DNA of 64,000 nucleotides, taken from contig NZ_AUHH01000007.1 of the NCBI RefSeq assembly GCF_000423085.1, positions 1-64,000 on the forward strand, read 5' to 3'. The translations under genes and the position numbers were made by a program. The stretch comes from Granulicoccus phenolivorans DSM 17626 = NBRC 107789 = JCM 15570. Its GTDB lineage: Bacteria; Actinomycetota; Actinomycetes; Propionibacteriales; Propionibacteriaceae. The notes beneath the pieces were generated by a model that saw only the letters and a program-made list of their open reading frames with translations, was not told the origin of the DNA and made no database searches. Positions 1-64,000 of this stretch are shown in pieces (position 1 is the first letter of the stretch; every line of letters starts with the position of its first letter).

Positions 1-122
1 TTTCGCAGGCCACCATGGAGTTCGCTGGCCCTGCAGGACCCGCGCACACCACGCCGACCCGCGACCCGCATTTCGACCCGTGACCCGCACGTCGACCCGC
101 GGACCGGAGGCACAGCGGCCAC

Positions 123-202
123 GTGGGCGGATCCTGCCACTACTGTGCGTTCGAACCCCGAAATCGGCCGAAACGACCCGACTGGCGGCAGGATCGGACC
201 AC
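123..202. repeat. 80-bp palindromic repeat, copy 1
   Basis: Ends are GTGGGCGGATCCTGCCAC on the left and the complement of GTGGTCCGATCCTGCC on the right, 80 bp apart. Both arms are of the type containing CCTGCCAC; the arm type containing TTGACTCCAG is absent, unlike copies 3-9. Nearly identical to copy 2 at 644-723. Confidence 0.8.
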
Positions 203-243
203 CGGATCAGCGCCACCCCGCCGGCCCACCCAGGCACCACCAC

Positions 244-349
244 AAGGCCGGCCCACCCAGTCACCACCACCGGGCCAACCCACCGGTCACCACCACAAGG
301 CCGGCCCACCCAGTCACCACCACCGGGCCAACCCACCGGGCCACGACCA
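244..349. repeat. 53-bp tandem repeat, two copies
   Basis: A 53-bp unit starting AAGGCCGGCCCACC and rich in CACCACCAC occurs at 244-296 and again at 297-349, the second copy diverging at its end. Related CACCACCAC tracts recur at 756-805 in the second half of the duplicated region. There are no unique spacers, so it is a minisatellite and not a CRISPR array. Confidence 0.75.
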
Positions 350-643
350 CCGCGCCGGCACAGCGGGTCAGCTTCACGCGGTCGGATTCACCCTGCGCAC
401 TGGCGAGACCAAGCGCGTGACCGCGGCCCTCATAAGGTTTCGCGGGCCGTCATGGGGATTCGCCGGCCGCCATGGAGTTCGCTGGCCCTGCAGGACCCGC
501 GCACCGCACCGCGCCCTGCGAACCGCACGAAGACCTGCGAACAGCACCAGGACCCGTGCCTCGCACTTCGACCCGCGACCCGCGCCCGGACCGGGACTCG
601 CGAAGAGCGCCAGGACCCACGGCCCGGGAGGCGCAGCGGCCGC

Positions 644-723
644 GTGGGCGGATCCTGCCACTACTGTGCGTTCGAACCCCGAAATCGGCCGAAACGACCC
701 GACTGGCGGCAGGATCGGCCCAC
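644..723. repeat. 80-bp palindromic repeat, copy 2
   Basis: Essentially the same sequence as copy 1, with an intact right end ATCGGCCCAC. It lies 103 bp beyond the 3' end of the minus-strand gene that ends at 826. Confidence 0.85.
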
Positions 724-825
724 CGGATCAGCGCAACCCGGCCGGTCCACCCAGTCACCACCACCCAGTCACGACCACCCGGCCACCCGGTCACCACCAC
801 CCGGCCGGCCACCGCGCCGGGCGGG

Positions 826-1944
826 TCAGCTGCACGCAGTCGGGTTCGCCGAGTCCCACACGTTGAGCTTCCCCTGCACCTCGGAGATCCGGACCACCAC
901 CCGCTGGCAGGTGGGCGCGCCCGACTGCAGCCGGTCGAAGGTGAGCTGGAGGTCGGGCCCCTCGCTCAGGGCTGCGTTCAGGGCATATTTCCCCGCCCAG
1001 GTGCGGGCGAGGGTGGCCTTGTCGATGTTCTGCTGCAGTTGCGGGGTGAGCAGTCCATAGGCAGTATCGGTGTCGCCGGCATTCACCGCAGTCAGAAAAT
1101 GACCAGCCAATTGCCGAGACGAGTCCGGGCCCGAGCCGCCGACGACCACATCGACCCTGGGCCCGGCCGGGGTGGCACAGGTCGCCGGGGTGGCCGAGGG
1201 TCCTGCCGGGGCGAGCAGCGCATCGGCCATCGAGTCCAGCCCGACCACCTGGTTCACCTCAGGGTGGTCGGGGTTGGCGTACGCCATCCCGAGCAGGCCA
1301 CCGGTCTCATCCAGCACCGGGGCACCGGCCAGGCCCGGATCCAGCGGCTCGGCCAGGGTCCGCAGTTGCAGGGTGGCGCCGCCGGCGGTGGTCACCTTGG
1401 CGTCCTGGGTGACGGTACCGCTGACCGCCTGCCACGTGCCGCGGGTGCCGGCGCCGGAGGGGAAGCCACTGAACTGGAGTTGGTTGCCGATCGCGATCTG
1501 GCGCTGCCCGAAGGTGAAGGTGTAGCCCGGTACCGCACCGGCCGGCTTCAACAGCGCCACCCCGGTGGCGGGGTCGGCCCGGACCACGTCGGCCGAGACG
1601 GTCCGCCCGTCCACGACGATCCCGACCGCGACGGCCTGGTCCACGACCCGCTGGGTCGTCACCAGATACTCCCCGAACCGGAACGCGGTGCCGATCCCGG
1701 TGCCGCCGCAGGTGAGCGCAACCACGCGGCGTACGCCCGATCGGGTCCGGTCCAGCACCTCCGGTGGCGGCTGGGGGCCCGGCGTACCGGAGATCTGTTC
1801 GACCGGTGAGGCCGTGCCGCCGGGGCCGGTCCCGCGTTTGCGGTTGTTGTCGATCACCAGCGCGGTGACGACGCCCAGGATGATGACCACGACCAGCATC
1901 GGGATGCCGACCAACAGCATCGTCTTGCGCTGGCTCATCGACAT
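826..1944 (-). CDS. Membrane-anchored trypsin-fold pseudoprotease with C-terminal NTF2-like domain
   Basis: 372 residues. A short basic N-terminus precedes one membrane segment (about residues 9-31), then a Pro/Gly-rich linker and a trypsin/HtrA-like domain (about 65-245), ending in an NTF2-like domain (about 275-372) with the pattern LAGHFLTAVNAGDTDTAY. The trypsin fold is recognisable from GTGIGTAF, LVTTQRVVD, DPATGVALLK and GLAGAPVLDETGGLLG, but at the three catalytic positions the usual His (TNAHVV) is Arg, the Asp (DLALLK) is Gly and the Ser (GNSGGP) is Ala. It is therefore probably an inactive scaffold or sensor outside the cytoplasmic membrane. The start ATG at 1944 has only a weak GGA-type ribosome site. 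Confidence 0.75.
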   Translation of the reverse strand: MSMSQRKTMLLVGIPMLVVVIILGVVTALVIDNNRKRGTGPGGTASPVEQISGTPGPQPPPEVLDRTRSGVRRVVALTCGGTGIGTAFRFGEYLVTTQRVVDQAVAVGIVVDGRTVSADVVRADPATGVALLKPAGAVPGYTFTFGQRQIAIGNQLQFSGFPSGAGTRGTWQAVSGTVTQDAKVTTAGGATLQLRTLAEPLDPGLAGAPVLDETGGLLGMAYANPDHPEVNQVVGLDSMADALLAPAGPSATPATCATPAGPRVDVVVGGSGPDSSRQLAGHFLTAVNAGDTDTAYGLLTPQLQQNIDKATLARTWAGKYALNAALSEGPDLQLTFDRLQSGAPTCQRVVVRISEVQGKLNVWDSANPTACS

Positions 1945-2001
1945 CGCTTCCGGACCCCTCGCTCCTCGACCCCGTGCCCGCGATCCCCCGGATCGAAGGG
2001 A

Positions 2002-2853
2002 TCAGCCGAGCAGGCGGGCGCGCATCCTGTCGGTGTCCGCCTCGGTCCAGCCGATTCGGCCCAGCATACCGGCGACGCCGCCGTACTCATTGTCGGCGTA
2101 GTGAATGAACTGGCGCATCGACTCGGGCTCGGTCCGGTGACTCGACAGCGGCCGATCCTTCAGATTCGAGTAGGTCTCGGTGCCGATCAGCCGCTGGATG
2201 ATCCGGTCGATCCGTTCGCTGCTGGCCGCGTAGTCGGCGACCACGGCGTCCGGCTCGGCGCCGACCAGCAGCAGCGACAGCGCCACCGTGGTTCCGGTGC
2301 GGTCCTTGCCCGCGGCGCAGTGCACCAGGGCCGCGCCGTTCGCGTTCGCGACCGCCCGCAGAGCACCCAGGACCGACTCCGGCCGCTCGGTCAGGTAGGC
2401 CAGGTAGTGCGAGGCCATCGGATCGGCGGTGACCTTGGCGAAGGTACGCCCGATGAACGGCAATTGCTTGCCCGGCGCCTCGGCCGGCGCCGCGCTCGGC
2501 AGGGCCGCCGCCAGAGTGGCGGCCGGAACCGCCTCAGTGTTGTCCGGGACGGCTTGTTCCAGGGTCTCCTGGTCGTTGCCGTACTGCTCCTTGATGAAGG
2601 AGTAGTGATGGAAGTGGATCCCGGGAGCGCCGACCAGCGGCCCATTGCCCTCGTGATGCACCTCGAAGGCCGTACGCAGGTCGATCACATCGGTCAGCCC
2701 GAGCTGCCGCAGATGCTGGATGTCGGCCGGCGTCAGCGCCTGCAGATTGTCCGAGCGGAGCAGCCGCCCGGATCTGATCGTGCCCCCGTCGACAGTGGGG
2801 ATCCCACCGACGTCGCGCGCGTTCACCAATGATTCAAATTCAAGCCACTGCAC
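2002..2853 (-). CDS. Tyrosine/serine protein phosphatase (MptpB-like, Y_phosphatase3 family)
   Basis: 283 residues. The P-loop signature HCAAGKDRTG is at residues 178-187, with Cys179 the expected nucleophile and Arg185 the phosphate-binding residue. The N-terminal part shows the family pattern NARDVGG...GRLLRSDNL and VIDLRT (56-61), as in mycobacterial MptpB. HCxxGKDRTG enzymes hydrolyse phosphotyrosine and often phosphoserine or phosphoinositide substrates; the substrate here is unknown. No signal peptide is visible. The GTG start at 2853 lies 6 nt behind a TACACT -10 box and has no ribosome site, so the mRNA is probably leaderless. Confidence 0.85.
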   Translation of the reverse strand: MQWLEFESLVNARDVGGIPTVDGGTIRSGRLLRSDNLQALTPADIQHLRQLGLTDVIDLRTAFEVHHEGNGPLVGAPGIHFHHYSFIKEQYGNDQETLEQAVPDNTEAVPAATLAAALPSAAPAEAPGKQLPFIGRTFAKVTADPMASHYLAYLTERPESVLGALRAVANANGAALVHCAAGKDRTGTTVALSLLLVGAEPDAVVADYAASSERIDRIIQRLIGTETYSNLKDRPLSSHRTEPESMRQFIHYADNEYGGVAGMLGRIGWTEADTDRMRARLLG

Positions 2854-2859
2854 GTCGCC

Positions 2860-2865
2860 AGTGTA
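2860..2865 (-). promoter_or_regulatory. -10 box TACACT of the phosphatase gene
   Basis: TACACT, six bases, then the GTG at 2853. This fits the TANNNT-N6-start layout of leaderless actinobacterial mRNAs. Confidence 0.5.
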
Positions 2866-3062
2866 GGCGCGCGGGTTACGCAGAGCGGAACAACGAACGT
2901 GATCGAAAAGAACACCACGCTACCGGCATCTGCTGCCGGCTCACGGCCGGCCCATCGATCCCGACCCGCGGGTCGGCCCGAATCCTGCCGGCCGGGCGGC
3001 GAGCCCGATTGGACAGGCCCCGCTCCAGGGGTCAGACTGCCCGTGCCCGTCCAGGAGGATTG

Positions 3063-4481
3063 ATGCCCACGAATCTGCGACGCCTCGCCATCCGGACCCG
3101 CGAATTGCTCGCGGCCCAACCGGCCAGCGCCTGGACCGTCCTCGCCCTGGCCGCGGTGGCGTACCTCACCCTGGCGGCCACCCAGTGGCTGCGCTATCAG
3201 TCACCGTCGTGGGATCTGGGCATCTTCACCCAGATCATCCAGCAGTACGCCTCTTTCCAACCGCCGATCGTGCACATCAAGGGCGCCGACTACAACATTC
3301 TCGGCGACCATTTCCACCCGATCCTGGTGCTGCTGGCGCCGGTGTACGCCGTGCTGCCCTCGGCGTTCACCCTGATGGCGTGCCAAGCGCTGCTGCTGGC
3401 GGTGTCGGCCTTCTTCGTGACGAAATCCGCCGATCTGCTGCTGGGCCGGGTCGGGGGCTGGTTGATCGGGCTGGCGTACGCGTTCAGTTGGGGGGTCCAG
3501 CAGGCGGCAGCGGTGCAATTCCACGAGGTCGCGATGGGTGCGCCGATCCTGGCGATCGGGCTGTGGTTGCTGATCAAGCAACGCCCGGTCGCGGCGGCGA
3601 TCTGGTTCGGGCTGCTGGTCTTCGTCAAGGAGGACCTCGGGCTCACCGTGCTCATGCTGGGGGTGGTGCTCGTGCTGCGGACCAGGCGGTGGCTGCTCGG
3701 TGGTCTGCTCAGCGCCTGGGGGCTGCTCTGGTTCGTGCTGGCGATGTTCGTGATCCTGCCGGCGCTGAATCCGCGGGGGAAGTACGACTACGCCGACAAT
3801 GTGTCCCTCACCGATGTCGTGTCCAACCCGATCGGCACCCTCGCGGAGATTCTCAGCAACGAACAGAAGATGGCCACGGTGCTGTTGCTGCTGGCCTGCA
3901 CCGGCTTCTTCTGCCTGCGCAGCAACCTGGCGCTGGCGCTGTTGCCGACGCTGGGCTGGCGGTTCCTGTCGGGCAACGAGGGGCACTGGGGCCAGACCTG
4001 GCACTACTCGCTGATGCTGATGCCGATCGCCTATGTGGCCGCCGCCGAAGGGATCGCGAAGCTGCAGGACTCCAAGGTGGCGTTCTGGCGCGGGTACGCC
4101 AAGCACGGCGCGGCGGTGGTGCTGACCTTCGCGGTGGCGATCTCGAACCAGTTACCGCTGTGGCAGTTGACCAAACCGGCGACCTGGGAGTTCACCGGTC
4201 CGCGTCAGCAGGCGGCCGCGGCGCTGATCGACCGGGTGCCGGGTGGGGCCGTGGTGGAGAGCGATTCGTCGCTGATGAACCATCTGGTCGACCACCACGA
4301 CGTGTACTTCATCGGCCAGCAGGGCAATCCCCCGGCCGACTACCTGGTGATCGACAACGTCAACGGCGGTTGGAACACCCAGGTGAACGGGGCGGAGTAC
4401 GGCGCCACCATCCATCGCGGGACCCGCTGGGAGATCATCTATGACGACCAGGGCTACCAGCTGACCCGCCGCGTCGGCTGA
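3063..4481 (+). CDS. DUF2079 family polytopic membrane protein
   Basis: 472 residues from the ATG at 3063, chosen because AGGAGG ends four bases upstream; the frame stays open further upstream but that part is Arg/Pro-rich and not convincing. The sequence is mostly membrane segments, with a conserved early part (SPSWDLGIFTQIIQQYA, then ILGDHFHPIL) typical of DUF2079 proteins, whose architecture resembles GT-C glycosyltransferases with a first extracytoplasmic loop carrying Asp/His residues. Function in this family is not established. It is transcribed alone, divergently from the phosphatase. Confidence 0.8.
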   Translation: MPTNLRRLAIRTRELLAAQPASAWTVLALAAVAYLTLAATQWLRYQSPSWDLGIFTQIIQQYASFQPPIVHIKGADYNILGDHFHPILVLLAPVYAVLPSAFTLMACQALLLAVSAFFVTKSADLLLGRVGGWLIGLAYAFSWGVQQAAAVQFHEVAMGAPILAIGLWLLIKQRPVAAAIWFGLLVFVKEDLGLTVLMLGVVLVLRTRRWLLGGLLSAWGLLWFVLAMFVILPALNPRGKYDYADNVSLTDVVSNPIGTLAEILSNEQKMATVLLLLACTGFFCLRSNLALALLPTLGWRFLSGNEGHWGQTWHYSLMLMPIAYVAAAEGIAKLQDSKVAFWRGYAKHGAAVVLTFAVAISNQLPLWQLTKPATWEFTGPRQQAAAALIDRVPGGAVVESDSSLMNHLVDHHDVYFIGQQGNPPADYLVIDNVNGGWNTQVNGAEYGATIHRGTRWEIIYDDQGYQLTRRVG

Positions 4482-4501
4482 GGTCTACTCGGGCCTGCCT
4501 G

Positions 4502-7021
4502 TCACCCGGCCGCCCAACCCGGCCTGGACCGCAGCAGCCCCGCCAGGTTGACCGTACGCCGCCGCAGCACCGCCAGCACCGAGGCGGCCAGGCCGAGGAT
4601 CAGCCAGCCGAGGGTGCCGAGCACGAACCCGGTGACCCCGGTGGAATCGGTCACGATCGCGCGCACCCCGTGCAGCACCGGGGTCAGCGGTGACAGGGCG
4701 GTCAGCACATCGAACACCGCCGGCACCGCCGACAGCAGCCCGGCAGCCGCCGTGATCGCGGCCAGGACCCCGGCGATCAACCGGCCCCAGCCACCGAACC
4801 AGGCGACCAGGGCGTGGTTGAGCAGCACGAAGGCAACCCCGGCCACCAATAGGAACGCCAGGGTCGCGAAGCCCTTGCCCGGGCCGAGATCGAGCACGAT
4901 CGAGGCCAGCACGGTGAGCGCGACCGCCTGGGTGGCCATGATCCCCAGCCCCGGCAGCAACGACTTCAGAACCGCCTTCCAGTTCGGGTCGGTGGAGGTG
5001 GCCAGCCGGCTCGGGATCGCCTGCAGCACGGTATAGGTCCCCAGCGCCCCCAGCCACAGCGCGAGCACCAGGACCAGGGTGAGCCAGGCGGCGTCGGGCA
5101 CCAGCCCGGACCCGGTGCGGGCGATCGGATTGGCCACGACCTCCTTGAGGTTGGCCCGGGCGTTGTCGTTGTAGTAGGGGATCTTGGTCGCGCCGTCGGC
5201 CAGCCCGTCGGCGAGCCGGCGCTGCCCATCGGCCAGGTCCTTGCCGCCGGTATCGAGCTGGGTCAACCCCGTGGCCAACTGCCGCTGGCCCTCTGCCGCG
5301 GCGCTGATTCCGGTCGAGAGCTGGCTGATCCCGCCGGACAGCTGATCGGCGCCGGTGGACAGTTGCCCCATCCCGTCGGCGAGTTGCCGGGAGCCGGTGG
5401 CGGCCTGGTCGACCCCGGCGGTGTACTGGTTCACCCCGGTCGCCAGCTGACTCGCCCCGGTGGCGAGTTGCCGGGACCCGGTCGCCGACTGCTGGATCCC
5501 GTCGTTGAGCTGGACCAGTCCCCCGGCGAGCTGTTCGGTCCCGTCGGCAAGCTGCCCGGCGCCGGTGGCCAGTTGCTCGGTCCCGGTCCCGAGCTGGTTC
5601 ACGCCGCTGACCAGCTGGGCGCCGCCGGACTTGAGCTCGCTGAGCCGCCCGGCGTTCTGCTGCAGTTCGGGCAACAGCGTCATCAGCTGCTGCGCGCTGG
5701 TCAGCGCTTGGCCGAGTTCGGCGGAGCCACCGATCTGCTTGGCGTACTGGACCGGGGTGAGGCCGGTCTGCGGATCCCGGGTGTTCAGCGCCCCGACCGC
5801 CTGCTGCCAGCCGGCGCAGAAGCCCTGCCGCTGCTCGGCAGTCAGGTCCGGGGTGGCCGGGCACTGCGCGCCGGCCAGGCCCTCGAGCTGGGTGGCGAAC
5901 TGTTGGGTCCCCGACTGCACCTGGCCCAGGGCCTGCTGCGCCTGGCGGACCTGGTCGGGGGTCATCTGCGGGGCGTTCCCGAGGGCCTGGGTGAGCGGAG
6001 CCATCCCGTCGACCAGTTGGTTCACCCCGGCGACGTACTGGGTGACGCCGGTACGCAGCGACGGTTGTCCGTTGCTGCCCCGGTTCACCGAGTCGGAGAG
6101 CTGTTGGGCGCCGGTGGCGAGCTGGCGCGCTCCCCCGGCGAGTTGCTGGGTCTGCCCGGGCAGGTTCCGGGTCTGGCCGGCCATCGTCTCCATCCCGGTG
6201 GCGAGCTGATCGGCGCCGGTGGCGAGCTGTCCGGCCCCACTGCGCAGTTGCGGACTGCCCTGGGACAGTTGGCCCATCCCGTCGGCGAGTTGTCCGGCTC
6301 CGGCCGAGCTCTGGCGTACGCCGTCGGCGAGCTGGCCGGCCCCGGTGGCGGCAGACGCGGCCCCGGTGGCGGCCTGGTCCAGCCCGGTCGACAACTGCCC
6401 GGCGCCCTGCGCGCTCTGGTGGATCCCGTCGGAGACCTGCTTGCCGCCGTCGGCCAGCTGCCCGGCCGCGTCGGCGACGGTCTGGAACTGCTTGCCGGTC
6501 TCGTTGAAGCCGAGGTAGATGTTGTCCAGATAGGTCTCGGTGAGCGTGGTGTTCAGGGCGTGCTGGGCGGAGTCGGAGACCTGCTGGGCGACCGTGGTGT
6601 CGGCGATCCCGCTGATCTTCGAGGTCTCCACCGAGACCACCGCCTGGTGCGCCTGCGCCGGATCCCCGGCATAGGAGGTCGCCGCGGCGGAGAACCCCTT
6701 CGGAATCGTCACCACCGCCACGAAGCGGCCGGACTCGATCCCGGCGCGGGCGTTCGACTCATCGGCGAGGACCCAGTTCAGGTTCGAATCGGTACGCTTG
6801 GTCAGCTCGGCGGCGAGCTGGCGGCCCAGCGGGACCGCCTGGCCGTTGATGGTGACCATCTCGTCGTTGTTGACCACGGCCGCCTCGACCCGGTGCCAGC
6901 GATCCTGCGAACCCCAGGTCGCGCCGACAAAGGTCAGCAGGACCAGGATCGGGATCAGCACGATCCCGAGCAGGGTGTACCAGCGCACCGGCCGCGGATT
7001 CAGGGCGCGTTCCAGTTTCAT
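4502..7021 (-). CDS. YhgE/Pip domain membrane protein with long GxxQLAxG repeat region
   Basis: 839 residues. One membrane segment near the N-terminus (about 18-38), a periplasmic-side region, then about 430 residues of near-heptad repeats of the type GAGQLAxGxxQL (about 180-610), and five or six membrane segments at the C-terminus (about 640-830). This is the YhgE/phage-infection-protein architecture, related to ABC-2 permeases and EsaA of type VII secretion. Its ATG overlaps the stop of the MMPL gene by four bases (ATGA), so the two are translationally coupled and probably form one envelope export system. The repeats predict an elongated extracellular coiled coil or stalk. Confidence 0.85.
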   Translation of the reverse strand: MKLERALNPRPVRWYTLLGIVLIPILVLLTFVGATWGSQDRWHRVEAAVVNNDEMVTINGQAVPLGRQLAAELTKRTDSNLNWVLADESNARAGIESGRFVAVVTIPKGFSAAATSYAGDPAQAHQAVVSVETSKISGIADTTVAQQVSDSAQHALNTTLTETYLDNIYLGFNETGKQFQTVADAAGQLADGGKQVSDGIHQSAQGAGQLSTGLDQAATGAASAATGAGQLADGVRQSSAGAGQLADGMGQLSQGSPQLRSGAGQLATGADQLATGMETMAGQTRNLPGQTQQLAGGARQLATGAQQLSDSVNRGSNGQPSLRTGVTQYVAGVNQLVDGMAPLTQALGNAPQMTPDQVRQAQQALGQVQSGTQQFATQLEGLAGAQCPATPDLTAEQRQGFCAGWQQAVGALNTRDPQTGLTPVQYAKQIGGSAELGQALTSAQQLMTLLPELQQNAGRLSELKSGGAQLVSGVNQLGTGTEQLATGAGQLADGTEQLAGGLVQLNDGIQQSATGSRQLATGASQLATGVNQYTAGVDQAATGSRQLADGMGQLSTGADQLSGGISQLSTGISAAAEGQRQLATGLTQLDTGGKDLADGQRRLADGLADGATKIPYYNDNARANLKEVVANPIARTGSGLVPDAAWLTLVLVLALWLGALGTYTVLQAIPSRLATSTDPNWKAVLKSLLPGLGIMATQAVALTVLASIVLDLGPGKGFATLAFLLVAGVAFVLLNHALVAWFGGWGRLIAGVLAAITAAAGLLSAVPAVFDVLTALSPLTPVLHGVRAIVTDSTGVTGFVLGTLGWLILGLAASVLAVLRRRTVNLAGLLRSRPGWAAG

Positions 7022-9810
7022 CGGGTGGCTCCTTCGAGTTCCGCAGCGGGGGTGTCCTCCGGGCCGGGGGTGTCGGCCCGTGCAGGGGTGTCGTCCGGGG
7101 CGGCCGGGGTGGCCGCCGGGGCCGGGAGCAGTTCGATCCGATAGTGCTCACCGGCAATGAGGTCGTCGGCGCGCGCGAGATCGCTGACGCCCAGGATGAT
7201 CGTGAGGTCCTCGCGGATGCTCAGGTCGGCGATCACGGCCCGGGTGTCGGGGTCGGTCAGCGCGTCGACGTCGTCGAGGATCAGCAGGTCGGGAGTGCCG
7301 CGGTCGAGCGTACGCCCCAGCTGCGCGGCACTCGGCGCGCTGAGGTAGGTGACCCGACGGCGGGCCTTCCCGGCTTCCTGCGGCAGCACCAGGCCGGCCA
7401 CCTTGACCCGGCCGGTGAGGCTCTTGACCCGGCCTGCCAGGCCCAGCAGCAGCGCGGTCCGCGGGCCCCCGGGGCCCTGCACGACCAGCTTCTCGCCCGC
7501 CTGCAGCCGCAGGTCGACTCCGGCGAACAGGGGTCGTTCCCGATGCTCCACCGTGAGGTTCTCGGTGATCACCACGTGGGTGTCCTCGGGACTGGGCCAG
7601 GCCCGCTCGGCGAGCACGTGGGCGAGCGATTCGCCCTCGACGTCGAAACTGGGCAGGGCCCGGTCCAGCCAGCGGGGCAGCCACCAGGCCCGGTCCCCGA
7701 GCAGTTGCAGCACCGCCGGAACCAGCGTCATCCGGACCAGGAACGCGTCGACGGCCACCCCGACCGCCAGCCCGAACGCGATCGCCTTGATCGGCCCCAT
7801 CCCCTCGGGGACGAAGAACGCGAAGACCGCGAACATGATCACCGCCGCCGCGACGACCACGGTGGCCGAGCCGACGAACCCGTGCCGGATCGCCTCCCGG
7901 GCCGACTTGCCGTGGGCGTACTCCTCCCGCATCCGGGAGACCAGGAAGACCTCGTAGTCCATCGCCAGCCCGAACAGGATCCCCATCAGCAGGATCGGCA
8001 GGAAGGAGATGACCGCCATCGGCTTCTCCAGGTTGATGATTTCCTTGCCGATGCCGTAGTTGAACACGATCGTGGTTGCGCCGAAGGCCGCGCCGACCGA
8101 CAGCAGAAAGCCCAGGGTGGCCTTCAGCGGAACCGCGATCGAGCGGAACACCATGGTGAGCAGAATCAGCGACAGCCCGACCACGAAGATCCCGAACGGC
8201 ACCAGCGCATTCCCCAGTTGGGTGGAGACATCGATCTGGACCGCGGTCATGCCGGTCACGGCGGTCCGGATGCCGAGGGTGCGGGCCCACTCGGGTTGGC
8301 GGTTGCGCAGTTCCTGGACCACGTCGGCGGTGCGCTGGTCGTCGGGGGCGTACGCGGGGATGACCTGCACGATCAGGGTGTCGGCGTTCTGGTTCGGGGT
8401 GGCCAGCAGCACCTTGGCCACGCCCGGGACCGCCTCCACCTCGGCCCGCAGGTCGGCGGCCAGCTTGAGCGGGTCGGTGGACTGGATGATCTCGCCGGTC
8501 ACGATCAGTGGGCCGTTGTAGCCGGGGCCGAACTTCTGCTCGGTCAGGTCGTGGGTGATCCGGTCGGGGGCGGAGATTTCGTGCTGCCCGGAGTTCGGCA
8601 GGGACAGATGCAGATCCTTGGCCGGGATCGCCAACGCGCCGAGGCCCACCACGACGATCACGATGGTCAGCCAGGGCACCCGGGTGACGATGCCGACCCA
8701 GGCCCGGGCCGGTCCCGGCCGGGGTTGGCCGGCGGCCTTCGCGGCGGCGACCTTCGCGGCCCGGGCGGCGGCCCGCTTGCCGGTGCGTACCTTGGGGCGC
8801 AGCCGTTCCCCGGCCAGCCCGAGCAGGGCCGGCAGCAGGGTGAGCGCGATGCAGACCGCGGTCGCAACCGCAACGGCGGCGAAGATGCCCATCACCGTGA
8901 TGAACGGGATGCCGGCGACCCCCAGGCCGACCAGGGCAATGATCACCGTGGTACCGGCGAACACCACCGCCGATCCGGCGGTCGCCACGGCCCGGGCGAC
9001 GGATTCCTCGGTGGCCATGCCGTGCCCGAGTTGTTCCCGGTGCCGGGAGATAATGAACAGCGCGTAGTCGATCCCGACCGCCAGCCCGAGCATCACCGCC
9101 AGCATCGGCACGGTGGAGTTGATACTGGTCAGCCCGGTGGCGATCAGCAGGATCAGCATCGAGATGCCCACACCGAGGATCGCGGTGAGCAGCGGCATCC
9201 CGGCGGCCAGCATCGACCCGAGGGTGAGCAGCAGGACCACCAGCGCGACCAGGACCCCGATCCCCTCCACCGCGGACAGCGTCGGGATCTCCACCGAGAA
9301 GGCCTGCCCGCCCATCTCGACCTGCGCGTCGGGCAGCCAGGTCCGGTACTGCTTGCCGTGCTCGAGCAGCTGGGCGCGATAGGCGTCGGTGATCTCGGTA
9401 CTGGGCAGGCCGACCGAGACGTTGATCATCGCGGCGGTGCGGTCGGGGTTGATCAGGCCGGTGACCAGGTCGGAGTACGGGCTGGTGACGATGTCGACGT
9501 GGTCGATGCCCTCGAGGTCGGTGACCATCCGTTCGATCGCCTGCCGGACGGCCGGGTCGTCGACCGTACGCCCCGGCGGGACCGCGACCACCACATTCGC
9601 CGCGGTTCCGGCCGCCTGCGGAAAGGTCATCGACAACTGGTCCAGCGCGGTCTGGGACTCGGTACCCGGGATGGTGAAGGAGTCGTCGAACTTGCCGCCG
9701 ACCCCGAAGGCCAGCACCCCGAGCACGACCGCGGCCCCCAGCCAGATCGCCAGAACGCGACGGCCATGGCGAAAACACCAGCGCCCCAACTCGTACAGGG
9801 TCGTGGACAT
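7018..9810 (-). CDS. MMPL/RND transporter fused to a degenerate ABC-ATPase-like domain
   Basis: 930 residues from the ATG at 9810, selected because AGGAGG lies just upstream. Two MMPL repeats (about 1-370 and 380-720) each carry a first membrane helix, an extracytoplasmic domain and a bundle of five to six helices; GxxxDY motifs (VGIDYALFIISRHRE and AMDYEVFLVSRMREEY) mark the proton relay region. After the last helix a further ~190 residues look like an ABC nucleotide-binding domain: DLRLQAGEKLVVQGPGG, then PDLLILDDVDAL as Walker B. The Walker A lysine is missing (GPGGPRTALLL) and no LSGGQ is seen, so ATP hydrolysis is doubtful. First gene of an operon with the YhgE gene. Confidence 0.85.
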   Translation of the reverse strand: MSTTLYELGRWCFRHGRRVLAIWLGAAVVLGVLAFGVGGKFDDSFTIPGTESQTALDQLSMTFPQAAGTAANVVVAVPPGRTVDDPAVRQAIERMVTDLEGIDHVDIVTSPYSDLVTGLINPDRTAAMINVSVGLPSTEITDAYRAQLLEHGKQYRTWLPDAQVEMGGQAFSVEIPTLSAVEGIGVLVALVVLLLTLGSMLAAGMPLLTAILGVGISMLILLIATGLTSINSTVPMLAVMLGLAVGIDYALFIISRHREQLGHGMATEESVARAVATAGSAVVFAGTTVIIALVGLGVAGIPFITVMGIFAAVAVATAVCIALTLLPALLGLAGERLRPKVRTGKRAAARAAKVAAAKAAGQPRPGPARAWVGIVTRVPWLTIVIVVVGLGALAIPAKDLHLSLPNSGQHEISAPDRITHDLTEQKFGPGYNGPLIVTGEIIQSTDPLKLAADLRAEVEAVPGVAKVLLATPNQNADTLIVQVIPAYAPDDQRTADVVQELRNRQPEWARTLGIRTAVTGMTAVQIDVSTQLGNALVPFGIFVVGLSLILLTMVFRSIAVPLKATLGFLLSVGAAFGATTIVFNYGIGKEIINLEKPMAVISFLPILLMGILFGLAMDYEVFLVSRMREEYAHGKSAREAIRHGFVGSATVVVAAAVIMFAVFAFFVPEGMGPIKAIAFGLAVGVAVDAFLVRMTLVPAVLQLLGDRAWWLPRWLDRALPSFDVEGESLAHVLAERAWPSPEDTHVVITENLTVEHRERPLFAGVDLRLQAGEKLVVQGPGGPRTALLLGLAGRVKSLTGRVKVAGLVLPQEAGKARRRVTYLSAPSAAQLGRTLDRGTPDLLILDDVDALTDPDTRAVIADLSIREDLTIILGVSDLARADDLIAGEHYRIELLPAPAATPAAPDDTPARADTPGPEDTPAAELEGATR

Positions 9811-9872
9811 CGAGCCTCCTGCGTACACACGCGTCCCGGGCAGAACGGGACCCAGCCTAGAACCGATCCGCG

Positions 9873-9894
9873 GACTTGGCCAACTGACCAAGTC
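9873..9894. promoter_or_regulatory. Palindromic operator between MMPL operon and TetR gene
   Basis: A 22-bp imperfect palindrome with arms GACTTGG and CCAAGTC lies in the 124-bp divergent intergenic region. It is placed to control both the MMPL-yhgE operon and the TetR gene at 9935, the usual arrangement for a TetR repressor and its efflux target. Confidence 0.65.
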
Positions 9895-9921
9895 AACCGC
9901 CCAACTCGGCGCCGGCAATGC

Positions 9922-9927
9922 TAGCGT
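9922..9927 (+). promoter_or_regulatory. -10 box TAGCGT of the TetR gene
   Basis: TAGCGT, seven bases, then ATG at 9935, with no ribosome site. Supports a leaderless start and rejects the longer upstream frame. Confidence 0.5.
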
Positions 9928-9934
9928 TCTCGAC

Positions 9935-10570
9935 ATGTCCGCTGCCCAGACCCCCGCCCCGCACCGCCCGCGCCTCAGCGTGTCCGAGCGGCGGGCGCTG
10001 CTGATCGAGGGCGCCTGGACCCTGATGAAGCGCGAAGGCGTCGCCGCCGCGACCACCCGCGCCATCTGCGCCGAGGCCGGCATGCCGCACGGGGCCTTCC
10101 ATTACTGCTTCCGCTCCAAGCAGGAGTTGTACGCCGAACTGCTGACCGGCCAGATCACCGGCGGCCTGGCGGAGGTGTGGGCGCAGATCGACGCCTCCGC
10201 GGACGTCCGGGAGACCATCCTCGCGATCTTCCTGGCGTACTGGGACCAGGTCGAGGCCGACCCCCAGGCGCAGGTGGTGATCGCCGAGCTCACCGTGCTG
10301 GCCCAGCGCGACGCGGAACTGCGCGAGCTCTCGATGGCCGACGGGCGATCCACTCATACCCTCGCCCGGACGATGCTGCGCCAGTTCATCGAACTCACCG
10401 GCGTCCGGTCGAGCCTGCCCGACGACCTGCTGGCGGAAATGTTGCTCGGCGCGCTGTCGGGAGTGACCAACCGCTGGCTGGTCAGTCGCGACAGCGCCAC
10501 GGCCCGAGCGGCCCTGGCGGAATACGCGAAGCTCTTCGCCGGCTACACCCAGGAGCAGCCCGAACCCTGA
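9935..10570 (+). CDS. TetR family regulator, likely repressor of the MMPL-yhgE operon
   Basis: 211 residues. The N-terminal helix-turn-helix region is clear (LLIEGAWTLMKREGVAAATTRAICAEAG, then HGAFHYCFRSKQELYAELL, residues about 20-75), followed by an all-helical ligand-binding domain that I cannot match to a known ligand. It is divergent from the MMPL operon with a 22-bp palindrome between them, so autoregulation and control of the transporter are likely. The start is set by a leaderless -10 box 7 nt upstream. Confidence 0.85.
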   Translation: MSAAQTPAPHRPRLSVSERRALLIEGAWTLMKREGVAAATTRAICAEAGMPHGAFHYCFRSKQELYAELLTGQITGGLAEVWAQIDASADVRETILAIFLAYWDQVEADPQAQVVIAELTVLAQRDAELRELSMADGRSTHTLARTMLRQFIELTGVRSSLPDDLLAEMLLGALSGVTNRWLVSRDSATARAALAEYAKLFAGYTQEQPEP

Positions 10571-10675
10571 GTAAAGTCTCATTCCACATCCAGGATCAGG
10601 GTTAGCTGAGAGATGACTTAACATCGATCCGAAAACCTGGGTAGCCTGGAACGTGGCCTTGCGGAAGGGGAAACA

Positions 10676-11323
10676 GTGACCGAGGGCATCAAGGTCAGCG
10701 CGCGCCGCGCGTTGACCCGCGAACGCCTGCTCGACGCGGCCCTGGAGGTCTTCGCCGAGAACGGCATCGCCGGCGCTTCGGTCGAGAGCATCTGCTCACG
10801 GGCGAATTTCACCCGAGGAGCCTTCTACTCCAACTTCAGCACCATCCATCAGGTCGTGGTCGAGGTGATGCGGCGCGAGCGGGAGACCACCGTCGCCGCC
10901 TCCCGGGAAGCGGTGGCCCGGCTGGACCTGAGCCCGCTGCAGAGCGCCGCCCAGGATCAGTTGGTCAGCGCCGCGGTGGACCTGTTCCTCAGCCTGCGGC
11001 AGAACCGGACGGCCGAGCTGCTGTTCGGCGAGGAGATCCGCCTGTACGCCGCTCGCACCCCCGAGCTCGCCGAGGAATATCGGTCGATGGAGGATGCCAC
11101 CGAGGAGGCACTCGTCGAGATCATGTCCCGGGCCCTGGCGGCGCTCGACATGGAACTGAATGTGCCCGTCGAGACGGCCATGCGGATGCTGGCCGCGATG
11201 CACCGCCAGGCCACCCTCAGCGACCTGATCCGGCACGACGGCGAGATGACCGAGGCCCGCGAGGACCTGAAGCTGATTCTCAAGATTCTGCTCTCCGGCG
11301 ACCGGCAGCCCGAGGTCGCCTGA
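10676..11323 (+). CDS. TetR family transcriptional regulator
   Basis: 215 residues, GTG start with GGAAGGGG as ribosome site and TAGCCT (10642-10647) as plausible -10 box. The DNA-binding part is ALTRERLLDAALEVFAENGIA...FTRGAFYSNFSTIHQVVVEVM; the rest is a helical ligand domain. Its target is not obvious: it stands alone, downstream of the previous TetR gene on the same strand and convergent with the GMC oxidoreductase gene. Control of the P450-GMC operon is possible but would have to act at a distance. Confidence 0.85.
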   Translation: MTEGIKVSARRALTRERLLDAALEVFAENGIAGASVESICSRANFTRGAFYSNFSTIHQVVVEVMRRERETTVAASREAVARLDLSPLQSAAQDQLVSAAVDLFLSLRQNRTAELLFGEEIRLYAARTPELAEEYRSMEDATEEALVEIMSRALAALDMELNVPVETAMRMLAAMHRQATLSDLIRHDGEMTEAREDLKLILKILLSGDRQPEVA

Positions 11324-11449
11324 CTCGGGATGTCCCGGTGCCCGGCACCGATGTCGGCCGACTTCTGTGTGGGCGTTCATTTCTTCGGCAAGTTCTGAAA
11401 GTCCGTCAACGGTCCGCGCTGCCGGCTGACACCCGGGCTCGACCGGTGA

Positions 11450-11529
11450 GTGGGCCGATCCTGCCACCAGATGCCCGAATCGGGTCGAATTCGGCCCGAT
11501 CGCACCCTCTGGAGTCACTATCGGCCCAC
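11450..11529. repeat. 80-bp palindromic repeat, copy 3
   Basis: Perfect ends GTGGGCCGAT and ATCGGCCCAC. Left arm has CCTGCCACCAGA, right arm is TCTGGAGTCACT. The core is almost the same as in copy 4, and homology continues about 19 bp to the left. At 11579-11601 it is followed by a copy of the last bases of the AlkD gene (CAGCGCAGGG...CGCCGCG). The rest of 11324-11607 holds no gene. Confidence 0.9.
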
Positions 11530-11607
11530 TCCGGCCGGCGCACCCCACCCGACCGGCCGGGCAGGGCGCACCGGCAGGGTCAGCGCAGGGCTCGCCGCGT
11601 GTCCGGA

Positions 11608-13233
11608 TCAGGCCCGGGTGACCAGCCGGACGGCATTGGCGCCGATCAGGATGGCGGGCGCGTTGGTGTTTCCGGAGGTGATCGTGGGCATCACCGACGC
11701 ATCGGCGATCCGCAGGCCGTCGACCCCGCGTACCCGCAGGACCGGATCGACCACCACGTCCGGATCCTCCGGGGAGCCCATCCGGGTGGTCCCGACCCAG
11801 TGCGCACAGTTCTGGATCTTCTCCCGCAGGAAGGTCTGCCACTGCTCGTCGCTGCGTACCTCGACCCCTGGGAAGTCCTCCGAGGTCACCAGTGCGCGCA
11901 TCTGCGGGCTGGCGGTGAAGATCTCCCGGACCTGCCGCGCCGCCGCGATCATGTCGGCGACATCCTGCTCCTGCGACAGATACTCCAGCTTGATTTCGGG
12001 CAGTTCGTCGGGCGATGTCGAATGGACCGTCACCGACCCGCGCGCCCGCGGATGCAGCAGCGCCACCAGGGCCGAGATCACCGAGTTGTCGGCCAGTTGC
12101 ACGTTCTGCTTGGAGGCGTTGCCGTCCGGCCGGACCGCCAGGGACAGCGGGGCGAACATCACCTGGTAGTCTGCCCGCCCGGTCGATGCCCCATCGAGGC
12201 GACCGAACAGCACGGCGTTGGCCAGCGGCGCCGTCGCGGGGCCACTGTGATGGGCCAGGAACTGGTAGCCGCCGCGCACCACACCCGCCGGAGTCATCTC
12301 CTGGTTCAGCGTCGGGATGTTGACCTGGTACTGCAGCCGGACGGTGGTGTGTTCCTGCAGATTTCGGCCCACGCCGGGCACGTCGGCGACGACCGGTACG
12401 CCCAGGGCAGCCACGCTGTCGGCCGAGCCGACGCCCGAGCGCAGCAGCAGCGCCGGTGTGGCGATGGCGCCCGCACAGACGATGACTTCCTTGGTCGCAA
12501 TGGCCCGATGGACCCGGCCCCGGCGCAGGTACTCGACCCCGGAGGCCCGGTTCCCGTCGAACAGGATTCGGCGCGCGACGGCATGGGTGGCCACCCGGAG
12601 GTTGCGGTATTTCCGGGCGGCCGGGCCCAGGAACGCCCGGGCACTGGTGTGCCGCAAGCCGTGCTGCTGGGACAGCTGGGACCAGGCGACCCCGACCTGC
12701 TCGTCGGCGTTGTAGTCGTCGCGGTACGGGAAGCCGACCTCGGTCGCCCCCTGGATGAAACTGCGGACGACCGGGTGATCCAGTCGCACCCGGGACACCT
12801 GCTGGGGCCCCCATTCGCCGCGGGTCGGACCGTGGTGGTCGTTGCTGGTCTCGAGTTCGCGCATCAGCGGAAGGAGCGACTCGTAGTCCCAGCCGGTGGC
12901 CCCCAGCTCGGCCCATTCGTCGAAATCGTCGCGGTGTCCCCGGACCCAGAGCATCGCGTTGACCGCGCTGCCGCCGCCGAGCACCTTCCCCGAGGCCCAC
13001 ATGTCCCGCTTGCCGTTGCGGGTCGCATCCGGTTCCACCTGATAGGGCCAGTAGTTCTTGCGCGGCATCTTCATCATGCCCGCCGGCAACGCGATCTGGG
13101 GCTGCAGGTCGGTACCGCCGGCCTCCAGGCCGAGGACCCGATAGCCCCGGGCCGCCAGCCCGGCGGCGACCACGGCCCCAGCGGATCCGAGACCGACGAC
13201 CACGTAGTCATGGACCGATTCGTCATTCCCCAC
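11608..13233 (-). CDS. GMC family FAD oxidoreductase (choline dehydrogenase-like)
   Basis: 541 residues if started at the GTG at 13233, which has GGAGG eight bases upstream; a GTG at 13242 is also possible but too close to that site. N-terminal FAD-binding motif VVVGLGSAGAVVA, then LEAGG; GMC signature GSAVNAMLWVRGH (about residue 95); C-terminal catalytic region HWVGTTRMG followed by SGNTNAPAILIG. Such enzymes oxidise alcohols with FAD. The gene overlaps the 3' end of the P450 gene by 11 bases, so the two are co-translated; the substrate may be an alcohol produced by the P450. Confidence 0.88.
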   Translation of the reverse strand: MGNDESVHDYVVVGLGSAGAVVAAGLAARGYRVLGLEAGGTDLQPQIALPAGMMKMPRKNYWPYQVEPDATRNGKRDMWASGKVLGGGSAVNAMLWVRGHRDDFDEWAELGATGWDYESLLPLMRELETSNDHHGPTRGEWGPQQVSRVRLDHPVVRSFIQGATEVGFPYRDDYNADEQVGVAWSQLSQQHGLRHTSARAFLGPAARKYRNLRVATHAVARRILFDGNRASGVEYLRRGRVHRAIATKEVIVCAGAIATPALLLRSGVGSADSVAALGVPVVADVPGVGRNLQEHTTVRLQYQVNIPTLNQEMTPAGVVRGGYQFLAHHSGPATAPLANAVLFGRLDGASTGRADYQVMFAPLSLAVRPDGNASKQNVQLADNSVISALVALLHPRARGSVTVHSTSPDELPEIKLEYLSQEQDVADMIAAARQVREIFTASPQMRALVTSEDFPGVEVRSDEQWQTFLREKIQNCAHWVGTTRMGSPEDPDVVVDPVLRVRGVDGLRIADASVMPTITSGNTNAPAILIGANAVRLVTRA

Positions 13234-14413
13234 GGGAGACACCTCCGAGTTGTTTGGCGGTGAAGATCACCGGGACCGAGATCAGCCCCCGATTCATGGC
13301 GATGTTGGCGCCGACCCGGACCTCACCGTCGATGCGATAGTCCGGGATCCGGCGCAGGACGACCTCGGCGGCGACCCGCATCTCGAGCTTCGCCAAGTGC
13401 TCCCCGACGCAGCGATGGATCCCGTGCCCAAAGGCGAGGTGGGACTGGGCAGCACTGCGATCGATGTCGAACGTGCCCGGATCGGGGAACCGGTCCGGAT
13501 CCAGATTGGCCGCCCCGAAGAAGAGGCCAACCTTCTCCCCGACGCCGATCTCGACCCCGGCCAGGGTGACCGGCTCGGTGGCGGTCCGACCCATCATCGC
13601 AATCGGCGATTCCAGCCGCAGGGCCTCATCGACCGCCCTGGGCAGCAACCCCGGATCGGCGATCACCCGCTTCTTGGTCTCGGGGTGTTCGCCGAGCGAC
13701 CAGAGCAGGCTGCTGATGCCGTTGACCGTGGTTTCGTGCCCGGCGATCACCAGGCTGATCCCCATCCGGACCCGTTCGTCGTGGGTCAGGTCGGCCCGCG
13801 AGATCAGGCCGAGCAGCCCCTGGGATTCGGGGTCGCTCTCCGCGTCGGTGACCAGTTCCTCGATGAACGCGGCGTACCGCTGCTTGGCCTGCTTTGCCGC
13901 GTCATCGGTACGCCCCGCCGCGCGGTTCAGCAGGTCGGAGACCTCGAGCATCTCCTGGGCGCGCTGCGGCGCTCCGAGAATCCCCGCAATGATCAGTGCG
14001 GGCAACTGTTCGGCGATTTCCCGAAGATCGCCGCGGCCCTCCTCGATGAAGCCGTCGATGATCCCATCGACGATCTCGACGATCCGGGCCTCCTGGGCCG
14101 AAACCCGGTCCGGACGCAGTTCGGGCTGCAGCAACCGGCGATAGCGACGGTGCTCCGGCTCGTCGACCTCGGTCGGAATCGCCTGGCCCACCCCGAGCCC
14201 GGGGATCGTGGCGCCCTGTCCGGAACACAGTTCGTCATGCTGCCCGGCGGCCGCGCGGACCTGGTCGTAACCGAGCACCGCGACATACTCGCCCAGGTCG
14301 TCGGCCCGGAAGACCGGCCCGTGCTCGGCGCGCGCGGCTGCGTACGCCCGGTCGGCGTGGGGTTCGCTGTTGATCCGGGCGAGGTCGAAGGGGCACTTCT
14401 GCGGTTCGCTCAT
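13223..14413 (-). CDS. Cytochrome P450 (bacterial class I type)
   Basis: 396 residues, soluble. I-helix AGHETT at 224-229, K-helix EALR at 263-266 followed by ESP, and heme loop FGHGIHRCVG with Cys335 as the iron ligand. No ferredoxin or reductase gene lies nearby, so electrons must come from elsewhere. Its ATG overlaps the stop of the preceding 57-codon gene (ATGA), and its own 3' end overlaps the GMC gene, so the three form a tightly coupled operon. Substrate unknown; the size and motifs resemble actinobacterial CYP enzymes of secondary or steroid metabolism. Confidence 0.9.
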   Translation of the reverse strand: MSEPQKCPFDLARINSEPHADRAYAAARAEHGPVFRADDLGEYVAVLGYDQVRAAAGQHDELCSGQGATIPGLGVGQAIPTEVDEPEHRRYRRLLQPELRPDRVSAQEARIVEIVDGIIDGFIEEGRGDLREIAEQLPALIIAGILGAPQRAQEMLEVSDLLNRAAGRTDDAAKQAKQRYAAFIEELVTDAESDPESQGLLGLISRADLTHDERVRMGISLVIAGHETTVNGISSLLWSLGEHPETKKRVIADPGLLPRAVDEALRLESPIAMMGRTATEPVTLAGVEIGVGEKVGLFFGAANLDPDRFPDPGTFDIDRSAAQSHLAFGHGIHRCVGEHLAKLEMRVAAEVVLRRIPDYRIDGEVRVGANIAMNRGLISVPVIFTAKQLGGVSRGE

Positions 14414-14583
14414 GCGGTCGTCACCCCGGCCACCCGGTCGCCGAGTTCGGTGGTGAGCGCGGCCGGGGTGAGCACCGGCACTCTCCCGCCGTCCCGGTGG
14501 CGCTGCGGATTGGCCTTCATCTGCTTGTTCGCCTCGAGGTCGACATCGACCGAGATTCCGACAGCCACGCTGCTATTCGACAT
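14410..14583 (-). CDS. 57-residue protein of unknown function leading the P450 operon
   Basis: Short reading frame starting MSNSSVAVGISVDVDLEA and ending ELGDRVAGVTTA. Evidence that it is real: about 86% of codons end in G or C; a TACGCT -10 box lies 6 nt before the ATG (leaderless layout used elsewhere here); its stop overlaps the P450 start by four bases. It has no cysteines, so it is not a ferredoxin, and no aromatic residues, which argues against the known P450-modified RiPP precursors. No family is recognised. Its role could be a P450 partner, a leader peptide or an unmodified small protein. Confidence 0.6.
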   Translation of the reverse strand: MSNSSVAVGISVDVDLEANKQMKANPQRHRDGGRVPVLTPAALTTELGDRVAGVTTA

Positions 14584-14589
14584 GGACGG

Positions 14590-14595
14590 AGCGTA
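14590..14595 (-). promoter_or_regulatory. -10 box TACGCT of the P450 operon
   Basis: TACGCT, six bases, ATG at 14583. Upstream the DNA is unusually AT-rich (14598-14632) and includes CATA-N8-TATG at 14615-14630, a possible operator. Confidence 0.5.
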
Positions 14596-14705
14596 GCAGA
14601 TAACGAAATATCGTCATATAGAACAGTATGTCGAACTTCTGTTGCTTCATCACCAGCAGGCTCTTGGACCGTCGCTGCGTTGAACCACCCGGGCTGGACC
14701 GGTGG

Positions 14706-14785
14706 GTGGGCCGATCCTGCCACCAGACGCCCGGATCGGGTCGAATTCGGCCCGATCGCACCCTCTGGAGTCACTATCGGCCCAC
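14706..14785. repeat. 80-bp palindromic repeat, copy 4
   Basis: Perfect ends GTGGGCCGAT and ATCGGCCCAC. Differs from copy 3 at only a few positions and is in the same orientation. It ends 10 bp before the AlkD stop codon, whose last ~25 bp are also copied next to copy 3. Confidence 0.9.
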
Positions 14786-14795
14786 TCCGGCCGGG

Positions 14796-15473
14796 TCAGC
14801 GCAGGGCCCGCCGCGCTTCCCGCACCGACAACGGCGCCAGCTCCGGATGTCCGGCCAGAAAACCCTCGACCCAGCCGGGGTCGGTGCGGGCGTACTGCCG
14901 CAGCGCCCAGCCGATGGCCTTGCGGGCGAAGAAGTCCGGGTCGCCGATCGACCCCTCGATGCAGTAGGCCAGCAGTTCGGGATCGGTCCCGGGACCGCGG
15001 CCGAGCTGGCACAGGATCGCACCGCGGCGCAGCCACAGATCCGGGCGCCGCGACCAGTCCCGCATCGTGTCGGCCGCTTCCGGGTGCGTTTCCAGGACCA
15101 GTTCCAGCAGGTGGGCCACATCGTCGACCAGGTCCCACCAGGCCGCGCTGACGATCAGGTGCTCATAGCAGGCCAGCGCCGCGAGCCGGGAGGCGCAGCG
15201 CCGATGGCGTGGATACCGGGCCACCGCCAGCGCGGCGTAGCGCTCTTCCCGATGCGTCGCCGGGTCCCACAGCTCCCGGATCGTCGCCTCCCAGACGGTC
15301 TCATCGGGGATCGGATACTCCGCGAGCAGCGCCCGGGTGAGCCGGCGCACCTCGGGCACCGCGACCCCGTGGAAGGGCAGGTCCGACTTCATGTAGCGCT
15401 GTTGCGCCGCCGCCCGCCGCGGGTCGCCGGCCGCGGCGAGTGCGGTTCGCACGGCGGCGGCGAACTCGCTCAC
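14796..15473 (-). CDS. alkD: DNA alkylation repair protein (AlkD-like HEAT-repeat glycosylase)
   Basis: 225 residues, the usual AlkD length, all helical HEAT repeats. Characteristic stretches are YMKSDLPFHGVAVPEVRRL near residue 27 and FFARKAIGWALRQYARTDP near the C-terminus, with WDLVDDV in between supplying the catalytic Asp region. AlkD enzymes excise bulky or cationic alkylated bases such as 3- and 7-alkylpurines. The GTG start lies just after the stop of the glycosyltransferase gene, so it is co-transcribed as the downstream gene, an unrelated function that may simply be hitch-hiking. Confidence 0.88.
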   Translation of the reverse strand: MSEFAAAVRTALAAAGDPRRAAAQQRYMKSDLPFHGVAVPEVRRLTRALLAEYPIPDETVWEATIRELWDPATHREERYAALAVARYPRHRRCASRLAALACYEHLIVSAAWWDLVDDVAHLLELVLETHPEAADTMRDWSRRPDLWLRRGAILCQLGRGPGTDPELLAYCIEGSIGDPDFFARKAIGWALRQYARTDPGWVEGFLAGHPELAPLSVREARRALR

Positions 15474-15474
15474 C

Positions 15475-18087
15475 TCAACTGGTCCACTGGTGGGTGTAGA
15501 ACATCCCGGCCCACCACAGGCCGACCCCGATCGACCCGATCAACCACAGGATCGTCAGCACCCGCACGGTAATGGTCGTCGAGCGGCGCCGGTACTTGTG
15601 GGTGATCAGTTCCGCGGCGATGGTCCAGACCGGGAACCACAGCAGCACCGCCCGGTTGACCGAGAACAACCAGTAGGAGGTGGAGAAGCTGATCAACTGC
15701 AGCCCGATCCAGGTCGCCTCGGCCCACTGCTTCCGGGCGATCAGGAAGCCGACGGCGAGCAGCCCGACCACCATCGAGACCACTTCGAAGCGGAAGATCC
15801 ACTCCCACCCCGGGTGATCCGGGTACGCCCCCGGCACGATCACCGGAAGCGTGTTGAGGAAGTTCTGCCACGGCCAGGTCCAGCCGCGCACCCACCCGCT
15901 CTGCTGCGCATCCAGCCAGGCCCGCCAGTTCCCGGTGATCGCGTACAGGTAGAGCATGTACGCGAAGAACACCGCGGCCGGCGGGATCAGCCAGACCGCG
16001 CGCTTGACGATCCGGCCGAGCCGGACGGCGAGGGTGGGGCCGTCGGGTTCGCGGTGGGTGAGGATCATGATGCCCAGCCCGGCGATCAGGAACAGCCCGG
16101 AGACGCGGGTCGCCATCGCACCCATCGCGAGCAGACAGACCGCCCACCACTTGTCCTTGCGGGCGAAGTACCAGGCCCAGAAGGCGAAGGCGCAGAACAG
16201 CGACTCGGTATAGGGCATGACCTGGAAGATCATCGTCGGCGCGACCAGCCACAGTACCGCGGCCCACACCCCACCGAGGCGGCGCAGCGCCAGGGCGGCC
16301 ACGAGCGAGGCGATCACCGAGATCAGGATGCCGGCGGCCTGACCGGGGATCCCGATCAGCATGAACGGCTTCAGCAGCAACGGCAGACCGGGGAAGAAGG
16401 CCATCCGTTTGGCATTCTCGCCGACGATCTCGTAGCCGTTCGCGGCGATTCCGAGGAAGTGTTCGGCGTCCCAGTTGTCGGTCACCGCGAGGAAGCCCTG
16501 GCCGGTGGAGATCCCGTACCCGATCGCGAGGACCAGGATCACCAGCCGGGAGGAGAACCAGGTGCCGCCCAGCGTCAGCCAGGAGGCCAGACGCCCGTTC
16601 GCGGTCGCCGGGTCGGGCAGCAGCCGCCGTTCCCCGGCGAGCAGGCCGGTCAGGTAGTGGCGCACCGCGGTGTGCCAGGCGGCGTCCGGCGCATGATTGA
16701 GTACGCCGCCGCTGGGATCATCGATCTCGGCGGGTCCGGCCGATCCGGCCGATCCGGGTGGGAGGTCGCGGCGGTCCAGGATCACCCGACGGACCACGTC
16801 GTACTTGGGGTACAGAATGTCGCGGACCACCAGCACCAACAGATAGCCCTGGGTGCCCAACCGGAGCACGGTCGCGGCCCAGAAGATCTTGTCCGGTCCC
16901 CCGTCCGGTGGCCCGATATAGCCGCCGAGGTGGCCCCAGATGGCCAGGTTGTACAGCCATTCCCCGATGGTGAAGATGATCACGTCGCGCCACTTGGGGC
17001 GGGCCAGCGCGACGAAGGGCAGCAGCCACAGCACGTACTGCGGGGAGTAGACCTTATTGGTCATCGCGAAGACGACCAGGACCAGGAACATCGCCTGCCC
17101 GATCCGGGGCCGCCGCGGGGCCAGCAGGAGCAGGGCGGCGATCGCCACACAGCCGAGGACGAACAGGCCGGTGGAGGTGAAGTTCACATCGTCCAGCGGT
17201 ACGCCGGCCAGCGCGAACACATACCACAGGGAGCCGAAGTCACCGCCGCGGTCGGAGTTGAAGGTCCAGAACTCCAGCCACTGTTGCGGGGCCAGCAACC
17301 AGGTGGGGAAGTTCGCCAGCGCCCAGGACAGGGCGAAGGCCCCGAAGGTGGTGAAGAACTCGCGCATCTTGCGGGCCCGCAGACACAACAACAGCAGCGG
17401 CCCGAGCAGGAACAGCGGATAGAGCTTGGCCGCCATCCCCAGGCCCCACATCACCCCGGCCAGGCCGGGACGTTCCCGGGCCCAGAACAGGACTCCCAGC
17501 GCGGTCAACGCGACCGGGAGCATGTCCCAGTTGACCAGCCCGGTGAGGATGACCAGGGGCGAGGCAGCGAGGATCAGCACGTCCCAGGAGCGCCCGGGGA
17601 CACTGCGGGAGTGCGCCCAGACGGTCAGGAAGAACAATGCGCCGAGCAGGACCATGTTCACCGCGTAGAAGGTGTTGGTCGCCTCGATCACCTTGACCGG
17701 GTCCATCCCGGCGCCGACCGGCATACCCAACGCGACCCCGATCAACCGGGCCAGTTCCATGAACCAGCCGGTGCCGACGGGGTACTCGAGCACCTGGTAG
17801 GCGCCGTGGTCGATGTAGGGCGTGTTGCCCTCGATCAGGCCGCGGTTCTGGAACAGCAGCGGGATGTCGGAGTAGCACTGCAGCCCGAAGGCGCTCGGCA
17901 GGTGGCCCGGGTCGGTCTGGACACAGGGCAGCGCCTTGGCGATGGTGAGCAGCCAGGTGACGATCGCCACGATCAGCCCGACCACCGGAGCGCTGATCCA
18001 ATGGGAGATCCGGCCCATGTGCCGGCCGGGGGGACCGAACAGCCGTCTCCCCGCCTCGACGAACGGGTCGACCAGGTCCGGCTTCAT
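15475..18087 (-). CDS. Double GT-C glycosyltransferase: GT87 (DUF2029) half fused to PIG-V-like half
   Basis: 870 residues from the ATG at 18087, which follows AAGGAGGG. The first ~420 residues form a multi-membrane-span GT87-type domain (GTGWFMELARLIG, WDMLPVALTALGVLFWARERPGLAG); the second ~380 residues are a separate PIG-V-like mannosyltransferase domain with the first-loop motif NWDAEHFLGIAANGY and AFFPGLPLL, and a long C-terminal membrane bundle. GT-C enzymes use polyprenyl-phosphate sugars on the outer face of the membrane. The fusion suggests two consecutive sugar additions to a lipid-linked glycan, lipoglycan or glycoprotein. Acceptor unknown. Confidence 0.78.
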   Translation of the reverse strand: MKPDLVDPFVEAGRRLFGPPGRHMGRISHWISAPVVGLIVAIVTWLLTIAKALPCVQTDPGHLPSAFGLQCYSDIPLLFQNRGLIEGNTPYIDHGAYQVLEYPVGTGWFMELARLIGVALGMPVGAGMDPVKVIEATNTFYAVNMVLLGALFFLTVWAHSRSVPGRSWDVLILAASPLVILTGLVNWDMLPVALTALGVLFWARERPGLAGVMWGLGMAAKLYPLFLLGPLLLLCLRARKMREFFTTFGAFALSWALANFPTWLLAPQQWLEFWTFNSDRGGDFGSLWYVFALAGVPLDDVNFTSTGLFVLGCVAIAALLLLAPRRPRIGQAMFLVLVVFAMTNKVYSPQYVLWLLPFVALARPKWRDVIIFTIGEWLYNLAIWGHLGGYIGPPDGGPDKIFWAATVLRLGTQGYLLVLVVRDILYPKYDVVRRVILDRRDLPPGSAGSAGPAEIDDPSGGVLNHAPDAAWHTAVRHYLTGLLAGERRLLPDPATANGRLASWLTLGGTWFSSRLVILVLAIGYGISTGQGFLAVTDNWDAEHFLGIAANGYEIVGENAKRMAFFPGLPLLLKPFMLIGIPGQAAGILISVIASLVAALALRRLGGVWAAVLWLVAPTMIFQVMPYTESLFCAFAFWAWYFARKDKWWAVCLLAMGAMATRVSGLFLIAGLGIMILTHREPDGPTLAVRLGRIVKRAVWLIPPAAVFFAYMLYLYAITGNWRAWLDAQQSGWVRGWTWPWQNFLNTLPVIVPGAYPDHPGWEWIFRFEVVSMVVGLLAVGFLIARKQWAEATWIGLQLISFSTSYWLFSVNRAVLLWFPVWTIAAELITHKYRRRSTTITVRVLTILWLIGSIGVGLWWAGMFYTHQWTS

Positions 18088-18205
18088 CCGCTTCGCCCTC
18101 CTTGCCTGCCTGTCCGTGTCTGCCGGCCCGCCACGGGAGCGGACTCGTAGCAGCGTAACGGGGTCGGGCAATCAAGGCGTAGCCAGCGGCCCGGCGATTG
18201 CCGGG

Positions 18206-20524
18206 TCAGGGGGTCGCAGCAGCCTGGGACTTCTTGACCTGCCCGGGAGCATTCTGGTTGCCGGAGTTCGCATTCCCGGCGTTCCCCGTGGACTGCGGCT
18301 GGGTCTGCTGGGGTTGCGTCTGCTGTGGCGGCTGCGTGGTCTGTGGCGGCTGGGTGGTCTGTGGCGGTTGCGTGGTCTGTGGCGGTTGAGTCGTCTGCGG
18401 CGGTTGAGTCGTCTGCGGCGGCTGCGTCGTGGTCGGCGCCTGGGTGGGCTGCTGCGAGGTCGGTGCCGCACTGGACCGGCTGGTACTGGGCTGTGCGGTG
18501 CTCGGGGCGGCCGAGCGCGGCGCGGCGGTCCGGGTCGAGTTGCGCCGACTGGTGTTGACGTAGGCCGGTTTGTCGAAGTCGAGCACCTCCTGGCCCTTGG
18601 TGGCCACGCGCATGAAGTCCAGCCACATCATCGCCGGGTAGGTGCCGCCGAAGAAGGTGGTGTCGCCGGCACGGGCGTACGGATCGAGGTCGGAGTTGCC
18701 CTGGTCCCCGGCGACGAACATCACCGCGGTCGAGATCTGCTTGGTGTAGGCGACGAACCAGGAGGTGAGCACATCGTTGCCGACGCCGGCGGTGCCGGTC
18801 TTGCCGGCCACCGGCCGGTTCAGGGCGGCGACCCGGGAGCCGGTGCCCTCGGTGACCACGCTGGACAGCGCGTAGGTGACGTCGCGGGCGATGCCCTGGT
18901 CGAAGGCCTGGCGGCCCTGGGTGTTGGCGGTGTAGACCGTGGCGCCCTTGGCGTCCTTCACGTCCGCGACGATGTGCGGGGTGATCGCGCGGCCGTTGTT
19001 GGCGAAGGTCGAGTACGCCGCGGCCATGTAGTACGGGCTCACCTCCGCGACCCCGAGGGAGATCCGGGAGGTGTTGGTGTCCCACCCCGGCCCCCGGGGC
19101 GCCCCGGCGTCCTGGGCGGCCTGGGCGATCTTCTCCGAGCCGTGGTCCATCTGCACCGTCATGTCGACGAAGGCGGTGTTGATCGACTTGGCGGTGGCCT
19201 CGCGCAGGTCGACCGAATCGCCGTACTGGTGGTTGTTCTCGTTGCGGACCGGGACCTTGTCCCCCTTGGGGGTGAAGGTGTTCCCGGAGAAGGTGTCGTT
19301 CAGGCTGTAGCCGTCCTTCAGCCCCGCGGCCAGCGCGAAGGCCTTGTAGGAGGAGGCGCTCATCCGGGGGGTGGTGGCCCAGTTGCGGGAGTCGGCGATG
19401 TAGTCCGGACCGCCGTACAGGGCGATCAGGGCGCCGGTGTTGTTGTCGACCGAGGCGATCGCCGGGTGCAGCAGCTTGGGATTCTGCAGTTCCTTCTTGT
19501 CGGCGTTCTTGACAACCTGGGCGTTGTACTTCTCCGCGGTCGCGACGGCGGCATCCTGGGCGGTCGGGTCGATCGTGGTCGTCACCGTGAGGCCGCCGCC
19601 GTACAGGCTGGCCTGGTCGATGCCCTGGGCGGCCAGCTCGTTCTCGACCATCTTCATCAGGTAACCCTTGGGGCCGCGGTAGCGCTCGTTCACCGGGATG
19701 TCGGGGAAGTCGGGCAGCTTCTCCGCCATCTGGTTCGCCTCATCCATCGTGATGTTGCCCATCTGGGCCATCGACTGCAGGACGTAGCGGTAACGATCCA
19801 TGATCCGCTGCTGGTTCTCCGGGACGCTGGGATCGAACGCGGAGGGGTTGTTGAGCACCGTGGTCAGGAAAGCCGACTGCTGGACGGTCAGGTCCTTGGC
19901 GTCGACGTTGAAGTACGCCTTGGCCGCGGCCTGGACGCCGTACGCGCCGCGACCGAAATAGATCGTGTTGAGGTAGCCCTCGAGGATGTGCTCCTTGGGG
20001 ACCTCGTTGCCCATCTTCGCCGCGAGGAAGAGTTCCTTGAACTTACGGGTGAAGGTCCGGTCGGAGGTCAGGTAGAGGATCTTGATGTACTGCTGGGTGA
20101 TCGTGGAGCCGCCCTGTACGTCACCGCCCTGGGCGATAGTGAGTGCGGCGCGGATCATGCCGGTGACCGAGTAGCCACGGTCGGTCCAGAAGGTCTGGTT
20201 CTCCGCCGCGACGACGGCCTGCTTCATCGACTCGGGCATCTCGGCGTACGGGATCGACTGGCGGTTCTGGATGGCGAAGTTGCCCATCGGGGAGCCGTCG
20301 GCGTACGTGACGAACGTGGTGTTCGTCTGGAATTCCTTGTTGGGGTCGGGAATTTTGGTGTTCTTGTAGATCACGCCGGCCGCAATCACCCCGGCGATCA
20401 GCACAACGATCGCGGCGATGCCGCCCCACTTCAGGATGCGCACGGCCCAGCGACGGGCAGGGTGCACCTGCTTGCGCGGTTTACGGGGTTTGCCCCGCTT
20501 GGCCGTGGTGGGCGCGTCTGCCAT
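18206..20524 (-). CDS. Bifunctional class A penicillin-binding protein (PBP1-type)
   Basis: 772 residues. Short basic cytoplasmic tail, one membrane helix (about 33-55), GT51 transglycosylase domain (ENQTFWTDRGYS, then GGSTITQQYIK) and a transpeptidase domain with SSYK, SIN and KTGTAG as the three penicillin-binding motifs. The last ~120 residues are Ser/Thr/Pro/Gln-rich and contain six TTQPPQ repeats, probably a disordered cell-wall-spanning tail. It polymerises and cross-links peptidoglycan outside the membrane. The gene is monocistronic and divergent from the DUF805 gene. Confidence 0.92.
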   Translation of the reverse strand: MADAPTTAKRGKPRKPRKQVHPARRWAVRILKWGGIAAIVVLIAGVIAAGVIYKNTKIPDPNKEFQTNTTFVTYADGSPMGNFAIQNRQSIPYAEMPESMKQAVVAAENQTFWTDRGYSVTGMIRAALTIAQGGDVQGGSTITQQYIKILYLTSDRTFTRKFKELFLAAKMGNEVPKEHILEGYLNTIYFGRGAYGVQAAAKAYFNVDAKDLTVQQSAFLTTVLNNPSAFDPSVPENQQRIMDRYRYVLQSMAQMGNITMDEANQMAEKLPDFPDIPVNERYRGPKGYLMKMVENELAAQGIDQASLYGGGLTVTTTIDPTAQDAAVATAEKYNAQVVKNADKKELQNPKLLHPAIASVDNNTGALIALYGGPDYIADSRNWATTPRMSASSYKAFALAAGLKDGYSLNDTFSGNTFTPKGDKVPVRNENNHQYGDSVDLREATAKSINTAFVDMTVQMDHGSEKIAQAAQDAGAPRGPGWDTNTSRISLGVAEVSPYYMAAAYSTFANNGRAITPHIVADVKDAKGATVYTANTQGRQAFDQGIARDVTYALSSVVTEGTGSRVAALNRPVAGKTGTAGVGNDVLTSWFVAYTKQISTAVMFVAGDQGNSDLDPYARAGDTTFFGGTYPAMMWLDFMRVATKGQEVLDFDKPAYVNTSRRNSTRTAAPRSAAPSTAQPSTSRSSAAPTSQQPTQAPTTTQPPQTTQPPQTTQPPQTTQPPQTTQPPQTTQPPQQTQPQQTQPQSTGNAGNANSGNQNAPGQVKKSQAAATP
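18318..18430. repeat. Short tandem repeats encoding the TTQPPQ tail
   Basis: About seven 18-bp-spaced units of the type GTCTGTGGCGGCTG on the plus strand encode the (TTQPPQ)n part of the PBP tail. Copy-number variation by slippage is expected here between strains. Confidence 0.7.
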
Positions 20525-20768
20525 CGATCTCCTCCATGTCCCGGTCCTCCGCGCGAGGGTCGCGGCAGAGGTCGACCGGTGACTCCGGCCGCGGCCGCGG
20601 CTATAGCACGCGTGGCCGTCCGTAGTACAGAGTACGAGCCGGAGTCGACCGATACCGATTCGACATCGGCGCAGTGGCAGAATTCAAGACCTGAGGTGGA
20701 AACAGGGTGCCCGGCGTGGGACCCTCGTCGCAGTCCACCCCGACGTTATTCCGCAGAGGAGAACAGCG
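20525..20768. other. Divergent intergenic region between PBP and DUF805 genes
   Basis: 244 bp without a gene. It must hold both promoters. The only structure I see is a long-range inverted repeat, GACTCCGGC at 20581 and GCCGGAGTC ending at 20646, around a TATAGC sequence; its meaning is unclear. Confidence 0.4.
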
Positions 20769-21887
20769 ATGAGCACCCAGGACCCGCAGCAGCCCTACCC
20801 GGGACAGCATGACCCGGAGGGTTACCCCGCGGGTGGGACGCACCCCCAGGACAGCGCTGTGCCCCCAACCGGTCCGGAGCAGGCGGCCGGCCCGGAGCAC
20901 GCGGCGGGTCCCCAGCACGCGGCCGGTCCGGAGCAGGCGGCCGGGCACCCGCAGCCGCAGCGGGCGGCGGACCCCCAGGCGTACGACCCCTACCCGGGTG
21001 GGCAGCCGCAGCAGGGACCCTCGGAGACCTCCTACGGCACCGACCCGGCGCAGAATCTGGATCTGCCGGGTACGCCCCAGTCCTCGGCCGGAACCTACGG
21101 GGCGGCGCCGGGTGGTTACGGTTCGCCGGGTTCCACCGGATCGGCGGGTTCGTACGGTTCGGCGGGTTCCTACGGCTCGGCGAGTGGGTACGAGCACACC
21201 GGCCCGGTCGGTCACGATCCGTATGCCCAGCCCGCCGCGGATCCGTACGCCCAGCCGGGCGCGGCCCAACAGGGCTACGTGGACTACTCCCAGTACGACG
21301 ACCCGAACCTGCAGGCCGGCTACCCCCAGCAGCAGGGCTATCCGCAACAGCAGGGCTACCCCGAACCCGGTTACAACGCGCAGGGATATCCGGCGCAGGG
21401 CTACCCCCAGCAGTATCCGCAGCCCGGCTACGGGATGGAACCGGCGCCGTACGGCGCCTATCCCCCGGCCTACAACGCGGCCTCCCCGGCGTACGGCCCG
21501 GACCGCCCGAAGGTCGACGCGGTGACCGCGGTGAAGCTGATGTTCAAGAACTACGCGACGTTCTACGGCCGGGCGTCCAAGAGTGAGTTCTGGTGGGGCT
21601 TCGCGGCGTACGCGGTGGTGTTGTTCGTGCTGAACGTGATCTCCAGCGCCTTCAGTGCTGCCGACGCGTTCGGGGCCGCGTTCCTGTTCTCCAGCCTGTA
21701 CACCATCGTGTGGCTCGGCACGATCGTGCCGATGGCGGCGTTGATGGTACGCCGGCTGCACGACACCAATCAGACCGGCTGGCTCGGCCTGATCCCGATC
21801 GCGAATCTGATCTTCGCCGCCGGGGACTCCAAGCCGACCGGGGGCAAGTACGACGACCCGTCCGGGAAGCAGCCGAAGCTACCCTGA
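20769..21887 (+). CDS. DUF805 membrane protein with Pro/Gln/Gly/Tyr-rich N-terminal half
   Basis: 372 residues; ATG preceded by AGAGGAGAACAGCG. Residues 1-240 are low complexity, with AAGPEH/Q repeats followed by GYPQQQGYPQQQ and QGYPAQGYP units, and are presumably disordered and cytoplasmic. The last ~120 residues are a DUF805 domain: FKNYATFYGRASKSEFWW, three or four membrane segments and the signature RRLHDTNQTGWLGLIP. DUF805 proteins are inner-membrane proteins of unknown function. The disordered, tyrosine-rich part resembles tails that mediate polar or cell-wall-synthesis protein clustering, which is only an inference here. Confidence 0.85.
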   Translation: MSTQDPQQPYPGQHDPEGYPAGGTHPQDSAVPPTGPEQAAGPEHAAGPQHAAGPEQAAGHPQPQRAADPQAYDPYPGGQPQQGPSETSYGTDPAQNLDLPGTPQSSAGTYGAAPGGYGSPGSTGSAGSYGSAGSYGSASGYEHTGPVGHDPYAQPAADPYAQPGAAQQGYVDYSQYDDPNLQAGYPQQQGYPQQQGYPEPGYNAQGYPAQGYPQQYPQPGYGMEPAPYGAYPPAYNAASPAYGPDRPKVDAVTAVKLMFKNYATFYGRASKSEFWWGFAAYAVVLFVLNVISSAFSAADAFGAAFLFSSLYTIVWLGTIVPMAALMVRRLHDTNQTGWLGLIPIANLIFAAGDSKPTGGKYDDPSGKQPKLP

Positions 21888-21907
21888 GCGAGTTGCTCGG
21901 ATGCGGA

Positions 21908-21932
21908 CCGAGGATCTAGCATGGATCTTCGG
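21908..21932 (+). terminator. Hairpin between DUF805 gene and tRNA-Ala
   Basis: Nine-bp stem CCGAGGATC / GATCTTCGG with one G-T pair. No T-run follows. Contains TAGCAT (21917-21922), which may also serve as the -10 box of the tRNA gene 15 bp downstream. Confidence 0.45.
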
Positions 21933-21937
21933 TTCAC

Positions 21938-22010
21938 GGGGCTATGGCGCAATTGGTAGCGCACCTGCTTTGCAAGCAGGGGGTTAGGGGTTCGAGTCCC
22001 CTTAGCTCCA
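21938..22010 (+). tRNA. tRNA-Ala (anticodon TGC)
   Basis: 73 nt cloverleaf: acceptor GGGGCTA pairs with TAGCTCC, D-arm around GCGCAATTGGTAGCGC, anticodon stem CCTGC/GCAGG with loop TTTGCAA giving anticodon TGC, and T-arm GGGGTTCGAGTCCCC. The discriminator is A and CCA is not encoded (ACCC follows). Reads GCA/GCG/GCC-type alanine codons. Confidence 0.95.
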
Positions 22011-22148
22011 CCCAGTCTGACCAGGCAAAACGTTTTTGCCCATCCTGGTCGGTTTCGCCAGGAGGCCCCTTGCCTGACGAACTGCCTGACGAAGTCGCTG
22101 CAACGTCGGCGCCCCACCGGCCACGGGAGCGGGGTCTCGCTCCGAGGC

Positions 22149-22577
22149 TCAGCGGCGGCCCGGGTTGATCCAGGTCAGGTCCTCGAAGCGGGCGAAGTCG
22201 CTGTCGAAGGAGCAGATCGCAGTCCCGTGCTCAATGGCAAGCGCGGCCAGGTGCGCATCGGTCACCAGGTTTCCGCGCAGGTCGCCGGAGGTGAGGAGTC
22301 GGCCCAGGATCTCGCGGTGCCGCAGGCCCGGTTGCGGCACCCAGGCCTGATCGGCATCCAGCCAATCTGTGACATAGCCCCAGGCATCTGCCGGGGTCAA
22401 GGGGTTCACACTCAGCCGGGGATGGGTGATGATGCGCTGAAATGCCATCAGCGAGACCCAGGGAAACCCAACCCGTTCTACGCCGTTCATCGCACCCTCG
22501 AGCCATGACAGGGCTTGGTCATGGAAGTGCGACCCCGTATCGACTGCGTACAGCAGCACGTTGGCGTCGACGATCAC
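22149..22577 (-). CDS. vapC: PIN-domain toxin, VapC family
   Basis: 142 residues. Acidic active-site residues are in place: MIVDANVLLY (Asp4), TDAHLAALAIEHG and FDSDF. PIN toxins are Mg-dependent RNases that cut tRNA or rRNA and are held inactive by the cognate antitoxin. The GTG start overlaps the vapB stop by four bases (GTGA), the standard antitoxin-first arrangement. The pair lies just beyond a tRNA gene. Confidence 0.9.
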   Translation of the reverse strand: MIVDANVLLYAVDTGSHFHDQALSWLEGAMNGVERVGFPWVSLMAFQRIITHPRLSVNPLTPADAWGYVTDWLDADQAWVPQPGLRHREILGRLLTSGDLRGNLVTDAHLAALAIEHGTAICSFDSDFARFEDLTWINPGRR

Positions 22578-22813
22578 CCGGCATCCTCAGCGTCGTACTG
22601 GTCGAGCAACTCAAGGGTGTCCGCGACATCGGTCACCTCAAGCTTCAACCCGACGTTGGCCGTGCGTTGCTGAAAGGGCGTGGTCTGCTTCTGTTGCACA
22701 AGGCCGGCGCGGGCAAGCTCGTTCACCGCCTCCCCCAAGCCGATGTGACGTTCCCGACGCAGCCGCTCGGCGGCTGCCGCAACTTCCGGGTCAAGTCTTA
22801 CCGTTGTCCGCAC
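22574..22813 (-). CDS. vapB: Ribbon-helix-helix antitoxin, VapB family
   Basis: 79 residues: N-terminal ribbon-helix-helix MRTTVRLDPEVAAAAERLRR followed by a C-terminal part rich in Gln, Leu and Asp that would wrap the toxin. GTG start at 22813 is 6 nt behind TATGCT, so the mRNA is probably leaderless. Repeated GCATCA-GATG motifs just upstream are the likely binding sites for autorepression by VapBC. Confidence 0.88.
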   Translation of the reverse strand: MRTTVRLDPEVAAAAERLRRERHIGLGEAVNELARAGLVQQKQTTPFQQRTANVGLKLEVTDVADTLELLDQYDAEDAG

Positions 22814-22825
22814 GAAACCAGCATA

Positions 22826-22861
22826 GCATCAGCGATGAAACCATTTCCGCATCAGTGATGC
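22826..22861. promoter_or_regulatory. VapB operator candidate: two GCATCA-N-(T/C)GATG sites
   Basis: GCATCAGCGATG at 22826-22837 and the perfect palindrome GCATCAGTGATGC at 22849-22861, 23 bp apart (two helical turns). They abut the TATGCT -10 box (22820-22825) of vapB. Confidence 0.65.
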
Positions 22862-22898
22862 TCCGAAGGTGGCGCGCGCTGTGCCTTTGATCCCACAA

Positions 22899-22925
22899 GG
22901 CCGGCCACCGTTGCGGTGGCCGGCC
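22899..22925. terminator. Strong GC hairpin, probable bidirectional terminator
   Basis: Perfect 12-bp stem GGCCGGCCACCG / CGGTGGCCGGCC with a TTG loop. It lies beyond the 3' end of the hydrolase operon transcribed leftward. No T-run, as is common in GC-rich actinobacteria. Confidence 0.6.
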
Positions 22926-22953
22926 TCGGTCTGTTCAGGGTTCCCCAGCGTTG

Positions 22954-23033
22954 GTGGGCGGATTTTGACTCCAGACGGGCCCAAAGGGGAGAAATCAGCG
23001 GGTTTCGGCCGTCTGGTGGCAGGATCGGGACAC
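22954..23033. repeat. 80-bp palindromic repeat, copy 5
   Basis: Reverse orientation relative to copies 3, 4 and 9: starts GTGGGCGGATTTTGACTCCA and ends with TCTGGTGGCAGGATCGGGACAC. The outer end is slightly degenerate. It ends 31 bp before the hydrolase stop codon at 23065. Confidence 0.85.
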
Positions 23034-23064
23034 CATCAGCAGTCACCCCCGCGCACCGGCTCGG

Positions 23065-24153
23065 TCACCCGGCCTTTTGGACCGACGGCAGGCGCCGGGC
23101 GAGCCCGATCAGCGCGTTCACATACGCCTTGGTGTGGGCGAAATGAATGTCGTGCCCGCCGCGGACCCGGACGGTGCGGTTGTCGGGGAGCAGTTCCTCC
23201 ACCCGGGCCAAGTCCTCGTCGCTGAGTGCGGCCAACAGAATGCCGTCCTTGTTGTAGCGCGTGGTGGCCTTGAGAAAGGTGGTCGGGCAGGTGATCGCGG
23301 CCAGCGTCTCGGCCTGATCGAAGCCCGCGAACCAGGAGTTGTCGAAGAACCCCTGGCCGAAGCGCAGATCGTAGGGATGACTCAGGCTCTCCCAGATGCG
23401 ATTGATCTGCACCGACACCCACCGCACGACCGGGATGCACTCCGGATCGGCCCGACGCTGCCGGATCACCGGCTTGGTCAGGACCGGCCAGAGATTACCG
23501 AACATCTTCTTCCAGTAGCTGCGCGGCAGGTACCAGCACACCCAGTCCCGTTCGGTGTCCTGGGCGAGGAACGAGATGGCCGCCGGATAGGAATCGATCC
23601 CCACGTAGGTCCCCGGCACCCGGTCGGGCTCGGTCGCGAAGAACGGCGGATCCTCGAACAACACCGCGCGCACCAGGTCCGGGTGCCGGGCTGCCATGAC
23701 CGAGGCGATCAGCCCGCCGGAGGAGTGCCCGGCAACCACCGCGGGCTCCCCGAACACCTCCCGGATCAGGATGGCCAGGTCATCGGCGATCTGCACCGCC
23801 GAGTAGTCCGCCGGGTTCCAGGTGCTGCGGCCATGACCGTGCACGTCGACGGCCAGGACCCGGTAGGTGTCGATCAGGTGGGGCAGCGCCTTGGCGTACT
23901 CCTGCCAGGAACTCCCCTGGCCCGGGATCATCAGCAGCGGGATGCCGTCGCCCGGGCCTTCGGCGACATTGAGTTCGAGTCCGTCGCGGATGTGGATCCG
24001 CCGCTCGCGGAAGCCCACCGATTCCGCGACCCGCACGTGTTTGGTGAAATAGTCCTTGGTGGAGACGACGGTGATCAGCACCCGGACGCCGGAGACGACC
24101 ACGAGGCCCGCAACCGCGAGCCCGACATTGACCAGCACCACCTGCGAGCTCAT
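23065..24153 (-). CDS. Membrane-anchored alpha/beta hydrolase
   Basis: 362 residues from the ATG at 24153. A single N-terminal membrane helix (residues about 5-30) precedes an alpha/beta hydrolase fold: MIPGQGSSW (oxyanion region), DVHGHGRS, nucleophile elbow GHSSGG, and GGHDIHFAHTKAY with the catalytic His. Substrate unknown; the fold suggests an ester, epoxide or C-C hydrolase. The start overlaps the AbrB gene stop by four bases (ATGA), so production is tied to that DNA-binding protein. Confidence 0.85.
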   Translation of the reverse strand: MSSQVVLVNVGLAVAGLVVVSGVRVLITVVSTKDYFTKHVRVAESVGFRERRIHIRDGLELNVAEGPGDGIPLLMIPGQGSSWQEYAKALPHLIDTYRVLAVDVHGHGRSTWNPADYSAVQIADDLAILIREVFGEPAVVAGHSSGGLIASVMAARHPDLVRAVLFEDPPFFATEPDRVPGTYVGIDSYPAAISFLAQDTERDWVCWYLPRSYWKKMFGNLWPVLTKPVIRQRRADPECIPVVRWVSVQINRIWESLSHPYDLRFGQGFFDNSWFAGFDQAETLAAITCPTTFLKATTRYNKDGILLAALSDEDLARVEELLPDNRTVRVRGGHDIHFAHTKAYVNALIGLARRLPSVQKAG

Positions 24154-24386
24154 TGCTCTTCGCCCCCGTCCGGCGGCGGGCCGCCCAGGAGCTTGTCCAT
24201 CAGTTGGGCGTGCTCTGCCGGGTTGACCAGAGCGATTCCTCGCTCGGTGTCGGCCAGCAGCAGGAGCGTGTCGCCGGGATTGAGTCCGAACATGTCGCGA
24301 ACCTCCTTGGGGATCACGATCTGCGACTTGGGCCCGAGTCGTACCGTGCTGATCCAGCGTCGACCGGAACTGTCTCGCGTACCCAT
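24150..24386 (-). CDS. AbrB/SpoVT-type DNA-binding protein
   Basis: 78 residues from the ATG at 24386, which sits 6 nt behind TAGCGT (24393-24398); a GTG two codons earlier is possible. The swapped-hairpin AbrB domain is clear: STVRLGPKSQIVIPKEVRDMFGLNPGDTLLLL. Such proteins are usually antitoxins or global regulators. Here the coupled partner is not a toxin but a membrane-anchored hydrolase, so it is more likely an autoregulator of this two-gene operon. The last third is Pro/Gly-rich and acidic. Confidence 0.82.
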   Translation of the reverse strand: MGTRDSSGRRWISTVRLGPKSQIVIPKEVRDMFGLNPGDTLLLLADTERGIALVNPAEHAQLMDKLLGGPPPDGGEEQ

Positions 24387-24472
24387 ACCCACACGCTAGC
24401 ACTCGTGTTACTTTTCTTACCGCCGGGGTCCCCCTGGTTCTACCGACCCGTAACCTCATCGGATCGGGACAG

Positions 24473-25033
24473 TCAGCCACCCCGTTCCGACTCCGGATTG
24501 CGGTACGCCAGGATGACGACCCCGGAGGCGAGCGGCCTGGCCTGCTCGAACCGGAGCACCCGATTCAGCCCCTCGCGCAGCAGCAGATCGTCCCCGGAAC
24601 CGACGCCGGCCAACACCGGATGCACCCACAGCTGCAACTCGTCCAGGAGCCCCTCGGCCAGCAGCATCTTTGCCAGCGGCCCGTACCCGTGCATCAGCAG
24701 TTGCGGGCCGTCCTCCTCCTTGAGCGCTCGAATCGCCTGGGCCGGAGCCGCGGAGATGATCCGGGTGTTGTTCCAGGTCGCCTCGCCCAGGGTGCTCGAC
24801 ACCACATACTTGGGCAGCCGATTGATCAGCTCGGGATAGGTGCCGGTCCGGCCGGGCCAGGTGGCGGCGTAGACCTCATAGGTCCCGCGCCCCATGAGCA
24901 GGCCGGCACTGGCACGCAGCTGCTCCAGCGCAATGGCCTCGGCCTCGGCATCGGTGTAGTCGAAATGCCAGCGGTCCATGTGATTGATGACGCCGTCGAG
25001 GCTGACGAAGGATTGGCAGATGATGTGACGCAT
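24473..25033 (-). CDS. Dihydrofolate reductase-fold protein (RibD C-terminal family), copy 1
   Basis: 186 residues from the ATG at 25033 behind GGAGGGCGCC; the open frame extends upstream but overlaps the next gene. Family hallmarks: SFVSLDGVINHMDRWHF at the start, LLMGRGTYEVYAATWP, and HGYGPLAKMLLAEGLLDELQLWVHPVLAG. These proteins bind NADPH in a DHFR-like fold; actual substrates are mostly unknown and true folate reduction is unlikely. Lies 14 bp downstream of a second member in the same operon. Confidence 0.85.
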   Translation of the reverse strand: MRHIICQSFVSLDGVINHMDRWHFDYTDAEAEAIALEQLRASAGLLMGRGTYEVYAATWPGRTGTYPELINRLPKYVVSSTLGEATWNNTRIISAAPAQAIRALKEEDGPQLLMHGYGPLAKMLLAEGLLDELQLWVHPVLAGVGSGDDLLLREGLNRVLRFEQARPLASGVVILAYRNPESERGG

Positions 25034-25047
25034 GGCGCCCTCCGGGT

Positions 25048-25617
25048 TCAGGAAGCCTCGGGTGGCCCGTCGAGGACAGTGGGAATGAACTCGAACAGCT
25101 GCAGTCGGCCGTCCAGCGTGCGCGATTGCACCAGTTCCAGGCGTACGTCGGGCCACCCGTCGTAGATCCGGTCGTGCCCGGTGGCGCCGTTGACCACCGG
25201 GAACACCACGACCCGGTACCGATCGACCAGACCGGCCCTCAGCAGCGACCCGCACAGGCTCGGGCTCCCGATCGTGTGCAGCGGCACGGTGCTGGACTGC
25301 TTCAACTCCCGGACCGCGGTGACGGCGTCGTGCGCGACCAGGGTGCTGTTGGCCCAACGCAGGGGCGCCTGCAGGGTCCGGGAGAACACGAGTTTCTGTC
25401 GGGCGGTGAGGTCGTCGAGAAAGTCCACCCCGGAATCGGCGAAGTCGGCGAACATCCGATAGGTCGTGGCGCCGAGGAGCACGTCGTACGGCTGGGTGCT
25501 CACCTCGCCCAGCCACGCCAGGTACTCCGGGCCACCCATCCCCCACAACCCGGGCCAGCCGTCGGCCGACCCGAAGCCGTCGAGAGAGGAGATGTAGTCC
25601 ACCATCAGCTCTTGCAT
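25048..25617 (-). CDS. Dihydrofolate reductase-fold protein (RibD C-terminal family), copy 2
   Basis: 189 residues, ATG behind GGAAGGACAAGCC. Same architecture as its neighbour (VDYISSLDGFGSADGWPG, LLGATTYRMF, IGSPSLCGSLLRAGLVDRYRVVVFPVVNG) but only distantly similar, so an old paralogous pair or a heteromer. First gene of the two-gene operon. Confidence 0.85.
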   Translation of the reverse strand: MQELMVDYISSLDGFGSADGWPGLWGMGGPEYLAWLGEVSTQPYDVLLGATTYRMFADFADSGVDFLDDLTARQKLVFSRTLQAPLRWANSTLVAHDAVTAVRELKQSSTVPLHTIGSPSLCGSLLRAGLVDRYRVVVFPVVNGATGHDRIYDGWPDVRLELVQSRTLDGRLQLFEFIPTVLDGPPEAS

Positions 25618-25890
25618 TGGCTTGTCCTTCCAGTGTCAGGTGCGCGCAGCGACCCCGGACCACCGGCGTACGCAGGTCGTGCCACGATCCAGTCTCCTCG
25701 CTTCACGCGCGGCACGGGAGGCCCGATTCGGCGGGAATCGCCGGTGAATTCAGGGAACCACGCTCGGCGCGCCGCGGCGCCCACCCGCAAGCAGAACCGA
25801 AGATCCGCCCATGGACTGAGGCGCCGGGCGGGGCGTACGCCGGATCATCGTCGAGGGGCCGGTGTCGGCCCCGTGGGGAAGGAGCAGACG
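25618..25890. other. Divergent intergenic region, no gene seen
   Basis: 273 bp separating the leftward reductase pair from the rightward NTF2-like gene. It contains two GCGTACGC octamers but no clear operator or hairpin. Confidence 0.4.
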
Positions 25891-26283
25891 ATGACACAGC
25901 AGGAAATTCTTGACCTCGGACGCCGCTGGGTGGCCGCCGAGCAGGCCGGGGATGCGGCCGCACTCGATCGCCTCGGAGCGACGGGCTTTCGACTGGTCGG
26001 GCCGGTCGGATTCGTCCTCGATCGGGAGCAGTGGCTGGATCGCTATCGCGGCGACCGCGCGCTGAAGCTGGAGGAGGTGCAGTGGAGCGACGTCGAGGTG
26101 CAGGAGTTCGGGGACACGGCTATTGCGATCGGCGTCCAGACCCAGCGGGGCAGCTACGCGGGCCATCCGGCCGACGGGAAATTCCGGGTCACCCAGGTGT
26201 TGATCCGCGACGACGGGCAGTGGCAGCTGGCCGGCCTGCATTTCAGCCCGATCGGTGGTCCTCCGCCGTTTGCGGCTCGCTAG
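25891..26283 (+). CDS. NTF2-like (SnoaL/DUF4440-type) protein
   Basis: 130 residues, ATG behind GGGAAGGAG. A single NTF2-like cone: helix MTQQEILDLGRRWVAAEQAGDAAALDRL, then strands with QRGSYAGHPADGKFRVTQVLIRDDGQWQLAGLHFSPI. Members are small ligand-binding proteins, isomerases or ketosteroid-isomerase relatives; the function cannot be assigned. Its stop overlaps the stop of the convergent desaturase gene. Confidence 0.8.
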   Translation: MTQQEILDLGRRWVAAEQAGDAAALDRLGATGFRLVGPVGFVLDREQWLDRYRGDRALKLEEVQWSDVEVQEFGDTAIAIGVQTQRGSYAGHPADGKFRVTQVLIRDDGQWQLAGLHFSPIGGPPPFAAR

Positions 26284-27389
26284 GACCGGACCGGCGCCGG
26301 CAGCGCTGGCGCGATCCGATCGCGGGCCGCCCGGCCGACCTCGTTGAGGTACTCGATCACCGTGGCGTACGAGCGGCCCAGGGAGACCTCGGTGTAGGGC
26401 ACGTCGAGTTGGGCGCACTTGGCCCGGACGAGTTTGCGGGCCTTGGCCAAGTGGATCCGCGGCATCGAGGGGAACAGGTGGTGTTCGACCTGGTAGTTCA
26501 GCCCACCCAGCAGGGTGGTCGCCCACCAGCCGCCCCTGATGTTGCGTGAGGTGCGTACCTGCTTGGTGAAGAAGTCGAGCCGGGCGTCCCCGTCGACGAT
26601 AGGCATGCCCTTGTGGTTCGGCGCGAAGGCGGCCCCCATGTAGATGCCGAAGACGGCCAGTTCCACCCCGAGGAAGGCGAAGGCCATCCCGAGCGGGAGG
26701 AGCAGGAACAGCGGGATCGCGATCAGCGCGAACCTGCCGAACAGCATCGCGAGTTCGCTGTAGCGATGACGTTTGCGCATCTTCTTGGTCGAGAACAGGT
26801 GTTTGAAGCTCAGGAAGTGCAGGTTGAGGCCCTCGAGGGTGAGCAGCGGGAAGAACAACCAGCCTTGGCGGCCGGTGATCCAGCGGTGGATTCCGCGGGC
26901 CTTGACGGCGTCCTCGGTGACGAAGGAGATGGTGTCGATCTCGATGTCGGGATCCTTGCCCACATGATTCGGGTTCGCGTGGTGCCGGGAATGCTTGGTG
27001 TTCCACCAGTCGAAGCTGAGCCCGACACTCCCGGCCAGCAGTCGGGCCAGACGTGTGTTCGCGCGGCCGCCCCGGAGCACCTGGCGATGGCCGGCCTCGT
27101 GCCCGATGAAGGCGATCTGGGTGAAGACGATGCCGAGGACGCCGGCGATGATGAGCTGGAACCAGCTGGCGCCCAGGACCAGGAACATCGTGATGCAGGC
27201 GGCGAGGACCACGGCGATCGCTGCGCCCACCGTGACGTAGAACCAAGGGGTGCGCTGGAACAGACCGGCGGCCTTCGCGTCCTTGGAGACCTCGGAGAAG
27301 GCCCGCGGTTGTGGCGTAAACGCATCCGCGTCCACGCGATTGGAGGCCGGAGCCGGGGTCGGGGAATGTTCGAGGGAAACAGTGACCAT
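26280..27389 (-). CDS. Membrane fatty acid desaturase
   Basis: 369 residues with four to six membrane segments and the three histidine boxes of acyl desaturases: HEAGH (about residue 92), HSRHH about 35 residues later and VEHHLFPS near the C-terminus, which together bind the di-iron centre. It inserts a double bond in an acyl chain (acyl-lipid or acyl-CoA), adjusting membrane fluidity. Electron donor not encoded nearby. Monocistronic. Confidence 0.9.
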   Translation of the reverse strand: MVTVSLEHSPTPAPASNRVDADAFTPQPRAFSEVSKDAKAAGLFQRTPWFYVTVGAAIAVVLAACITMFLVLGASWFQLIIAGVLGIVFTQIAFIGHEAGHRQVLRGGRANTRLARLLAGSVGLSFDWWNTKHSRHHANPNHVGKDPDIEIDTISFVTEDAVKARGIHRWITGRQGWLFFPLLTLEGLNLHFLSFKHLFSTKKMRKRHRYSELAMLFGRFALIAIPLFLLLPLGMAFAFLGVELAVFGIYMGAAFAPNHKGMPIVDGDARLDFFTKQVRTSRNIRGGWWATTLLGGLNYQVEHHLFPSMPRIHLAKARKLVRAKCAQLDVPYTEVSLGRSYATVIEYLNEVGRAARDRIAPALPAPVRS

Positions 27390-27558
27390 GGCGGCCTACC
27401 TAAGAAGTGACGCAGGAACCACGCAGTGTTCGCCGGGGCGCTCCCCGACTTCGTCCACGCAACAGGGGGATCCCCAAAGCGCTCGCATCGTGGATTTCCG
27501 CCCTCGGGGTCCGGCGTACGCATCGGGGGCAGGCATCTCAGTGTCGGCCGGATTTGCC

Positions 27559-27564
27559 TAGCAT
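27559..27564 (+). promoter_or_regulatory. -10 box TAGCAT of the esterase gene
   Basis: TAGCAT, six bases, ATG at 27571; no ribosome site, so leaderless. Confidence 0.5.
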
Positions 27565-27570
27565 GGGCGC

Positions 27571-28446
27571 ATGCGCGGGATGGGGTTGGCTCGATGGGTC
27601 ATGGCGATCGCCGTGGCGCTGTTGCTCACCGCGTGCGCGAGCCAGGCGCCCGCGCCCGACGTGCCCGGGTCGACCCGCACGGAAACAGTGAGGCATCGCG
27701 ATCTGGCGTACGGGACCGATCCGCGGCATCGATTGGATGTGTACGCGCCCGCCGGGGCTTCGGGGGCACCGATCATCCTCATGGTGCACGGCGGTTCCTG
27801 GGTGGCCGGGGACAAGACCGCGGTGGTCGACAACAAGGTCGCGCACTACTTACCCGCCGGGTTCGTCGTGGCGTCGACGAACTACCGCTTCTCCCCGCAG
27901 GTGGATCCGCTGGCCCAGGCCGATGATGTGGCGGCCGCCCTGGCGTACGTGCAGAAGCATGCGGCCGACTGGGGCGGTGACCCGAATCGGATCGTGCTGA
28001 TGGGGCATTCGGCCGGCGGGCACCTGGTGTCGCTGGTCACCGCCGATCCGGCGTACCGGGAGCGGGCGGGGGCATCGCCGTGGTTGGGAACGGTCTCGCT
28101 CGACGGTGCCGCGTTCGATGTGACCCGGATCATGGCGGCCCCGCACCTCGATCTCTACGACCCGGTCTTCGCCGGCAAACCGGACCTGCAACGAGCGGCC
28201 TCGCCCACGCTGGTGATCGCCGGTACGCCGCCGCCGGTGCTGTTGATCTGTGCCCCCAATGGCGGTATTCCGGAGGTCTGCCCGCAGGCCGAGGGCTTCG
28301 CCGAGGTGGTACGCGCACATGGCTCGACCGCGACGGTCGTATCGGTGGACCTGGGACACGGCGACGTCGACACCCGGCTCGGTCTGCCCGGCGAACTGAC
28401 CACCCAGGTCGACGGCTTCCTCCGCTCCTTGGGGCTGTCGATCTGA
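27571..28446 (+). CDS. Lipoprotein alpha/beta hydrolase (BD-FAE/carboxylesterase type)
   Basis: 291 residues. Signal peptide with lipobox LLTAC (Cys22), so the enzyme is tethered outside the membrane. Hydrolase motifs: oxyanion loop MVHGGSW, NYRFSPQ, nucleophile elbow GHSAGG and a C-terminal LGHGDVDTRLG with the probable catalytic His. It resembles hormone-sensitive-lipase/feruloyl-esterase relatives that cleave small or aryl esters. Start confirmed by the leaderless -10 box. Confidence 0.85.
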   Translation: MRGMGLARWVMAIAVALLLTACASQAPAPDVPGSTRTETVRHRDLAYGTDPRHRLDVYAPAGASGAPIILMVHGGSWVAGDKTAVVDNKVAHYLPAGFVVASTNYRFSPQVDPLAQADDVAAALAYVQKHAADWGGDPNRIVLMGHSAGGHLVSLVTADPAYRERAGASPWLGTVSLDGAAFDVTRIMAAPHLDLYDPVFAGKPDLQRAASPTLVIAGTPPPVLLICAPNGGIPEVCPQAEGFAEVVRAHGSTATVVSVDLGHGDVDTRLGLPGELTTQVDGFLRSLGLSI

Positions 28447-28559
28447 GACCGGTTCCGGACCGGGTCCGACCGGTAAAGCGCCCTCCTGGAGCTTTGGGCT
28501 ACGCAGAACCAACTGATTCCCGTGCACAACCGGCCGCGAACAAGGGTCTGTGGCGGTTG

Positions 28560-28638
28560 GTGGGCCGATTTTGACTCCAGACGGGCCGAAAAGGGCAAAT
28601 CAGCGGATTTCCGGCCTCTGGTGGCAGGATCGGCCCAC
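28560..28638. repeat. 80-bp palindromic repeat, copy 6 (79 bp)
   Basis: Perfect ends GTGGGCCGAT and ATCGGCCCAC, one base shorter than the others. Left arm has TTTTGACTCCAGACGGGCCG, right arm CGGCCTCTGGTGGCAGG, so the pairing continues inside the element. Lies 114 bp after the esterase stop. Confidence 0.9.
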
Positions 28639-28689
28639 TTCGCTCGCGAGCCGCCGACTCGCGGCCGCTCGCTCACGGCGGGGAGTTCG

Positions 28690-28841
28690 GTGCTCCTGGC
28701 AGTCGCGGTCCTCGCGATCGCGCTACTCACCCGCAGCCTGCCTGCCATCCTCACTTGGTTCCAGGGGCCCTGCGGCTCGGACTTGCGGTGGTGTTGGCCG
28801 TCAGCGGGTACCTGGTCATTCGGCGGGCGACGCCCAACTGA
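28690..28841 (+). pseudogene. Remnant of a small two-span membrane protein
   Basis: From a GTG at 28690 the frame reads VLLAVAVLAIALLTRSLP, a membrane helix, then loses coding character after LTWFQG. Shifting one frame near 28768 gives ALRLGLAVVLAVSGYLVIRR and a stop at 28839-28841, a second helix. This looks like a decayed gene with a frameshift, trapped between repeat copies 6 and 7. No family assignment is possible. The remaining parts of 28447-28961 hold only the repeats. Confidence 0.45.
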
Positions 28842-28865
28842 GGGTCTCGGGTCGCCCGTGCATTC

Positions 28866-28945
28866 GTGGGCCGATTTTGACTCCAGTCGGGCCGAACGGG
28901 GGCCAAATCGGCGGTTTCCGGCTTCTGGTGGCAGGATCGGACGCG
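28866..28945. repeat. 80-bp palindromic repeat, copy 7
   Basis: Left end GTGGGCCGATTTTGACTCCA intact; right end degenerate (ATCGGACGCG). Same orientation as copy 6, and 16 bp before the oxidoreductase stop codon. Confidence 0.85.
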
Positions 28946-28961
28946 TCGCGCCCGGCTTGGG

Positions 28962-29952
28962 TCACTCCCCGTCGAAGGTCAGCACGATCTTCCCGACCGC
29001 CGCACCCGAGCGGAGCCGGTCGTCGACCTGCTGGAACTCCGCAACCCCGACGGTCCGGTCGATCACCGGCCGGATCTTCCCCGCGGCCACCGCGGGCAGC
29101 ACCTCGGCTTCCTCGGCCTGCAGAATCGGCACCGTCTCCCAGTCCCGGGAGAATCCGAACGACACCCCGTGCACCGTCAGGTGCCGGTACGACAGGGCGT
29201 CCAGGTCGATGTTCGACGCGGGCCCGGCCAGCCGGCCGATGTTGACCACGTGCCCGTCCTCCGCCGTCGCGGGCAGACACTGGGCAAACGTCTGGCCGGC
29301 GATGTGATCCAGGACCACATCGGCACCCTTCCCGTCGGTCGCCTCGAGCACCGCCTCGGGCAGGTCCTGGTCGGCGGTGACGATCACCACGTCGGCCCCG
29401 AGCCCGGTCAGCAGGTCGGTCTTGGCCGCGGTCCGGGTGGTCGCGATCACCTGCGACGCCCCGAGCACCTTCGCCAGCTGTACGCCGATCAGCCCGATCC
29501 CGGTCGACGCACCGGTGATCAGCACACTCTTCCCCGCGGCGAACCCGGCCACCCGCAGCGCACCGAACTCGGTCAACAACGCCGTCGGCAGCGCACACGC
29601 GATCTCCGGCGCCAGCCCGACCGGCCGCCGCTGCACGAAGCGCGCATCGGCCACCAGATAGTCCGCGAACGCGCCCGGGAAGGTGCCCAGCACCGGGTCC
29701 CCGACCTGCCAGCGCTCCACCCCGGCGCCGACCGCGGCGATCTCCCCGGCGTACTCGAACCCGGCGACGAACTCCCGACCGTGCCCACCAGTGGTCGGAT
29801 CGGCCTCATCCAGCATCGGCAGATCGGCGTTGTTGGTCGCCGAGGCCCGGTTGCGAATGAGCACCTGCCCCTCACCCGGCTGGGACCGGCACCTCGGCCA
29901 GCACCCACCGCGGCCCCCGGCCCGAAATCAACGCCCGCATCGTGTCCGTCAT
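28962..29952 (-). pseudogene. Quinone/NADPH oxidoreductase (MDR family), frameshifted near its start
   Basis: The ATG at 29952, behind GAGGAGG, begins MTDTMRALISGRGPRWVLAE and runs to a TGA at 29872-29874. One base out of frame the protein continues EGQVLIRNRASATNNADL and is intact to 28962 (about 300 residues), with the MDR Rossmann motif ITGASTGIGLIGVQLAKVLGA, EFVAGFEYAGEIAAVG near the start and no structural zinc site. The family normally reads straight through, so a single-base indel near 29878 separates start and body. Either a real null mutation or a base-call error. Expected role: NADPH-dependent reduction of quinones or enones. Confidence 0.75.
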
Positions 29953-30080
29953 CGCCCATCCTCCTCGCGTACTCGCCCTCCGATCATCCCGCCGATCCCC
30001 GGACCGCGACAGCGGAGGATTCGGTCCTGGGAAGATTTCCTCCCCCTCACCCCGGCCAGGGAGAGTGGAACACTGAACGC

Positions 30081-30941
30081 ATGGCTGGCGACACCAACAT
30101 GAACGAGCTCGGCACCTTCCTCAAGGCCCGCCGGGCCGACCTGAGCCCGCGCGACGCCGGTCTGCCCGACCCGACGCGGCCCCGCCGCGTCCCCGGTCTG
30201 CGTCGCGAGGAGGTCGCCTCGCTGGCCGCGATCAGTACCGACTACTACACCCGGATCGAGCAGGGCCGGATCAAGGCGTCCGCACCCGTGCTGGCCAGTC
30301 TGGCCGACGTGCTGCAACTCGATGAGGACCAGCGGCGCTACCTGTTCAGCCTGGCCGGCAAGCCGTCCACCCGCGCCCCGCGGCAGGTCAAGCAGCGCGT
30401 CCAGCCGCAACTGCAGCGCCTGCTCGACGACCTGTCCACCACCCCCGCGATCGTGCTCGGCCGGCGGATGGACATCCTCGCGTGGAACCGCCTCGCGGCG
30501 GCGATGATGGTCGACTTCGGCCAGATTCCGGCCAAGGACCGCAACTACACCCGCCTGCTGTTCACCCATCCGGTGCTGCGTGCGCTGTACGCCGACTGGG
30601 AAACCGTCGCGCAGACCGCGGTGGCGCAACTGCGGATGGAGGCGGCCAAGTACCCCGACGATCCCCGGCTGACCGCCCTGGTCGGCGAACTGTCGGTGCT
30701 CGACCGGCAGTTCGCACAGTGGTGGGCCGCGCGCGGGGTGGCCAGCCTGACCACCGGCACCAAAACACTCAACCACCCCGTCGCCGGCGAGCTCGTCCTC
30801 GATTGGGACACCCTGATCGAGGCCCACGACTCCGAGCAGTCCCTGGTCATGTGGACCGCGCCGCCGGACAGTCCCACCTACGCCGCGCTGCGCTTCCTCG
30901 CCTCCTGGGCGGCCCGCACGGACGCCCCGGCGCAGACCTGA
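30081..30941 (+). CDS. XRE-type regulator with MmyB-like ligand-binding domain
   Basis: 286 residues. N-terminal helix-turn-helix ELGTFLKARRADLSP...VPGLRREEVASLAAIS with YYTRIEQG (residues about 7-60), then the MmyB/MLTR ligand-binding domain (QRLLDDLSTTPAIVLGRRMDILAWN, WWAARGV) that binds fatty acids or small ligands in related proteins. These regulators typically sit opposite the oxidoreductase they control, here the frameshifted quinone oxidoreductase across a 128-bp gap. AACACT 6 nt before the ATG could be its -10 box. Confidence 0.88.
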   Translation: MAGDTNMNELGTFLKARRADLSPRDAGLPDPTRPRRVPGLRREEVASLAAISTDYYTRIEQGRIKASAPVLASLADVLQLDEDQRRYLFSLAGKPSTRAPRQVKQRVQPQLQRLLDDLSTTPAIVLGRRMDILAWNRLAAAMMVDFGQIPAKDRNYTRLLFTHPVLRALYADWETVAQTAVAQLRMEAAKYPDDPRLTALVGELSVLDRQFAQWWAARGVASLTTGTKTLNHPVAGELVLDWDTLIEAHDSEQSLVMWTAPPDSPTYAALRFLASWAARTDAPAQT

Positions 30942-30967
30942 TCCGACCGCCCTAACAGGCTGACCCT

Positions 30968-31405
30968 ATGCGCCATGTCAACCTCAGCAAACAGCACCCG
31001 GCGGCCTACGCCGCGGTGATCGACCTGAACAAGCAGGCCGAGGAGGCCTTCCTCGCCGCCGGCCTCGACCCGAAACTTGCCGAACTGGTCAAGATCCGCG
31101 TCTCCCAGCTCAATGGGTGCGCGTTCTGCCTGCGGATGCACACCCGGGACGCGATCGCCAAGGGCGAGACCGCCGACCGGCTCGCGGTCCTGGCTGCCTG
31201 GTGGGAATCGCAGTACTTCACCGACCAGGAACAGTCCGCGCTCGGCCTGGCCGAGGAGGTCACCCGCCTCTCGGTCCCCGAACGCACCGACTGGGACAAC
31301 GGCTCCCTCACCGAGCACCAGATCTCGGCGGTGAGTTGGCTGGCGATCGTGATGAACGCCTGGAACCGGATCGCGATCCGCAGCCACTATCCCGTCGCAC
31401 CCTGA
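30968..31405 (+). CDS. AhpD-like carboxymuconolactone decarboxylase family protein
   Basis: 145 residues. The redox CxxC is in CAFCLRMH, in the usual family context LVKIRVSQLNGCAFC...HTRDA. Such proteins act as thiol peroxidases or reductants with low-molecular-weight thiols. It begins 26 bp after the XRE gene on the same strand and may share its transcript; CAGGCT 6 nt before the ATG is a possible separate leaderless promoter. Confidence 0.85.
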   Translation: MRHVNLSKQHPAAYAAVIDLNKQAEEAFLAAGLDPKLAELVKIRVSQLNGCAFCLRMHTRDAIAKGETADRLAVLAAWWESQYFTDQEQSALGLAEEVTRLSVPERTDWDNGSLTEHQISAVSWLAIVMNAWNRIAIRSHYPVAP

Positions 31406-31427
31406 CGCACGGGCCCAGGGCGGCCGC

Positions 31428-33287
31428 TCACCCCAGCGCTTCGGCGGCCCGGACCAGCGCCAGGTGGCTGAACGCCTGCGGAAAGTTGCCCAACAGCCGC
31501 CCGGATTCGGCGTCGTACTCCTCGGCCAGCAGCCCGACATCGTTGCGGGTGGCCAGCAGTTTCTCCATCAGCGCGACCGCGTCGGTACGCCGGCCGGACC
31601 GGGCGTACTGCTCGACCAACCAGAACGAGCACATCACGAACGCCCCCTCCCCGCCGCTGAGCCCGTCGGCCCCGGTCGGGCGGTAGCGCCGGACGAACCC
31701 GTGCGGATCCAGCAGGTCCTGCTCGATCCGGGTCACCGTGGCCCGCATCAGGTCGGAGTCGGCGGCGACGAAGCCGGTCTGCGGAATCTGCAGCAGCGCC
31801 GCATCCACCTCATCGGTCGCATAGTGCTGCACGAACGCTCCGGCGCGTACGCCGTGGGTCAGGATCTCGGTGCGCAGTTGCTCGCGCAGCCCACGCCAGC
31901 GCTCGACCGGCCCGGTCAGCCCGTGCTCCTCGACTGCGCGGATGCCCCGGTCGAAGGCGGCCCACATCATCACCCGGCCGTGGGTGAACTTCTGCGGGTC
32001 CCCGCGTACCTCCCAGATGCCCCGATCGGGCACGTCGAGGCGTCGCTCGGTGAGGTCCAGCAGGTTGAGCTGCAACGCCCAGGCGAACTCGCCCTCCCCG
32101 TTCTCCAGGCCCGCCCGGCGGAGCTGATCCAGCGCGATCATGATCTCCCCGACCACATCGGCCTGGTACTGGGTGTACGCCTGATTGCCGACCCGGACCG
32201 GCCGGGACGCGCGATAGCCGGCCAGATGATCCAGCGTCTGCTCGGGCAACTGCCGCTCCCCGTCCAGGCCGTACATGATCTGCAGGTCCTCCGGATCCCC
32301 GGCGATCGCGCGCAGCAGCCAATCGCGCCAGTGCACGGCGACCCGATGGTGCCCGTGCCCGACCAGCGCCTGGATCGTGAACGCCGAATCCCGCAGCCAG
32401 GTGTAGCGGTAGTCCCAATTCCGCTCACCGCCGATCAGCTCCGGCAGGGACGTGGTGGGTGCCGCGACGATCCCGCCGGTCCGCCGCGAGGTGAGCGCCC
32501 GCAGCACGGTCAGCGAGTCGGCGGCCGCCTCGGCATAGCCGCAGCTCAGCGGGACCGAATCGCGCCAGGCCCGCCAGTGCTCGACCGCCCGCTCCAGTTC
32601 GGGGTCCACCTCGAGCGCCTCGGCCACCCCCGCGTACGCCGGCAGCCAGGCCAGCGTCCAGGTCAGGCTCTCCCCGGCGGTGAGGCGATGCCGGCCCCGA
32701 TGGACGTACCCGTCGGGGGCCAGCGCCGGGCCGTGCAGGGTGAGCGAATCCGGTCCGGCCAGGGCGTGCAGCACCGGGTTCCCACCGGCATCCCGGCGCC
32801 GCCGCACCCACGGCCGGACGCGGCCGTAGTCGAAGCGCATCACCAGTTCGGAGTCCACCTCGATGCTCCCGGCGGTGCAGGTGATCCGCCGGATCAGCGT
32901 CTCGCCGATGCCGTCGAAGCCGGCGACCCGGGCACACAGGAAATCGGTGCTCACCGCGGTCCCGGTGGGACCCGCCCAGTCGGTGTCCAGGACGAAACTG
33001 CCGGTCCGGTAGCCGCGTCCGGTCACCCGACCCGCGACCGGACGCAGCACCCAGCGACCGTTGTCGGCCCCGCCCAGCAGCCGGGCGAACACCGCCCGGG
33101 CGTCGAACCGGGGCGGACACCACCAGTCGATCCCGCCCTCGGCCACCAGCGCCGCGGATTGCCGGTCGGCCAGCAGTGCGTACTTCTCGATCCCCGGCTG
33201 CATCGTCTTGATCCCCGGCTGCATCGTCTCGATCCCCGGCTGCATCGTCTCGATCCCCGGCTGCATCGTCGGGTCAGGCTCTCCCAT
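31428..33287 (-). CDS. GH15 family glycosidase (glucoamylase/trehalase type)
   Basis: 619 residues from the ATG at 33287; the conserved family start is IEKYALLADRQSAALV, about 30 residues in. Hallmarks: GGIDWWCPPRFD, ERNWDYRYTWLRDSAFTI (substrate-binding and general acid region) and a C-terminal GEGAFVMCSFWLVEQYAR. Cytoplasmic; probably cleaves trehalose or alpha-glucans. Four in-frame 21-bp repeats at the N-terminus each contain an ATG (33266, 33245, 33224, 33203), so the natural start may be any of five. CAGCAT lies 6 nt before 33287 and favours that one. Downstream of the GH3 gene on the same strand. Confidence 0.85.
   Translation of the reverse strand: MGEPDPTMQPGIETMQPGIETMQPGIKTMQPGIEKYALLADRQSAALVAEGGIDWWCPPRFDARAVFARLLGGADNGRWVLRPVAGRVTGRGYRTGSFVLDTDWAGPTGTAVSTDFLCARVAGFDGIGETLIRRITCTAGSIEVDSELVMRFDYGRVRPWVRRRRDAGGNPVLHALAGPDSLTLHGPALAPDGYVHRGRHRLTAGESLTWTLAWLPAYAGVAEALEVDPELERAVEHWRAWRDSVPLSCGYAEAAADSLTVLRALTSRRTGGIVAAPTTSLPELIGGERNWDYRYTWLRDSAFTIQALVGHGHHRVAVHWRDWLLRAIAGDPEDLQIMYGLDGERQLPEQTLDHLAGYRASRPVRVGNQAYTQYQADVVGEIMIALDQLRRAGLENGEGEFAWALQLNLLDLTERRLDVPDRGIWEVRGDPQKFTHGRVMMWAAFDRGIRAVEEHGLTGPVERWRGLREQLRTEILTHGVRAGAFVQHYATDEVDAALLQIPQTGFVAADSDLMRATVTRIEQDLLDPHGFVRRYRPTGADGLSGGEGAFVMCSFWLVEQYARSGRRTDAVALMEKLLATRNDVGLLAEEYDAESGRLLGNFPQAFSHLALVRAAEALG
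33187..33270. repeat. Four 21-bp tandem repeats encoding TMQPGIE
   Basis: Units of the type CTGCATCGTCTCGATCCCCG at 21-bp spacing; each codes (M)QPGI(E/K)T on the minus strand. The one nearest the gene body changes the last residues to KYALL. Confidence 0.85.
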
Positions 33288-33354
33288 GACGTCATGCTGC
33301 CACGCGGCGGCCCCGACCGGACCGCAGTTCGTCACCTCACTCGCGCAGGCCGGC

Positions 33355-35505
33355 TCACTCGACGGTGACGGTGAAGGTGTGCGGGGTGTCGTCGGCGGAA
33401 GTGCCGACGTGGACCGCGTACGCCCCGGGCCGGATCACGAAATCGTGCGCCACGACATCCCAGACCCCGAACGGGTGGTTGGTCGCCGCCGGATCGATCA
33501 CGATCTCCACCGGCGCGGACTCGCCGGCCGCCACCGACACCTTCGCGAACCCGACCAGGCGCTTGGGCGGCTGGCCGGCGACGGGGATGCCGAGGTAGAC
33601 CTGCACCACCTCCGCGCCGGCGACGCTGCCGGTGTTGGTCACCGTCGCCCGGACGGTGACCGGCCCGGCCGCCGCCTGCGGCGCGTCCACCGCGACCCCG
33701 CTCAGCTCGAAGGTGGTGTACGACAGGCCGTGCCCGAACCCGAACAGCGGCTGGATCCCCTGCCCCTGGAACCAGCGATAGCCCATCTGGAGGCCTTCGC
33801 TGTAGCGGATCACCGGGTAGCCGGCGCCCTCATCGGTGCCCGGATAGCGCTCGGGGTTGTTGGCGTACAGCGTGTCCTCGGCGGTACGCGGGTAGCTGGT
33901 CGGCACCTTGCCGGACGGGTTCGCCACCCCGAACAGCAGGTCGGCAACCACGTGCCCGTCCTCGCTGCCCTGGTTCCACACCTCCAGGACCGCCGGCGCC
34001 CGGTCGATCCACGGCATCAGGATCGGGTTGGAGTCCTTGAGCACCACCGCGGTGTTCGGGTTGGCCCCGAGCAGTTCGGCCAGCATGGTGTTCTGGTCAT
34101 TGAGCATGGTGGCGTCGTTCTGGTCCTGGCCCTCGGTCGCGACCAGTCCGGCCATCAGCACCACCGCGTCGGCGCCCGCCGCGGCCGCCCGCGCCTCGGC
34201 CAGGTTGGCCAGGTCGTCGGCCACGATCACCGGGGTCAGCTCGGCGCTCGAACCGAGGTCGGACAGCACGTCGCGCAGCCCATCCAACGGGGTCACGGTG
34301 TAGAGCGGGTCGACCTTGGAGGAGCCGCCGCCGCCCAGGCACGCCTGGTCCACGTACGCCGCCTGCCCGATCACCGCGATGGTGCCGACCTGCGGGTCCA
34401 GCGGGAGCACCGGCCGACCGGCGACGGGGTCGTTCTTCAGCAGAACCGCGATCTGGGTGCCGATTTCCCGGCTGATCGCCCCGTGCGCGGCGGCGTCGAT
34501 CTCGCCGGGGGCGTACGGGCGGGTGAACTGGTTGAACCGGAACATCTGGGTGTAGCGGCGGACCAGGGCCCGATCCACGGTCTCGATCTCCAGGCTGGTG
34601 TCCTCCAGCGCGGCCTTCACGTTCGCCTCGTTCAGCCACTTCGCATCCGGCATCTCGTGGTCCATGCCGGCATTCAGCGACGGAGCCGCCGAGCGGGCGG
34701 ACCAGAAGTCGGACTGCACGTAGCCCTGGAAGCCCCAGTCGGTGCGCAGAATGTCGGTCAGGGTGTAGTGATACTCGGTCGCGTACACGCCGCGGATCCG
34801 GTTGTAGGAGCTCATGATCGCGGCGATCTCGGCGTCCTTGACCAACATCTCGAACGGCAGCAGGTACAGCTCGCGCAGCACGTGGTCGTCGACCTCGACG
34901 CTGGCGCGGAAGCGTTCGTACTCCTGATCGTTGACCACGAAGTGCTTGCCCATGGCGATCACGTCGTGCGCCTGGATCGCCTTGGCCACCTCGACACCCA
35001 TCACCCCGGACAGGTACGGGTCCTCGGAGAAGTATTCGAAGTTGCGACCGGCGATCGTGGTGCGATGCAGGCAGACGCCGGGGCCCTCCAAGACGTGCTG
35101 GCCGAGGGTGGCGGTCTCCGAGCCGATGATGTCGCCGTACTTGCGCGCGAGGTCGGCGTCGAAGCCGGCGGCCAGGCCGATCGTCATCGGCAGGGAGGTG
35201 GCCGGCGGGCTCGGGTAGCCGTCGCCCATGCCGACCCCGACCGGTCCGTTGGTGATCCGGAACCGCGGGATGCCGAGCTCGTCGATCGCCTCGACATGGC
35301 GTTCGATCCGGATCTGGGTGGTCAACTGGTCCAGGTCCTCGCCGGCCTCGAAGGCGGCGTTGCTCAGCGCGTAGATGTTGACCGTCTCCATCGCACCGTG
35401 CAGCTGGGCGATCTTCTGTTCGAGGGTCATCGCCGCGACCAGGCGGCGTGCGCGCTCTCGGGGCTCCAGCGATTCGTCCTGCCAGGGCTGTGCGGTTTCG
35501 GACAC
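33355..35505 (-). CDS. GH3 family beta-glycosidase (beta-glucosidase type)
   Basis: 716 residues, GTG start behind GAAGGAG. N-terminal TIM barrel with RFRITNGPVGVG, GKHFVVND and the nucleophile Asp in GYVQSDFWS; second alpha/beta sandwich; C-terminal fibronectin-III-like domain (YSEGLQMGYRWF, TNTGSVAGAEVVQVYL). No signal peptide, so it acts in the cytoplasm, on imported beta-linked oligosaccharides or glycosides. It precedes the GH15 gene by 67 bp, suggesting a small glycan-use operon, though no transporter is linked. Confidence 0.9.
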   Translation of the reverse strand: MSETAQPWQDESLEPRERARRLVAAMTLEQKIAQLHGAMETVNIYALSNAAFEAGEDLDQLTTQIRIERHVEAIDELGIPRFRITNGPVGVGMGDGYPSPPATSLPMTIGLAAGFDADLARKYGDIIGSETATLGQHVLEGPGVCLHRTTIAGRNFEYFSEDPYLSGVMGVEVAKAIQAHDVIAMGKHFVVNDQEYERFRASVEVDDHVLRELYLLPFEMLVKDAEIAAIMSSYNRIRGVYATEYHYTLTDILRTDWGFQGYVQSDFWSARSAAPSLNAGMDHEMPDAKWLNEANVKAALEDTSLEIETVDRALVRRYTQMFRFNQFTRPYAPGEIDAAAHGAISREIGTQIAVLLKNDPVAGRPVLPLDPQVGTIAVIGQAAYVDQACLGGGGSSKVDPLYTVTPLDGLRDVLSDLGSSAELTPVIVADDLANLAEARAAAAGADAVVLMAGLVATEGQDQNDATMLNDQNTMLAELLGANPNTAVVLKDSNPILMPWIDRAPAVLEVWNQGSEDGHVVADLLFGVANPSGKVPTSYPRTAEDTLYANNPERYPGTDEGAGYPVIRYSEGLQMGYRWFQGQGIQPLFGFGHGLSYTTFELSGVAVDAPQAAAGPVTVRATVTNTGSVAGAEVVQVYLGIPVAGQPPKRLVGFAKVSVAAGESAPVEIVIDPAATNHPFGVWDVVAHDFVIRPGAYAVHVGTSADDTPHTFTVTVE

Positions 35506-35650
35506 GGGTGCTCCTTCGGCTCGGGTGCCCTCACCCTATTCCCGGGCGCCGCGGGCCCGGCTCCGGGGCTGACCGTCGTTCTGGATGCAGCAAACACCGC
35601 GACCGGGCCCCGAAACCGGCCCTGACTGGACTCTCGCGGTTTCTGCTACA

Positions 35651-35923
35651 TCAGGAACGACGGTCGCGATATTCGTCGATGGCCTGTTTGGCCTCCCGCA
35701 GCCCGGCGCCGGTGCGCTCGCGGTAGACCTTGATCGCCTCAATCGTCTTGCCCTGCTGGATCAGCACCCGCGATGCCTCCGGGATGCGGTGCTGCCCGCG
35801 CAACGCCTCGAGTTCCCCCCGGGGCACGTTCCCCCGCTCGGCAAGCAGGTCGACCAAACCTTCGAGGTCGCGAACCCGCTTCTGGAGCTCATCGATCTGC
35901 TTCTGCTTCTGCGATCCGAACAT
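35651..35923 (-). CDS. Small coiled-coil protein with ribosomal L7/L12 C-terminal-like domain
   Basis: 90 residues. First half is a charged helix (QKQKQIDELQKRVRDLEGLVDLL), a likely coiled coil; the second half, RVLIQQGKTIEAIKVYRERTGAGLREAKQAIDEY, matches the factor-binding C-terminal domain pattern of bL12. Proteins of this type are widespread in actinobacteria but uncharacterised; recruitment of translational GTPases or ribosome association can only be guessed. The ATG lies 6 nt behind TAGATT, so leaderless. Confidence 0.8.
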   Translation of the reverse strand: MFGSQKQKQIDELQKRVRDLEGLVDLLAERGNVPRGELEALRGQHRIPEASRVLIQQGKTIEAIKVYRERTGAGLREAKQAIDEYRDRRS

Positions 35924-35929
35924 GCCATG

Positions 35930-35935
35930 AATCTA
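35930..35935 (-). promoter_or_regulatory. -10 box TAGATT of the L7/L12-like gene
   Basis: TAGATT, six bases, ATG at 35923; no ribosome site. Confidence 0.5.
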
Positions 35936-35986
35936 TCCGCAGAATCACGGCGGATGCACGGGTTGGGAGACGGGATCATCCCGATC

Positions 35987-36066
35987 GTGTCCCGAAAGTG
36001 ACTCCAGTCCACCTCAACCGGGCCCGATCGGCCGATCCGGCTCGGCTGGTGGCAAAATCGGCCCAC
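35987..36066. repeat. 80-bp palindromic repeat, copy 8
   Basis: Right end intact (CTGGTGGCAAAATCGGCCCA plus C); left end worn (GTGTCCCGAAAGTGACTCCAG) but in register over the full 80 bp. The only copy not at a gene 3' end: it lies between the starts of two divergent genes. Confidence 0.75.
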
Positions 36067-36073
36067 ACTCTTG

Positions 36074-36096
36074 TTCTCCTAAGGGTGTTAGGAGAA
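36074..36096. promoter_or_regulatory. TetR operator: perfect 9-bp inverted repeat
   Basis: TTCTCCTAA and TTAGGAGAA separated by GGGTG, directly upstream of and touching the AATACT -10 box of the TetR gene. Repressor binding here would block its own operon. Confidence 0.75.
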
Positions 36097-36107
36097 TACT
36101 GGTGCCC

Positions 36108-36725
36108 ATGGGAAAGGTCGCGGAGCGGCGGGCCCGCACGATTGATGGGATCGTCGCGGCAGCCCTCGACGTCATCGCCGAAGAAGGCGCGGCCGGACTG
36201 ACCCTCGGGGCGGTGGCCCGCCGGGTCGGGGTCCGCACTCCCTCCCTCTACGGCTACTTCGCCAACCGCGCGGCCCTGTGCGACGAACTGTTCGCACGCG
36301 GGTGGACCGAACTGGTGCGGGAGAGCGAGCACCTGGCCGAGGACCCCGTCGACCCGGCCCGGGCGCTCACCGAGGGGCTGCGCGAGTTCGTTGCCTGGTC
36401 CCTGGCCAATCCCGGCTATGCCCAACTCATGCAGTGGCGCCCGATCGCGGGTTGGGAGCCCTCCCCCGAAGCATTCGCCCCCGCGGTGGCCGCACTGGAG
36501 CTCACCGCCCAGGTGATCATCCGGGCCCAGCGCGCCGGCCAGTTGGACCCGGAGGTCGATCCGGGCGAACTCACCCAGATCTTCGCCACCCTCGGCGCCG
36601 GAATCGTCAGCCAACAACTCTCCAACGAGCCCGGGGTCCCGCTCGACGCGGGCCGGTCCTCGCAACACCTCGACGACATCGCCGGGATGTTCCTCACGTA
36701 CTACGCACCCAGGAGTCCGGAATGA
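36108..36725 (+). CDS. TetR family regulator with WHG-type C-terminal domain
   Basis: 205 residues from the ATG at 36108, 7 nt behind AATACT; a GTG two codons earlier is less likely. DNA-binding part: IVAAALDVIAEEGAAGLTLGAVARRVGVRTPSLYGYFANRAAL. The C-terminal domain fits the TetR_C WHG type. It is translationally coupled (ATGA) to the next gene and has a perfect palindrome over its promoter, so it should autoregulate the two-gene operon. Confidence 0.88.
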   Translation: MGKVAERRARTIDGIVAAALDVIAEEGAAGLTLGAVARRVGVRTPSLYGYFANRAALCDELFARGWTELVRESEHLAEDPVDPARALTEGLREFVAWSLANPGYAQLMQWRPIAGWEPSPEAFAPAVAALELTAQVIIRAQRAGQLDPEVDPGELTQIFATLGAGIVSQQLSNEPGVPLDAGRSSQHLDDIAGMFLTYYAPRSPE

Positions 36726-37525
36726 TCACCTTCACCAAGCGGGCGAGTAACGTCCCTGTGCCCAGTCCGGCCCAGGCCGAGCACGACAGTTCTACCGAAT
36801 ATGCGGCCCTGCTCACCATGGTCGACGCCCTGGCACCGGCCGACTGGCACCGGCCGACCGACTGCACCGCCTGGCGGGTCCGCGACCTGGTCGCCCACCT
36901 CGCCGGGGCCGCCGAGGAAGCCAGCCGGACGGGGGTCGCGCTGCGGCACCAGTACGCCGGACTGAGCGGAGCCCTGCGCAGCCGGGGTGAGCGCAACTGG
37001 GTGGACTTCGTCGGGGATGCCCAGATCGCCGAGCGGGCCGACCTCGACGAGTCCGCCCTGGGCGCCGATCTGCGGCACTGGGCCGAGCGGGCCCCGGCCG
37101 GGCGCCGCCACCAGCCCCGGGTGATGCGGGTGATGCGAATGCCCCGGGTGGCCGGCCTGCGCCCCGGAGCCACCGGTGCCTATCTGTACGACGTGATCTA
37201 CAACCGCGACACCTGGCTGCATCGCATCGACCTGCACCGGGCCACCGGGATCCCCCTGCCGGAGTCGGGCGCCGAGGCGGCGATCATCGCCCAGGTGGTT
37301 CGCGATCTGGACCTGGGCTGGCGGGGCCCCTCATTCATCCTGGAGCTCACCGGTCGGGGCGGCGGTTGTTGGGCCATCGGCGCCGGGGAGCCTGTGGCCA
37401 CCGTCACCGAGGACGCCACGGCACTGATGCGGCTGCTGTCGGGCCGCTCCGACGAATGCGCCCTGGTTACCGAGGGAGACCCCGCGCCGGCCGCGGGCCT
37501 GCGTACCGCCCGCGTGGTCTTCTGA
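36722..37525 (+). CDS. Mycothiol-dependent maleylpyruvate isomerase-type (DinB-fold) protein
   Basis: 267 residues. N-terminal MDMPI/DinB-like four-helix domain: DWHRPTDCTAWRVRDLVAHLAGAAEEA supplies the first metal-binding His and YNRDTWLHRIDLHRATG the second. The C-terminal domain (WRGPSFILELTGRGGGCWAIG) fits the usual extra domain. Homologues use mycothiol, the actinobacterial thiol, in isomerisation or conjugation. Coupled to the TetR gene, which may sense its substrate. Confidence 0.8.
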   Translation: MITFTKRASNVPVPSPAQAEHDSSTEYAALLTMVDALAPADWHRPTDCTAWRVRDLVAHLAGAAEEASRTGVALRHQYAGLSGALRSRGERNWVDFVGDAQIAERADLDESALGADLRHWAERAPAGRRHQPRVMRVMRMPRVAGLRPGATGAYLYDVIYNRDTWLHRIDLHRATGIPLPESGAEAAIIAQVVRDLDLGWRGPSFILELTGRGGGCWAIGAGEPVATVTEDATALMRLLSGRSDECALVTEGDPAPAAGLRTARVVF

Positions 37526-37595
37526 GGGCCCGATTAGCATGGCGGGTGAGCGCCCGGACACTGGTGTGCGGGCGGAATCCACCGAAGGCGGAGAT

Positions 37596-38030
37596 ATGCC
37601 GAACACCATCGTCAGCAAGGCCAGCGCTTCGTGGCAGGGAGACCTGATCTCCGGCAGCGGAACGACCACCCTGGAGACGTCCGGGCTGGGGACCTTCCCG
37701 GCCAACTGGAAGGCCCGCGCCGAGGAGTCCGCGGCGGGCACCACCTCCCCCGAGGAACTGATCGGGGCCGCGCACGCCACCTGTTTCGCGATGGCCTTCT
37801 CCAACGGGTTGGCCAAGAACGGCACTCCGCCCACCCAGCTCGACACCTCGGCGGCGGTGTCGTTCGTCGCCGGCAAGGGCATCACCGGAATCGCGCTGAC
37901 GGTCCGTGGTCAGGTACCCGGCCTGTCTGCGGAGGAGTTCGGCAAGCTCGCCGAGGAGGCCAAGGCGGGCTGCCCGGTTTCCCAGGCACTGGCCGGCGTA
38001 CCGATCACGCTGACCGCCAGCCTCGCCTGA
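37596..38030 (+). CDS. OsmC/Ohr family peroxiredoxin
   Basis: 144 residues from the ATG at 37596 behind GGCGGAG; the frame is open further upstream without a good start. The two reactive cysteines are in HATCFAMAFS and KAGCPVSQAL, with the conserved TSPEELIGAAHA in front, typical of OsmC. It reduces organic hydroperoxides in the cytoplasm using dihydrolipoyl or other thiols. TAGCAT at 37533-37538 is a plausible -10 box. Confidence 0.9.
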   Translation: MPNTIVSKASASWQGDLISGSGTTTLETSGLGTFPANWKARAEESAAGTTSPEELIGAAHATCFAMAFSNGLAKNGTPPTQLDTSAAVSFVAGKGITGIALTVRGQVPGLSAEEFGKLAEEAKAGCPVSQALAGVPITLTASLA

Positions 38031-38037
38031 CCCCGTT

Positions 38038-38071
38038 GAGCCGGCCGCCGCGGCAGCGCGGCGGTCGGCTC
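38038..38071. terminator. Bidirectional terminator hairpin
   Basis: Fifteen-pair stem (GAGCCG-G-CCGCCGCG against CGCGGCGG-T-CGGCTC) with loop GCAG between the convergent OsmC and membrane-protein genes. Confidence 0.7.
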
Positions 38072-38076
38072 GATCG

Positions 38077-38412
38077 TCAGTCCTGGTCCCGGTCGACCAG
38101 CAGGTGGTTGGCCGCCACGTTGGCGGCGGTCACCACCGCGACCGACGGCCAGGCGCCGATCTTCTTGGCCAGCGGGTGGGAGAGGCCGAACCCGAGCAGG
38201 TACAGCGCACTCAGGGCGACCGTTGCTCCGGGGCCGCGCTTGGCCAGCCAGGTCCGGCCGGCCAGGACGCCGGCCGCTCCGAGAAGGACGCCACCCAGCG
38301 GCCGGATGCCGGTTTCCCGGGCGGCCAGGTAGCCCCCGACCAGCCCGAGGGCGACGACCGGGGCGGTCTGCACGTCGGTCGCATCCCGCAGGGTCATTCC
38401 GTCTTTGCTCAT
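38077..38412 (-). CDS. Small hydrophobic membrane protein, unknown function
   Basis: 111 residues with three or four membrane segments: APVVALGLVGGYLAA, LGGVLLGAAGVLAG, VALSALYLLGFGLSH and SVAVVTAANVAANHL. No family recognised with confidence. ATG 6 nt behind TAGGGT (38419-38424), leaderless; its own promoter follows the terminator of the liv operon. Confidence 0.7.
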   Translation of the reverse strand: MSKDGMTLRDATDVQTAPVVALGLVGGYLAARETGIRPLGGVLLGAAGVLAGRTWLAKRGPGATVALSALYLLGFGLSHPLAKKIGAWPSVAVVTAANVAANHLLVDRDQD

Positions 38413-38418
38413 GGGCCC

Positions 38419-38424
38419 ACCCTA
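38419..38424 (-). promoter_or_regulatory. -10 box TAGGGT
   Basis: TAGGGT, six bases (GGGCCC), ATG at 38412. Confidence 0.5.
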
Positions 38425-38441
38425 GGCGGCCCGGAAACGCC

Positions 38442-38481
38442 GACGCGGCCAAGGTGACCCGGTGGGCACCTTGACCGCGTC
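38442..38481 (-). terminator. Terminator of the liv operon
   Basis: Stem GACGCGG-x-CAAGGTG / CACCTTG-x-CCGCGTC with one internal mismatch and a 10-base loop, 22 bp after the livF stop. Confidence 0.7.
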
Positions 38482-38502
38482 GCGGATCACAGGGAGCTGT
38501 CA

Positions 38503-39198
38503 CTACAACGCAATCATCTCCTGCACCTCGCGACTCTCCAGATCGGCGATGGGTCCGTCGGCGACCAACTCGCCACTGCGCAGCGCCATGAACCGGCTCG
38601 CCAGCTTCTGGATCATCCCGATGTGCTGTTCCACCAGCAGCAGGGCGGTACCCCGCTCCCGGATCTCCTTCAACGCGTCGATGATGGTGTCGATGACCAC
38701 CGGGGCCAGGCCCTCGGTCGGCTCGTCCAGCATCAACAGGGACGGTTCGGCCATCAGGGCCCGACCGATCGCCAGCATCTGCTGCTCACCACCCGACAAC
38801 GAGGTTCCCGGCCGCTTCTTGCCGCGGGCCAGGTTCGGGAACAGCTCGTAGATCGCCTCGAGCGTCCAGGTCCCCTTGCGCCGGGAGGCCCGGCCCAGCA
38901 CCAGATTCTCCTCGACCGTCAGGTTCGGGAAGATCCGCTTGCCCTGGGGCACCAGCGAGACGCCGCGGGTGGTGGCCAGGTGCGCCCCGCCCTTGAGCTT
39001 GACGCCGCCGACGAGGATGTCGCCCCGCACGGTCGGGATCCCGTAGACCGACATGAGCGTGGTCGACTTGCCGGCGCCGTTGCGTCCGACCAACCCGACG
39101 GTCTCGCCCTCATGGATGCTGAAGGAGAGATCCCGCAGGATGACCGCGCCGCCGTAGGAGGAGGTGACATTGCGGAATTCGAGAATCGGTACGCTCAT
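38503..39198 (-). CDS. livF: Branched-chain amino acid-type ABC transporter ATPase LivF
   Basis: 231 residues, the LivF length. Walker A GRNGAGKST, signature LSGGEQQM, Walker B LLMLDEPTEGL and the LivF-typical LVEQHIGMIQKLA switch region. Last gene of the operon; its ATG overlaps the livG stop (ATGA). Energises uptake together with LivG. Confidence 0.92.
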   Translation of the reverse strand: MSVPILEFRNVTSSYGGAVILRDLSFSIHEGETVGLVGRNGAGKSTTLMSVYGIPTVRGDILVGGVKLKGGAHLATTRGVSLVPQGKRIFPNLTVEENLVLGRASRRKGTWTLEAIYELFPNLARGKKRPGTSLSGGEQQMLAIGRALMAEPSLLMLDEPTEGLAPVVIDTIIDALKEIRERGTALLLVEQHIGMIQKLASRFMALRSGELVADGPIADLESREVQEMIAL

Positions 39199-39896
39199 GC
39201 CGCGCTCCCCAGGTAGGCCTTGATCACGGTCTCATCGGCCCGGATCTCCGCCGGCGTACCGGTGGCCAGCACCTTGCCGAGGTTGAGCACCGTGATCACG
39301 TCACAGTTGCCGAACACCCCGTCGACGTCGTGCTCGACGACCATGGCGGCCACGTTGCGTTCCTTGCAGAGGGTCCGGACGTGGGTGAGCATCTGGGCAG
39401 ACTCGTCGGCGACCAGCCCCGCGCACGGTTCGTCGAGCAGGACCACCCGGGGGCGTCCCACCAGCGAGATGGCCAGGTCGACCAGCCGCTGGGTGCCGTA
39501 CGCGATCTCCGAACAGACCCGCTCGGTGACATCGCCGAGCGCCAGCGTCTCGATCACGTCGTCCAGATCGGGCTCGTGATTCTTGCGGGCGACCATCTCC
39601 AACTGCTCGCGGACCGTCATCGAACCGAACACGCTGGTGCGCTGGAACGACCGGGAGACCCCGTGCCCACGACGCCAGCGCGGGCTGCGTCGGGTGATGT
39701 CCTCCCCGTCCAGCGTCACCCGGCCCGAGGACACCCGCTTGCGCCCCGACAAGGCGTCGATGAACGTCGACTTGCCGGCACCGTTGGGACCGATGACCCC
39801 GTGCAGGATGCCCGGTTCCAGCGCGATGTCGACGCTGTCCAGCGCCGTCACCGCCCCGTACTTCACACTGACCCCGGATCCTTCGAAGACACTCAT
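39195..39896 (-). CDS. livG: Branched-chain amino acid-type ABC transporter ATPase LivG
   Basis: 233 residues. Walker A GPNGAGKST, signature region AYGTQRLVDLAISL (the atypical LivG form of LSxGQ), Walker B VVLLDEPCAGL and VEHDVDGVF. Slightly shorter than E. coli LivG (255). Four-base overlaps at both ends tie it to livM and livF. Confidence 0.92.
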   Translation of the reverse strand: MSVFEGSGVSVKYGAVTALDSVDIALEPGILHGVIGPNGAGKSTFIDALSGRKRVSSGRVTLDGEDITRRSPRWRRGHGVSRSFQRTSVFGSMTVREQLEMVARKNHEPDLDDVIETLALGDVTERVCSEIAYGTQRLVDLAISLVGRPRVVLLDEPCAGLVADESAQMLTHVRTLCKERNVAAMVVEHDVDGVFGNCDVITVLNLGKVLATGTPAEIRADETVIKAYLGSAA

Positions 39897-40963
39897 TTCT
39901 CGGCTCCCTTCCCGCGCTGGGTCAACTTCGCGCGCCAGTAGCGGTACGGCTTGGTCAGCGCCCCGGTGATGCCGCCGGGGGCGAACACCAGCACGACGAT
40001 CAGCAGCACCCCGGTGAGCAGGTGGATGTTGCCGCCGAAGTTGAAGTTCGCCTGCGCATAGACGAACAGGAAGGTGCCCAGCACCGGCCCGACCAGCGTC
40101 CCCAGGCCACCGATCAGCGCGGCGACCAGGGAGTCACCGGCCTTGCCGAAGCTGAGGATGTCCGGCGAGATGTACCCCACGTTCAGGGCGAACAGGGCGC
40201 CGCCCAACGAGGCCGCGGCACCGGTCAGGACGAACGCGGCCAGCCGGGGCCGGAAGGTGTTGAAGCCGGAGAAGCGCATCCGCTCCTCGTTCTCCCGGAT
40301 CCCTTCCAGCGTCGTCCCGAACCGGGAACGCCCGAACAGCCACAGGATCACTCCGGTGACCACCAGGGCCACCCAGGCGACCGGCCAGAACAGGCCGGGA
40401 TCCATCATGTCCGACATCGACAGCCCGAAGAAGGTCGCGTTGCCGGTGTAGGTGATGAGCTTGCCGTCGTGGGCCCCGGTGAGCGGCCGCATCACGGTCT
40501 GGTTGCTCATCTGGTACAGCGCCTGGGACAGCGCCAGGGTCAGCATCAGGAAGCCGAAGCCCGACGCCCGCACCACCAGCACCCCGATGATCAGGGCGAC
40601 CAGCGCCCCGAACACCGTGCCGAAGATGACCGCGGGCAGCGGCCCCCAGCCCCAGTTGGTGGTGGCGATCGCGACCGCGTACGCCGCGCACCCGTAGAAG
40701 GCGCCGTGGCCGAGGCTGAACAACCCCAGGTAGCGGGCCAGGAAGCCGATCCCCAGCGCCATCAGGCTCATCAGCGAGGAGGTCACCAGCAGCGACATGG
40801 TGAAGTTGTCGTTCACCACGTACGGGACCACCAGCCCGATCAGCAGCAGCCCGGCCCCGATGGCCAGACCGATGCCACGGCCCTTGCGATTGCGGTGCAG
40901 GGCCTTCGGACGGTTCTCTGCCGCGACGACCGCGTCGGTGTCCGGTGTTGAGTACAGCGTCAT
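39893..40963 (-). CDS. livM: Branched-chain amino acid-type ABC permease LivM
   Basis: 356 residues from the ATG at 40963, one base overlapping the livH stop (TGATG). About ten membrane segments; LivM landmarks include GHGAFYGCAAY, FGRSRFGTTLEGIRENEERMRFSGF and the C-terminal LLIVVLVFAPGGITG. Pairs with LivH to form the membrane channel. Confidence 0.9.
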   Translation of the reverse strand: MTLYSTPDTDAVVAAENRPKALHRNRKGRGIGLAIGAGLLLIGLVVPYVVNDNFTMSLLVTSSLMSLMALGIGFLARYLGLFSLGHGAFYGCAAYAVAIATTNWGWGPLPAVIFGTVFGALVALIIGVLVVRASGFGFLMLTLALSQALYQMSNQTVMRPLTGAHDGKLITYTGNATFFGLSMSDMMDPGLFWPVAWVALVVTGVILWLFGRSRFGTTLEGIRENEERMRFSGFNTFRPRLAAFVLTGAAASLGGALFALNVGYISPDILSFGKAGDSLVAALIGGLGTLVGPVLGTFLFVYAQANFNFGGNIHLLTGVLLIVVLVFAPGGITGALTKPYRYWRAKLTQRGKGAEK

Positions 40964-41808
40964 CACACTTTCCTTCCGGCGAGTCCCTGCGGCCGCCACA
41001 GCAGGACGACCACGAGCAGGACGTACGGCAGCAGTACGGCGAAGCTCGGCAGGTAGACCGCGCCGATCGTCTGGATGATGCCCACGCCCATGCCGGCCAC
41101 CATGGCGCCGGCGATGCTGCCCACCCCGCCGACCACGACGACGATGAGCGAGGTGATCAGGAAGACATCGCCCATGCCCGGGTTGAGCGAGATGTACGGT
41201 GCCGCCAACGTGCCCGCCAGGCCGGCGAGCGCGCTGCCGACGCTGACCACGATCAGGCTGACGCGGTTGGCGTCGATGCCCATGATGGCGGCGGTCTCGA
41301 TGTCCTGACTGGCGCTGCGGATGTGCAGACCGATCGTGGTGAACCGGAGCAACAGCACCAGCACCGCCGCCATCACCAGCGCGATCACGATGATCGCCAA
41401 CCGGTAGGTCGGGTAGTCGCTGCCGAGGATCGACGTGGTCCCCTGCAGAAACTCCGGCGGCAGCACCCGCAGGGTTCCCTCACCCCAGATCAGGGTGACC
41501 AGGCGTTCGCCCATCATGGCCAGGCCGAAGGTGACCAGGCCCAGTTCGATGTGCGAGCGGTGCTGCAGCGGGCGGAAGAAGACGAGCTCGAGGACCACGC
41601 CGACCAGCGCGAGAGCGATCGGGACGACCAGCAGGGCCAGCCCGAAGCCGATCCGTTCGGTCACCGTGTACGCCAGGTAGGCACCCAGCATGTACAACGC
41701 GCCGTGGGCGAAGTTCGCGACTCCGCGCAGGCCGTAGATCATCGCCAGGCCCGAGCTGAGCACCATGAGCAGCGCGCCGAGGGCGACGCCGTTGAGGAGT
41801 TGTTCCAT
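40963..41808 (-). CDS. livH: Branched-chain amino acid-type ABC permease LivH
   Basis: 281 residues, eight or so membrane segments, with the family patterns LSSGLAMIYGLRGVANFAHGALYMLGAY and LRFTTIGLHIRSASQDIETAAIMGI. Starts 37 bp after the binding-protein stop. Its N-terminus MEQLLNGVALGALLMV is typical of LivH. Confidence 0.92.
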   Translation of the reverse strand: MEQLLNGVALGALLMVLSSGLAMIYGLRGVANFAHGALYMLGAYLAYTVTERIGFGLALLVVPIALALVGVVLELVFFRPLQHRSHIELGLVTFGLAMMGERLVTLIWGEGTLRVLPPEFLQGTTSILGSDYPTYRLAIIVIALVMAAVLVLLLRFTTIGLHIRSASQDIETAAIMGIDANRVSLIVVSVGSALAGLAGTLAAPYISLNPGMGDVFLITSLIVVVVGGVGSIAGAMVAGMGVGIIQTIGAVYLPSFAVLLPYVLLVVVLLWRPQGLAGRKV

Positions 41809-41845
41809 GATCAGGTGGTTCCTGCCAGAAGAGCGTCGGCGGGCG

Positions 41846-43063
41846 TCACGACATGACGCAATCGGGGTTGGCCTGCGGGGTGCTGACCTCGGGCCCGGTG
41901 GTGGAGATGATCTCGTAGGCGAGCTTGTCGTTCTTCTTCACGACGCGACCGACGTACATGTTGCGCAGCACCTGATTGTCCTCGGGGCGAATGGACACCT
42001 CACCGTCGATGGTGTCCATCTTCATTCCCTTCAACGCGGCCAGCACCTTGTCGGTGTCGGTCGAGCCGGCCTTCTCGATGGCGCCGAAGAGCAACTGCGC
42101 GGCGAGGTAGTTGTCGGCCGGGATGAACTCGGGCTGGTTGCCGTGATCGGCGATGAAGGCCTGGACGAACTCCTTGTTCATCGCGTTGTCGGCATTCACG
42201 TCGTAACCGACGTTGTTGTAGTAGCCGATGATGCCGTCGCCCATGACCGGGAACAGCGACTCGACGAAGGTGTCCGAGCCGACCACGGTCTTCACCTGCG
42301 AACCCAGGTTGAACTGCTGCATCTGCTGCACCAGCACCTCACGGTCGGAGCCGTAGACCACCGCGAGCATCGCGTCGGCACCGGAGTTCTTGATGTTGGT
42401 GATGTAGGGACCGAAGTCGGTGGTGCCCTGCGGGGCGTACTGCTGCAGCACGACTTCCTTGCCCGAAGCCTTGATCGCCTCGGTGAACTTCTCCGAAGCG
42501 CTGTGCCCGGTGGAGAAGTCCACGGCCTGGATGGCCCACTTCTGCCCCGGCATGTCCTTGAGCGCCTGCTCGATCGCCTTGAACGACATGCTGTTGCTCT
42601 GCACGACGTTGATCTGGTTCGGGGAGCACTGCTTGCCGCGCAGCACGTCGTCCTTGCCGATCGCGTTCATCGCGACCACGCCCAGGCCCTTGGCCTGCGC
42701 GCTGACTGCGGCGTTCTCCGGGGAAGTCATCACGCCCCCGACGAACTTGGCACCGCCCTTGGTGACGGCCTCGCGGACGCCCTGGAGGGTGGTGGAGGGG
42801 TCGCCGTCGGTGTCCTTCTGGATCAGTTCGATCTTTCGGCCCAGGACGCCGCCCTTCTCGTTGTACAGCCGGGCGGCGGTCTTCCAGGCGTTCGCCGCGT
42901 CGGTGCCCGTCTTGGCGAGCGAACCGCTGGTGGGCGAGACGACCGCGATCTTGATCGTCTCGCCGCTGCCACCACCGCTCTTGCTGCCGGATGTCGCCGA
43001 ACCGCAGGCACTCACAAACAGGCTCAGCAATACCGCCATGGCGATAGCGATCTTCGTCTTCAT
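41846..43063 (-). CDS. livK: Branched-chain amino acid-type ABC substrate-binding lipoprotein
   Basis: 405 residues; signal peptide with lipobox VSACG (Cys20), a Ser/Gly linker, then a periplasmic-binding-protein type I fold (IKIAVVSPTSGSLAKTGTDAANAWKTA). First gene of the five-gene operon livK-H-M-G-F. The ligand could be Leu/Ile/Val, another amino acid, an amide or an aromatic acid; urea is less likely because no urease genes are linked. Confidence 0.88.
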   Translation of the reverse strand: MKTKIAIAMAVLLSLFVSACGSATSGSKSGGGSGETIKIAVVSPTSGSLAKTGTDAANAWKTAARLYNEKGGVLGRKIELIQKDTDGDPSTTLQGVREAVTKGGAKFVGGVMTSPENAAVSAQAKGLGVVAMNAIGKDDVLRGKQCSPNQINVVQSNSMSFKAIEQALKDMPGQKWAIQAVDFSTGHSASEKFTEAIKASGKEVVLQQYAPQGTTDFGPYITNIKNSGADAMLAVVYGSDREVLVQQMQQFNLGSQVKTVVGSDTFVESLFPVMGDGIIGYYNNVGYDVNADNAMNKEFVQAFIADHGNQPEFIPADNYLAAQLLFGAIEKAGSTDTDKVLAALKGMKMDTIDGEVSIRPEDNQVLRNMYVGRVVKKNDKLAYEIISTTGPEVSTPQANPDCVMS

Positions 43064-43128
43064 TTTCGATCCCTTGCAACGTTGAAAGTGGAGGAGCTCC
43101 CGGCTCCGAGAGCGAGCCTACAGTACAG

Positions 43129-43157
43129 TACCTTTTGGTATCTAGACCCTAAGGTAT
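43129..43157 (-). promoter_or_regulatory. AT-rich operator/promoter of the liv operon
   Basis: TACC-TTTT-GGTA palindrome at 43129-43140 and GGTAT repeated at 43137 and 43153 (16-bp spacing), in the most AT-rich stretch of the area, 65-95 bp upstream of livK. TACTGT sequences next to it may be the -10 box. Likely binding site for an unlinked regulator. Confidence 0.5.
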
Positions 43158-43196
43158 TTCACTTTCACGTGCAGAGAAGGAGCTGCGGAGACGGCC

Positions 43197-43973
43197 TCAG
43201 CGAACCCGTTGTTGGCGTACGCCGGGCCGCAGCGACACCAGGCCGATCACGACCGTCGCCACGAGCACGAGTACCGCATAGACCCGCAGATCGAAGGCGG
43301 CGTAGCCCCCGGGCAACAACTCCGGGGTCGCATTGAGCAGCGCATGGAACCCGATCGCCGGAAAACTGGTCTCGTCGGTCAGCCGGAATAGCAGACCCAT
43401 CAGCACCCGGGTGACCACGGTGATGGCGCACTGCAGCACGATCCAGCCGACGTCGTGACCCTGCGCCGGGTAGGGCACGACATGCCACCCGGCCCAGACC
43501 ACCCCGATGATGAGGCCCGCGGGGATGACGCCGTAGCGCTGCTGCAGCGGGTGGGTGGCGTACGCGGTCCAGCCGAGCTCCTCGAAGATCGCCCCGACCC
43601 AGAACACCGCCACCACCAGCAGCGCCACCCCCGGGTGCACCGGCGATCCACCCGCAGCGACGCCGCGCACCCGGTCCACGGCGTACGCGACGAGCAGCAG
43701 CGCGGGCACGATGGCCAGGGACACCACCAACCACCGGGTACGCCGGATCCGCCGCACATCGAAGGCCGACGCCAGCCACCGGCGTACGCCCGCGGGGCCG
43801 TCATCGGCCAGGATCAGGCCCCCGGCCACCAGGAACGGCACCACGATCATCACCACGCTGGGCGGCAGCCCGAACGGGACGCTGAGGTCGAGGCGATTGA
43901 GCAGATAGAACGGTACCGACGCCACCAGGGTCAGCACCAGGAACAGCCACGGACGACGGGTCGACCAGCGCAT
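43197..43973 (-). CDS. CPBP family intramembrane glutamic endopeptidase
   Basis: 258 residues, about seven membrane segments. The Abi/CPBP motifs are present: EELGW (about 140, catalytic Glu pair), VVWAGWHVVPY with the first His, and GFHALLNATPE with the second His and Asn. Such proteins process membrane or prenylated substrates or confer peptide immunity; no substrate is linked. ATG 6 nt behind TAGGCT, leaderless. Confidence 0.88.
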   Translation of the reverse strand: MRWSTRRPWLFLVLTLVASVPFYLLNRLDLSVPFGLPPSVVMIVVPFLVAGGLILADDGPAGVRRWLASAFDVRRIRRTRWLVVSLAIVPALLLVAYAVDRVRGVAAGGSPVHPGVALLVVAVFWVGAIFEELGWTAYATHPLQQRYGVIPAGLIIGVVWAGWHVVPYPAQGHDVGWIVLQCAITVVTRVLMGLLFRLTDETSFPAIGFHALLNATPELLPGGYAAFDLRVYAVLVLVATVVIGLVSLRPGVRQQRVR

Positions 43974-43979
43974 GCCTCG

Positions 43980-43985
43980 AGCCTA
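43980..43985 (-). promoter_or_regulatory. -10 box TAGGCT of the CPBP gene
   Basis: TAGGCT, six bases, ATG at 43973. It lies back to back with the aroQ -10 box 24 bp away. Confidence 0.5.
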
Positions 43986-44009
43986 TTCCCGCGCCGGGCC
44001 GCCCGGCCG

Positions 44010-44015
44010 TAGCCT
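44010..44015 (+). promoter_or_regulatory. -10 box TAGCCT of aroQ
   Basis: TAGCCT, six bases, GTG at 44022; leaderless. Confidence 0.5.
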
Positions 44016-44021
44016 GCCGGG

Positions 44022-44462
44022 GTGAGCGATTTCATTGCCGTCCTGAACGGACCGAATCTGAACCTGTTGGGCACCCGGGAACCGGCCGTGTACGGCTCGG
44101 ACACCCTCGCCCGGGTCGAGCACCTGTGCACCGAGACCGCCGAGCGGTACGGACTGGCGGTGAAGTTCCTGCAGACCAATCACGAGGGCGAGATGCTGGA
44201 CCGGATCCACCAGTGGCGGGCCGAGGCGGCCGGCTTCGTGGTCAACGCCGGCGCCTGGACGCACACCTCGATCGCGCTGCGGGATGCCCTGGTCACCGTG
44301 GAGAGCCCGCTGCTGGAGGTGCACATCTCGAACGTGCACGCCCGCGAGGCGTTCCGCCACCACTCCTACCTGTCCGACATCGCCGCCGGGGTGATCGTGG
44401 GCTGCGGGATCCAGGGATACCAGTTCGCGATCGAGCGGATCGCCGCGCTGCGCGAATCCTGA
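44022..44462 (+). CDS. aroQ: Type II 3-dehydroquinate dehydratase
   Basis: 146 residues, the size of type II enzymes. NGPNLNLLGTREPAVYGSDTL contains the active-site loop (Asn, Arg and catalytic Tyr), NAGAWTHTSIALRDAL and VHISNVHAREAFRHHSYLS provide the remaining residues. Converts 3-dehydroquinate to 3-dehydroshikimate, step three of aromatic amino acid synthesis (or in quinate use). No other shikimate genes are linked. Confidence 0.95.
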   Translation: MSDFIAVLNGPNLNLLGTREPAVYGSDTLARVEHLCTETAERYGLAVKFLQTNHEGEMLDRIHQWRAEAAGFVVNAGAWTHTSIALRDALVTVESPLLEVHISNVHAREAFRHHSYLSDIAAGVIVGCGIQGYQFAIERIAALRES

Positions 44463-44555
44463 TCCCCGCGCCCTCGCGGGTCGTCGCCGCCCGGCGTACC
44501 GTGGAACCAGACCCGGGCGCGACCCATCGGGCCCGGCCCCACCGAAGGAGGACCG

Positions 44556-45095
44556 ATGACCGACCTCACCGGTAAGAAGATCGCGATCCTGCTCACCGAC
44601 GGGTACGAGGATTTCGAACTCGCCCGCCCGTGGGAGATGCTCCGGGCCGCCGGGGGCTCGCCGCAGCTCATCGCGCCGAAGCACGGACCGGTGCACGGCA
44701 AGGACGGCCACAGCCAGACCGTCGACGCCCAGGCCAAGGATGTCGATGCCTCGGAGTACGCGGCCCTGGTGCTGCCCGGGGGCGTCGTCAGCGCCGATCA
44801 CCTGCGGACCGATCGCCACGCGGTGGAGTTGGTCCTCGGCTTCGTGGAGACCGACCGACCGATCGCGGTGATCGGCCACGGCGCCTGGATCCTGATCGAG
44901 GCCGACGGCGTCGACGGGCGCACGATGACCAGCTACCCGAGTCTGCGGACCGACCTCACCAATGCCGGCGCCACCTGGCTCGATGAGGAGGTCGTGGTCG
45001 ATCGTGGCCTGATCTCCAGCCGCACCCCGGCCGACCTCACCGCCTTCACCGCCGCGCTGCTGCGCGAGTTCGCCGCGGTGCCCCAGCAGGCCTGA
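44556..45095 (+). CDS. PfpI/DJ-1 family protein lacking the nucleophilic cysteine
   Basis: 179 residues, ATG behind GAAGGAGG. The fold is unmistakable (ILLTDGYEDFEL with the conserved Glu, VLPGGVVSADHLR), but the nucleophile elbow reads VIGHGAWIL where active members have the form ICHGPW, that is Cys to Gly. Protease, glyoxalase or deglycase activity by the usual mechanism is therefore not expected. May serve as a binding or chaperone-like protein. Confidence 0.85.
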   Translation: MTDLTGKKIAILLTDGYEDFELARPWEMLRAAGGSPQLIAPKHGPVHGKDGHSQTVDAQAKDVDASEYAALVLPGGVVSADHLRTDRHAVELVLGFVETDRPIAVIGHGAWILIEADGVDGRTMTSYPSLRTDLTNAGATWLDEEVVVDRGLISSRTPADLTAFTAALLREFAAVPQQA

Positions 45096-45132
45096 CCCGA
45101 GTACGCCCCGGGCCGGAGCGGTCCCGTCCGGG

Positions 45133-45888
45133 TCAGGCCCCGGGCTGGATCAGCCCGTCGGCCAGCCCGATCACCCGGGCGCCCGATCCGGCCGCGGCGT
45201 ACTCGCCGACCACCCGGGCGACCGCCGGATCGTGGGTGACCACGAGCACCAGCGCGCCCGCCGCGGCGCGGGCCCCGATCGCCGCCGCGATCGCGTACGC
45301 CGTCGCGGGATCGAGCCCGGCGGTCGGCTCGTCGCACAGCAGCACCTCGGGGTCGGCGGCCACGGCGGCGGCCAGCGCGGCCCGACGCAGTTCCCCACCG
45401 GAGAGCTGATCCGGACGCCGGTCGAACCGATCGGGGGACAGCGCGACCCGCGCCGCCAGCGCCGGTAGATCCACTCCGGGGGTGGCCTCGCGCAGTTGGG
45501 CCGCGACGGTCCGCGTCGCGGTGAACCCCGCCTCGGCGGTCAGGACGCCCAGGTGTCGGCCGCGCAGCCGCTGCCACCCGTGCGCGCTCAGCCGGGTCAG
45601 TTCGTACGCCTGCCCGGCCAGTTCCGCGGCGAGCGTCCCGGTGGTCTGGGCACCGGCCGGCAGCAGCCCGGACAGCGCCCGCACCAGCATCGTCTTCCCG
45701 GCCCCCGACGGACCGGTCACCACCGTGGCCCCCGGCCCCAGGTCCAGGTCGAGCGGGCCCAGTACCGGCACCCATCGCCCCCGCTGCCGCGGGTGTGGCA
45801 GCCGCACCGCGAACCGGCGTACGCCCACCCGGGGCAGCGTCCGGGCGACCTCGGCCACTCCCGCCGGGACCACCGACCCCGCGGTCAC
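45133..45888 (-). CDS. ABC transporter ATP-binding protein (nickel/peptide-type)
   Basis: 251 residues from the GTG at 45888, which overlaps the permease stop (GTGA). Walker A GPSGAGKT, signature [11 protein letters not shown], Walker [13 protein letters not shown] and switch THD. Shorter than DppD/OppD, lacking their C-terminal extension, and it is the only ATPase in the cluster, so it probably works as a homodimer. Last gene of the four-gene importer operon. Confidence 0.88.
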
Positions 45889-46742
45889 AGGCTCCGCCCC
45901 CGCCCGGGCCGGGCGAGCGCGGTGATCGCCACGGTCACCGACACCAGTGCCGCCACCGGAACCGCGAGCTGCCACCAGGCGCCGCTGAAGATCGCCTGCT
46001 GGGCCACATTCAGCTGCACCCCGAGCGAGGGCTGGTGCGGCTGCAGGCCGACCCCGAGGAAACTCAGCGTCGCCTCATGCCAAATCGCATGCGGAATCAT
46101 CAGCGTGAACGCCGCCGCGGCGTGCGGCACCACCGCCGGCACCAGAAAGTGCCGGGCCAGCCGCAGCCGGGTCGCGCCCAGCGCCAGCGCGCCCCAGACC
46201 ACCTCCGAGGACCGGGCCGCGGCCAGCGCCGAGCGCACCACCCGCGCCAACTGGGGCCAGTGGGTCAGTGCGATCGCGAGCACCATCGCCGGGATCGAGC
46301 CGCGGAAGAACACCACGATCACGATGCCGGCGATCAGATGCGGCACGGTCCCGGCGACGTCGATCAGCCACACCACCACCGCATCGACCCGCCCGCCGGA
46401 CGCGCCGGCCGCCGTACCCAGCACCAGGCCCAGGACGGTCGCCCCGGCCGCCCCCAGCAGTGCGACGGTGAGCGAGATCCGCAGCCCCGCCGCGGTCGCG
46501 GCGAACACCGATCGGCCGGCCGGATCGGTCCCGAACCAGTACGCCGCACTCGGCGGCAGCGACGCCCGGGAGTAGTCGATCGCCAGCGGCTGATACCCCA
46601 CCGCACCGAACACCGCCCACGCCGCGATCAGCGCCAGCACCACCAGCGCCAGCAGCCGCGGTCCGCGGGCGGCCCACGGGGTGACCGGCCGGCCCGGTTG
46701 CCAGGGCACCGACCGCCAGCGCAGCGCGGTCAGCCCGCTCAT
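45885..46742 (-). CDS. ABC transporter permease (DppC/NikC-like)
   Basis: 285 residues from the ATG at 46742 (ATGA overlap with the previous permease). DppC-type N-terminus, then [14 protein letters not shown], the membrane bundle and the coupling loop [20 protein letters not shown]. Longer open frame upstream is spurious. Confidence 0.88.
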
Positions 46743-47854
46743 CGCGCCACCTCCGGGTCCGCGATCACCGGATCCCCGACCACCGGATCCCCGACCACCG
46801 CGTCGGCGTACGTCGAGGCGGGCGGTCGGGGTGCGATCCGGCCGCTTCGCCCGGTCGGGCGGGTCCGCGGATCGAGCACCCAGCCGAGCACATCGCCGGA
46901 CAGATTCGCCGAGACCACCACCGCGCCCGAGGCCACGGTGAGCGCGGCCAGCAGCGCGAAATCCCCGCCCAGGGCCGACTGCACGGTCGCCTGCCCGAGC
47001 CCGGGCCAGCCGAAGACCGACTCCACCAGGACAGTTCCGGTGATCAGCTCCGGAATCCGGGCGGCGAGCACCATCGCCGACGGCCCGGCGGCGAGCGGGA
47101 CGACGTGGCGGGCCAGGACGGTCGCTTCGCCGACGCCGCGGGCCCGGGCGCCGGTGACTGCCTCGGATTGCCAGGCATCGCTGAGCGCGGCCCGGGTGTG
47201 CACGGTGATCTGTGGCCAGGCGCTGACCGCGACCACCAGCATCGGCAGTCCCAGATGGGCGAGGACCTCGGCCGGGGTCAGCGCGGCCCCCGGTTCGGTG
47301 AGTCCCCCGGCCGGCGCCCAGCCCAGGTTCACCGCGAACACCGCGATCGCCGCCAGCGCGAGGATGAACGCCGGCGTACCCGCCACCACCGCCGCCAACG
47401 AATTGAGCAACCGGTCCAGAACACCCCCGGGACGCCGCGCCGCCGCCAGGGCCGCGGCCCAGCCGGCCAGTCCGGCGAGCAGCAGTCCGCCGGCCCCGAG
47501 CAGGACCGTCCAGGGAGCCCGGTCGGCGAACACGGCGGCGACCGGTCGGCGGTAGGTCGCCGACCAGCCCCAGTCGCCGCGCAATGCCCCGCCGGCCCAG
47601 TCCAACCAGTGCTGCCACCAGGGCAGCTGCGTCCCGAGCCGTTCGGCGATCCGGGCCCGGGTCGGCCCGTCGGCGAACTCGTTCGCGGCCCCGAGGTACG
47701 CCGCGACCGGGTCGATCGGGGCGTACTGGATCAGCGCGAACAGCAGCACGGTGACCCCGATGATGCCGGCCGCCCCGGTAAGCAACCGCAACCCGACCAC
47801 CCGCGCGTACGCCGCCGGCCGCCCCCGAGCCGGGCGGGCTATTTGCGCAGCCAC
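46739..47854 (-). CDS. ABC transporter permease (DppB/NikB-like)
   Basis: 371 residues from the GTG at 47854, which overlaps the binding-protein gene by 16 bases. N-terminal LLTGAAGIIGVTVLLFALIQYAPIDPV and coupling region TGARARGVGEATVLARHVV followed by ELITGTVLVESVFGWPGLG are typical of family-5 permeases. The C-terminus carries VVGDPVVGDPVIADP repeats beyond the usual end. Confidence 0.85.
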   Translation of the reverse strand: MAAQIARPARGRPAAYARVVGLRLLTGAAGIIGVTVLLFALIQYAPIDPVAAYLGAANEFADGPTRARIAERLGTQLPWWQHWLDWAGGALRGDWGWSATYRRPVAAVFADRAPWTVLLGAGGLLLAGLAGWAAALAAARRPGGVLDRLLNSLAAVVAGTPAFILALAAIAVFAVNLGWAPAGGLTEPGAALTPAEVLAHLGLPMLVVAVSAWPQITVHTRAALSDAWQSEAVTGARARGVGEATVLARHVVPLAAGPSAMVLAARIPELITGTVLVESVFGWPGLGQATVQSALGGDFALLAALTVASGAVVVSANLSGDVLGWVLDPRTRPTGRSGRIAPRPPASTYADAVVGDPVVGDPVIADPEVAR

Positions 47855-49431
47855 GACTGGATGCTGCGCCACGGCCCCCAGGCGGCACCGTGCTCGTGCG
47901 GTTCGGTGATGTGCTGCACGTCCAGCCACTGATTCAGGCCGGCGGCGAGATAGACGTGGTCGATCGCGACCAGGCACAGCAGCGCCGGATCGTCCAGGTA
48001 GCGTTGCTGGATCTCCCGGTACGCCTGGGTCCGTTGCTCCCCCGAGCTCACCCGGCCGACCTGCAGCAGTTCGTCGATGCGCGGGTTGGCGTACCCGGAG
48101 GGATTGCGGTACGGATCGGCCGGATCGAAGGTCGCGCCCCGGCCGTCCAGCAGCGGGGAGATGTGCTGGTCGGGGTGATAGGGCATGTCGCCCCCGGCGA
48201 ACAGCAGGGCGTCATCGGGGATCCGGGCGCCGACCTGGGCGTGCGGCACCGCGACCACCTCGACCGGAACCCCGATCGCGGCCAGATCGCCGGCCACCGC
48301 GACCGCCATGTCGCGCCGGCCGATGTCGTCGGCGAAGTACATCAGCCGGAAGCCGAGCGACTGCCCCTGCGCGTTGACCCGGTTCCCGTCCGCGCCGCGG
48401 GGCCAGCCGGCCTCGTCGAGCAGGGCCTGGGCGCCCGCGGTGTCGTAACCGAAGCGCGCGTCCGGGTCGAACACCTCCCCCTGCGCCGCGGTGAACGGGG
48501 TGTAGGCCACCTGCCCGTAGCCGTGCTGCACCCCCTTGAGGATCGCGTCCCGGTTCACCGCCTGGTTCAGCGCCCGGCGTACCCGGGGATCTTTGAGCCC
48601 CGGATGGTTGCGGGGGAAGGTGACCGCGCGCACGTCGGCCGAGGCGTTGCGCCAGACCTCCCAGCCGCGCCGGTCGAAGGTCGCCGCCAGCGCGGGGGCG
48701 ACCTGGGCGCCCTGGATCGATCCCGCGGCGGCCCGCTGCAGCACCGCGTTCTGGTCGGGGACGAAGGCGATGATCAGGTGCGGGATCGGGAGCTTCTGGC
48801 GATAGTGCGGGTTGGGTTCCAGCACCAGCGACTCACCGGCGCGCCAGTCGGCCAATTGGTACGGGCCCGACCCGACGGGGGTGTGCACCAGCGGTGAGCT
48901 GTCGACGGGCTGGCTGATCAGATCGGCGGGCGCGATGCCGACGGTGAGCAGCGTGTCGAAGCCGGCGTACGGTTCGGACAGCTCGAAGGCGATCTTCCAG
49001 TCGTGCGCGGTGACCGACCTGAGCATGGTGAAATGCCCGGCCAGCGGGGAGCCGACCGCGGGATCGATGATCGCGCGGTAGGTCGCCACCACGTCGGCCG
49101 GTGTCACCTCCGCACCGCTGGAGAAGCGGCGACCGCCGGCGAGGCGGACCTCCCAGCGGGTGTTGTCGCTGTTCGCGACGGCGTCGGCATCGGCCAGCGC
49201 CCACTGCAGTTTGCCCTCGCCCCAGATCGTGTACAGGCCCTCGTAGAACTTGTCGGCCAGGCCGTACATGGCGGCCAACGGGGACAGGCTGGCCGGCTCG
49301 GTGCCCTCGGCCAGGGTCAACCGGTCGACCGGATTGTCGGTGCCCGCCTCGTTGGTGCTGCAGCCACTGACTCCCGCGACGGCAGCGACCGCCAGCGCCG
49401 CACCGGCGAGCAGGAATGTCCTACGCTGCAT
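47839..49431 (-). CDS. Family 5 ABC substrate-binding lipoprotein (NikA/DppA-like)
   Basis: 530 residues from the ATG at 49431. Signal peptide with RRTFLLAG and lipobox VSGCS (Cys24). SBP_bac_5 core: EPASLSPLAAMYGLADKFYEGLY, VRLAGGRRFSSGAEVTPADVV and VHTPVGSGPYQLADW. Heads an importer operon (binding protein, two permeases, one ATPase). Family members carry peptides, nickel or nickel chelates; divergence from an ArsR gene with a His-rich end favours a metal or metallophore. Confidence 0.85.
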   Translation of the reverse strand: MQRRTFLLAGAALAVAAVAGVSGCSTNEAGTDNPVDRLTLAEGTEPASLSPLAAMYGLADKFYEGLYTIWGEGKLQWALADADAVANSDNTRWEVRLAGGRRFSSGAEVTPADVVATYRAIIDPAVGSPLAGHFTMLRSVTAHDWKIAFELSEPYAGFDTLLTVGIAPADLISQPVDSSPLVHTPVGSGPYQLADWRAGESLVLEPNPHYRQKLPIPHLIIAFVPDQNAVLQRAAAGSIQGAQVAPALAATFDRRGWEVWRNASADVRAVTFPRNHPGLKDPRVRRALNQAVNRDAILKGVQHGYGQVAYTPFTAAQGEVFDPDARFGYDTAGAQALLDEAGWPRGADGNRVNAQGQSLGFRLMYFADDIGRRDMAVAVAGDLAAIGVPVEVVAVPHAQVGARIPDDALLFAGGDMPYHPDQHISPLLDGRGATFDPADPYRNPSGYANPRIDELLQVGRVSSGEQRTQAYREIQQRYLDDPALLCLVAIDHVYLAAGLNQWLDVQHITEPHEHGAAWGPWRSIQSWLRK

Positions 49432-49447
49432 CCAGGGCCCCCTCGAT

Positions 49448-49473
49448 AATGTATGCCTGTCGAGGCACACATT
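49448..49473. promoter_or_regulatory. ArsR operator: 11-bp inverted repeat
   Basis: Arms AATGTATGCCT and AGGCACACATT around GTCG (10 of 11 positions match). Centred in the 58-bp gap between the importer operon and the divergent ArsR gene, so one dimer could control both. Confidence 0.75.
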
Positions 49474-49489
49474 ACGGGACGGAGGCGGC

Positions 49490-49849
49490 GTGCATCCCGA
49501 ATCAGCGCAGCCCGGGCCCGCGGGCCACCTGGCCGCCGCGTCCTCGGCCAGCGCCGCCGTCGGACCGGACGCCCAGGCGCTGACCGCCGCCCTGGCCGAC
49601 CCCACCCGCTTGCAGTTGCTGTTCGCCATCCACGCCGCCCCGGGAGCGACCACCGGGGTGCTGGCCGAGGCCGCCGGAATCACCCCGAACAATGCCACCA
49701 AGGCGCTCAGCCGACTCGCCGATGCGGGGATCCTGCTGCGCCGGGTGGAGGGCCGGTACGCCCACTGGCGACTGGCCGACGCCTCGGTGGCCCATGCGCT
49801 GTTGCACCAGCTCGGCGCCCCGCACACCGCCCTGCACCCGCCGCACTGA
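49490..49849 (+). CDS. ArsR family regulator, probable metal sensor
   Basis: 119 residues from the GTG at 49490 behind GGAGG. Winged-helix core ALTAALADPTRLQLLFAIHAAPG...GVLAEAAGITPNNATKALSRLADAGILLRRVEGRYAHWRL. No CVC motif in the recognition helix, but the end HALLHQLGAPHTALHPPH carries five His, as in helix-5 or tail sites of Ni/Co/Zn sensors such as NmtR. The palindrome in front and the divergent importer suggest metal-dependent control. Confidence 0.85.
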   Translation: MHPESAQPGPAGHLAAASSASAAVGPDAQALTAALADPTRLQLLFAIHAAPGATTGVLAEAAGITPNNATKALSRLADAGILLRRVEGRYAHWRLADASVAHALLHQLGAPHTALHPPH

Positions 49850-49881
49850 GTCCGGCCCGTTGCAGCGGGCCGGGTCCGGGG

Positions 49882-50238
49882 TCAGTCCCGGTCGGCCGGT
49901 GCGACGGGTTTGCTCGGGACCAGCTTGAGCCCCACCACCGCGGCGATGATCCCGGTGAGGAAGATGACCTTGCCCACCGAGATGGTCTCAGTGCCGGTCG
50001 CCATGGCGTACGCCACCGTCAGCGCGGCGCCGACCCCGGTCCACACCGCGTACGCCGTCCCGATCGGAATGTGCCGGGCGGCCCAACCCAGCCCCAGCAT
50101 GCTGCAGGTCAGCCCGACCAGGAACACAACGGTCGGAATCGGTCGGGTGAACCCGGCCGACAGCCCGAGCGCGGTGGCCCAGACCGCCTCGAAGACCGCG
50201 CTGATCAGCAGCACCGGCCACGCCAGCGAAGCTCGCAT
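49882..50238 (-). CDS. SMR family exporter subunit, Gdx/SugE type (2)
   Basis: 118 residues, four membrane helices. The essential Glu is in LISAVFEAVWATALG, and GFTRPIPTVVF plus GTAYAVWTGVGAALTV match the guanidinium exporter (Gdx/SugE) branch better than multidrug EmrE. One base after the stop of its partner, so the two SMR proteins probably form a hetero-dimer. Exports guanidinium in exchange for protons. Confidence 0.85.
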   Translation of the reverse strand: MRASLAWPVLLISAVFEAVWATALGLSAGFTRPIPTVVFLVGLTCSMLGLGWAARHIPIGTAYAVWTGVGAALTVAYAMATGTETISVGKVIFLTGIIAAVVGLKLVPSKPVAPADRD

Positions 50239-50239
50239 G

Positions 50240-50554
50240 TCAGCTCACCACCTTCAGGCCGACCACGGAGCCGACCAGCAGGACCAGCAGCAGGATGCGC
50301 GCCAGCGTCGGCTGCTCCTGCCGGGTCGCGAAGCCCCAGACAACCGTCAACGTCGCCCCGACCCCGACCCAGACCGCGTAGGAGGTACCGGTCGGCAACT
50401 CCCGCATGGCGAAAGCGAGGCCGAGCATGCTCACCACCATCGCGACGACGAAAACGATGGTGGGGCGAGGCTTCTTGAAGCCGTCGGACGCCGACAGCGC
50501 GATCGCCCACACCGCCTCGAGGACGCCGGACGCAATCAGAATGATCCACGCCAT
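50240..50554 (-). CDS. SMR family exporter subunit, Gdx/SugE type (1)
   Basis: 104 residues from the ATG at 50554; a TTG at 50563 is possible but too close to the GGGAG site. Four helices, Glu in ASGVLEAVWAIALS, then GFKKPRPTIVF and GTSYAVWVGVG. Directly preceded by a guanidine-III riboswitch, which is strong support for guanidinium as the substrate. First gene of the pair. Confidence 0.88.
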   Translation of the reverse strand: MAWIILIASGVLEAVWAIALSASDGFKKPRPTIVFVVAMVVSMLGLAFAMRELPTGTSYAVWVGVGATLTVVWGFATRQEQPTLARILLLVLLVGSVVGLKVVS

Positions 50555-50571
50555 GACAGACAAAACTCCCT

Positions 50572-50616
50572 TCGGTGGCCGTCTTGTCCGTGCGGGTACA
50601 GCTCCCTCGTCCGCGA
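50572..50616 (-). ncRNA. Guanidine-III (ykkC-III) riboswitch
   Basis: On the minus strand, the conserved blocks GCGGACGAGG, GTACCCGC and GGACAAGACGG follow in the right order and spacing of the guanidine-III class; GCGG can pair with CCGC for P1, and the second stem is present with mismatches. The GAAGGGAG ribosome site of the SMR gene begins right behind the aptamer, fitting translational control: guanidine binding would release the site. Recognised by eye, not by a covariance search. Confidence 0.8.
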
Positions 50617-50736
50617 ACCCTGGGCGGGTCGCTGCTCAGCCTAACAAACGGCGCCGCCGGAAGCCCGTTCGCCGACCGGGGTGCCCGCCGCGGGGGCGGG
50701 TGCGCGGCGGCGTACCGGCACCGCCAGACTGATCGC

Positions 50737-51543
50737 ATGGATTCTCCCCGCACCGTTCACATCGGCGACCTCGACATCGCCTTCCGCACCGCCGGACCGG
50801 AGGGAGGCGAGGGGGACCCCCTGGTGTTCGTGCACGGCCTCGGCGAGGACTCGCGGACCTGGCAGGCGCAGCTGTCCCACTTCGCGGCGCAGCGCCGAGT
50901 CTACGCGGTGGACGTGCGGGGCCACGGCCGGTCCTCGCTCGGCGCGGCCGACGGCACGCTGGATCAGTTGGCCGACGACCTGAGCGGCTTTCTGGCCGAG
51001 GTCGCCGGGCCGAGTACCTGTGTCGGCTTCTCCATGGGCGGAGCGATCGTCCTGGCTGCGGCGGCCAAACCCGACCCACTGATCCGCCGCACCGTGGTGG
51101 TGTGCTCCTCCAGTGTGGTCGGCACCCGGGCGGCCGAGCTGTATCGCACCCTCGCCCAGGACGTCGAGGACCGCGGTCCCGAGTACGCCGCCGAGGCCGT
51201 GCGGGCCAACCTCGAGACGGCCGTGCTGCGCCGCCCGGCCGATTGGGCCGATCAGGTCGCGCTGCGGGTCGAGGCGATCGGCGACGGCCGGGGGTACGCC
51301 AACGGCGCCCGCGCCATGGCGTCGCTGAAGGCGGCGCGGCTGACCGACCGGCTGTCCGCGATCACCGGACCCGTCGAGGTCCTGATCGGCGAACTGGACG
51401 AATCCTGCCCCTGGAAGGCCGCCCAGATCATCGTCGACGCGACCCCGGACGCCCACGCGCAGTACCTGCCGGGGGTGGGGCACTTCGTCAACATCGAGGA
51501 TCCCGCCGTGCTCACCAGCACACTCCAGGCCCTGCTGGACTGA
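50737..51543 (+). CDS. Alpha/beta hydrolase
   Basis: 268 residues from the ATG at 50737, 6 nt behind CAGACT. HGLGEDSRTW (oxyanion), DVRGHGRSS, nucleophile elbow GFSMGGA, and PGVGHFVNIED with the catalytic His. No signal peptide. Generic hydrolase of the haloperoxidase/esterase group; the substrate cannot be told. Confidence 0.85.
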   Translation: MDSPRTVHIGDLDIAFRTAGPEGGEGDPLVFVHGLGEDSRTWQAQLSHFAAQRRVYAVDVRGHGRSSLGAADGTLDQLADDLSGFLAEVAGPSTCVGFSMGGAIVLAAAAKPDPLIRRTVVVCSSSVVGTRAAELYRTLAQDVEDRGPEYAAEAVRANLETAVLRRPADWADQVALRVEAIGDGRGYANGARAMASLKAARLTDRLSAITGPVEVLIGELDESCPWKAAQIIVDATPDAHAQYLPGVGHFVNIEDPAVLTSTLQALLD

Positions 51544-51615
51544 CCCAGGGTCGGAACCTGACCGGCGGGCACGCGGATGAGTAGTGTTTCCCGGGAACCG
51601 ACGACAGGAGTCCTG

Positions 51616-52449
51616 ATGACGAATCTTTCCCCCACGCTGACCCTGGCCAGCGGCGTCGAGATGCCCCAGGTGGCCCTGGGGACCTGGCCGATGGTCGAGC
51701 AGGAGTGCGAGCGGGCGGTCCGCAGCGCGTTCGACCTCGGCTACCGCCACGTCGACACCGCGGAGAACTACGAGAACGAGGCCCCGGTCGGCAAGGCGGT
51801 CCGCGAATCGGGGATCGATCGCTCCGAACTGTTCGTGACCACCAAGTTCAACCGGAAGTGGCACGGGGACGCCGCCGCCGGCGCCCGGGGGAACCTGGAG
51901 CGGCTCGGGCTGGACTACGTCGACCTGCTGCTGATCCACTGGCCGAACCCGGATCAGGACCTGTATGTCAAGGCGTTCGAGACCCTGATCGAGTTGAAGG
52001 AGCAGGGCCTGGCCCGCGCGATCGGCCTGTCCAACTTCAAGCCGGCGCACATCGAGCGGATCCTCGCCGCCACCGGCGTCACCCCCGATGTGAACCAGAT
52101 CGAGATGCACCCCTACTACGACCGCGCCGCCGAGCGGGAGTACCACGCGTCGAAGGGGATCACCACCGAGGCCTGGAGCCCGCTGGGCCGCGACAACGGC
52201 CTGCGGGAGGAGGCCGCGATCAAGGATCTGGCCGACAAGTACGGCAAGACCCCGAGCCAGGTCATCCTGCGCTGGGACATTGATCTGGGCGCGGCGACCG
52301 CGCCGAAGTCGGGGAACCCGGGCCGGCAGGCCGAGAACCTGGACCTGTTCGACTTCAGCCTCACCCCCGAGGAGATCGCCGAACTGTCGAAGCTGCAGGC
52401 CGGTCCCGCGGCGGAGCCGATGCAGGACTCCGACGTCTTCGGGCACTGA
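51616..52449 (+). CDS. Aldo/keto reductase (AKR5-like, 2,5-diketogluconate reductase type)
   Basis: 277 residues, ATG behind ACAGGAG. The catalytic tetrad is complete: HVDTAENYENE gives Asp and Tyr, VTTKFN the Lys, LLIHWPNP the His. NADPH site: SVIPKS-equivalent is ATAPKSGNPGRQAENL. Reduces aldehydes or ketones in the cytoplasm; may share a transcript with the preceding hydrolase 73 bp upstream. Confidence 0.9.
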   Translation: MTNLSPTLTLASGVEMPQVALGTWPMVEQECERAVRSAFDLGYRHVDTAENYENEAPVGKAVRESGIDRSELFVTTKFNRKWHGDAAAGARGNLERLGLDYVDLLLIHWPNPDQDLYVKAFETLIELKEQGLARAIGLSNFKPAHIERILAATGVTPDVNQIEMHPYYDRAAEREYHASKGITTEAWSPLGRDNGLREEAAIKDLADKYGKTPSQVILRWDIDLGAATAPKSGNPGRQAENLDLFDFSLTPEEIAELSKLQAGPAAEPMQDSDVFGH

Positions 52450-52467
52450 GCCGTCTCCCGTCGCGGG

Positions 52468-52716
52468 TCACTGGTCCCAGTCCTCGAGATCGGCCAGGAC
52501 CTGCGGCGGGAGCGCTCCGTCGAGTTGATCCAGTAACTGGACCACCTGATGGGCCCGGCGCTCGCGGGCCCGGGAGATCTCCTCGGCCCGTTCCACCGCC
52601 AGTCGCGCCAGCAATTCACCGCGACACGCGGCCGGCCATCGACGTGCCGCGACGTCAAGGGCGCGCGCCACGTCCTCGGTCACGATCACCTGTACGCACC
52701 TGGGGCTGATTGGCAT
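52468..52716 (-). CDS. Small antitoxin-like protein, orphan
   Basis: 82 residues from the ATG at 52716. N-terminus VQVIVTEDVARALDVAARRWP suggests a ribbon-helix-helix-type or similar DNA-binding start; the rest is a long charged helix ending in DQLDGALPPQVLADLEDWDQ. No toxin gene overlaps it on either side. CACACT lies 7 nt upstream of the ATG. Function uncertain. Confidence 0.55.
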   Translation of the reverse strand: MPISPRCVQVIVTEDVARALDVAARRWPAACRGELLARLAVERAEEISRARERRAHQVVQLLDQLDGALPPQVLADLEDWDQ

Positions 52717-52815
52717 ACGTGCCAGTGTGACATCTGGTCCGGGTGAACCGCAGGCCGTCAAGGGGACAATTTTCAGGGGACAAGCCAGCCGTCACGGCGA
52801 TGTGCGCGCCGTCAC

Positions 52816-52895
52816 GTGGGCCGATCCTGCCACCAGAGGCCGCTGCCGGGGCCCGTGCGGCCGATTCGACCCGACTGGAGTCAAGATCGGCCCAC
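52816..52895. repeat. 80-bp palindromic repeat, copy 9
   Basis: Perfect ends GTGGGCCGAT and ATCGGCCCAC; arms CCTGCCACCAGA and CTGGAGTCAAG. Same orientation as copies 3 and 4 but a different core. It ends 28 bp before the stop of the copper ATPase gene. Confidence 0.9.
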
Positions 52896-52923
52896 CGGGG
52901 CCACCGCACCGGGCGCCGGCGGC

Positions 52924-55128
52924 TCAGCGCTGGAGGATCCGCTGCGCCGAGGCCTCCGGGGACAGGTCCAGCCGCCGCAGCAGCTGCGCGTTGAGCGCCA
53001 CCACGATCGTCGACAGCGACATCAGGATCGCGCCCACGCTCATCGGCAGCACGAACCCGATCGGGGCCAGCACCCCGGCCGCCAGCGGCACCGAGATGAG
53101 GTTGTACCCGGCCGCCCACCACAGGTTCTGCACCATCTTGCGATAGGTCGCGCGGGACAGTTCGATCACCGAGAGCACCGACCGGGGATCGGAGGAGGCC
53201 AGGATCACCCCGGCCGACCCGATCGCTACATCGGTACCCGCGCCGATCGCGATCCCCACATCCGCGCGGGCCAGCGCCGGGGCGTCGTTCACCCCATCGC
53301 CGACCATCGCAACCCGGCGCCCCTCGGCCTGCAACTCGGCGACCTTGGCCTCCTTGTCCTCGGGCCGGACCCCGGCGTACACCCGATCGATGCCGAGCTC
53401 CTCGGCCACGGTGGCCGCGACCGCCTGGGCGTCGCCGGTGATCATCACGACCTGGATCCCGAGCTTGTGCAGGGCATCCACCGCCTCGCGGGACTCCGGC
53501 CGGATCTCATCGGCCAGTCGCAGCGCCCCGATCACCGTGCCGTCGGCGAGCACGTGCAGGATGATCGCACCCTGGGCCCGCCACTGGTCGGCCACCGGAA
53601 GTTCGGCCGCGGCATGCTGCTCGAGCAGGTTCGGTCCACCGACCTCGATGATCCGGCCGGCGACTTCGGCCCGGACCCCGACTGCCGGGGAGGAGGAGAA
53701 GTCCTGGGGGTGCGCCACCTCGAGCTCGCGCGCCGCGGCAGCCGCCACGATCGCCCGGGCCAGCGGATGCTCCGAGGGCATCTCCGCGGCGGCAGCCAGC
53801 GCCAGCACCTCGTCGGCGTCGTGCCCGGGGGCCGGTTCGATACCGGTGACGGTCGGCTCGCCCTTGGTCAGGGTGCCGGTCTTGTCGAACAGGACCGTGT
53901 CGACGTTCCGCATGGATTCCAGGGCCAACCGGTCCTTGATCAGTACGCCACCCTTGGCGGCCCGCTCGGTGGCGATCGACACCACCAGCGGGATGGCCAG
54001 GCCCAGGGCATGCGGGCAGGCGATCACCAGCACGGTGATGGCGCGGATAATGGCCTGGTCCGGCCGGCCCACCAGCGACCAGACGATGACGGTGATCACG
54101 GCTGCCACCAGGGCGAACCAGAACAACCACCCGGCGGCGCGATCGGCGATCCGCTGGGCCCGCGACGACGAGGCCTGGGCGTCGGCGACCAGGCGCTGGA
54201 TGCCGGCCAGGGCGGTGTCCTCGCCGATCTTGTTGATCCGCACGCGCAGCCCCGAGTCGGTCGCGACGGTGCCGGCCACCACCTCGTCCTCGGGCCCCTT
54301 GCGCACGGTCTGGGATTCACCGGTGATCATCGACTCGTCCATGCTGGCCGTGCCGTCGATGATCACCCCGTCGGCGGGCACCGAGGCACCTGGCCGCACG
54401 ATCACCACGTCCCCGATGGCCAGGTCGGCCGGCGCCACGGTCCGGATCTGCTCACCGTCGATCACTTCGGCCTCGTCGGGCAGCAACGCGGCCAGCGAGT
54501 CCAGGGCCGAGGAGGTCTGGGCCAGCGACTTCATCTCGACCCAGTGGCCGAGCAGCATGATCACCACCAGCAGAGCCAGTTCCCACCAGAAGTTCAGTTC
54601 GTGACTCAGCAGACCGAGGCTGCTACCCCAAGAGGCGATGAAGGCGGTGGTGATCGCCATCGCGATCAGCAGCATCATCCCGGGCTTGCGGGAGCGGATC
54701 TCGCTGACCCCACCGGTGAGGAAGGGCCGCCCGCCCCACACGTAGATGACGGTGCCCAGGATCGGCGAGACCCATTGCACCCAGGGCTGGTCCGGCAACG
54801 AGTACCCCAGGATCGAGGCGAACATCGGGCTGAACGCCACCGTCGGGATCGCCAGGATGAGCATGATCCAGAACAGCCGTCGGAACATCGCGACGTGATC
54901 CATGTGCCCACCGTGACCGGAATGATCCATGTGTCCGCCATGGCCCGAGTGGTCCTTCTGCCCACCGTGACCGGAGTGATCCATGTGCCCGGCATGACCC
55001 GAGTGATCCATCTGCCCGTGATCCATCTGCCCATGGCTCATCCGGTCATGGTCCATCTTTTGGTCGTGGTCCATCTTTTGGTCGTGGTCCATCTTTTGGT
55101 CGTGGTCCATCTGGTGCGACATGTCCAT
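52924..55128 (-). CDS. Copper-translocating P1B-type ATPase (CopB-like, CPH type) with Met/His-rich N-terminus
   Basis: 734 residues from the ATG at 55128. Residues 1-75 are metal-binding, mostly MDHDQK and MDHSGHGGH units. Then eight membrane helices with ACPHALG as the transport site (CPH, the CopB/P1B-3 signature), SMDESMITGES (actuator), DKTGTLTKGEPT (phosphorylation Asp), EHPLARAI and MVGDGVNDAPALARADVG. Exports Cu from the cytoplasm. TAAGAT 7 nt before the ATG gives a leaderless start, and a CsoR-like palindrome overlaps it. Confidence 0.92.
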   Translation of the reverse strand: MDMSHQMDHDQKMDHDQKMDHDQKMDHDRMSHGQMDHGQMDHSGHAGHMDHSGHGGQKDHSGHGGHMDHSGHGGHMDHVAMFRRLFWIMLILAIPTVAFSPMFASILGYSLPDQPWVQWVSPILGTVIYVWGGRPFLTGGVSEIRSRKPGMMLLIAMAITTAFIASWGSSLGLLSHELNFWWELALLVVIMLLGHWVEMKSLAQTSSALDSLAALLPDEAEVIDGEQIRTVAPADLAIGDVVIVRPGASVPADGVIIDGTASMDESMITGESQTVRKGPEDEVVAGTVATDSGLRVRINKIGEDTALAGIQRLVADAQASSSRAQRIADRAAGWLFWFALVAAVITVIVWSLVGRPDQAIIRAITVLVIACPHALGLAIPLVVSIATERAAKGGVLIKDRLALESMRNVDTVLFDKTGTLTKGEPTVTGIEPAPGHDADEVLALAAAAEMPSEHPLARAIVAAAAARELEVAHPQDFSSSPAVGVRAEVAGRIIEVGGPNLLEQHAAAELPVADQWRAQGAIILHVLADGTVIGALRLADEIRPESREAVDALHKLGIQVVMITGDAQAVAATVAEELGIDRVYAGVRPEDKEAKVAELQAEGRRVAMVGDGVNDAPALARADVGIAIGAGTDVAIGSAGVILASSDPRSVLSVIELSRATYRKMVQNLWWAAGYNLISVPLAAGVLAPIGFVLPMSVGAILMSLSTIVVALNAQLLRRLDLSPEASAQRILQR
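55048..55122. repeat. 18-bp tandem repeats encoding MDHDQK
   Basis: GTCCATCTTTTGGTCGTG-type units at 55051, 55069, 55087 and a partial one at 55105 encode successive copies of a Met/His/Asp metal-binding hexapeptide. Confidence 0.8.
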
Positions 55129-55137
55129 GGTCTTGAT

Positions 55138-55160
55138 CTTATACCCCATAGGGGTATAAG
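55138..55160. promoter_or_regulatory. CsoR-like copper operator, perfect palindrome
   Basis: Ten-bp arms CTTATACCCC and GGGGTATAAG around ATA, overlapping the -10 box of the copper ATPase gene. TACCCC-GGGGTA is the CsoR-type core; Cu(I) binding to CsoR would release it. No csoR gene is in the window. Confidence 0.8.
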
Positions 55161-55212
55161 CAACCCCTTCTGAGCCCCCTGATTTTCGCCCGGATCGGCA
55201 TTACCCCCGGAA

Positions 55213-55226
55213 TGAATGTATGTTCA
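55213..55226. promoter_or_regulatory. TetR autoregulatory operator candidate
   Basis: TGAA-N6-TTCA inverted repeat covering the TATGTT -10 box (55219-55224) of the TetR gene at 55231. Confidence 0.5.
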
Positions 55227-55230
55227 CGGC

Positions 55231-55914
55231 ATGACCGGGAAGACCACGCCGATCTCCCCCGCCGGGGAGTCAGCCACCCCTGAGGACACCGAGCCGAACC
55301 TCGTCGCCGCCCAGCGCCGCGAGCAACTGCTCGCCGCAGCCACCCGGTTGATCGAGCGGTCGGGCTCCCGCGCGGTGTCCATGCTGGCGATCGCGAAGGA
55401 GGCCGGGGTCAGCGTAGGCCTGATCTATCGCTACTACGACAGCAAGGAGACCATCCTGCTGTCGATCATCGAGGACGTGCTGACCAACCTGCTGAACCAG
55501 GTCACCCGCGCGATCGCCGAGGCCGGCCCCGATCCGGTACGCCAGGTCGCCGCGGCCCTCGAGGCTGCCATCCGGGAAACCGACCAGAACCGCATCTCCG
55601 CGGTGCTGTCCTACCGCGAGACCCGGGCGCTCAACGAGGTGTCCCGGGCCCGGATCAAGGACCTCGAACTGCAGGATCTCGCCCCGATCGTCGCCTCGAT
55701 CCGGGCCGGGGTCCGCGCCGGCGTACTCCACCAGGTGGATCCGGAACTGGCCGCCTACGACGCGATGGTGCTGGCGCACACCTGGGCCCTCAAGCACTGG
55801 TACTTCGCCCGGAAGATGTCCCTGGAGACCTATATCACCCGCCAGCAGGCCCTGTTCCTGCGCGCCCTGATCCGTCCCGAACACCACCCCGCGTACGCCG
55901 ACCTGCTCGGCTGA
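55231..55914 (+). CDS. TetR family transcriptional regulator
   Basis: 227 residues from the ATG at 55231, 6 nt behind TATGTT (leaderless); an earlier ATG at 55216 would include the -10 box. DNA-binding region REQLLAAATRLIERSGSRAVSMLAIAKEAGVSVGLIYRYYDSKETIL. The C-terminal domain ends LKHWYFARKMSLETYITRQQALFLRAL, resembling acyl-CoA- or fatty-acid-responsive members. Divergent from the copper ATPase but separated by two different operators, so co-regulation is doubtful. Confidence 0.85.
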   Translation: MTGKTTPISPAGESATPEDTEPNLVAAQRREQLLAAATRLIERSGSRAVSMLAIAKEAGVSVGLIYRYYDSKETILLSIIEDVLTNLLNQVTRAIAEAGPDPVRQVAAALEAAIRETDQNRISAVLSYRETRALNEVSRARIKDLELQDLAPIVASIRAGVRAGVLHQVDPELAAYDAMVLAHTWALKHWYFARKMSLETYITRQQALFLRALIRPEHHPAYADLLG

Positions 55915-55955
55915 ACCGGGCCGGCGGATTACCGGCAGCGATTGCCCCGGGTCTG

Positions 55956-55961
55956 TAGGGT
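55956..55961 (+). promoter_or_regulatory. -10 box TAGGGT of the class B PBP gene
   Basis: TAGGGT, six bases, GTG at 55968; leaderless. Confidence 0.5.
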
Positions 55962-55967
55962 GGCCCC

Positions 55968-57863
55968 GTGCTGAGCCCCCAACGCGTACTCACCGCCAGC
56001 GCGGCAATCACCGTCGCGCTGGTGCTCGCAGGCTGCACCAAGGGCGGGACGCTGCCCGGGCTGTCCGGCCCCGACCCGGCCGAGGACGTGACCCGGCTGA
56101 CCCAGGCGCTCAGCAACACCGATCTGTCCCAGATCCCGGCCAGCGCCGATGCCCAGGCCGACCTGACCGAGATCCTCAAGGGGATGGACGGGATCAAGCC
56201 GACGGTCACCTCGACCAATGTGAGCCGCTCCGGCGACGCCGCCTCGGTGGGCCTGAAGTTCGTGTGGCCCTTCCCGTCGGGCCCCTGGGAGTACACCACC
56301 GCCGCCACCCTGCAGTTCCAGAACGACAAGTGGACGCTGCAGTGGAACCCCAACGTGATCCATCCGCAGCTCACCGAGCAGACCCGGATGGTGCACCAGA
56401 ACACCCAGGCCACCCGGGGCCGGATCCTCGGCAAATTCGGTACGCCGATCGCCCAGGAGGAAGCGATCCTGCGCTACGGCATCAACAAGGCCAAGGTCGA
56501 CGCGGCGACCGCGGAGTCCTCGGCCGGTGCGCTCGCCGACGCGCTCAAGATCAACCGGGACAACTACGTCACCAAGGTGAAGTCCGCCGGCGCCCAGGCC
56601 TTCGTCGAGGCCATCACCCTGCGGATCCAGGCCGACCAGCCCGATGTCTCCAAGATTCCCGGCGCCGAGACGATTCGCGGCGCGCGCACCCTGCCCATCG
56701 ACGGCACCTTCGCCCCCGAGTTGATCGGCACCGTCGGCACCGCCACCGACAAACAGGTCGCCGACTCCAAGGGCGCGCTGCTGCCCGGGGACCAGACCGG
56801 GATGAACGGGCTGCAGTCCCGCTACGACGAGCTGTTCCGGGGTACGCCGGCGGTCAAGGTGACCCTGGTGCCACGCACCACGCCCACCCCGGCGCCCGGC
56901 GCGACGGCCACCCCGGCGACCACCCAGCCGATCACCGTGCTCGACGTCGGCGCCACCACCGGCGGGGACATCGCCACCACCTTGGACATCGATCTGCAGC
57001 GCAAGGCCGAAAAGGTGATCGGCGGCGTCAGCGGTGCCGCCTCGATCGCGGTGATCCAGCCCTCCACCGGCAAGCTGGTGGCCGCAGCCAACTCCGACGG
57101 CTCCGCGGGCAATCCGGATGCCACCTTCGGTCGCTACGCCCCCGGCTCGACCTACAAGGTCGTCACCGCGCTGGCCCTGCTGCGCACCGGGATGACCCCC
57201 GACTCCCAGGTGAACTGTTCCCCGACCGCGACCGTGGACGGACGCCAGTTCAAGAACTACTCCGACTTCCCCAGCAACCGCAACGGCACGATGACGCTGA
57301 GCGCGGCCCTCGAGACCTCCTGCAACACCGCCTTCATCAACGAGGTGGGCAAACTCTCGGTGGAGCAGCTGCGGGAGGCCGCGGCCAGTCTGGGGCTGGG
57401 CCAGGACTACGACGCCGGGTTCGCCTCCTTCTTCGGCAACCTGCCGGAGGCGGCGACCAAGACCGAGCTGGCCGCCTCGCTGATCGGGCAGGGCCAGGTC
57501 GAGGCGAACGCGATGGCGATGGCGGCGGTGCCCGCCTCGGTGCAGGCCCGCAAGACCGTCGTGCCGTACCTGATCGATCAGAAGTTCCCGCCCCAGCCGA
57601 GCAAGCCGCTGACCCAGGCCGAGGGCGATCAGCTGGCCCAGATGATGGAGGCAACCGTCAGCCGCGGCACCGGGTCCAGCCTGCAGGGGGTGGCCAAGGG
57701 CGCCAAGACCGGCACCGCGGAGTACGGCAATGACACCCCGCTGAAGACCCATGCCTGGATGATCGCGTACGCCGACGACATCGCGGTCGCGGTGTGGGTC
57801 AAGGACGGCCAGTCCGGCGGATCCACCGCCGGGCCGATCATCAAGCAGTTCCTCCAGCAGTAG
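55968..57863 (+). CDS. Lipoprotein class B penicillin-binding protein with MecA-like N-terminal domain
   Basis: 631 residues. Signal peptide with lipobox VLAGC (Cys23) instead of the usual membrane helix. N-terminal NTF2/MecA-like domain (about 40-140), PBP dimerisation region (TRGRILGKFGTPIA), then the transpeptidase with STYK in YAPGSTYKVVT, SCN in ETSCNTAF and KTGTAEYG. Comparable to PbpA-like or PBP2a-type proteins with low beta-lactam affinity in other actinobacteria. Cross-links peptidoglycan. Confidence 0.9.
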   Translation: MLSPQRVLTASAAITVALVLAGCTKGGTLPGLSGPDPAEDVTRLTQALSNTDLSQIPASADAQADLTEILKGMDGIKPTVTSTNVSRSGDAASVGLKFVWPFPSGPWEYTTAATLQFQNDKWTLQWNPNVIHPQLTEQTRMVHQNTQATRGRILGKFGTPIAQEEAILRYGINKAKVDAATAESSAGALADALKINRDNYVTKVKSAGAQAFVEAITLRIQADQPDVSKIPGAETIRGARTLPIDGTFAPELIGTVGTATDKQVADSKGALLPGDQTGMNGLQSRYDELFRGTPAVKVTLVPRTTPTPAPGATATPATTQPITVLDVGATTGGDIATTLDIDLQRKAEKVIGGVSGAASIAVIQPSTGKLVAAANSDGSAGNPDATFGRYAPGSTYKVVTALALLRTGMTPDSQVNCSPTATVDGRQFKNYSDFPSNRNGTMTLSAALETSCNTAFINEVGKLSVEQLREAAASLGLGQDYDAGFASFFGNLPEAATKTELAASLIGQGQVEANAMAMAAVPASVQARKTVVPYLIDQKFPPQPSKPLTQAEGDQLAQMMEATVSRGTGSSLQGVAKGAKTGTAEYGNDTPLKTHAWMIAYADDIAVAVWVKDGQSGGSTAGPIIKQFLQQ

Positions 57864-58003
57864 GCTGCAGCAGCACATGACCGTATCGATGCACTCAATG
57901 CCCCAGCGGGATCGGCAAACTGCCGCTGACTGAGGCCGCTGAACAATGAGCGCACCGAAACGGCGCTATCGCGCCGTAGAGCCCTGTCCGAAGGAGCTTC
58001 CCG
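57864..58003. other. Region upstream of the cobalamin operon
   Basis: 140 bp holding a short hairpin (GGCGC-TATC-GCGCC near 57963) and the GAAGGAG ribosome site of cobO. No cobalamin riboswitch is recognisable: it is too short and lacks the conserved B12-box. Confidence 0.5.
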
Positions 58004-58618
58004 ATGCCCGAAGGAACCCCTGACGTCGTTCCCACCGACGGTCTGACCACCCGGCAGCGCCGACACCGGCCGCTGACGATCATCAACACCGGCACCGGCA
58101 AGGGGAAGACCACCGCGGCCTTCGGCACCGCTCTGCGCGGCTGGAACCAGGGCTGGTCGATCGCGGTGTTCCAGTTCGTCAAGTCGGACAAGTGGCACAT
58201 CGGGGAGAAGTCCGCGCTGCAGGCCCTGGGCCGGGTCCATGACCAGACCGGCGAAGGGGGCCCGGTCGAATGGCACGTGATGGGCTCGGGCTGGTCCTGG
58301 AAGCGCAAACCCGGGGCGCCGGACGACCATCAGGCGCTCGCGGTGGAGGGCTGGCAGGAGATCAAGCGCCGGCTCGCCGCCGAGGAGCACACGCTGTACG
58401 TCCTGGATGAGTTCACCTATCCGGTCAAGTGGGGCTGGCTCGACCTCGACGACATCGTGACGACCCTGACCGAGCGCCCCGGCTTCCAGCACGTCATCAT
58501 CACCGGCCGCGACGCCGACCCGCGCCTGATCGAGATCGCCGATCTGGTCACCGAGATGACCAAGATCAAACACCCCTTCGATGCCGGTCAGAAGGGCCAG
58601 AAGGGCATCGAGTGGTGA
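58004..58618 (+). CDS. cobO: Cob(I)yrinic acid a,c-diamide adenosyltransferase
   Basis: 204 residues, ATG behind GAAGGAG. P-loop GTGKGKTTAAFG near residue 31 and the CobO/BtuR patterns FVKSDKWHIGEK, LDEFTYPVKWGW and ITGRDADPRLIEIADLVTEM. Transfers the adenosyl group of ATP to the corrinoid cobalt. First gene of a six-gene operon for the last steps of adenosylcobalamin synthesis. Confidence 0.95.
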   Translation: MPEGTPDVVPTDGLTTRQRRHRPLTIINTGTGKGKTTAAFGTALRGWNQGWSIAVFQFVKSDKWHIGEKSALQALGRVHDQTGEGGPVEWHVMGSGWSWKRKPGAPDDHQALAVEGWQEIKRRLAAEEHTLYVLDEFTYPVKWGWLDLDDIVTTLTERPGFQHVIITGRDADPRLIEIADLVTEMTKIKHPFDAGQKGQKGIEW

Positions 58619-59697
58619 ACGATCCGGCCGGGCCGGCGCTGCCGGATCTGGGGCACCACGGGGACCGGGAGGTCGGCCCCGGGCTGCTCGACCTGGCGGT
58701 GAATGTCCGGCGCAGCGCCCCACCGCCGTGGCTGGCCGAGATCATCGCCGCCACGATCGGGGACCTCGGGGCCTACCCCGACCCGGCCCCGGCCCGCACC
58801 GCGCTCGCCGCCGCGCACGACGTCGATCCGGCCATGGTGCTGCCGACCGCCGGCGGCGCCGAGGCCTTCACCCTGCTCGCCCGCGCCTACCCCGCAGCCC
58901 CGGCGGCCGTGGTGCATCCGCAGTTCACCGAACCGGAGACCGCCCTGCGCGCGGTGGGCAACCGGCCCACCTGGGTACTGACCGATCCGGCCGACGGGTT
59001 CGCGCTCCACCCGGAGCAGGTGCCCACCGATGCCGACCTGGTCTTCGTCGGCAACCCGACCAACCCGACCGCGGTCCGGCACCCGGCAGCGACCCTGCAC
59101 CGGCTGCTGCGCCCGGGCCGGATCCTGGTGGTCGACGAGGCCTTTCTGGACGCCGTGCCGCTGACCGCCACCGGTACCGAGGCGGACACGATGATCGCGC
59201 CGGACATGCCCGGCCTGGTCGTGCTGCGCTCGCTGACCAAGACCTGGGGGCTGGCCGGCCTCCGCGCCGGGTACGCCGTGGGCGACCCGGCGGTGATCGC
59301 GGCCATGGCGGCCCAGCAGCCGAACTGGTCGGTCTCCACCCCGGCGATCGCGGCGATGATCGCCACCGCCGATCCCGGGCCGCGCGCCGAGGCGGCCGAC
59401 GAGGCGATGGTGCTGCAGCAGTACCGCGACTACCTCGACTCCGGCCTGCGAGGGCTGGGCCTGGCCCCGGTGCCGGGGGTGGCCCCGTTCGTGCTGGTCG
59501 AGGTCGGCCCCGGCGTACGCGAGGCGCTGCGCGCGGCCGGGTTCGCCGTCCGGCGCGGCGACACCTTCCCGGGGTTGGGCCCGCAGTGGATCCGGATCGC
59601 GGTGCGCGAACCCCACCTCACCGACGCCCTGCTCGGCGCGCTGGGCCCGCTGCTGCATCGTGGCCCCCACCCGGGCACCCCGGGCCCGAAGGACTAG
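58615..59697 (+). CDS. CobC/CobD-like PLP-dependent aminotransferase-fold protein (threonine-phosphate decarboxylase type)
   Basis: 360 residues from the GTG at 58615, overlapping the cobO stop (GTGA). Fold type I: GNPTNPT, VVDEAFLD and the PLP lysine in LRSLTKTWGLAGLRAGY. In cobalamin clusters such proteins (CobC, or CobD of Salmonella) make (R)-1-amino-2-propanol phosphate from threonine phosphate, the linker of the nucleotide loop. A histidinol-phosphate aminotransferase is the main alternative, but context favours the former. Confidence 0.88.
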   Translation: MNDPAGPALPDLGHHGDREVGPGLLDLAVNVRRSAPPPWLAEIIAATIGDLGAYPDPAPARTALAAAHDVDPAMVLPTAGGAEAFTLLARAYPAAPAAVVHPQFTEPETALRAVGNRPTWVLTDPADGFALHPEQVPTDADLVFVGNPTNPTAVRHPAATLHRLLRPGRILVVDEAFLDAVPLTATGTEADTMIAPDMPGLVVLRSLTKTWGLAGLRAGYAVGDPAVIAAMAAQQPNWSVSTPAIAAMIATADPGPRAEAADEAMVLQQYRDYLDSGLRGLGLAPVPGVAPFVLVEVGPGVREALRAAGFAVRRGDTFPGLGPQWIRIAVREPHLTDALLGALGPLLHRGPHPGTPGPKD

Positions 59698-59728
59698 AGT
59701 CAACACGCCCCTACCGGGAAGGAACCCC

Positions 59729-60742
59729 GTGATCACGCCCCCCTCCGCCACCGTGTACGCCGAGGCGCTGGCCCGCAGCAACGCCCAGGCCAAACCCACC
59801 GGAGCCCTCGGGCGGCTCGAGGAACTCGGCGCCCGGGTCGCGTCCTTCCAGGGGACTTGCCCGCCGCGCCCCCTGGATCGGGTTCGCGCGGTCGTGCTGG
59901 CCGGCGATCACGGCGTTGCGGCGTACGGGGTGTCGGCGTACCCGGCGGAAATCACCCCGGCGATGGCGTACGCGATCCTCGGCGGGACCGCGGGCATCAA
60001 CGTGCTGGCCCGGCAGGCGAACGCGACGGTCACCCTGCGCGACCTGGCGGTGGCGGTCGAGCTGACCGCGCCGGCGGAGGTGTCGCAGTACAAGGTCCGG
60101 GCGGGTTCGGAGCCGATCCACCTGGCCGATGCACTGACCGCCGACCAGACCCAGCAGGCCCTGGACGCCGGCACCCGGATCGCCCGGGACGAACTCGCCG
60201 CCGGCGCCGACCTGCTGATCGTCGGCGATCTCGGCATCGGCAACACCACCCCCTCGGCCGCCCTGATCGCGGCCACCCTGGGCGTACCCGCCGACACGGT
60301 CACCGGCACCGGCACCGGCCTGGACGAAGCCGGCCGGGCGCACAAGGCTGGCCTGATCCAGGCCGCCCTGGAGCGCACCGGGGGCCATCCCGACGATCCG
60401 GTGGCCCGGCTGCGGGCGCTCGGCTCGGCCGACCTGGCCGCCGGCGCCGCCTGCATGGTCGAGGCCGCCCGCAACGGCGTACCGGTGCTGCTGGACGGGG
60501 TGATCGCGGTCGCCGAGGCGGTGCTGGCGGAGTCCCTGGAACCGGGCGCCAAGGACTGGTTCATCGCCGGCCACCGCTCCCCCGAACCGGGACAGGCCGC
60601 CGGCCTGGAGTGGCTCGGGCTGACCCCGATCCTGGACCTCGGGATGCGGCTGGGCGAGGGTTCCGGCGCGATGGCGGCGGTGCCGGTGCTGCGGGCCGCG
60701 GTGGCGGTGCTGGGCGAGCTGGCGCTGCTCGCCGACCTGTGA
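59729..60742 (+). CDS. cobT: Nicotinate-nucleotide:dimethylbenzimidazole phosphoribosyltransferase
   Basis: 337 residues, GTG behind GGGAAGGAA. PTGALGRLEELG, LAGDHGVAAYGVSAYP, GDLGIGNTTPSAAL and LGEGSGAMAAVPVL with the catalytic Glu are all CobT hallmarks. Makes alpha-ribazole phosphate, the lower ligand of B12. A TAGAGT (59695-59700) in front may give it an extra promoter. Confidence 0.95.
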   Translation: MITPPSATVYAEALARSNAQAKPTGALGRLEELGARVASFQGTCPPRPLDRVRAVVLAGDHGVAAYGVSAYPAEITPAMAYAILGGTAGINVLARQANATVTLRDLAVAVELTAPAEVSQYKVRAGSEPIHLADALTADQTQQALDAGTRIARDELAAGADLLIVGDLGIGNTTPSAALIAATLGVPADTVTGTGTGLDEAGRAHKAGLIQAALERTGGHPDDPVARLRALGSADLAAGAACMVEAARNGVPVLLDGVIAVAEAVLAESLEPGAKDWFIAGHRSPEPGQAAGLEWLGLTPILDLGMRLGEGSGAMAAVPVLRAAVAVLGELALLADL

Positions 60743-60755
60743 TCCCGGAGGGCCG

Positions 60756-61526
60756 ATGAGCCGGTGGCGGGACGGGCTGCGGCTGGCGGTGGGCACGCTG
60801 ACGGTGCTCCCGACCCGGGTGATCCCCTCCCGCGGCATTGCCGGGTACGCGATGGCGCTGGCCCCGATCGCGGTCCTGCCGCTGGGCGGCCTGGCCGCGC
60901 TGGTCGCCGCCCTCGGCTCCTGGGCCCGGCTGCCGGGCCTGCTGACCGGCCTGCTGGTGCTCGGCGCCATCGTGCTGGGCACCCGGGCCATGCATGTGGA
61001 CGCGGTCGCCGACGTCGCCGACGCCCTGGGCGGCGGCTGGACGCCGGAACGGGCCCGGGAGATCCTCAAACGCGGTGATGTCGGGCCGATGGGGGTGACC
61101 GCGCTGCTCCTGCTGCTCGGCTGCCAGGCGGTCGCGATCGGCGAATTGGCCGGGACCGGGGCGTTCGGCTGGATACTGATCGGCGCCACCGTGGTGCTGT
61201 CGCGCTCGGCGCTGGCCTGGTCCGCGCGGGTCGGGCTGCCGGCCATGCCCGGTTCGAGCCTGGGCGCGCTGATGGCCGAGACCCTGCCGCGCTGGGCCGG
61301 CGCGGCCTGGACGCTGCTCGCCGCCGGGGCACTGGCCGCACTCGGCCGGCCGGCCGGCCTGGCGTGGTGGCAGGGGCCGGCCGCCGCGGTGCTGGCCGCG
61401 GTGGTCTGTTGGGGCTTCACCGGGCTCTGCCGCCGACGCTTCGGCGGGATCAACGGCGATGTGATGGGCGCCGGGATCGAATTGAGCTGGCTCGCCCTGC
61501 TGCTGGTGTGTCTCGTGGGAAAATAG
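60756..61526 (+). CDS. cobS: Adenosylcobinamide-GDP ribazoletransferase
   Basis: 256 residues, polytopic membrane protein, ATG behind CGGAGGG. HVDAVADVADALGGG carries the Asp-rich active-site motif of CobS, followed by KRGDVGPMGV. Joins alpha-ribazole (phosphate) to adenosylcobinamide-GDP, the final assembly step, at the membrane. Ends five bases before cobU. Confidence 0.93.
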   Translation: MSRWRDGLRLAVGTLTVLPTRVIPSRGIAGYAMALAPIAVLPLGGLAALVAALGSWARLPGLLTGLLVLGAIVLGTRAMHVDAVADVADALGGGWTPERAREILKRGDVGPMGVTALLLLLGCQAVAIGELAGTGAFGWILIGATVVLSRSALAWSARVGLPAMPGSSLGALMAETLPRWAGAAWTLLAAGALAALGRPAGLAWWQGPAAAVLAAVVCWGFTGLCRRRFGGINGDVMGAGIELSWLALLLVCLVGK

Positions 61527-61531
61527 TGCCC

Positions 61532-62056
61532 ATGAAAACGCTGGTCATCGGAGGCGTCCGCTCAGGCAAATCCGCCCACGCCGAGAAACTGCTGGCCGAC
61601 GCCGATCGCGTCGACTACGTGGCGCCCGGACCGATGCCCGACGAGGGCAAGGATGCGGAATGGGCGGCCCGGATCGCCGCCCACCGGTTGCGCCGGCCGG
61701 CCCACTGGCGCACCATCGAGACCACCGATGTCGCAGCCGCGCTGTGGGCGACGGCGAACCCGGTGCTGGTCGACAGCCTCGGGACCTGGCTGAGCGCCCA
61801 CCTGGATCAGTTGAATGCCTGGACCACCACCGGCTGGGACGGTGAACTGCGCCAGCGGATTTTCGAGACCGCGGAGGCCTGGGCCGCCTGTGAGGAGGAT
61901 CTGGTGATGGTGACCAACGAGGTCGGCTGGACCCTGGTGTCCGAACACGCCTCGGGCCGGCTGTACACCGACTGGCTGGGCCGGATCAACCAACTCTTCG
62001 CGGCCCGCTGCGACGAGGTGCATCTGGTGGTCGCGGGGCGGGTGTTGCAGCTGTGA
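61532..62056 (+). CDS. cobU: Adenosylcobinamide kinase / adenosylcobinamide-phosphate guanylyltransferase
   Basis: 174 residues. P-loop GGVRSGKS at the N-terminus, AHRLRRPAHW with the His/Arg of the guanylylation site, VDSLGTWLS, VTNEVGWTLVSEHASGRLYTDWLGRINQ. Phosphorylates adenosylcobinamide and converts it to the GDP form used by CobS. Its stop overlaps the next start (GTGA). Confidence 0.93.
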   Translation: MKTLVIGGVRSGKSAHAEKLLADADRVDYVAPGPMPDEGKDAEWAARIAAHRLRRPAHWRTIETTDVAAALWATANPVLVDSLGTWLSAHLDQLNAWTTTGWDGELRQRIFETAEAWAACEEDLVMVTNEVGWTLVSEHASGRLYTDWLGRINQLFAARCDEVHLVVAGRVLQL

Positions 62057-63036
62057 TGGGCTGGGCCGACGGCGGCGGCCTCGTCTTCGGCTGGCTGCTG
62101 GACGAGGGAATCGGCGATCCGAAGCAGAATCACCCGGTCGGCGGGTACGGCAACGCGGTTGCGGCGCTGGAGCGCCACACCTACGCCGACTCCCGGGCCG
62201 CCGGCCTCGCCCACCTGGCCCTGGCGGTGCTGCCGGTGACCGGGCTGGGCTGGCTGTTGCAGCGGGTGAGCCGGGACCGGCCGATCACCCGGTTGGTGCT
62301 GACCACCCTCGCCACCTGGACGGTGCTCGGCGGGCGCTCCCTGCAGCGCGAGGGCGAGGCGGTGGCCGCCCTGCTGGCGGCCCACGATCTGCCCGAGGCG
62401 CGCAAGCGGATCCGCAGCCTGGTCGGCCGCGATCCGGAGTCGCTGGATGCCGAGGGGCTGGCCCGCGCCGCGGTGGAGTCGGTTGCCGAGAACACCTCCG
62501 ACGCGGTCGTGGCGCCACTGTTCTGGGGGGCGCTGTTCGGCATCCCGGGGTTGCTGACCTATCGCGCGATCAACACCCTGGACGCCATGATCGGGCACCA
62601 CAACGAGCGCTACGAGCGGTTCGGCTGGGCCGCGGCCCGGCTGGACGACCTGGTCAACTGGGCGCCGGCCCGGCTGGCCGCGCTGCTCACCGTGCCGGCC
62701 ACCTTCTTCAACGGGGGCAATGCCGCGGCGGTGTGGCCGGTGGTCCGCCGGGATGCCGGCAAGCACCCCAGCCCGAACGCGGGTCGGATAGAGGCTGCCT
62801 TCGCCGGGGGCCTGGGCGTACGCCTGGGCGGGTCGAACAGCTACGGCGGCCGGTGGGAGGACCGCGGGACCCTCGGCGACGGTCCCGCGCCGACCCCCGA
62901 CGATCTGCCGCGCACCACGATGCTGTCCGCGCTGGTCGGCGGATTCGCCGCGATGAGCCTGGGGCACCTGGCCCGGGTCCGATCCAACCTGACCCGTCGT
63001 GCCGTTCGGCCGAAAAGTGTCCGACCGCCCGCATAA
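62053..63036 (+). CDS. cobD: Adenosylcobinamide-phosphate synthase
   Basis: 327 residues, membrane protein, GTG at 62053 (ATG at 62056 possible). CbiB/CobD landmarks: GDPKQNHPVGGYG, LVGRDPESLDAEGLARAAVESVAENTSDAVVAPLFW and NTLDAMIGHHNERYERFGWAAARLDDLVN. Attaches the aminopropanol (phosphate) linker to cobyric acid. Last gene of the operon. Confidence 0.93.
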   Translation: MMGWADGGGLVFGWLLDEGIGDPKQNHPVGGYGNAVAALERHTYADSRAAGLAHLALAVLPVTGLGWLLQRVSRDRPITRLVLTTLATWTVLGGRSLQREGEAVAALLAAHDLPEARKRIRSLVGRDPESLDAEGLARAAVESVAENTSDAVVAPLFWGALFGIPGLLTYRAINTLDAMIGHHNERYERFGWAAARLDDLVNWAPARLAALLTVPATFFNGGNAAAVWPVVRRDAGKHPSPNAGRIEAAFAGGLGVRLGGSNSYGGRWEDRGTLGDGPAPTPDDLPRTTMLSALVGGFAAMSLGHLARVRSNLTRRAVRPKSVRPPA

Positions 63037-63121
63037 AGTGTCCAGCAACAGACGTGGTCCGGCCGTGGGTGCCCTCCCGCGTCCGGCCCAGGCCCGCGAC
63101 GACCCGATGAGAGAATGAAGC

Positions 63122-63814
63122 ATGCACATCCTGGTGGTTGATGACGACCAAGCCGTTCGTGATTCCCTCGCCCGTACGCTGCAGTACAACGGTTACGAAG
63201 TCTCCACGGCCGTCGACGGGGTGGAGGCGCTGGCCCGGCTGTCGGCGTCCCGCCCGGATGCGGTGATCATGGATGTGATGATGCCCCGGCTGGATGGGCT
63301 GGAGACCACACGGATGCTGCGCTCCACCGGGAACGACGTGCCGATTCTGGTGCTGACCGCGCGCGATGCGGTCGGGGACCGGGTGGACGGCCTGGACGCC
63401 GGCGGCGACGACTATATGGCCAAGCCGTTCGCGATCGACGAGTTGCTGGCCCGCTTGCGCGCCCTGGTCCGTCGCTCGGGCAGCGGCGCGAACGGTGAAC
63501 ACGACGACAGCACGCTGACCTTTGCCGACCTGTCGATGAACATCGCCACCCGCGACGTGGTGCGCGCCGGTCGCAAGATCAGCCTGACCCGCACCGAGTT
63601 CGCCCTGCTCAAGGCCTTCCTGCAGAATCCGCGCAAGGTGTTGGAGGACTCCTGGTTGCTCAAGGAGGTGTGGGGCTTCGACTTCCCGACCTCGCGCAAT
63701 TCGCTGGAGGTCTATGTGGGCTACCTGCGCAAGAAGCTCGAGGCGCAGGGTGAATCCCGGCTGATCTGGACGGTGCGCCGGGTCGGGTACGCCATGCGCG
63801 AGACCCAGCCGTGA
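63122..63814 (+). CDS. OmpR/PhoB-type response regulator (MprA-like)
   Basis: 230 residues. Receiver domain with VDDD near the start, phospho-acceptor Asp in [12 protein letters not shown] (residue 52), Thr in LTARD and Lys in [14 protein letters not shown]; winged-helix output domain with [31 protein letters not shown]...[15 protein letters not shown]. It resembles mycobacterial MprA, a cell-envelope stress regulator. Followed four bases later by its kinase. Confidence 0.92.
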
Positions 63815-63818
63815 TGCG

Positions 63819-64000
63819 GTGAGGCTCCCGAGGTTCCGCTTCCGGGCCCCCTCCCTCGCCCGCCGGATCACCCTGCTGACCGCCATCGCGGTGGCGGTGT
63901 CGGCGATCCTCAGCGGTGTCGCCGGGTACTTCAACGCGCAGTCCTCGCTGTACGCCCAACTCGACCAGGAACTGCTCGGCACCGCCGTGGCCACCGCCGA
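63819..64000 (+). CDS. Sensor histidine kinase, N-terminal part (cut by window end)
   Basis: First 60 codons from a GTG at 63819: basic start, one membrane helix (ITLLTAIAVAVSAILSGVAGYF) and the beginning of an extracytoplasmic domain (NAQSSLYAQLDQELLGTA), matching the start of MprB-type kinases. HAMP and kinase domains lie beyond the window. Confidence 0.8.
   Translation, partial: MRLPRFRFRAPSLARRITLLTAIAVAVSAILSGVAGYFNAQSSLYAQLDQELLGTAVATA

Follow-up and report, generated by a model that had tools for sequence, protein, structure and literature searches.

In Granulicoccus phenolivorans a three-gene operon for putative oxidative enzymes stands between two nearly identical, directly oriented copies of an 80-bp palindromic repeat, between two core genes that adjoin each other directly in two species of a related genus. 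At a probability of roughly 0.4, our preferred account is that the operon was joined in at a break-prone palindrome, with insertion of the genes and duplication of the palindrome constituting one event. The bracket pattern itself is true, and an ordinary trait of the repeat family to which the two copies belong accounts for part of it. It is this family that is the unusual part: its members are of fixed length, their arms covary, and sister copies are mostly adjacent.

The bracketed operon and its junction

The two copies, termed copy 3 (11450–11529, plus strand; hairpin z −5.9) and copy 4 (14706–14785, plus strand), are spaced 3256 bp apart in the window, the 64,000-nucleotide stretch of DNA analyzed here, and each sits just behind a stop codon, that of a GMC oxidoreductase gene for copy 3 and that of an alkD-like gene for copy 4. 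They match at 78 of 80 positions on the same strand (97.5%), and the likeness runs on from −20 to +9, amounting to 96.3% identity over 109 bp (11430–11538 against 14686–14794). Within this longer match, the left flank of copy 3 (11430–11449, plus strand) is duplicated beside copy 4 (14686–14705, plus strand) at 18 of 20 bases; allowing up to three mismatches, the consensus of the two flanks is found at only these sites in the window, where 0.19 were expected. To the right, the flank of copy 3 (11530–11576, plus strand) has 9 bp in common with that of copy 4, followed by about 40 bp that are missing after copy 4; here the family's outer ACC motif lies at +13 to +15 (11542–11544). Next comes a 23-bp stretch resembling the end of alkD (11577–11599, plus strand), separated from the GMC stop codon by 8 bp. 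It is the single recurrence of the alkD end (14793–14815), from which it differs by one base (22/23), and a search tolerating three mismatches returns only these two sites in the window, against a chance expectation of 0.02 in 64 kb. Beside copy 4, the right flank and the alkD end shared with 11577–11599 together occupy 14786–14815 (plus strand).

An earlier note on this DNA, made by inspection, had described two nearly identical copies in the same orientation, a common left flank of about 19 bp, and three genes lying exactly between them (14583–11608, minus strand). All of this is borne out. Its further claim, that some 25 bp of the alkD end follow each copy, holds for 23 bp, although the spacing from element to tail differs by the 40-bp indel.

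The space between the copies is filled by a three-gene operon with overlapping starts, all on the minus strand. An AT-rich leader (14584–14685; 49% GC), presumably the promoter, precedes a 57-codon open reading frame (14410–14583) that belongs to no recognized family, has no Pfam match and encodes zero cysteines. It overlaps the start of a cytochrome P450 gene through ATGA (13223–14413; 396 aa; PF00067), which in turn overlaps the start of the GMC oxidoreductase gene by 20 bp (11608–13242; 544 aa; PF00732/PF05199). The P450 is of bacterial type, with a 52% paralogue elsewhere in the genome. The GMC protein is choline-dehydrogenase-like, yet falls under the NCBIfam equivalog cut-offs for choline dehydrogenase and for the mycofactocin-associated enzyme MftG (for the latter, 280 bits where 387 are needed). 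Its nearest solved structure is 8b7s, and its neighbors among solved structures are a chloramphenicol-inactivating oxidoreductase and also alcohol oxidases. Judged from these families, the natural guess is that the module oxidizes a small hydrophobic substrate in two steps, hydroxylating it and then oxidizing the resulting alcohol. Two other ideas were set aside. Despite a tempting likeness on inspection, the small open reading frame is not recognizable as a decayed P450 ferredoxin, aligning to the organism's own ferredoxin no better than shuffled sequence does (p 0.26), and GMC and P450 do not form a known transferred unit: among the loci fetched, GMC homologues had no close P450 beside them and P450 homologues had no GMC, the only P450s present being less than 30% identical and confined to three loci. 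Plasmid-borne GMC proteins reach at most 41% identity to that of the module, and PADLOC gave no match to a defense function.

The surrounding gene order is conserved in related genera, and runs from DUF805 through a penicillin-binding protein, a glycosyltransferase and alkD to a convergent TetR gene, MmpL and a repeat-rich membrane protein. In the window, the alkD-like DNA glycosylase gene (14796–15473, minus strand; 225 aa; PF08713) is syntenic with that of relatives, and TetR2 (10676–11323, plus strand; PF00440) is the best match to the single TetR that relatives carry between alkD and MmpL. In the two related species the genes stand tail to tail with nothing between them: the gap, read from the printed sequence, is 16 bp at locus L097, and at L099 the stop codons overlap. 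No copy of the element is found at either. Two further loci, L098 and L100, hold unrelated genes at the junction, about 5 kb and 4.6 kb respectively, around which no bracketing repeats were found. P450 and GMC genes are absent from the junction in every relative where it was located, these four included. Since the module is absent there and the junction is empty in two species, the operon is an insertion in the source lineage, at a site that takes up unrelated genes repeatedly in Propionibacteriaceae. The earlier note had proposed an insertion or duplication using the repeat, and had suggested looking for an allele in which alkD is followed directly by the TetR gene with one repeat copy. Insertion stands, as does the direct alkD-to-TetR arrangement, in L097 and L099. 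The single repeat copy does not, the element being missing there, and use of the repeat is less secure, since about ten other local sister pairs exist, mostly with no gene between them. Scans of GTDB genome contigs, which include no congener, found no single-copy, operon-free allele.

Two side observations concern this junction. In another genus (L105:9190–9390), a different short palindrome (CATCCCGGCGAACGCCGGGATC) is present there twice. In the window, a second TetR gene (9935–10570) lies between TetR2 and MmpL; it looks added, because relatives have one TetR there, which is closer to TetR2.

An intergenic palindrome family and its sister copies

Copies 3 and 4 are two of about 50 in the genome. 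A covariance model based on 33 copies returned 107 matches, with most places counted on both strands, placing this dispersed intergenic family at about 50–60 places in the 4.12-Mb genome. Length is tightly held, at 80 bp in 47 of 50 copies and 79 bp in the other three. Every copy lies between genes, as called by a simple codon-usage script (26 tandem, 12 convergent, 7 divergent, 5 unassigned), with a mild genome-wide lean toward the 3′ ends of genes. The 21-bp arms form terminal inverted repeats in which 88% of cells are paired, with covariation at two outer pairs (positions 4 and 5), and stable hairpins are predicted on both strands. Median identity between copies is 66%, and falls to 45% in the interior, whose length is nonetheless conserved. 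An outer motif (GGT/ACC) recurs 12 nt beyond the element: on the left as G and T/G at −14/−13, and on the right as A, C and C at +13 to +15, in 24, 26 and 25 of 38 non-redundant copies. Because this motif is enriched at a fixed distance outside the 80 bp, the constrained unit measures about 110 bp.

How does such a family compare with known systems? REP/BIME palindromes tagged by GTAG/CGTC (PMC3733652) are likewise intergenic, numerous, partly paired and mildly biased to 3′ ends. However, they span 20–40 bp rather than 80 bp (or 110 bp for the unit), carry a tag that the element's consensus lacks, and are RAYT-linked and alternating, whereas here sister copies are mostly direct and the Y1 transposase (PF01797) is absent from the genome, although present in 5 of 14 control genomes. 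A RAYT-mobilized REP is thereby ruled out. ERIC and MITE-type units also resemble the element, in being imperfect palindromes of fixed length that are non-coding, strictly intergenic and devoid of a transposase of their own; the element differs in having no Rfam match, no target-site duplication and an interior down to 45% identity at constant 80 bp. In 50 copies, no flank match of at least 4 bp was seen at any offset tested. Arm sequences gave 72 matches, nearly all within 80-bp elements and no pair at transposon distance in this draft assembly of 74 contigs; lacking both lone arms so placed and a target duplication, the family is not a MITE of a resident insertion sequence. A known RNA family was similarly dismissed, none being found at the elements: Rfam matches in the window were limited to a tRNA and a guanidine-III riboswitch (50574–50635, minus strand), the latter barely over threshold.

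The exact arm pattern has no match in 84,980 GTDB species genomes, a set that may omit the source genome or those very close to it. Weak matches to the model, 80 bp long with other arm sequences, do occur in other genera of the bacterial family, so the class may extend beyond this species; on sequence grounds, palindromes of fixed length may form a wider class in that family.

Among side observations, loci L143–L151 from other genera (for example, L143:1501–1580) carry 80-bp palindromes whose 21-bp arms differ from those of the element yet are complementary to each other, and a scan of 648 kb from relatives picked independently of the model also turned up several palindromes of 76–81 bp. Contigs C5 and C22 carry near-identical elements with long shared flanks at their starts (window 123–202 and 644–723; C22:336–415), so the assembly seems to break in the repeat and the first kilobase of the window is the end of a contig. 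A 21-bp tandem repeat of four MQPGIET-type units (33185–33289) marks the start of a glycoside-hydrolase-like gene in the window.

Sister copies tend to be neighbors. Eleven of 15 local pairs (within 6 kb) are at least 87.5% identical, against the family median of 66%, and 10,000 permutations yielded a maximum of three such pairs. Together with the expectations of 0.19 and 0.02, this permutation test rejects chance similarity of repeats and tail. Nine of the 11 sister pairs are direct, and both inverted ones involve a single copy in C21. Some share the bare 80 bp (C21 11522/11931 and C7 68545/70399); in others the likeness covers the 80 bp and 4–40 bp of flank, then stops abruptly at unrelated DNA. 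Most lie 270–520 bp apart within one gene-free intergenic region, enclosing roughly 160–370 bp. In two other pairs the copies stand on either side of a single gene: C7 68545/70399 (88.7% identical) around an acyl-CoA ligase gene (L062:1725–3344), and C5 143038/144381 (92.5%) around a FAS1-dehydratase-like gene (L157:2110–2598). The module pair is the largest direct case, its spacing exceeding that of every other direct sister pair found. As some ten other pairs exist, most with no gene between them, local duplication happens without a module. By this comparison, the element has a general habit of duplicating locally, of which the bracket is one instance, and the frame, while real, probably reflects the repeat's own multiplication more than a dedicated gene-moving device.

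Routes to the frame

Sequence comparison shows that the operon was inserted, as judged against relatives, that the repeat was duplicated, and that it belongs to a family with local direct sister pairs; we infer the break-and-repair step and the union of insertion with duplication in a single event. In the account we prefer, the operon would have entered the 3′-to-3′ alkD/TetR junction in the source lineage, with a palindrome serving as the break-prone site at which DNA was joined in. Repair of staggered or hairpin-processed ends would then leave the palindrome and flank on each side, such that a direct duplication of one family member, with 20–30 bp of its flanks, frames the operon. About ten other loci show a similar footprint, there with short spacers. 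In favor of this account, the repeats abut the inserted genes; direct orientation prevails among sister pairs, as a target-type duplication would require; and hairpins predicted to be strong accompany the near-identity of local pairs. The genome encodes Ku, so end joining is possible. Against it, no congener or strain with an empty single-copy allele was found, most sister pairs enclose only the short intergenic spacers, which need not have been inserted, and exact 80-bp pairs could equally come from transposition. In Escherichia coli, interrupted palindromes down to 85 bp drive rearrangement by hairpin processing involving SbcCD and RecA (PMC3315005). The product there is an inverted chromosome duplication, whereas the two copies in the window have the same orientation and enclose other DNA, so hairpin processing is a lead and not a match.

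Nearly as likely is a local copying of the element across an operon already resident. Copy 3 would have stood behind GMC first, its original right flank being what now looks like an alkD tail, and the element would have been copied to the end of alkD, overwriting the last five codons. The polarity of the two copies bears on this. The family's outer ACC is present at copy 3 and missing at copy 4, and at both bases that differ between the copies, copy 3 agrees with L048, which is among the most similar distant copies. In the AlkD homologues fetched, the C-terminus reads REA, then a residue that is hydrophobic or small, K/R and mostly H/W (REALKHL-type); the protein here closes with REA-RRALR, and the point just after REA is exactly where the shared 23 bp set in. 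With ACC and the 40 bp at copy 3, and the AlkD end changed at the repeat boundary, the alkD-side copy may be derived, as sequence suggests; the earlier note's shared tail stands, but its labels of real tail (14796) and copy (about 11579) are doubtful. These derived states and the AlkD change would fit a copy pasted later better than a symmetric duplication. The AlkD end may reflect either plain divergence or last codons overwritten by the duplicated chunk. Local sister copies are also the rule in this genome, including the C7 and C5 pairs over single genes. Yet the changed AlkD end is of normal length, with an in-frame stop and codon-like composition, which overwriting would have to produce as an extra coincidence; the 3256-bp spacing is greater than in all other direct pairs found; and the lineage-specific arrival of the operon is left unexplained.

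A bolder version of our preferred account, which we regard as unlikely, makes the 80-bp palindromes DNA-capture sites: a hairpin or cruciform cut at its base would leave a full copy on each end, and any captured DNA would come to lie between direct copies. Were this true, all local sister pairs, with or without genes, would be capture footprints, and the palindromes a transposase-free route to gene cassettes.

Also unlikely is the arrival of repeat, operon and repeat as one composite unit, or of a circle carrying operon and repeat by homologous recombination, in the manner of MITE composites. Direct, near-identical ends exactly at the module's borders would suit this, and there is precedent in the TIME-COMPs (PMC13367494, PMC4133298), in which passenger genes lie between two Tn3-derived MITEs, copies of a small palindromic element. 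Compared with these, the module lacks a short target duplication and has local flank and gene tail duplicated as well. Moreover, the tail matches the local alkD, the family shows no target-site duplication at its 80-bp borders, and the genome offers neither lone arms at transposon distance nor a RAYT-type transposase.

It is improbable that the bracket is incidental, with the copies being functional 3′-end hairpins (terminators or mRNA stabilizers) behind alkD and GMC whose likeness is maintained through selection or gene conversion. Predicted stability on both strands, placement just behind stop codons and the lean of the family to 3′ ends agree with such a role; shared non-element flanks and a gene tail, however, need duplication, copies elsewhere in the family share only 66% identity, and seven lie between divergent genes. 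Finally, the idea that the operon entered an older, closely spaced pair and split it is disfavored, because only 8 and 102 bp of non-coding DNA are left, compared with spacers of about 160–370 bp elsewhere.

Whichever route produced them, two direct repeats of 109 bp at 96% identity are a plausible substrate for deletion. In Mycobacterium smegmatis, direct repeats delete intervening DNA about 1000-fold over background (PMC3519483); given this and the anatomy of the copies, excision of the module by recombination between them is plausible, as the earlier note had anticipated.

If insertion and palindrome duplication were indeed one event, small hairpin repeats would represent a general, transposase-free entry for accessory operons, and operons so captured would stay ready for precise deletion. 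Even on the ordinary reading, this is an unusually clean family, with a fixed 80 bp, covarying arms, about 50 copies and sisters that are mostly neighbors, which makes the mechanism by which intergenic palindromes multiply directly testable.
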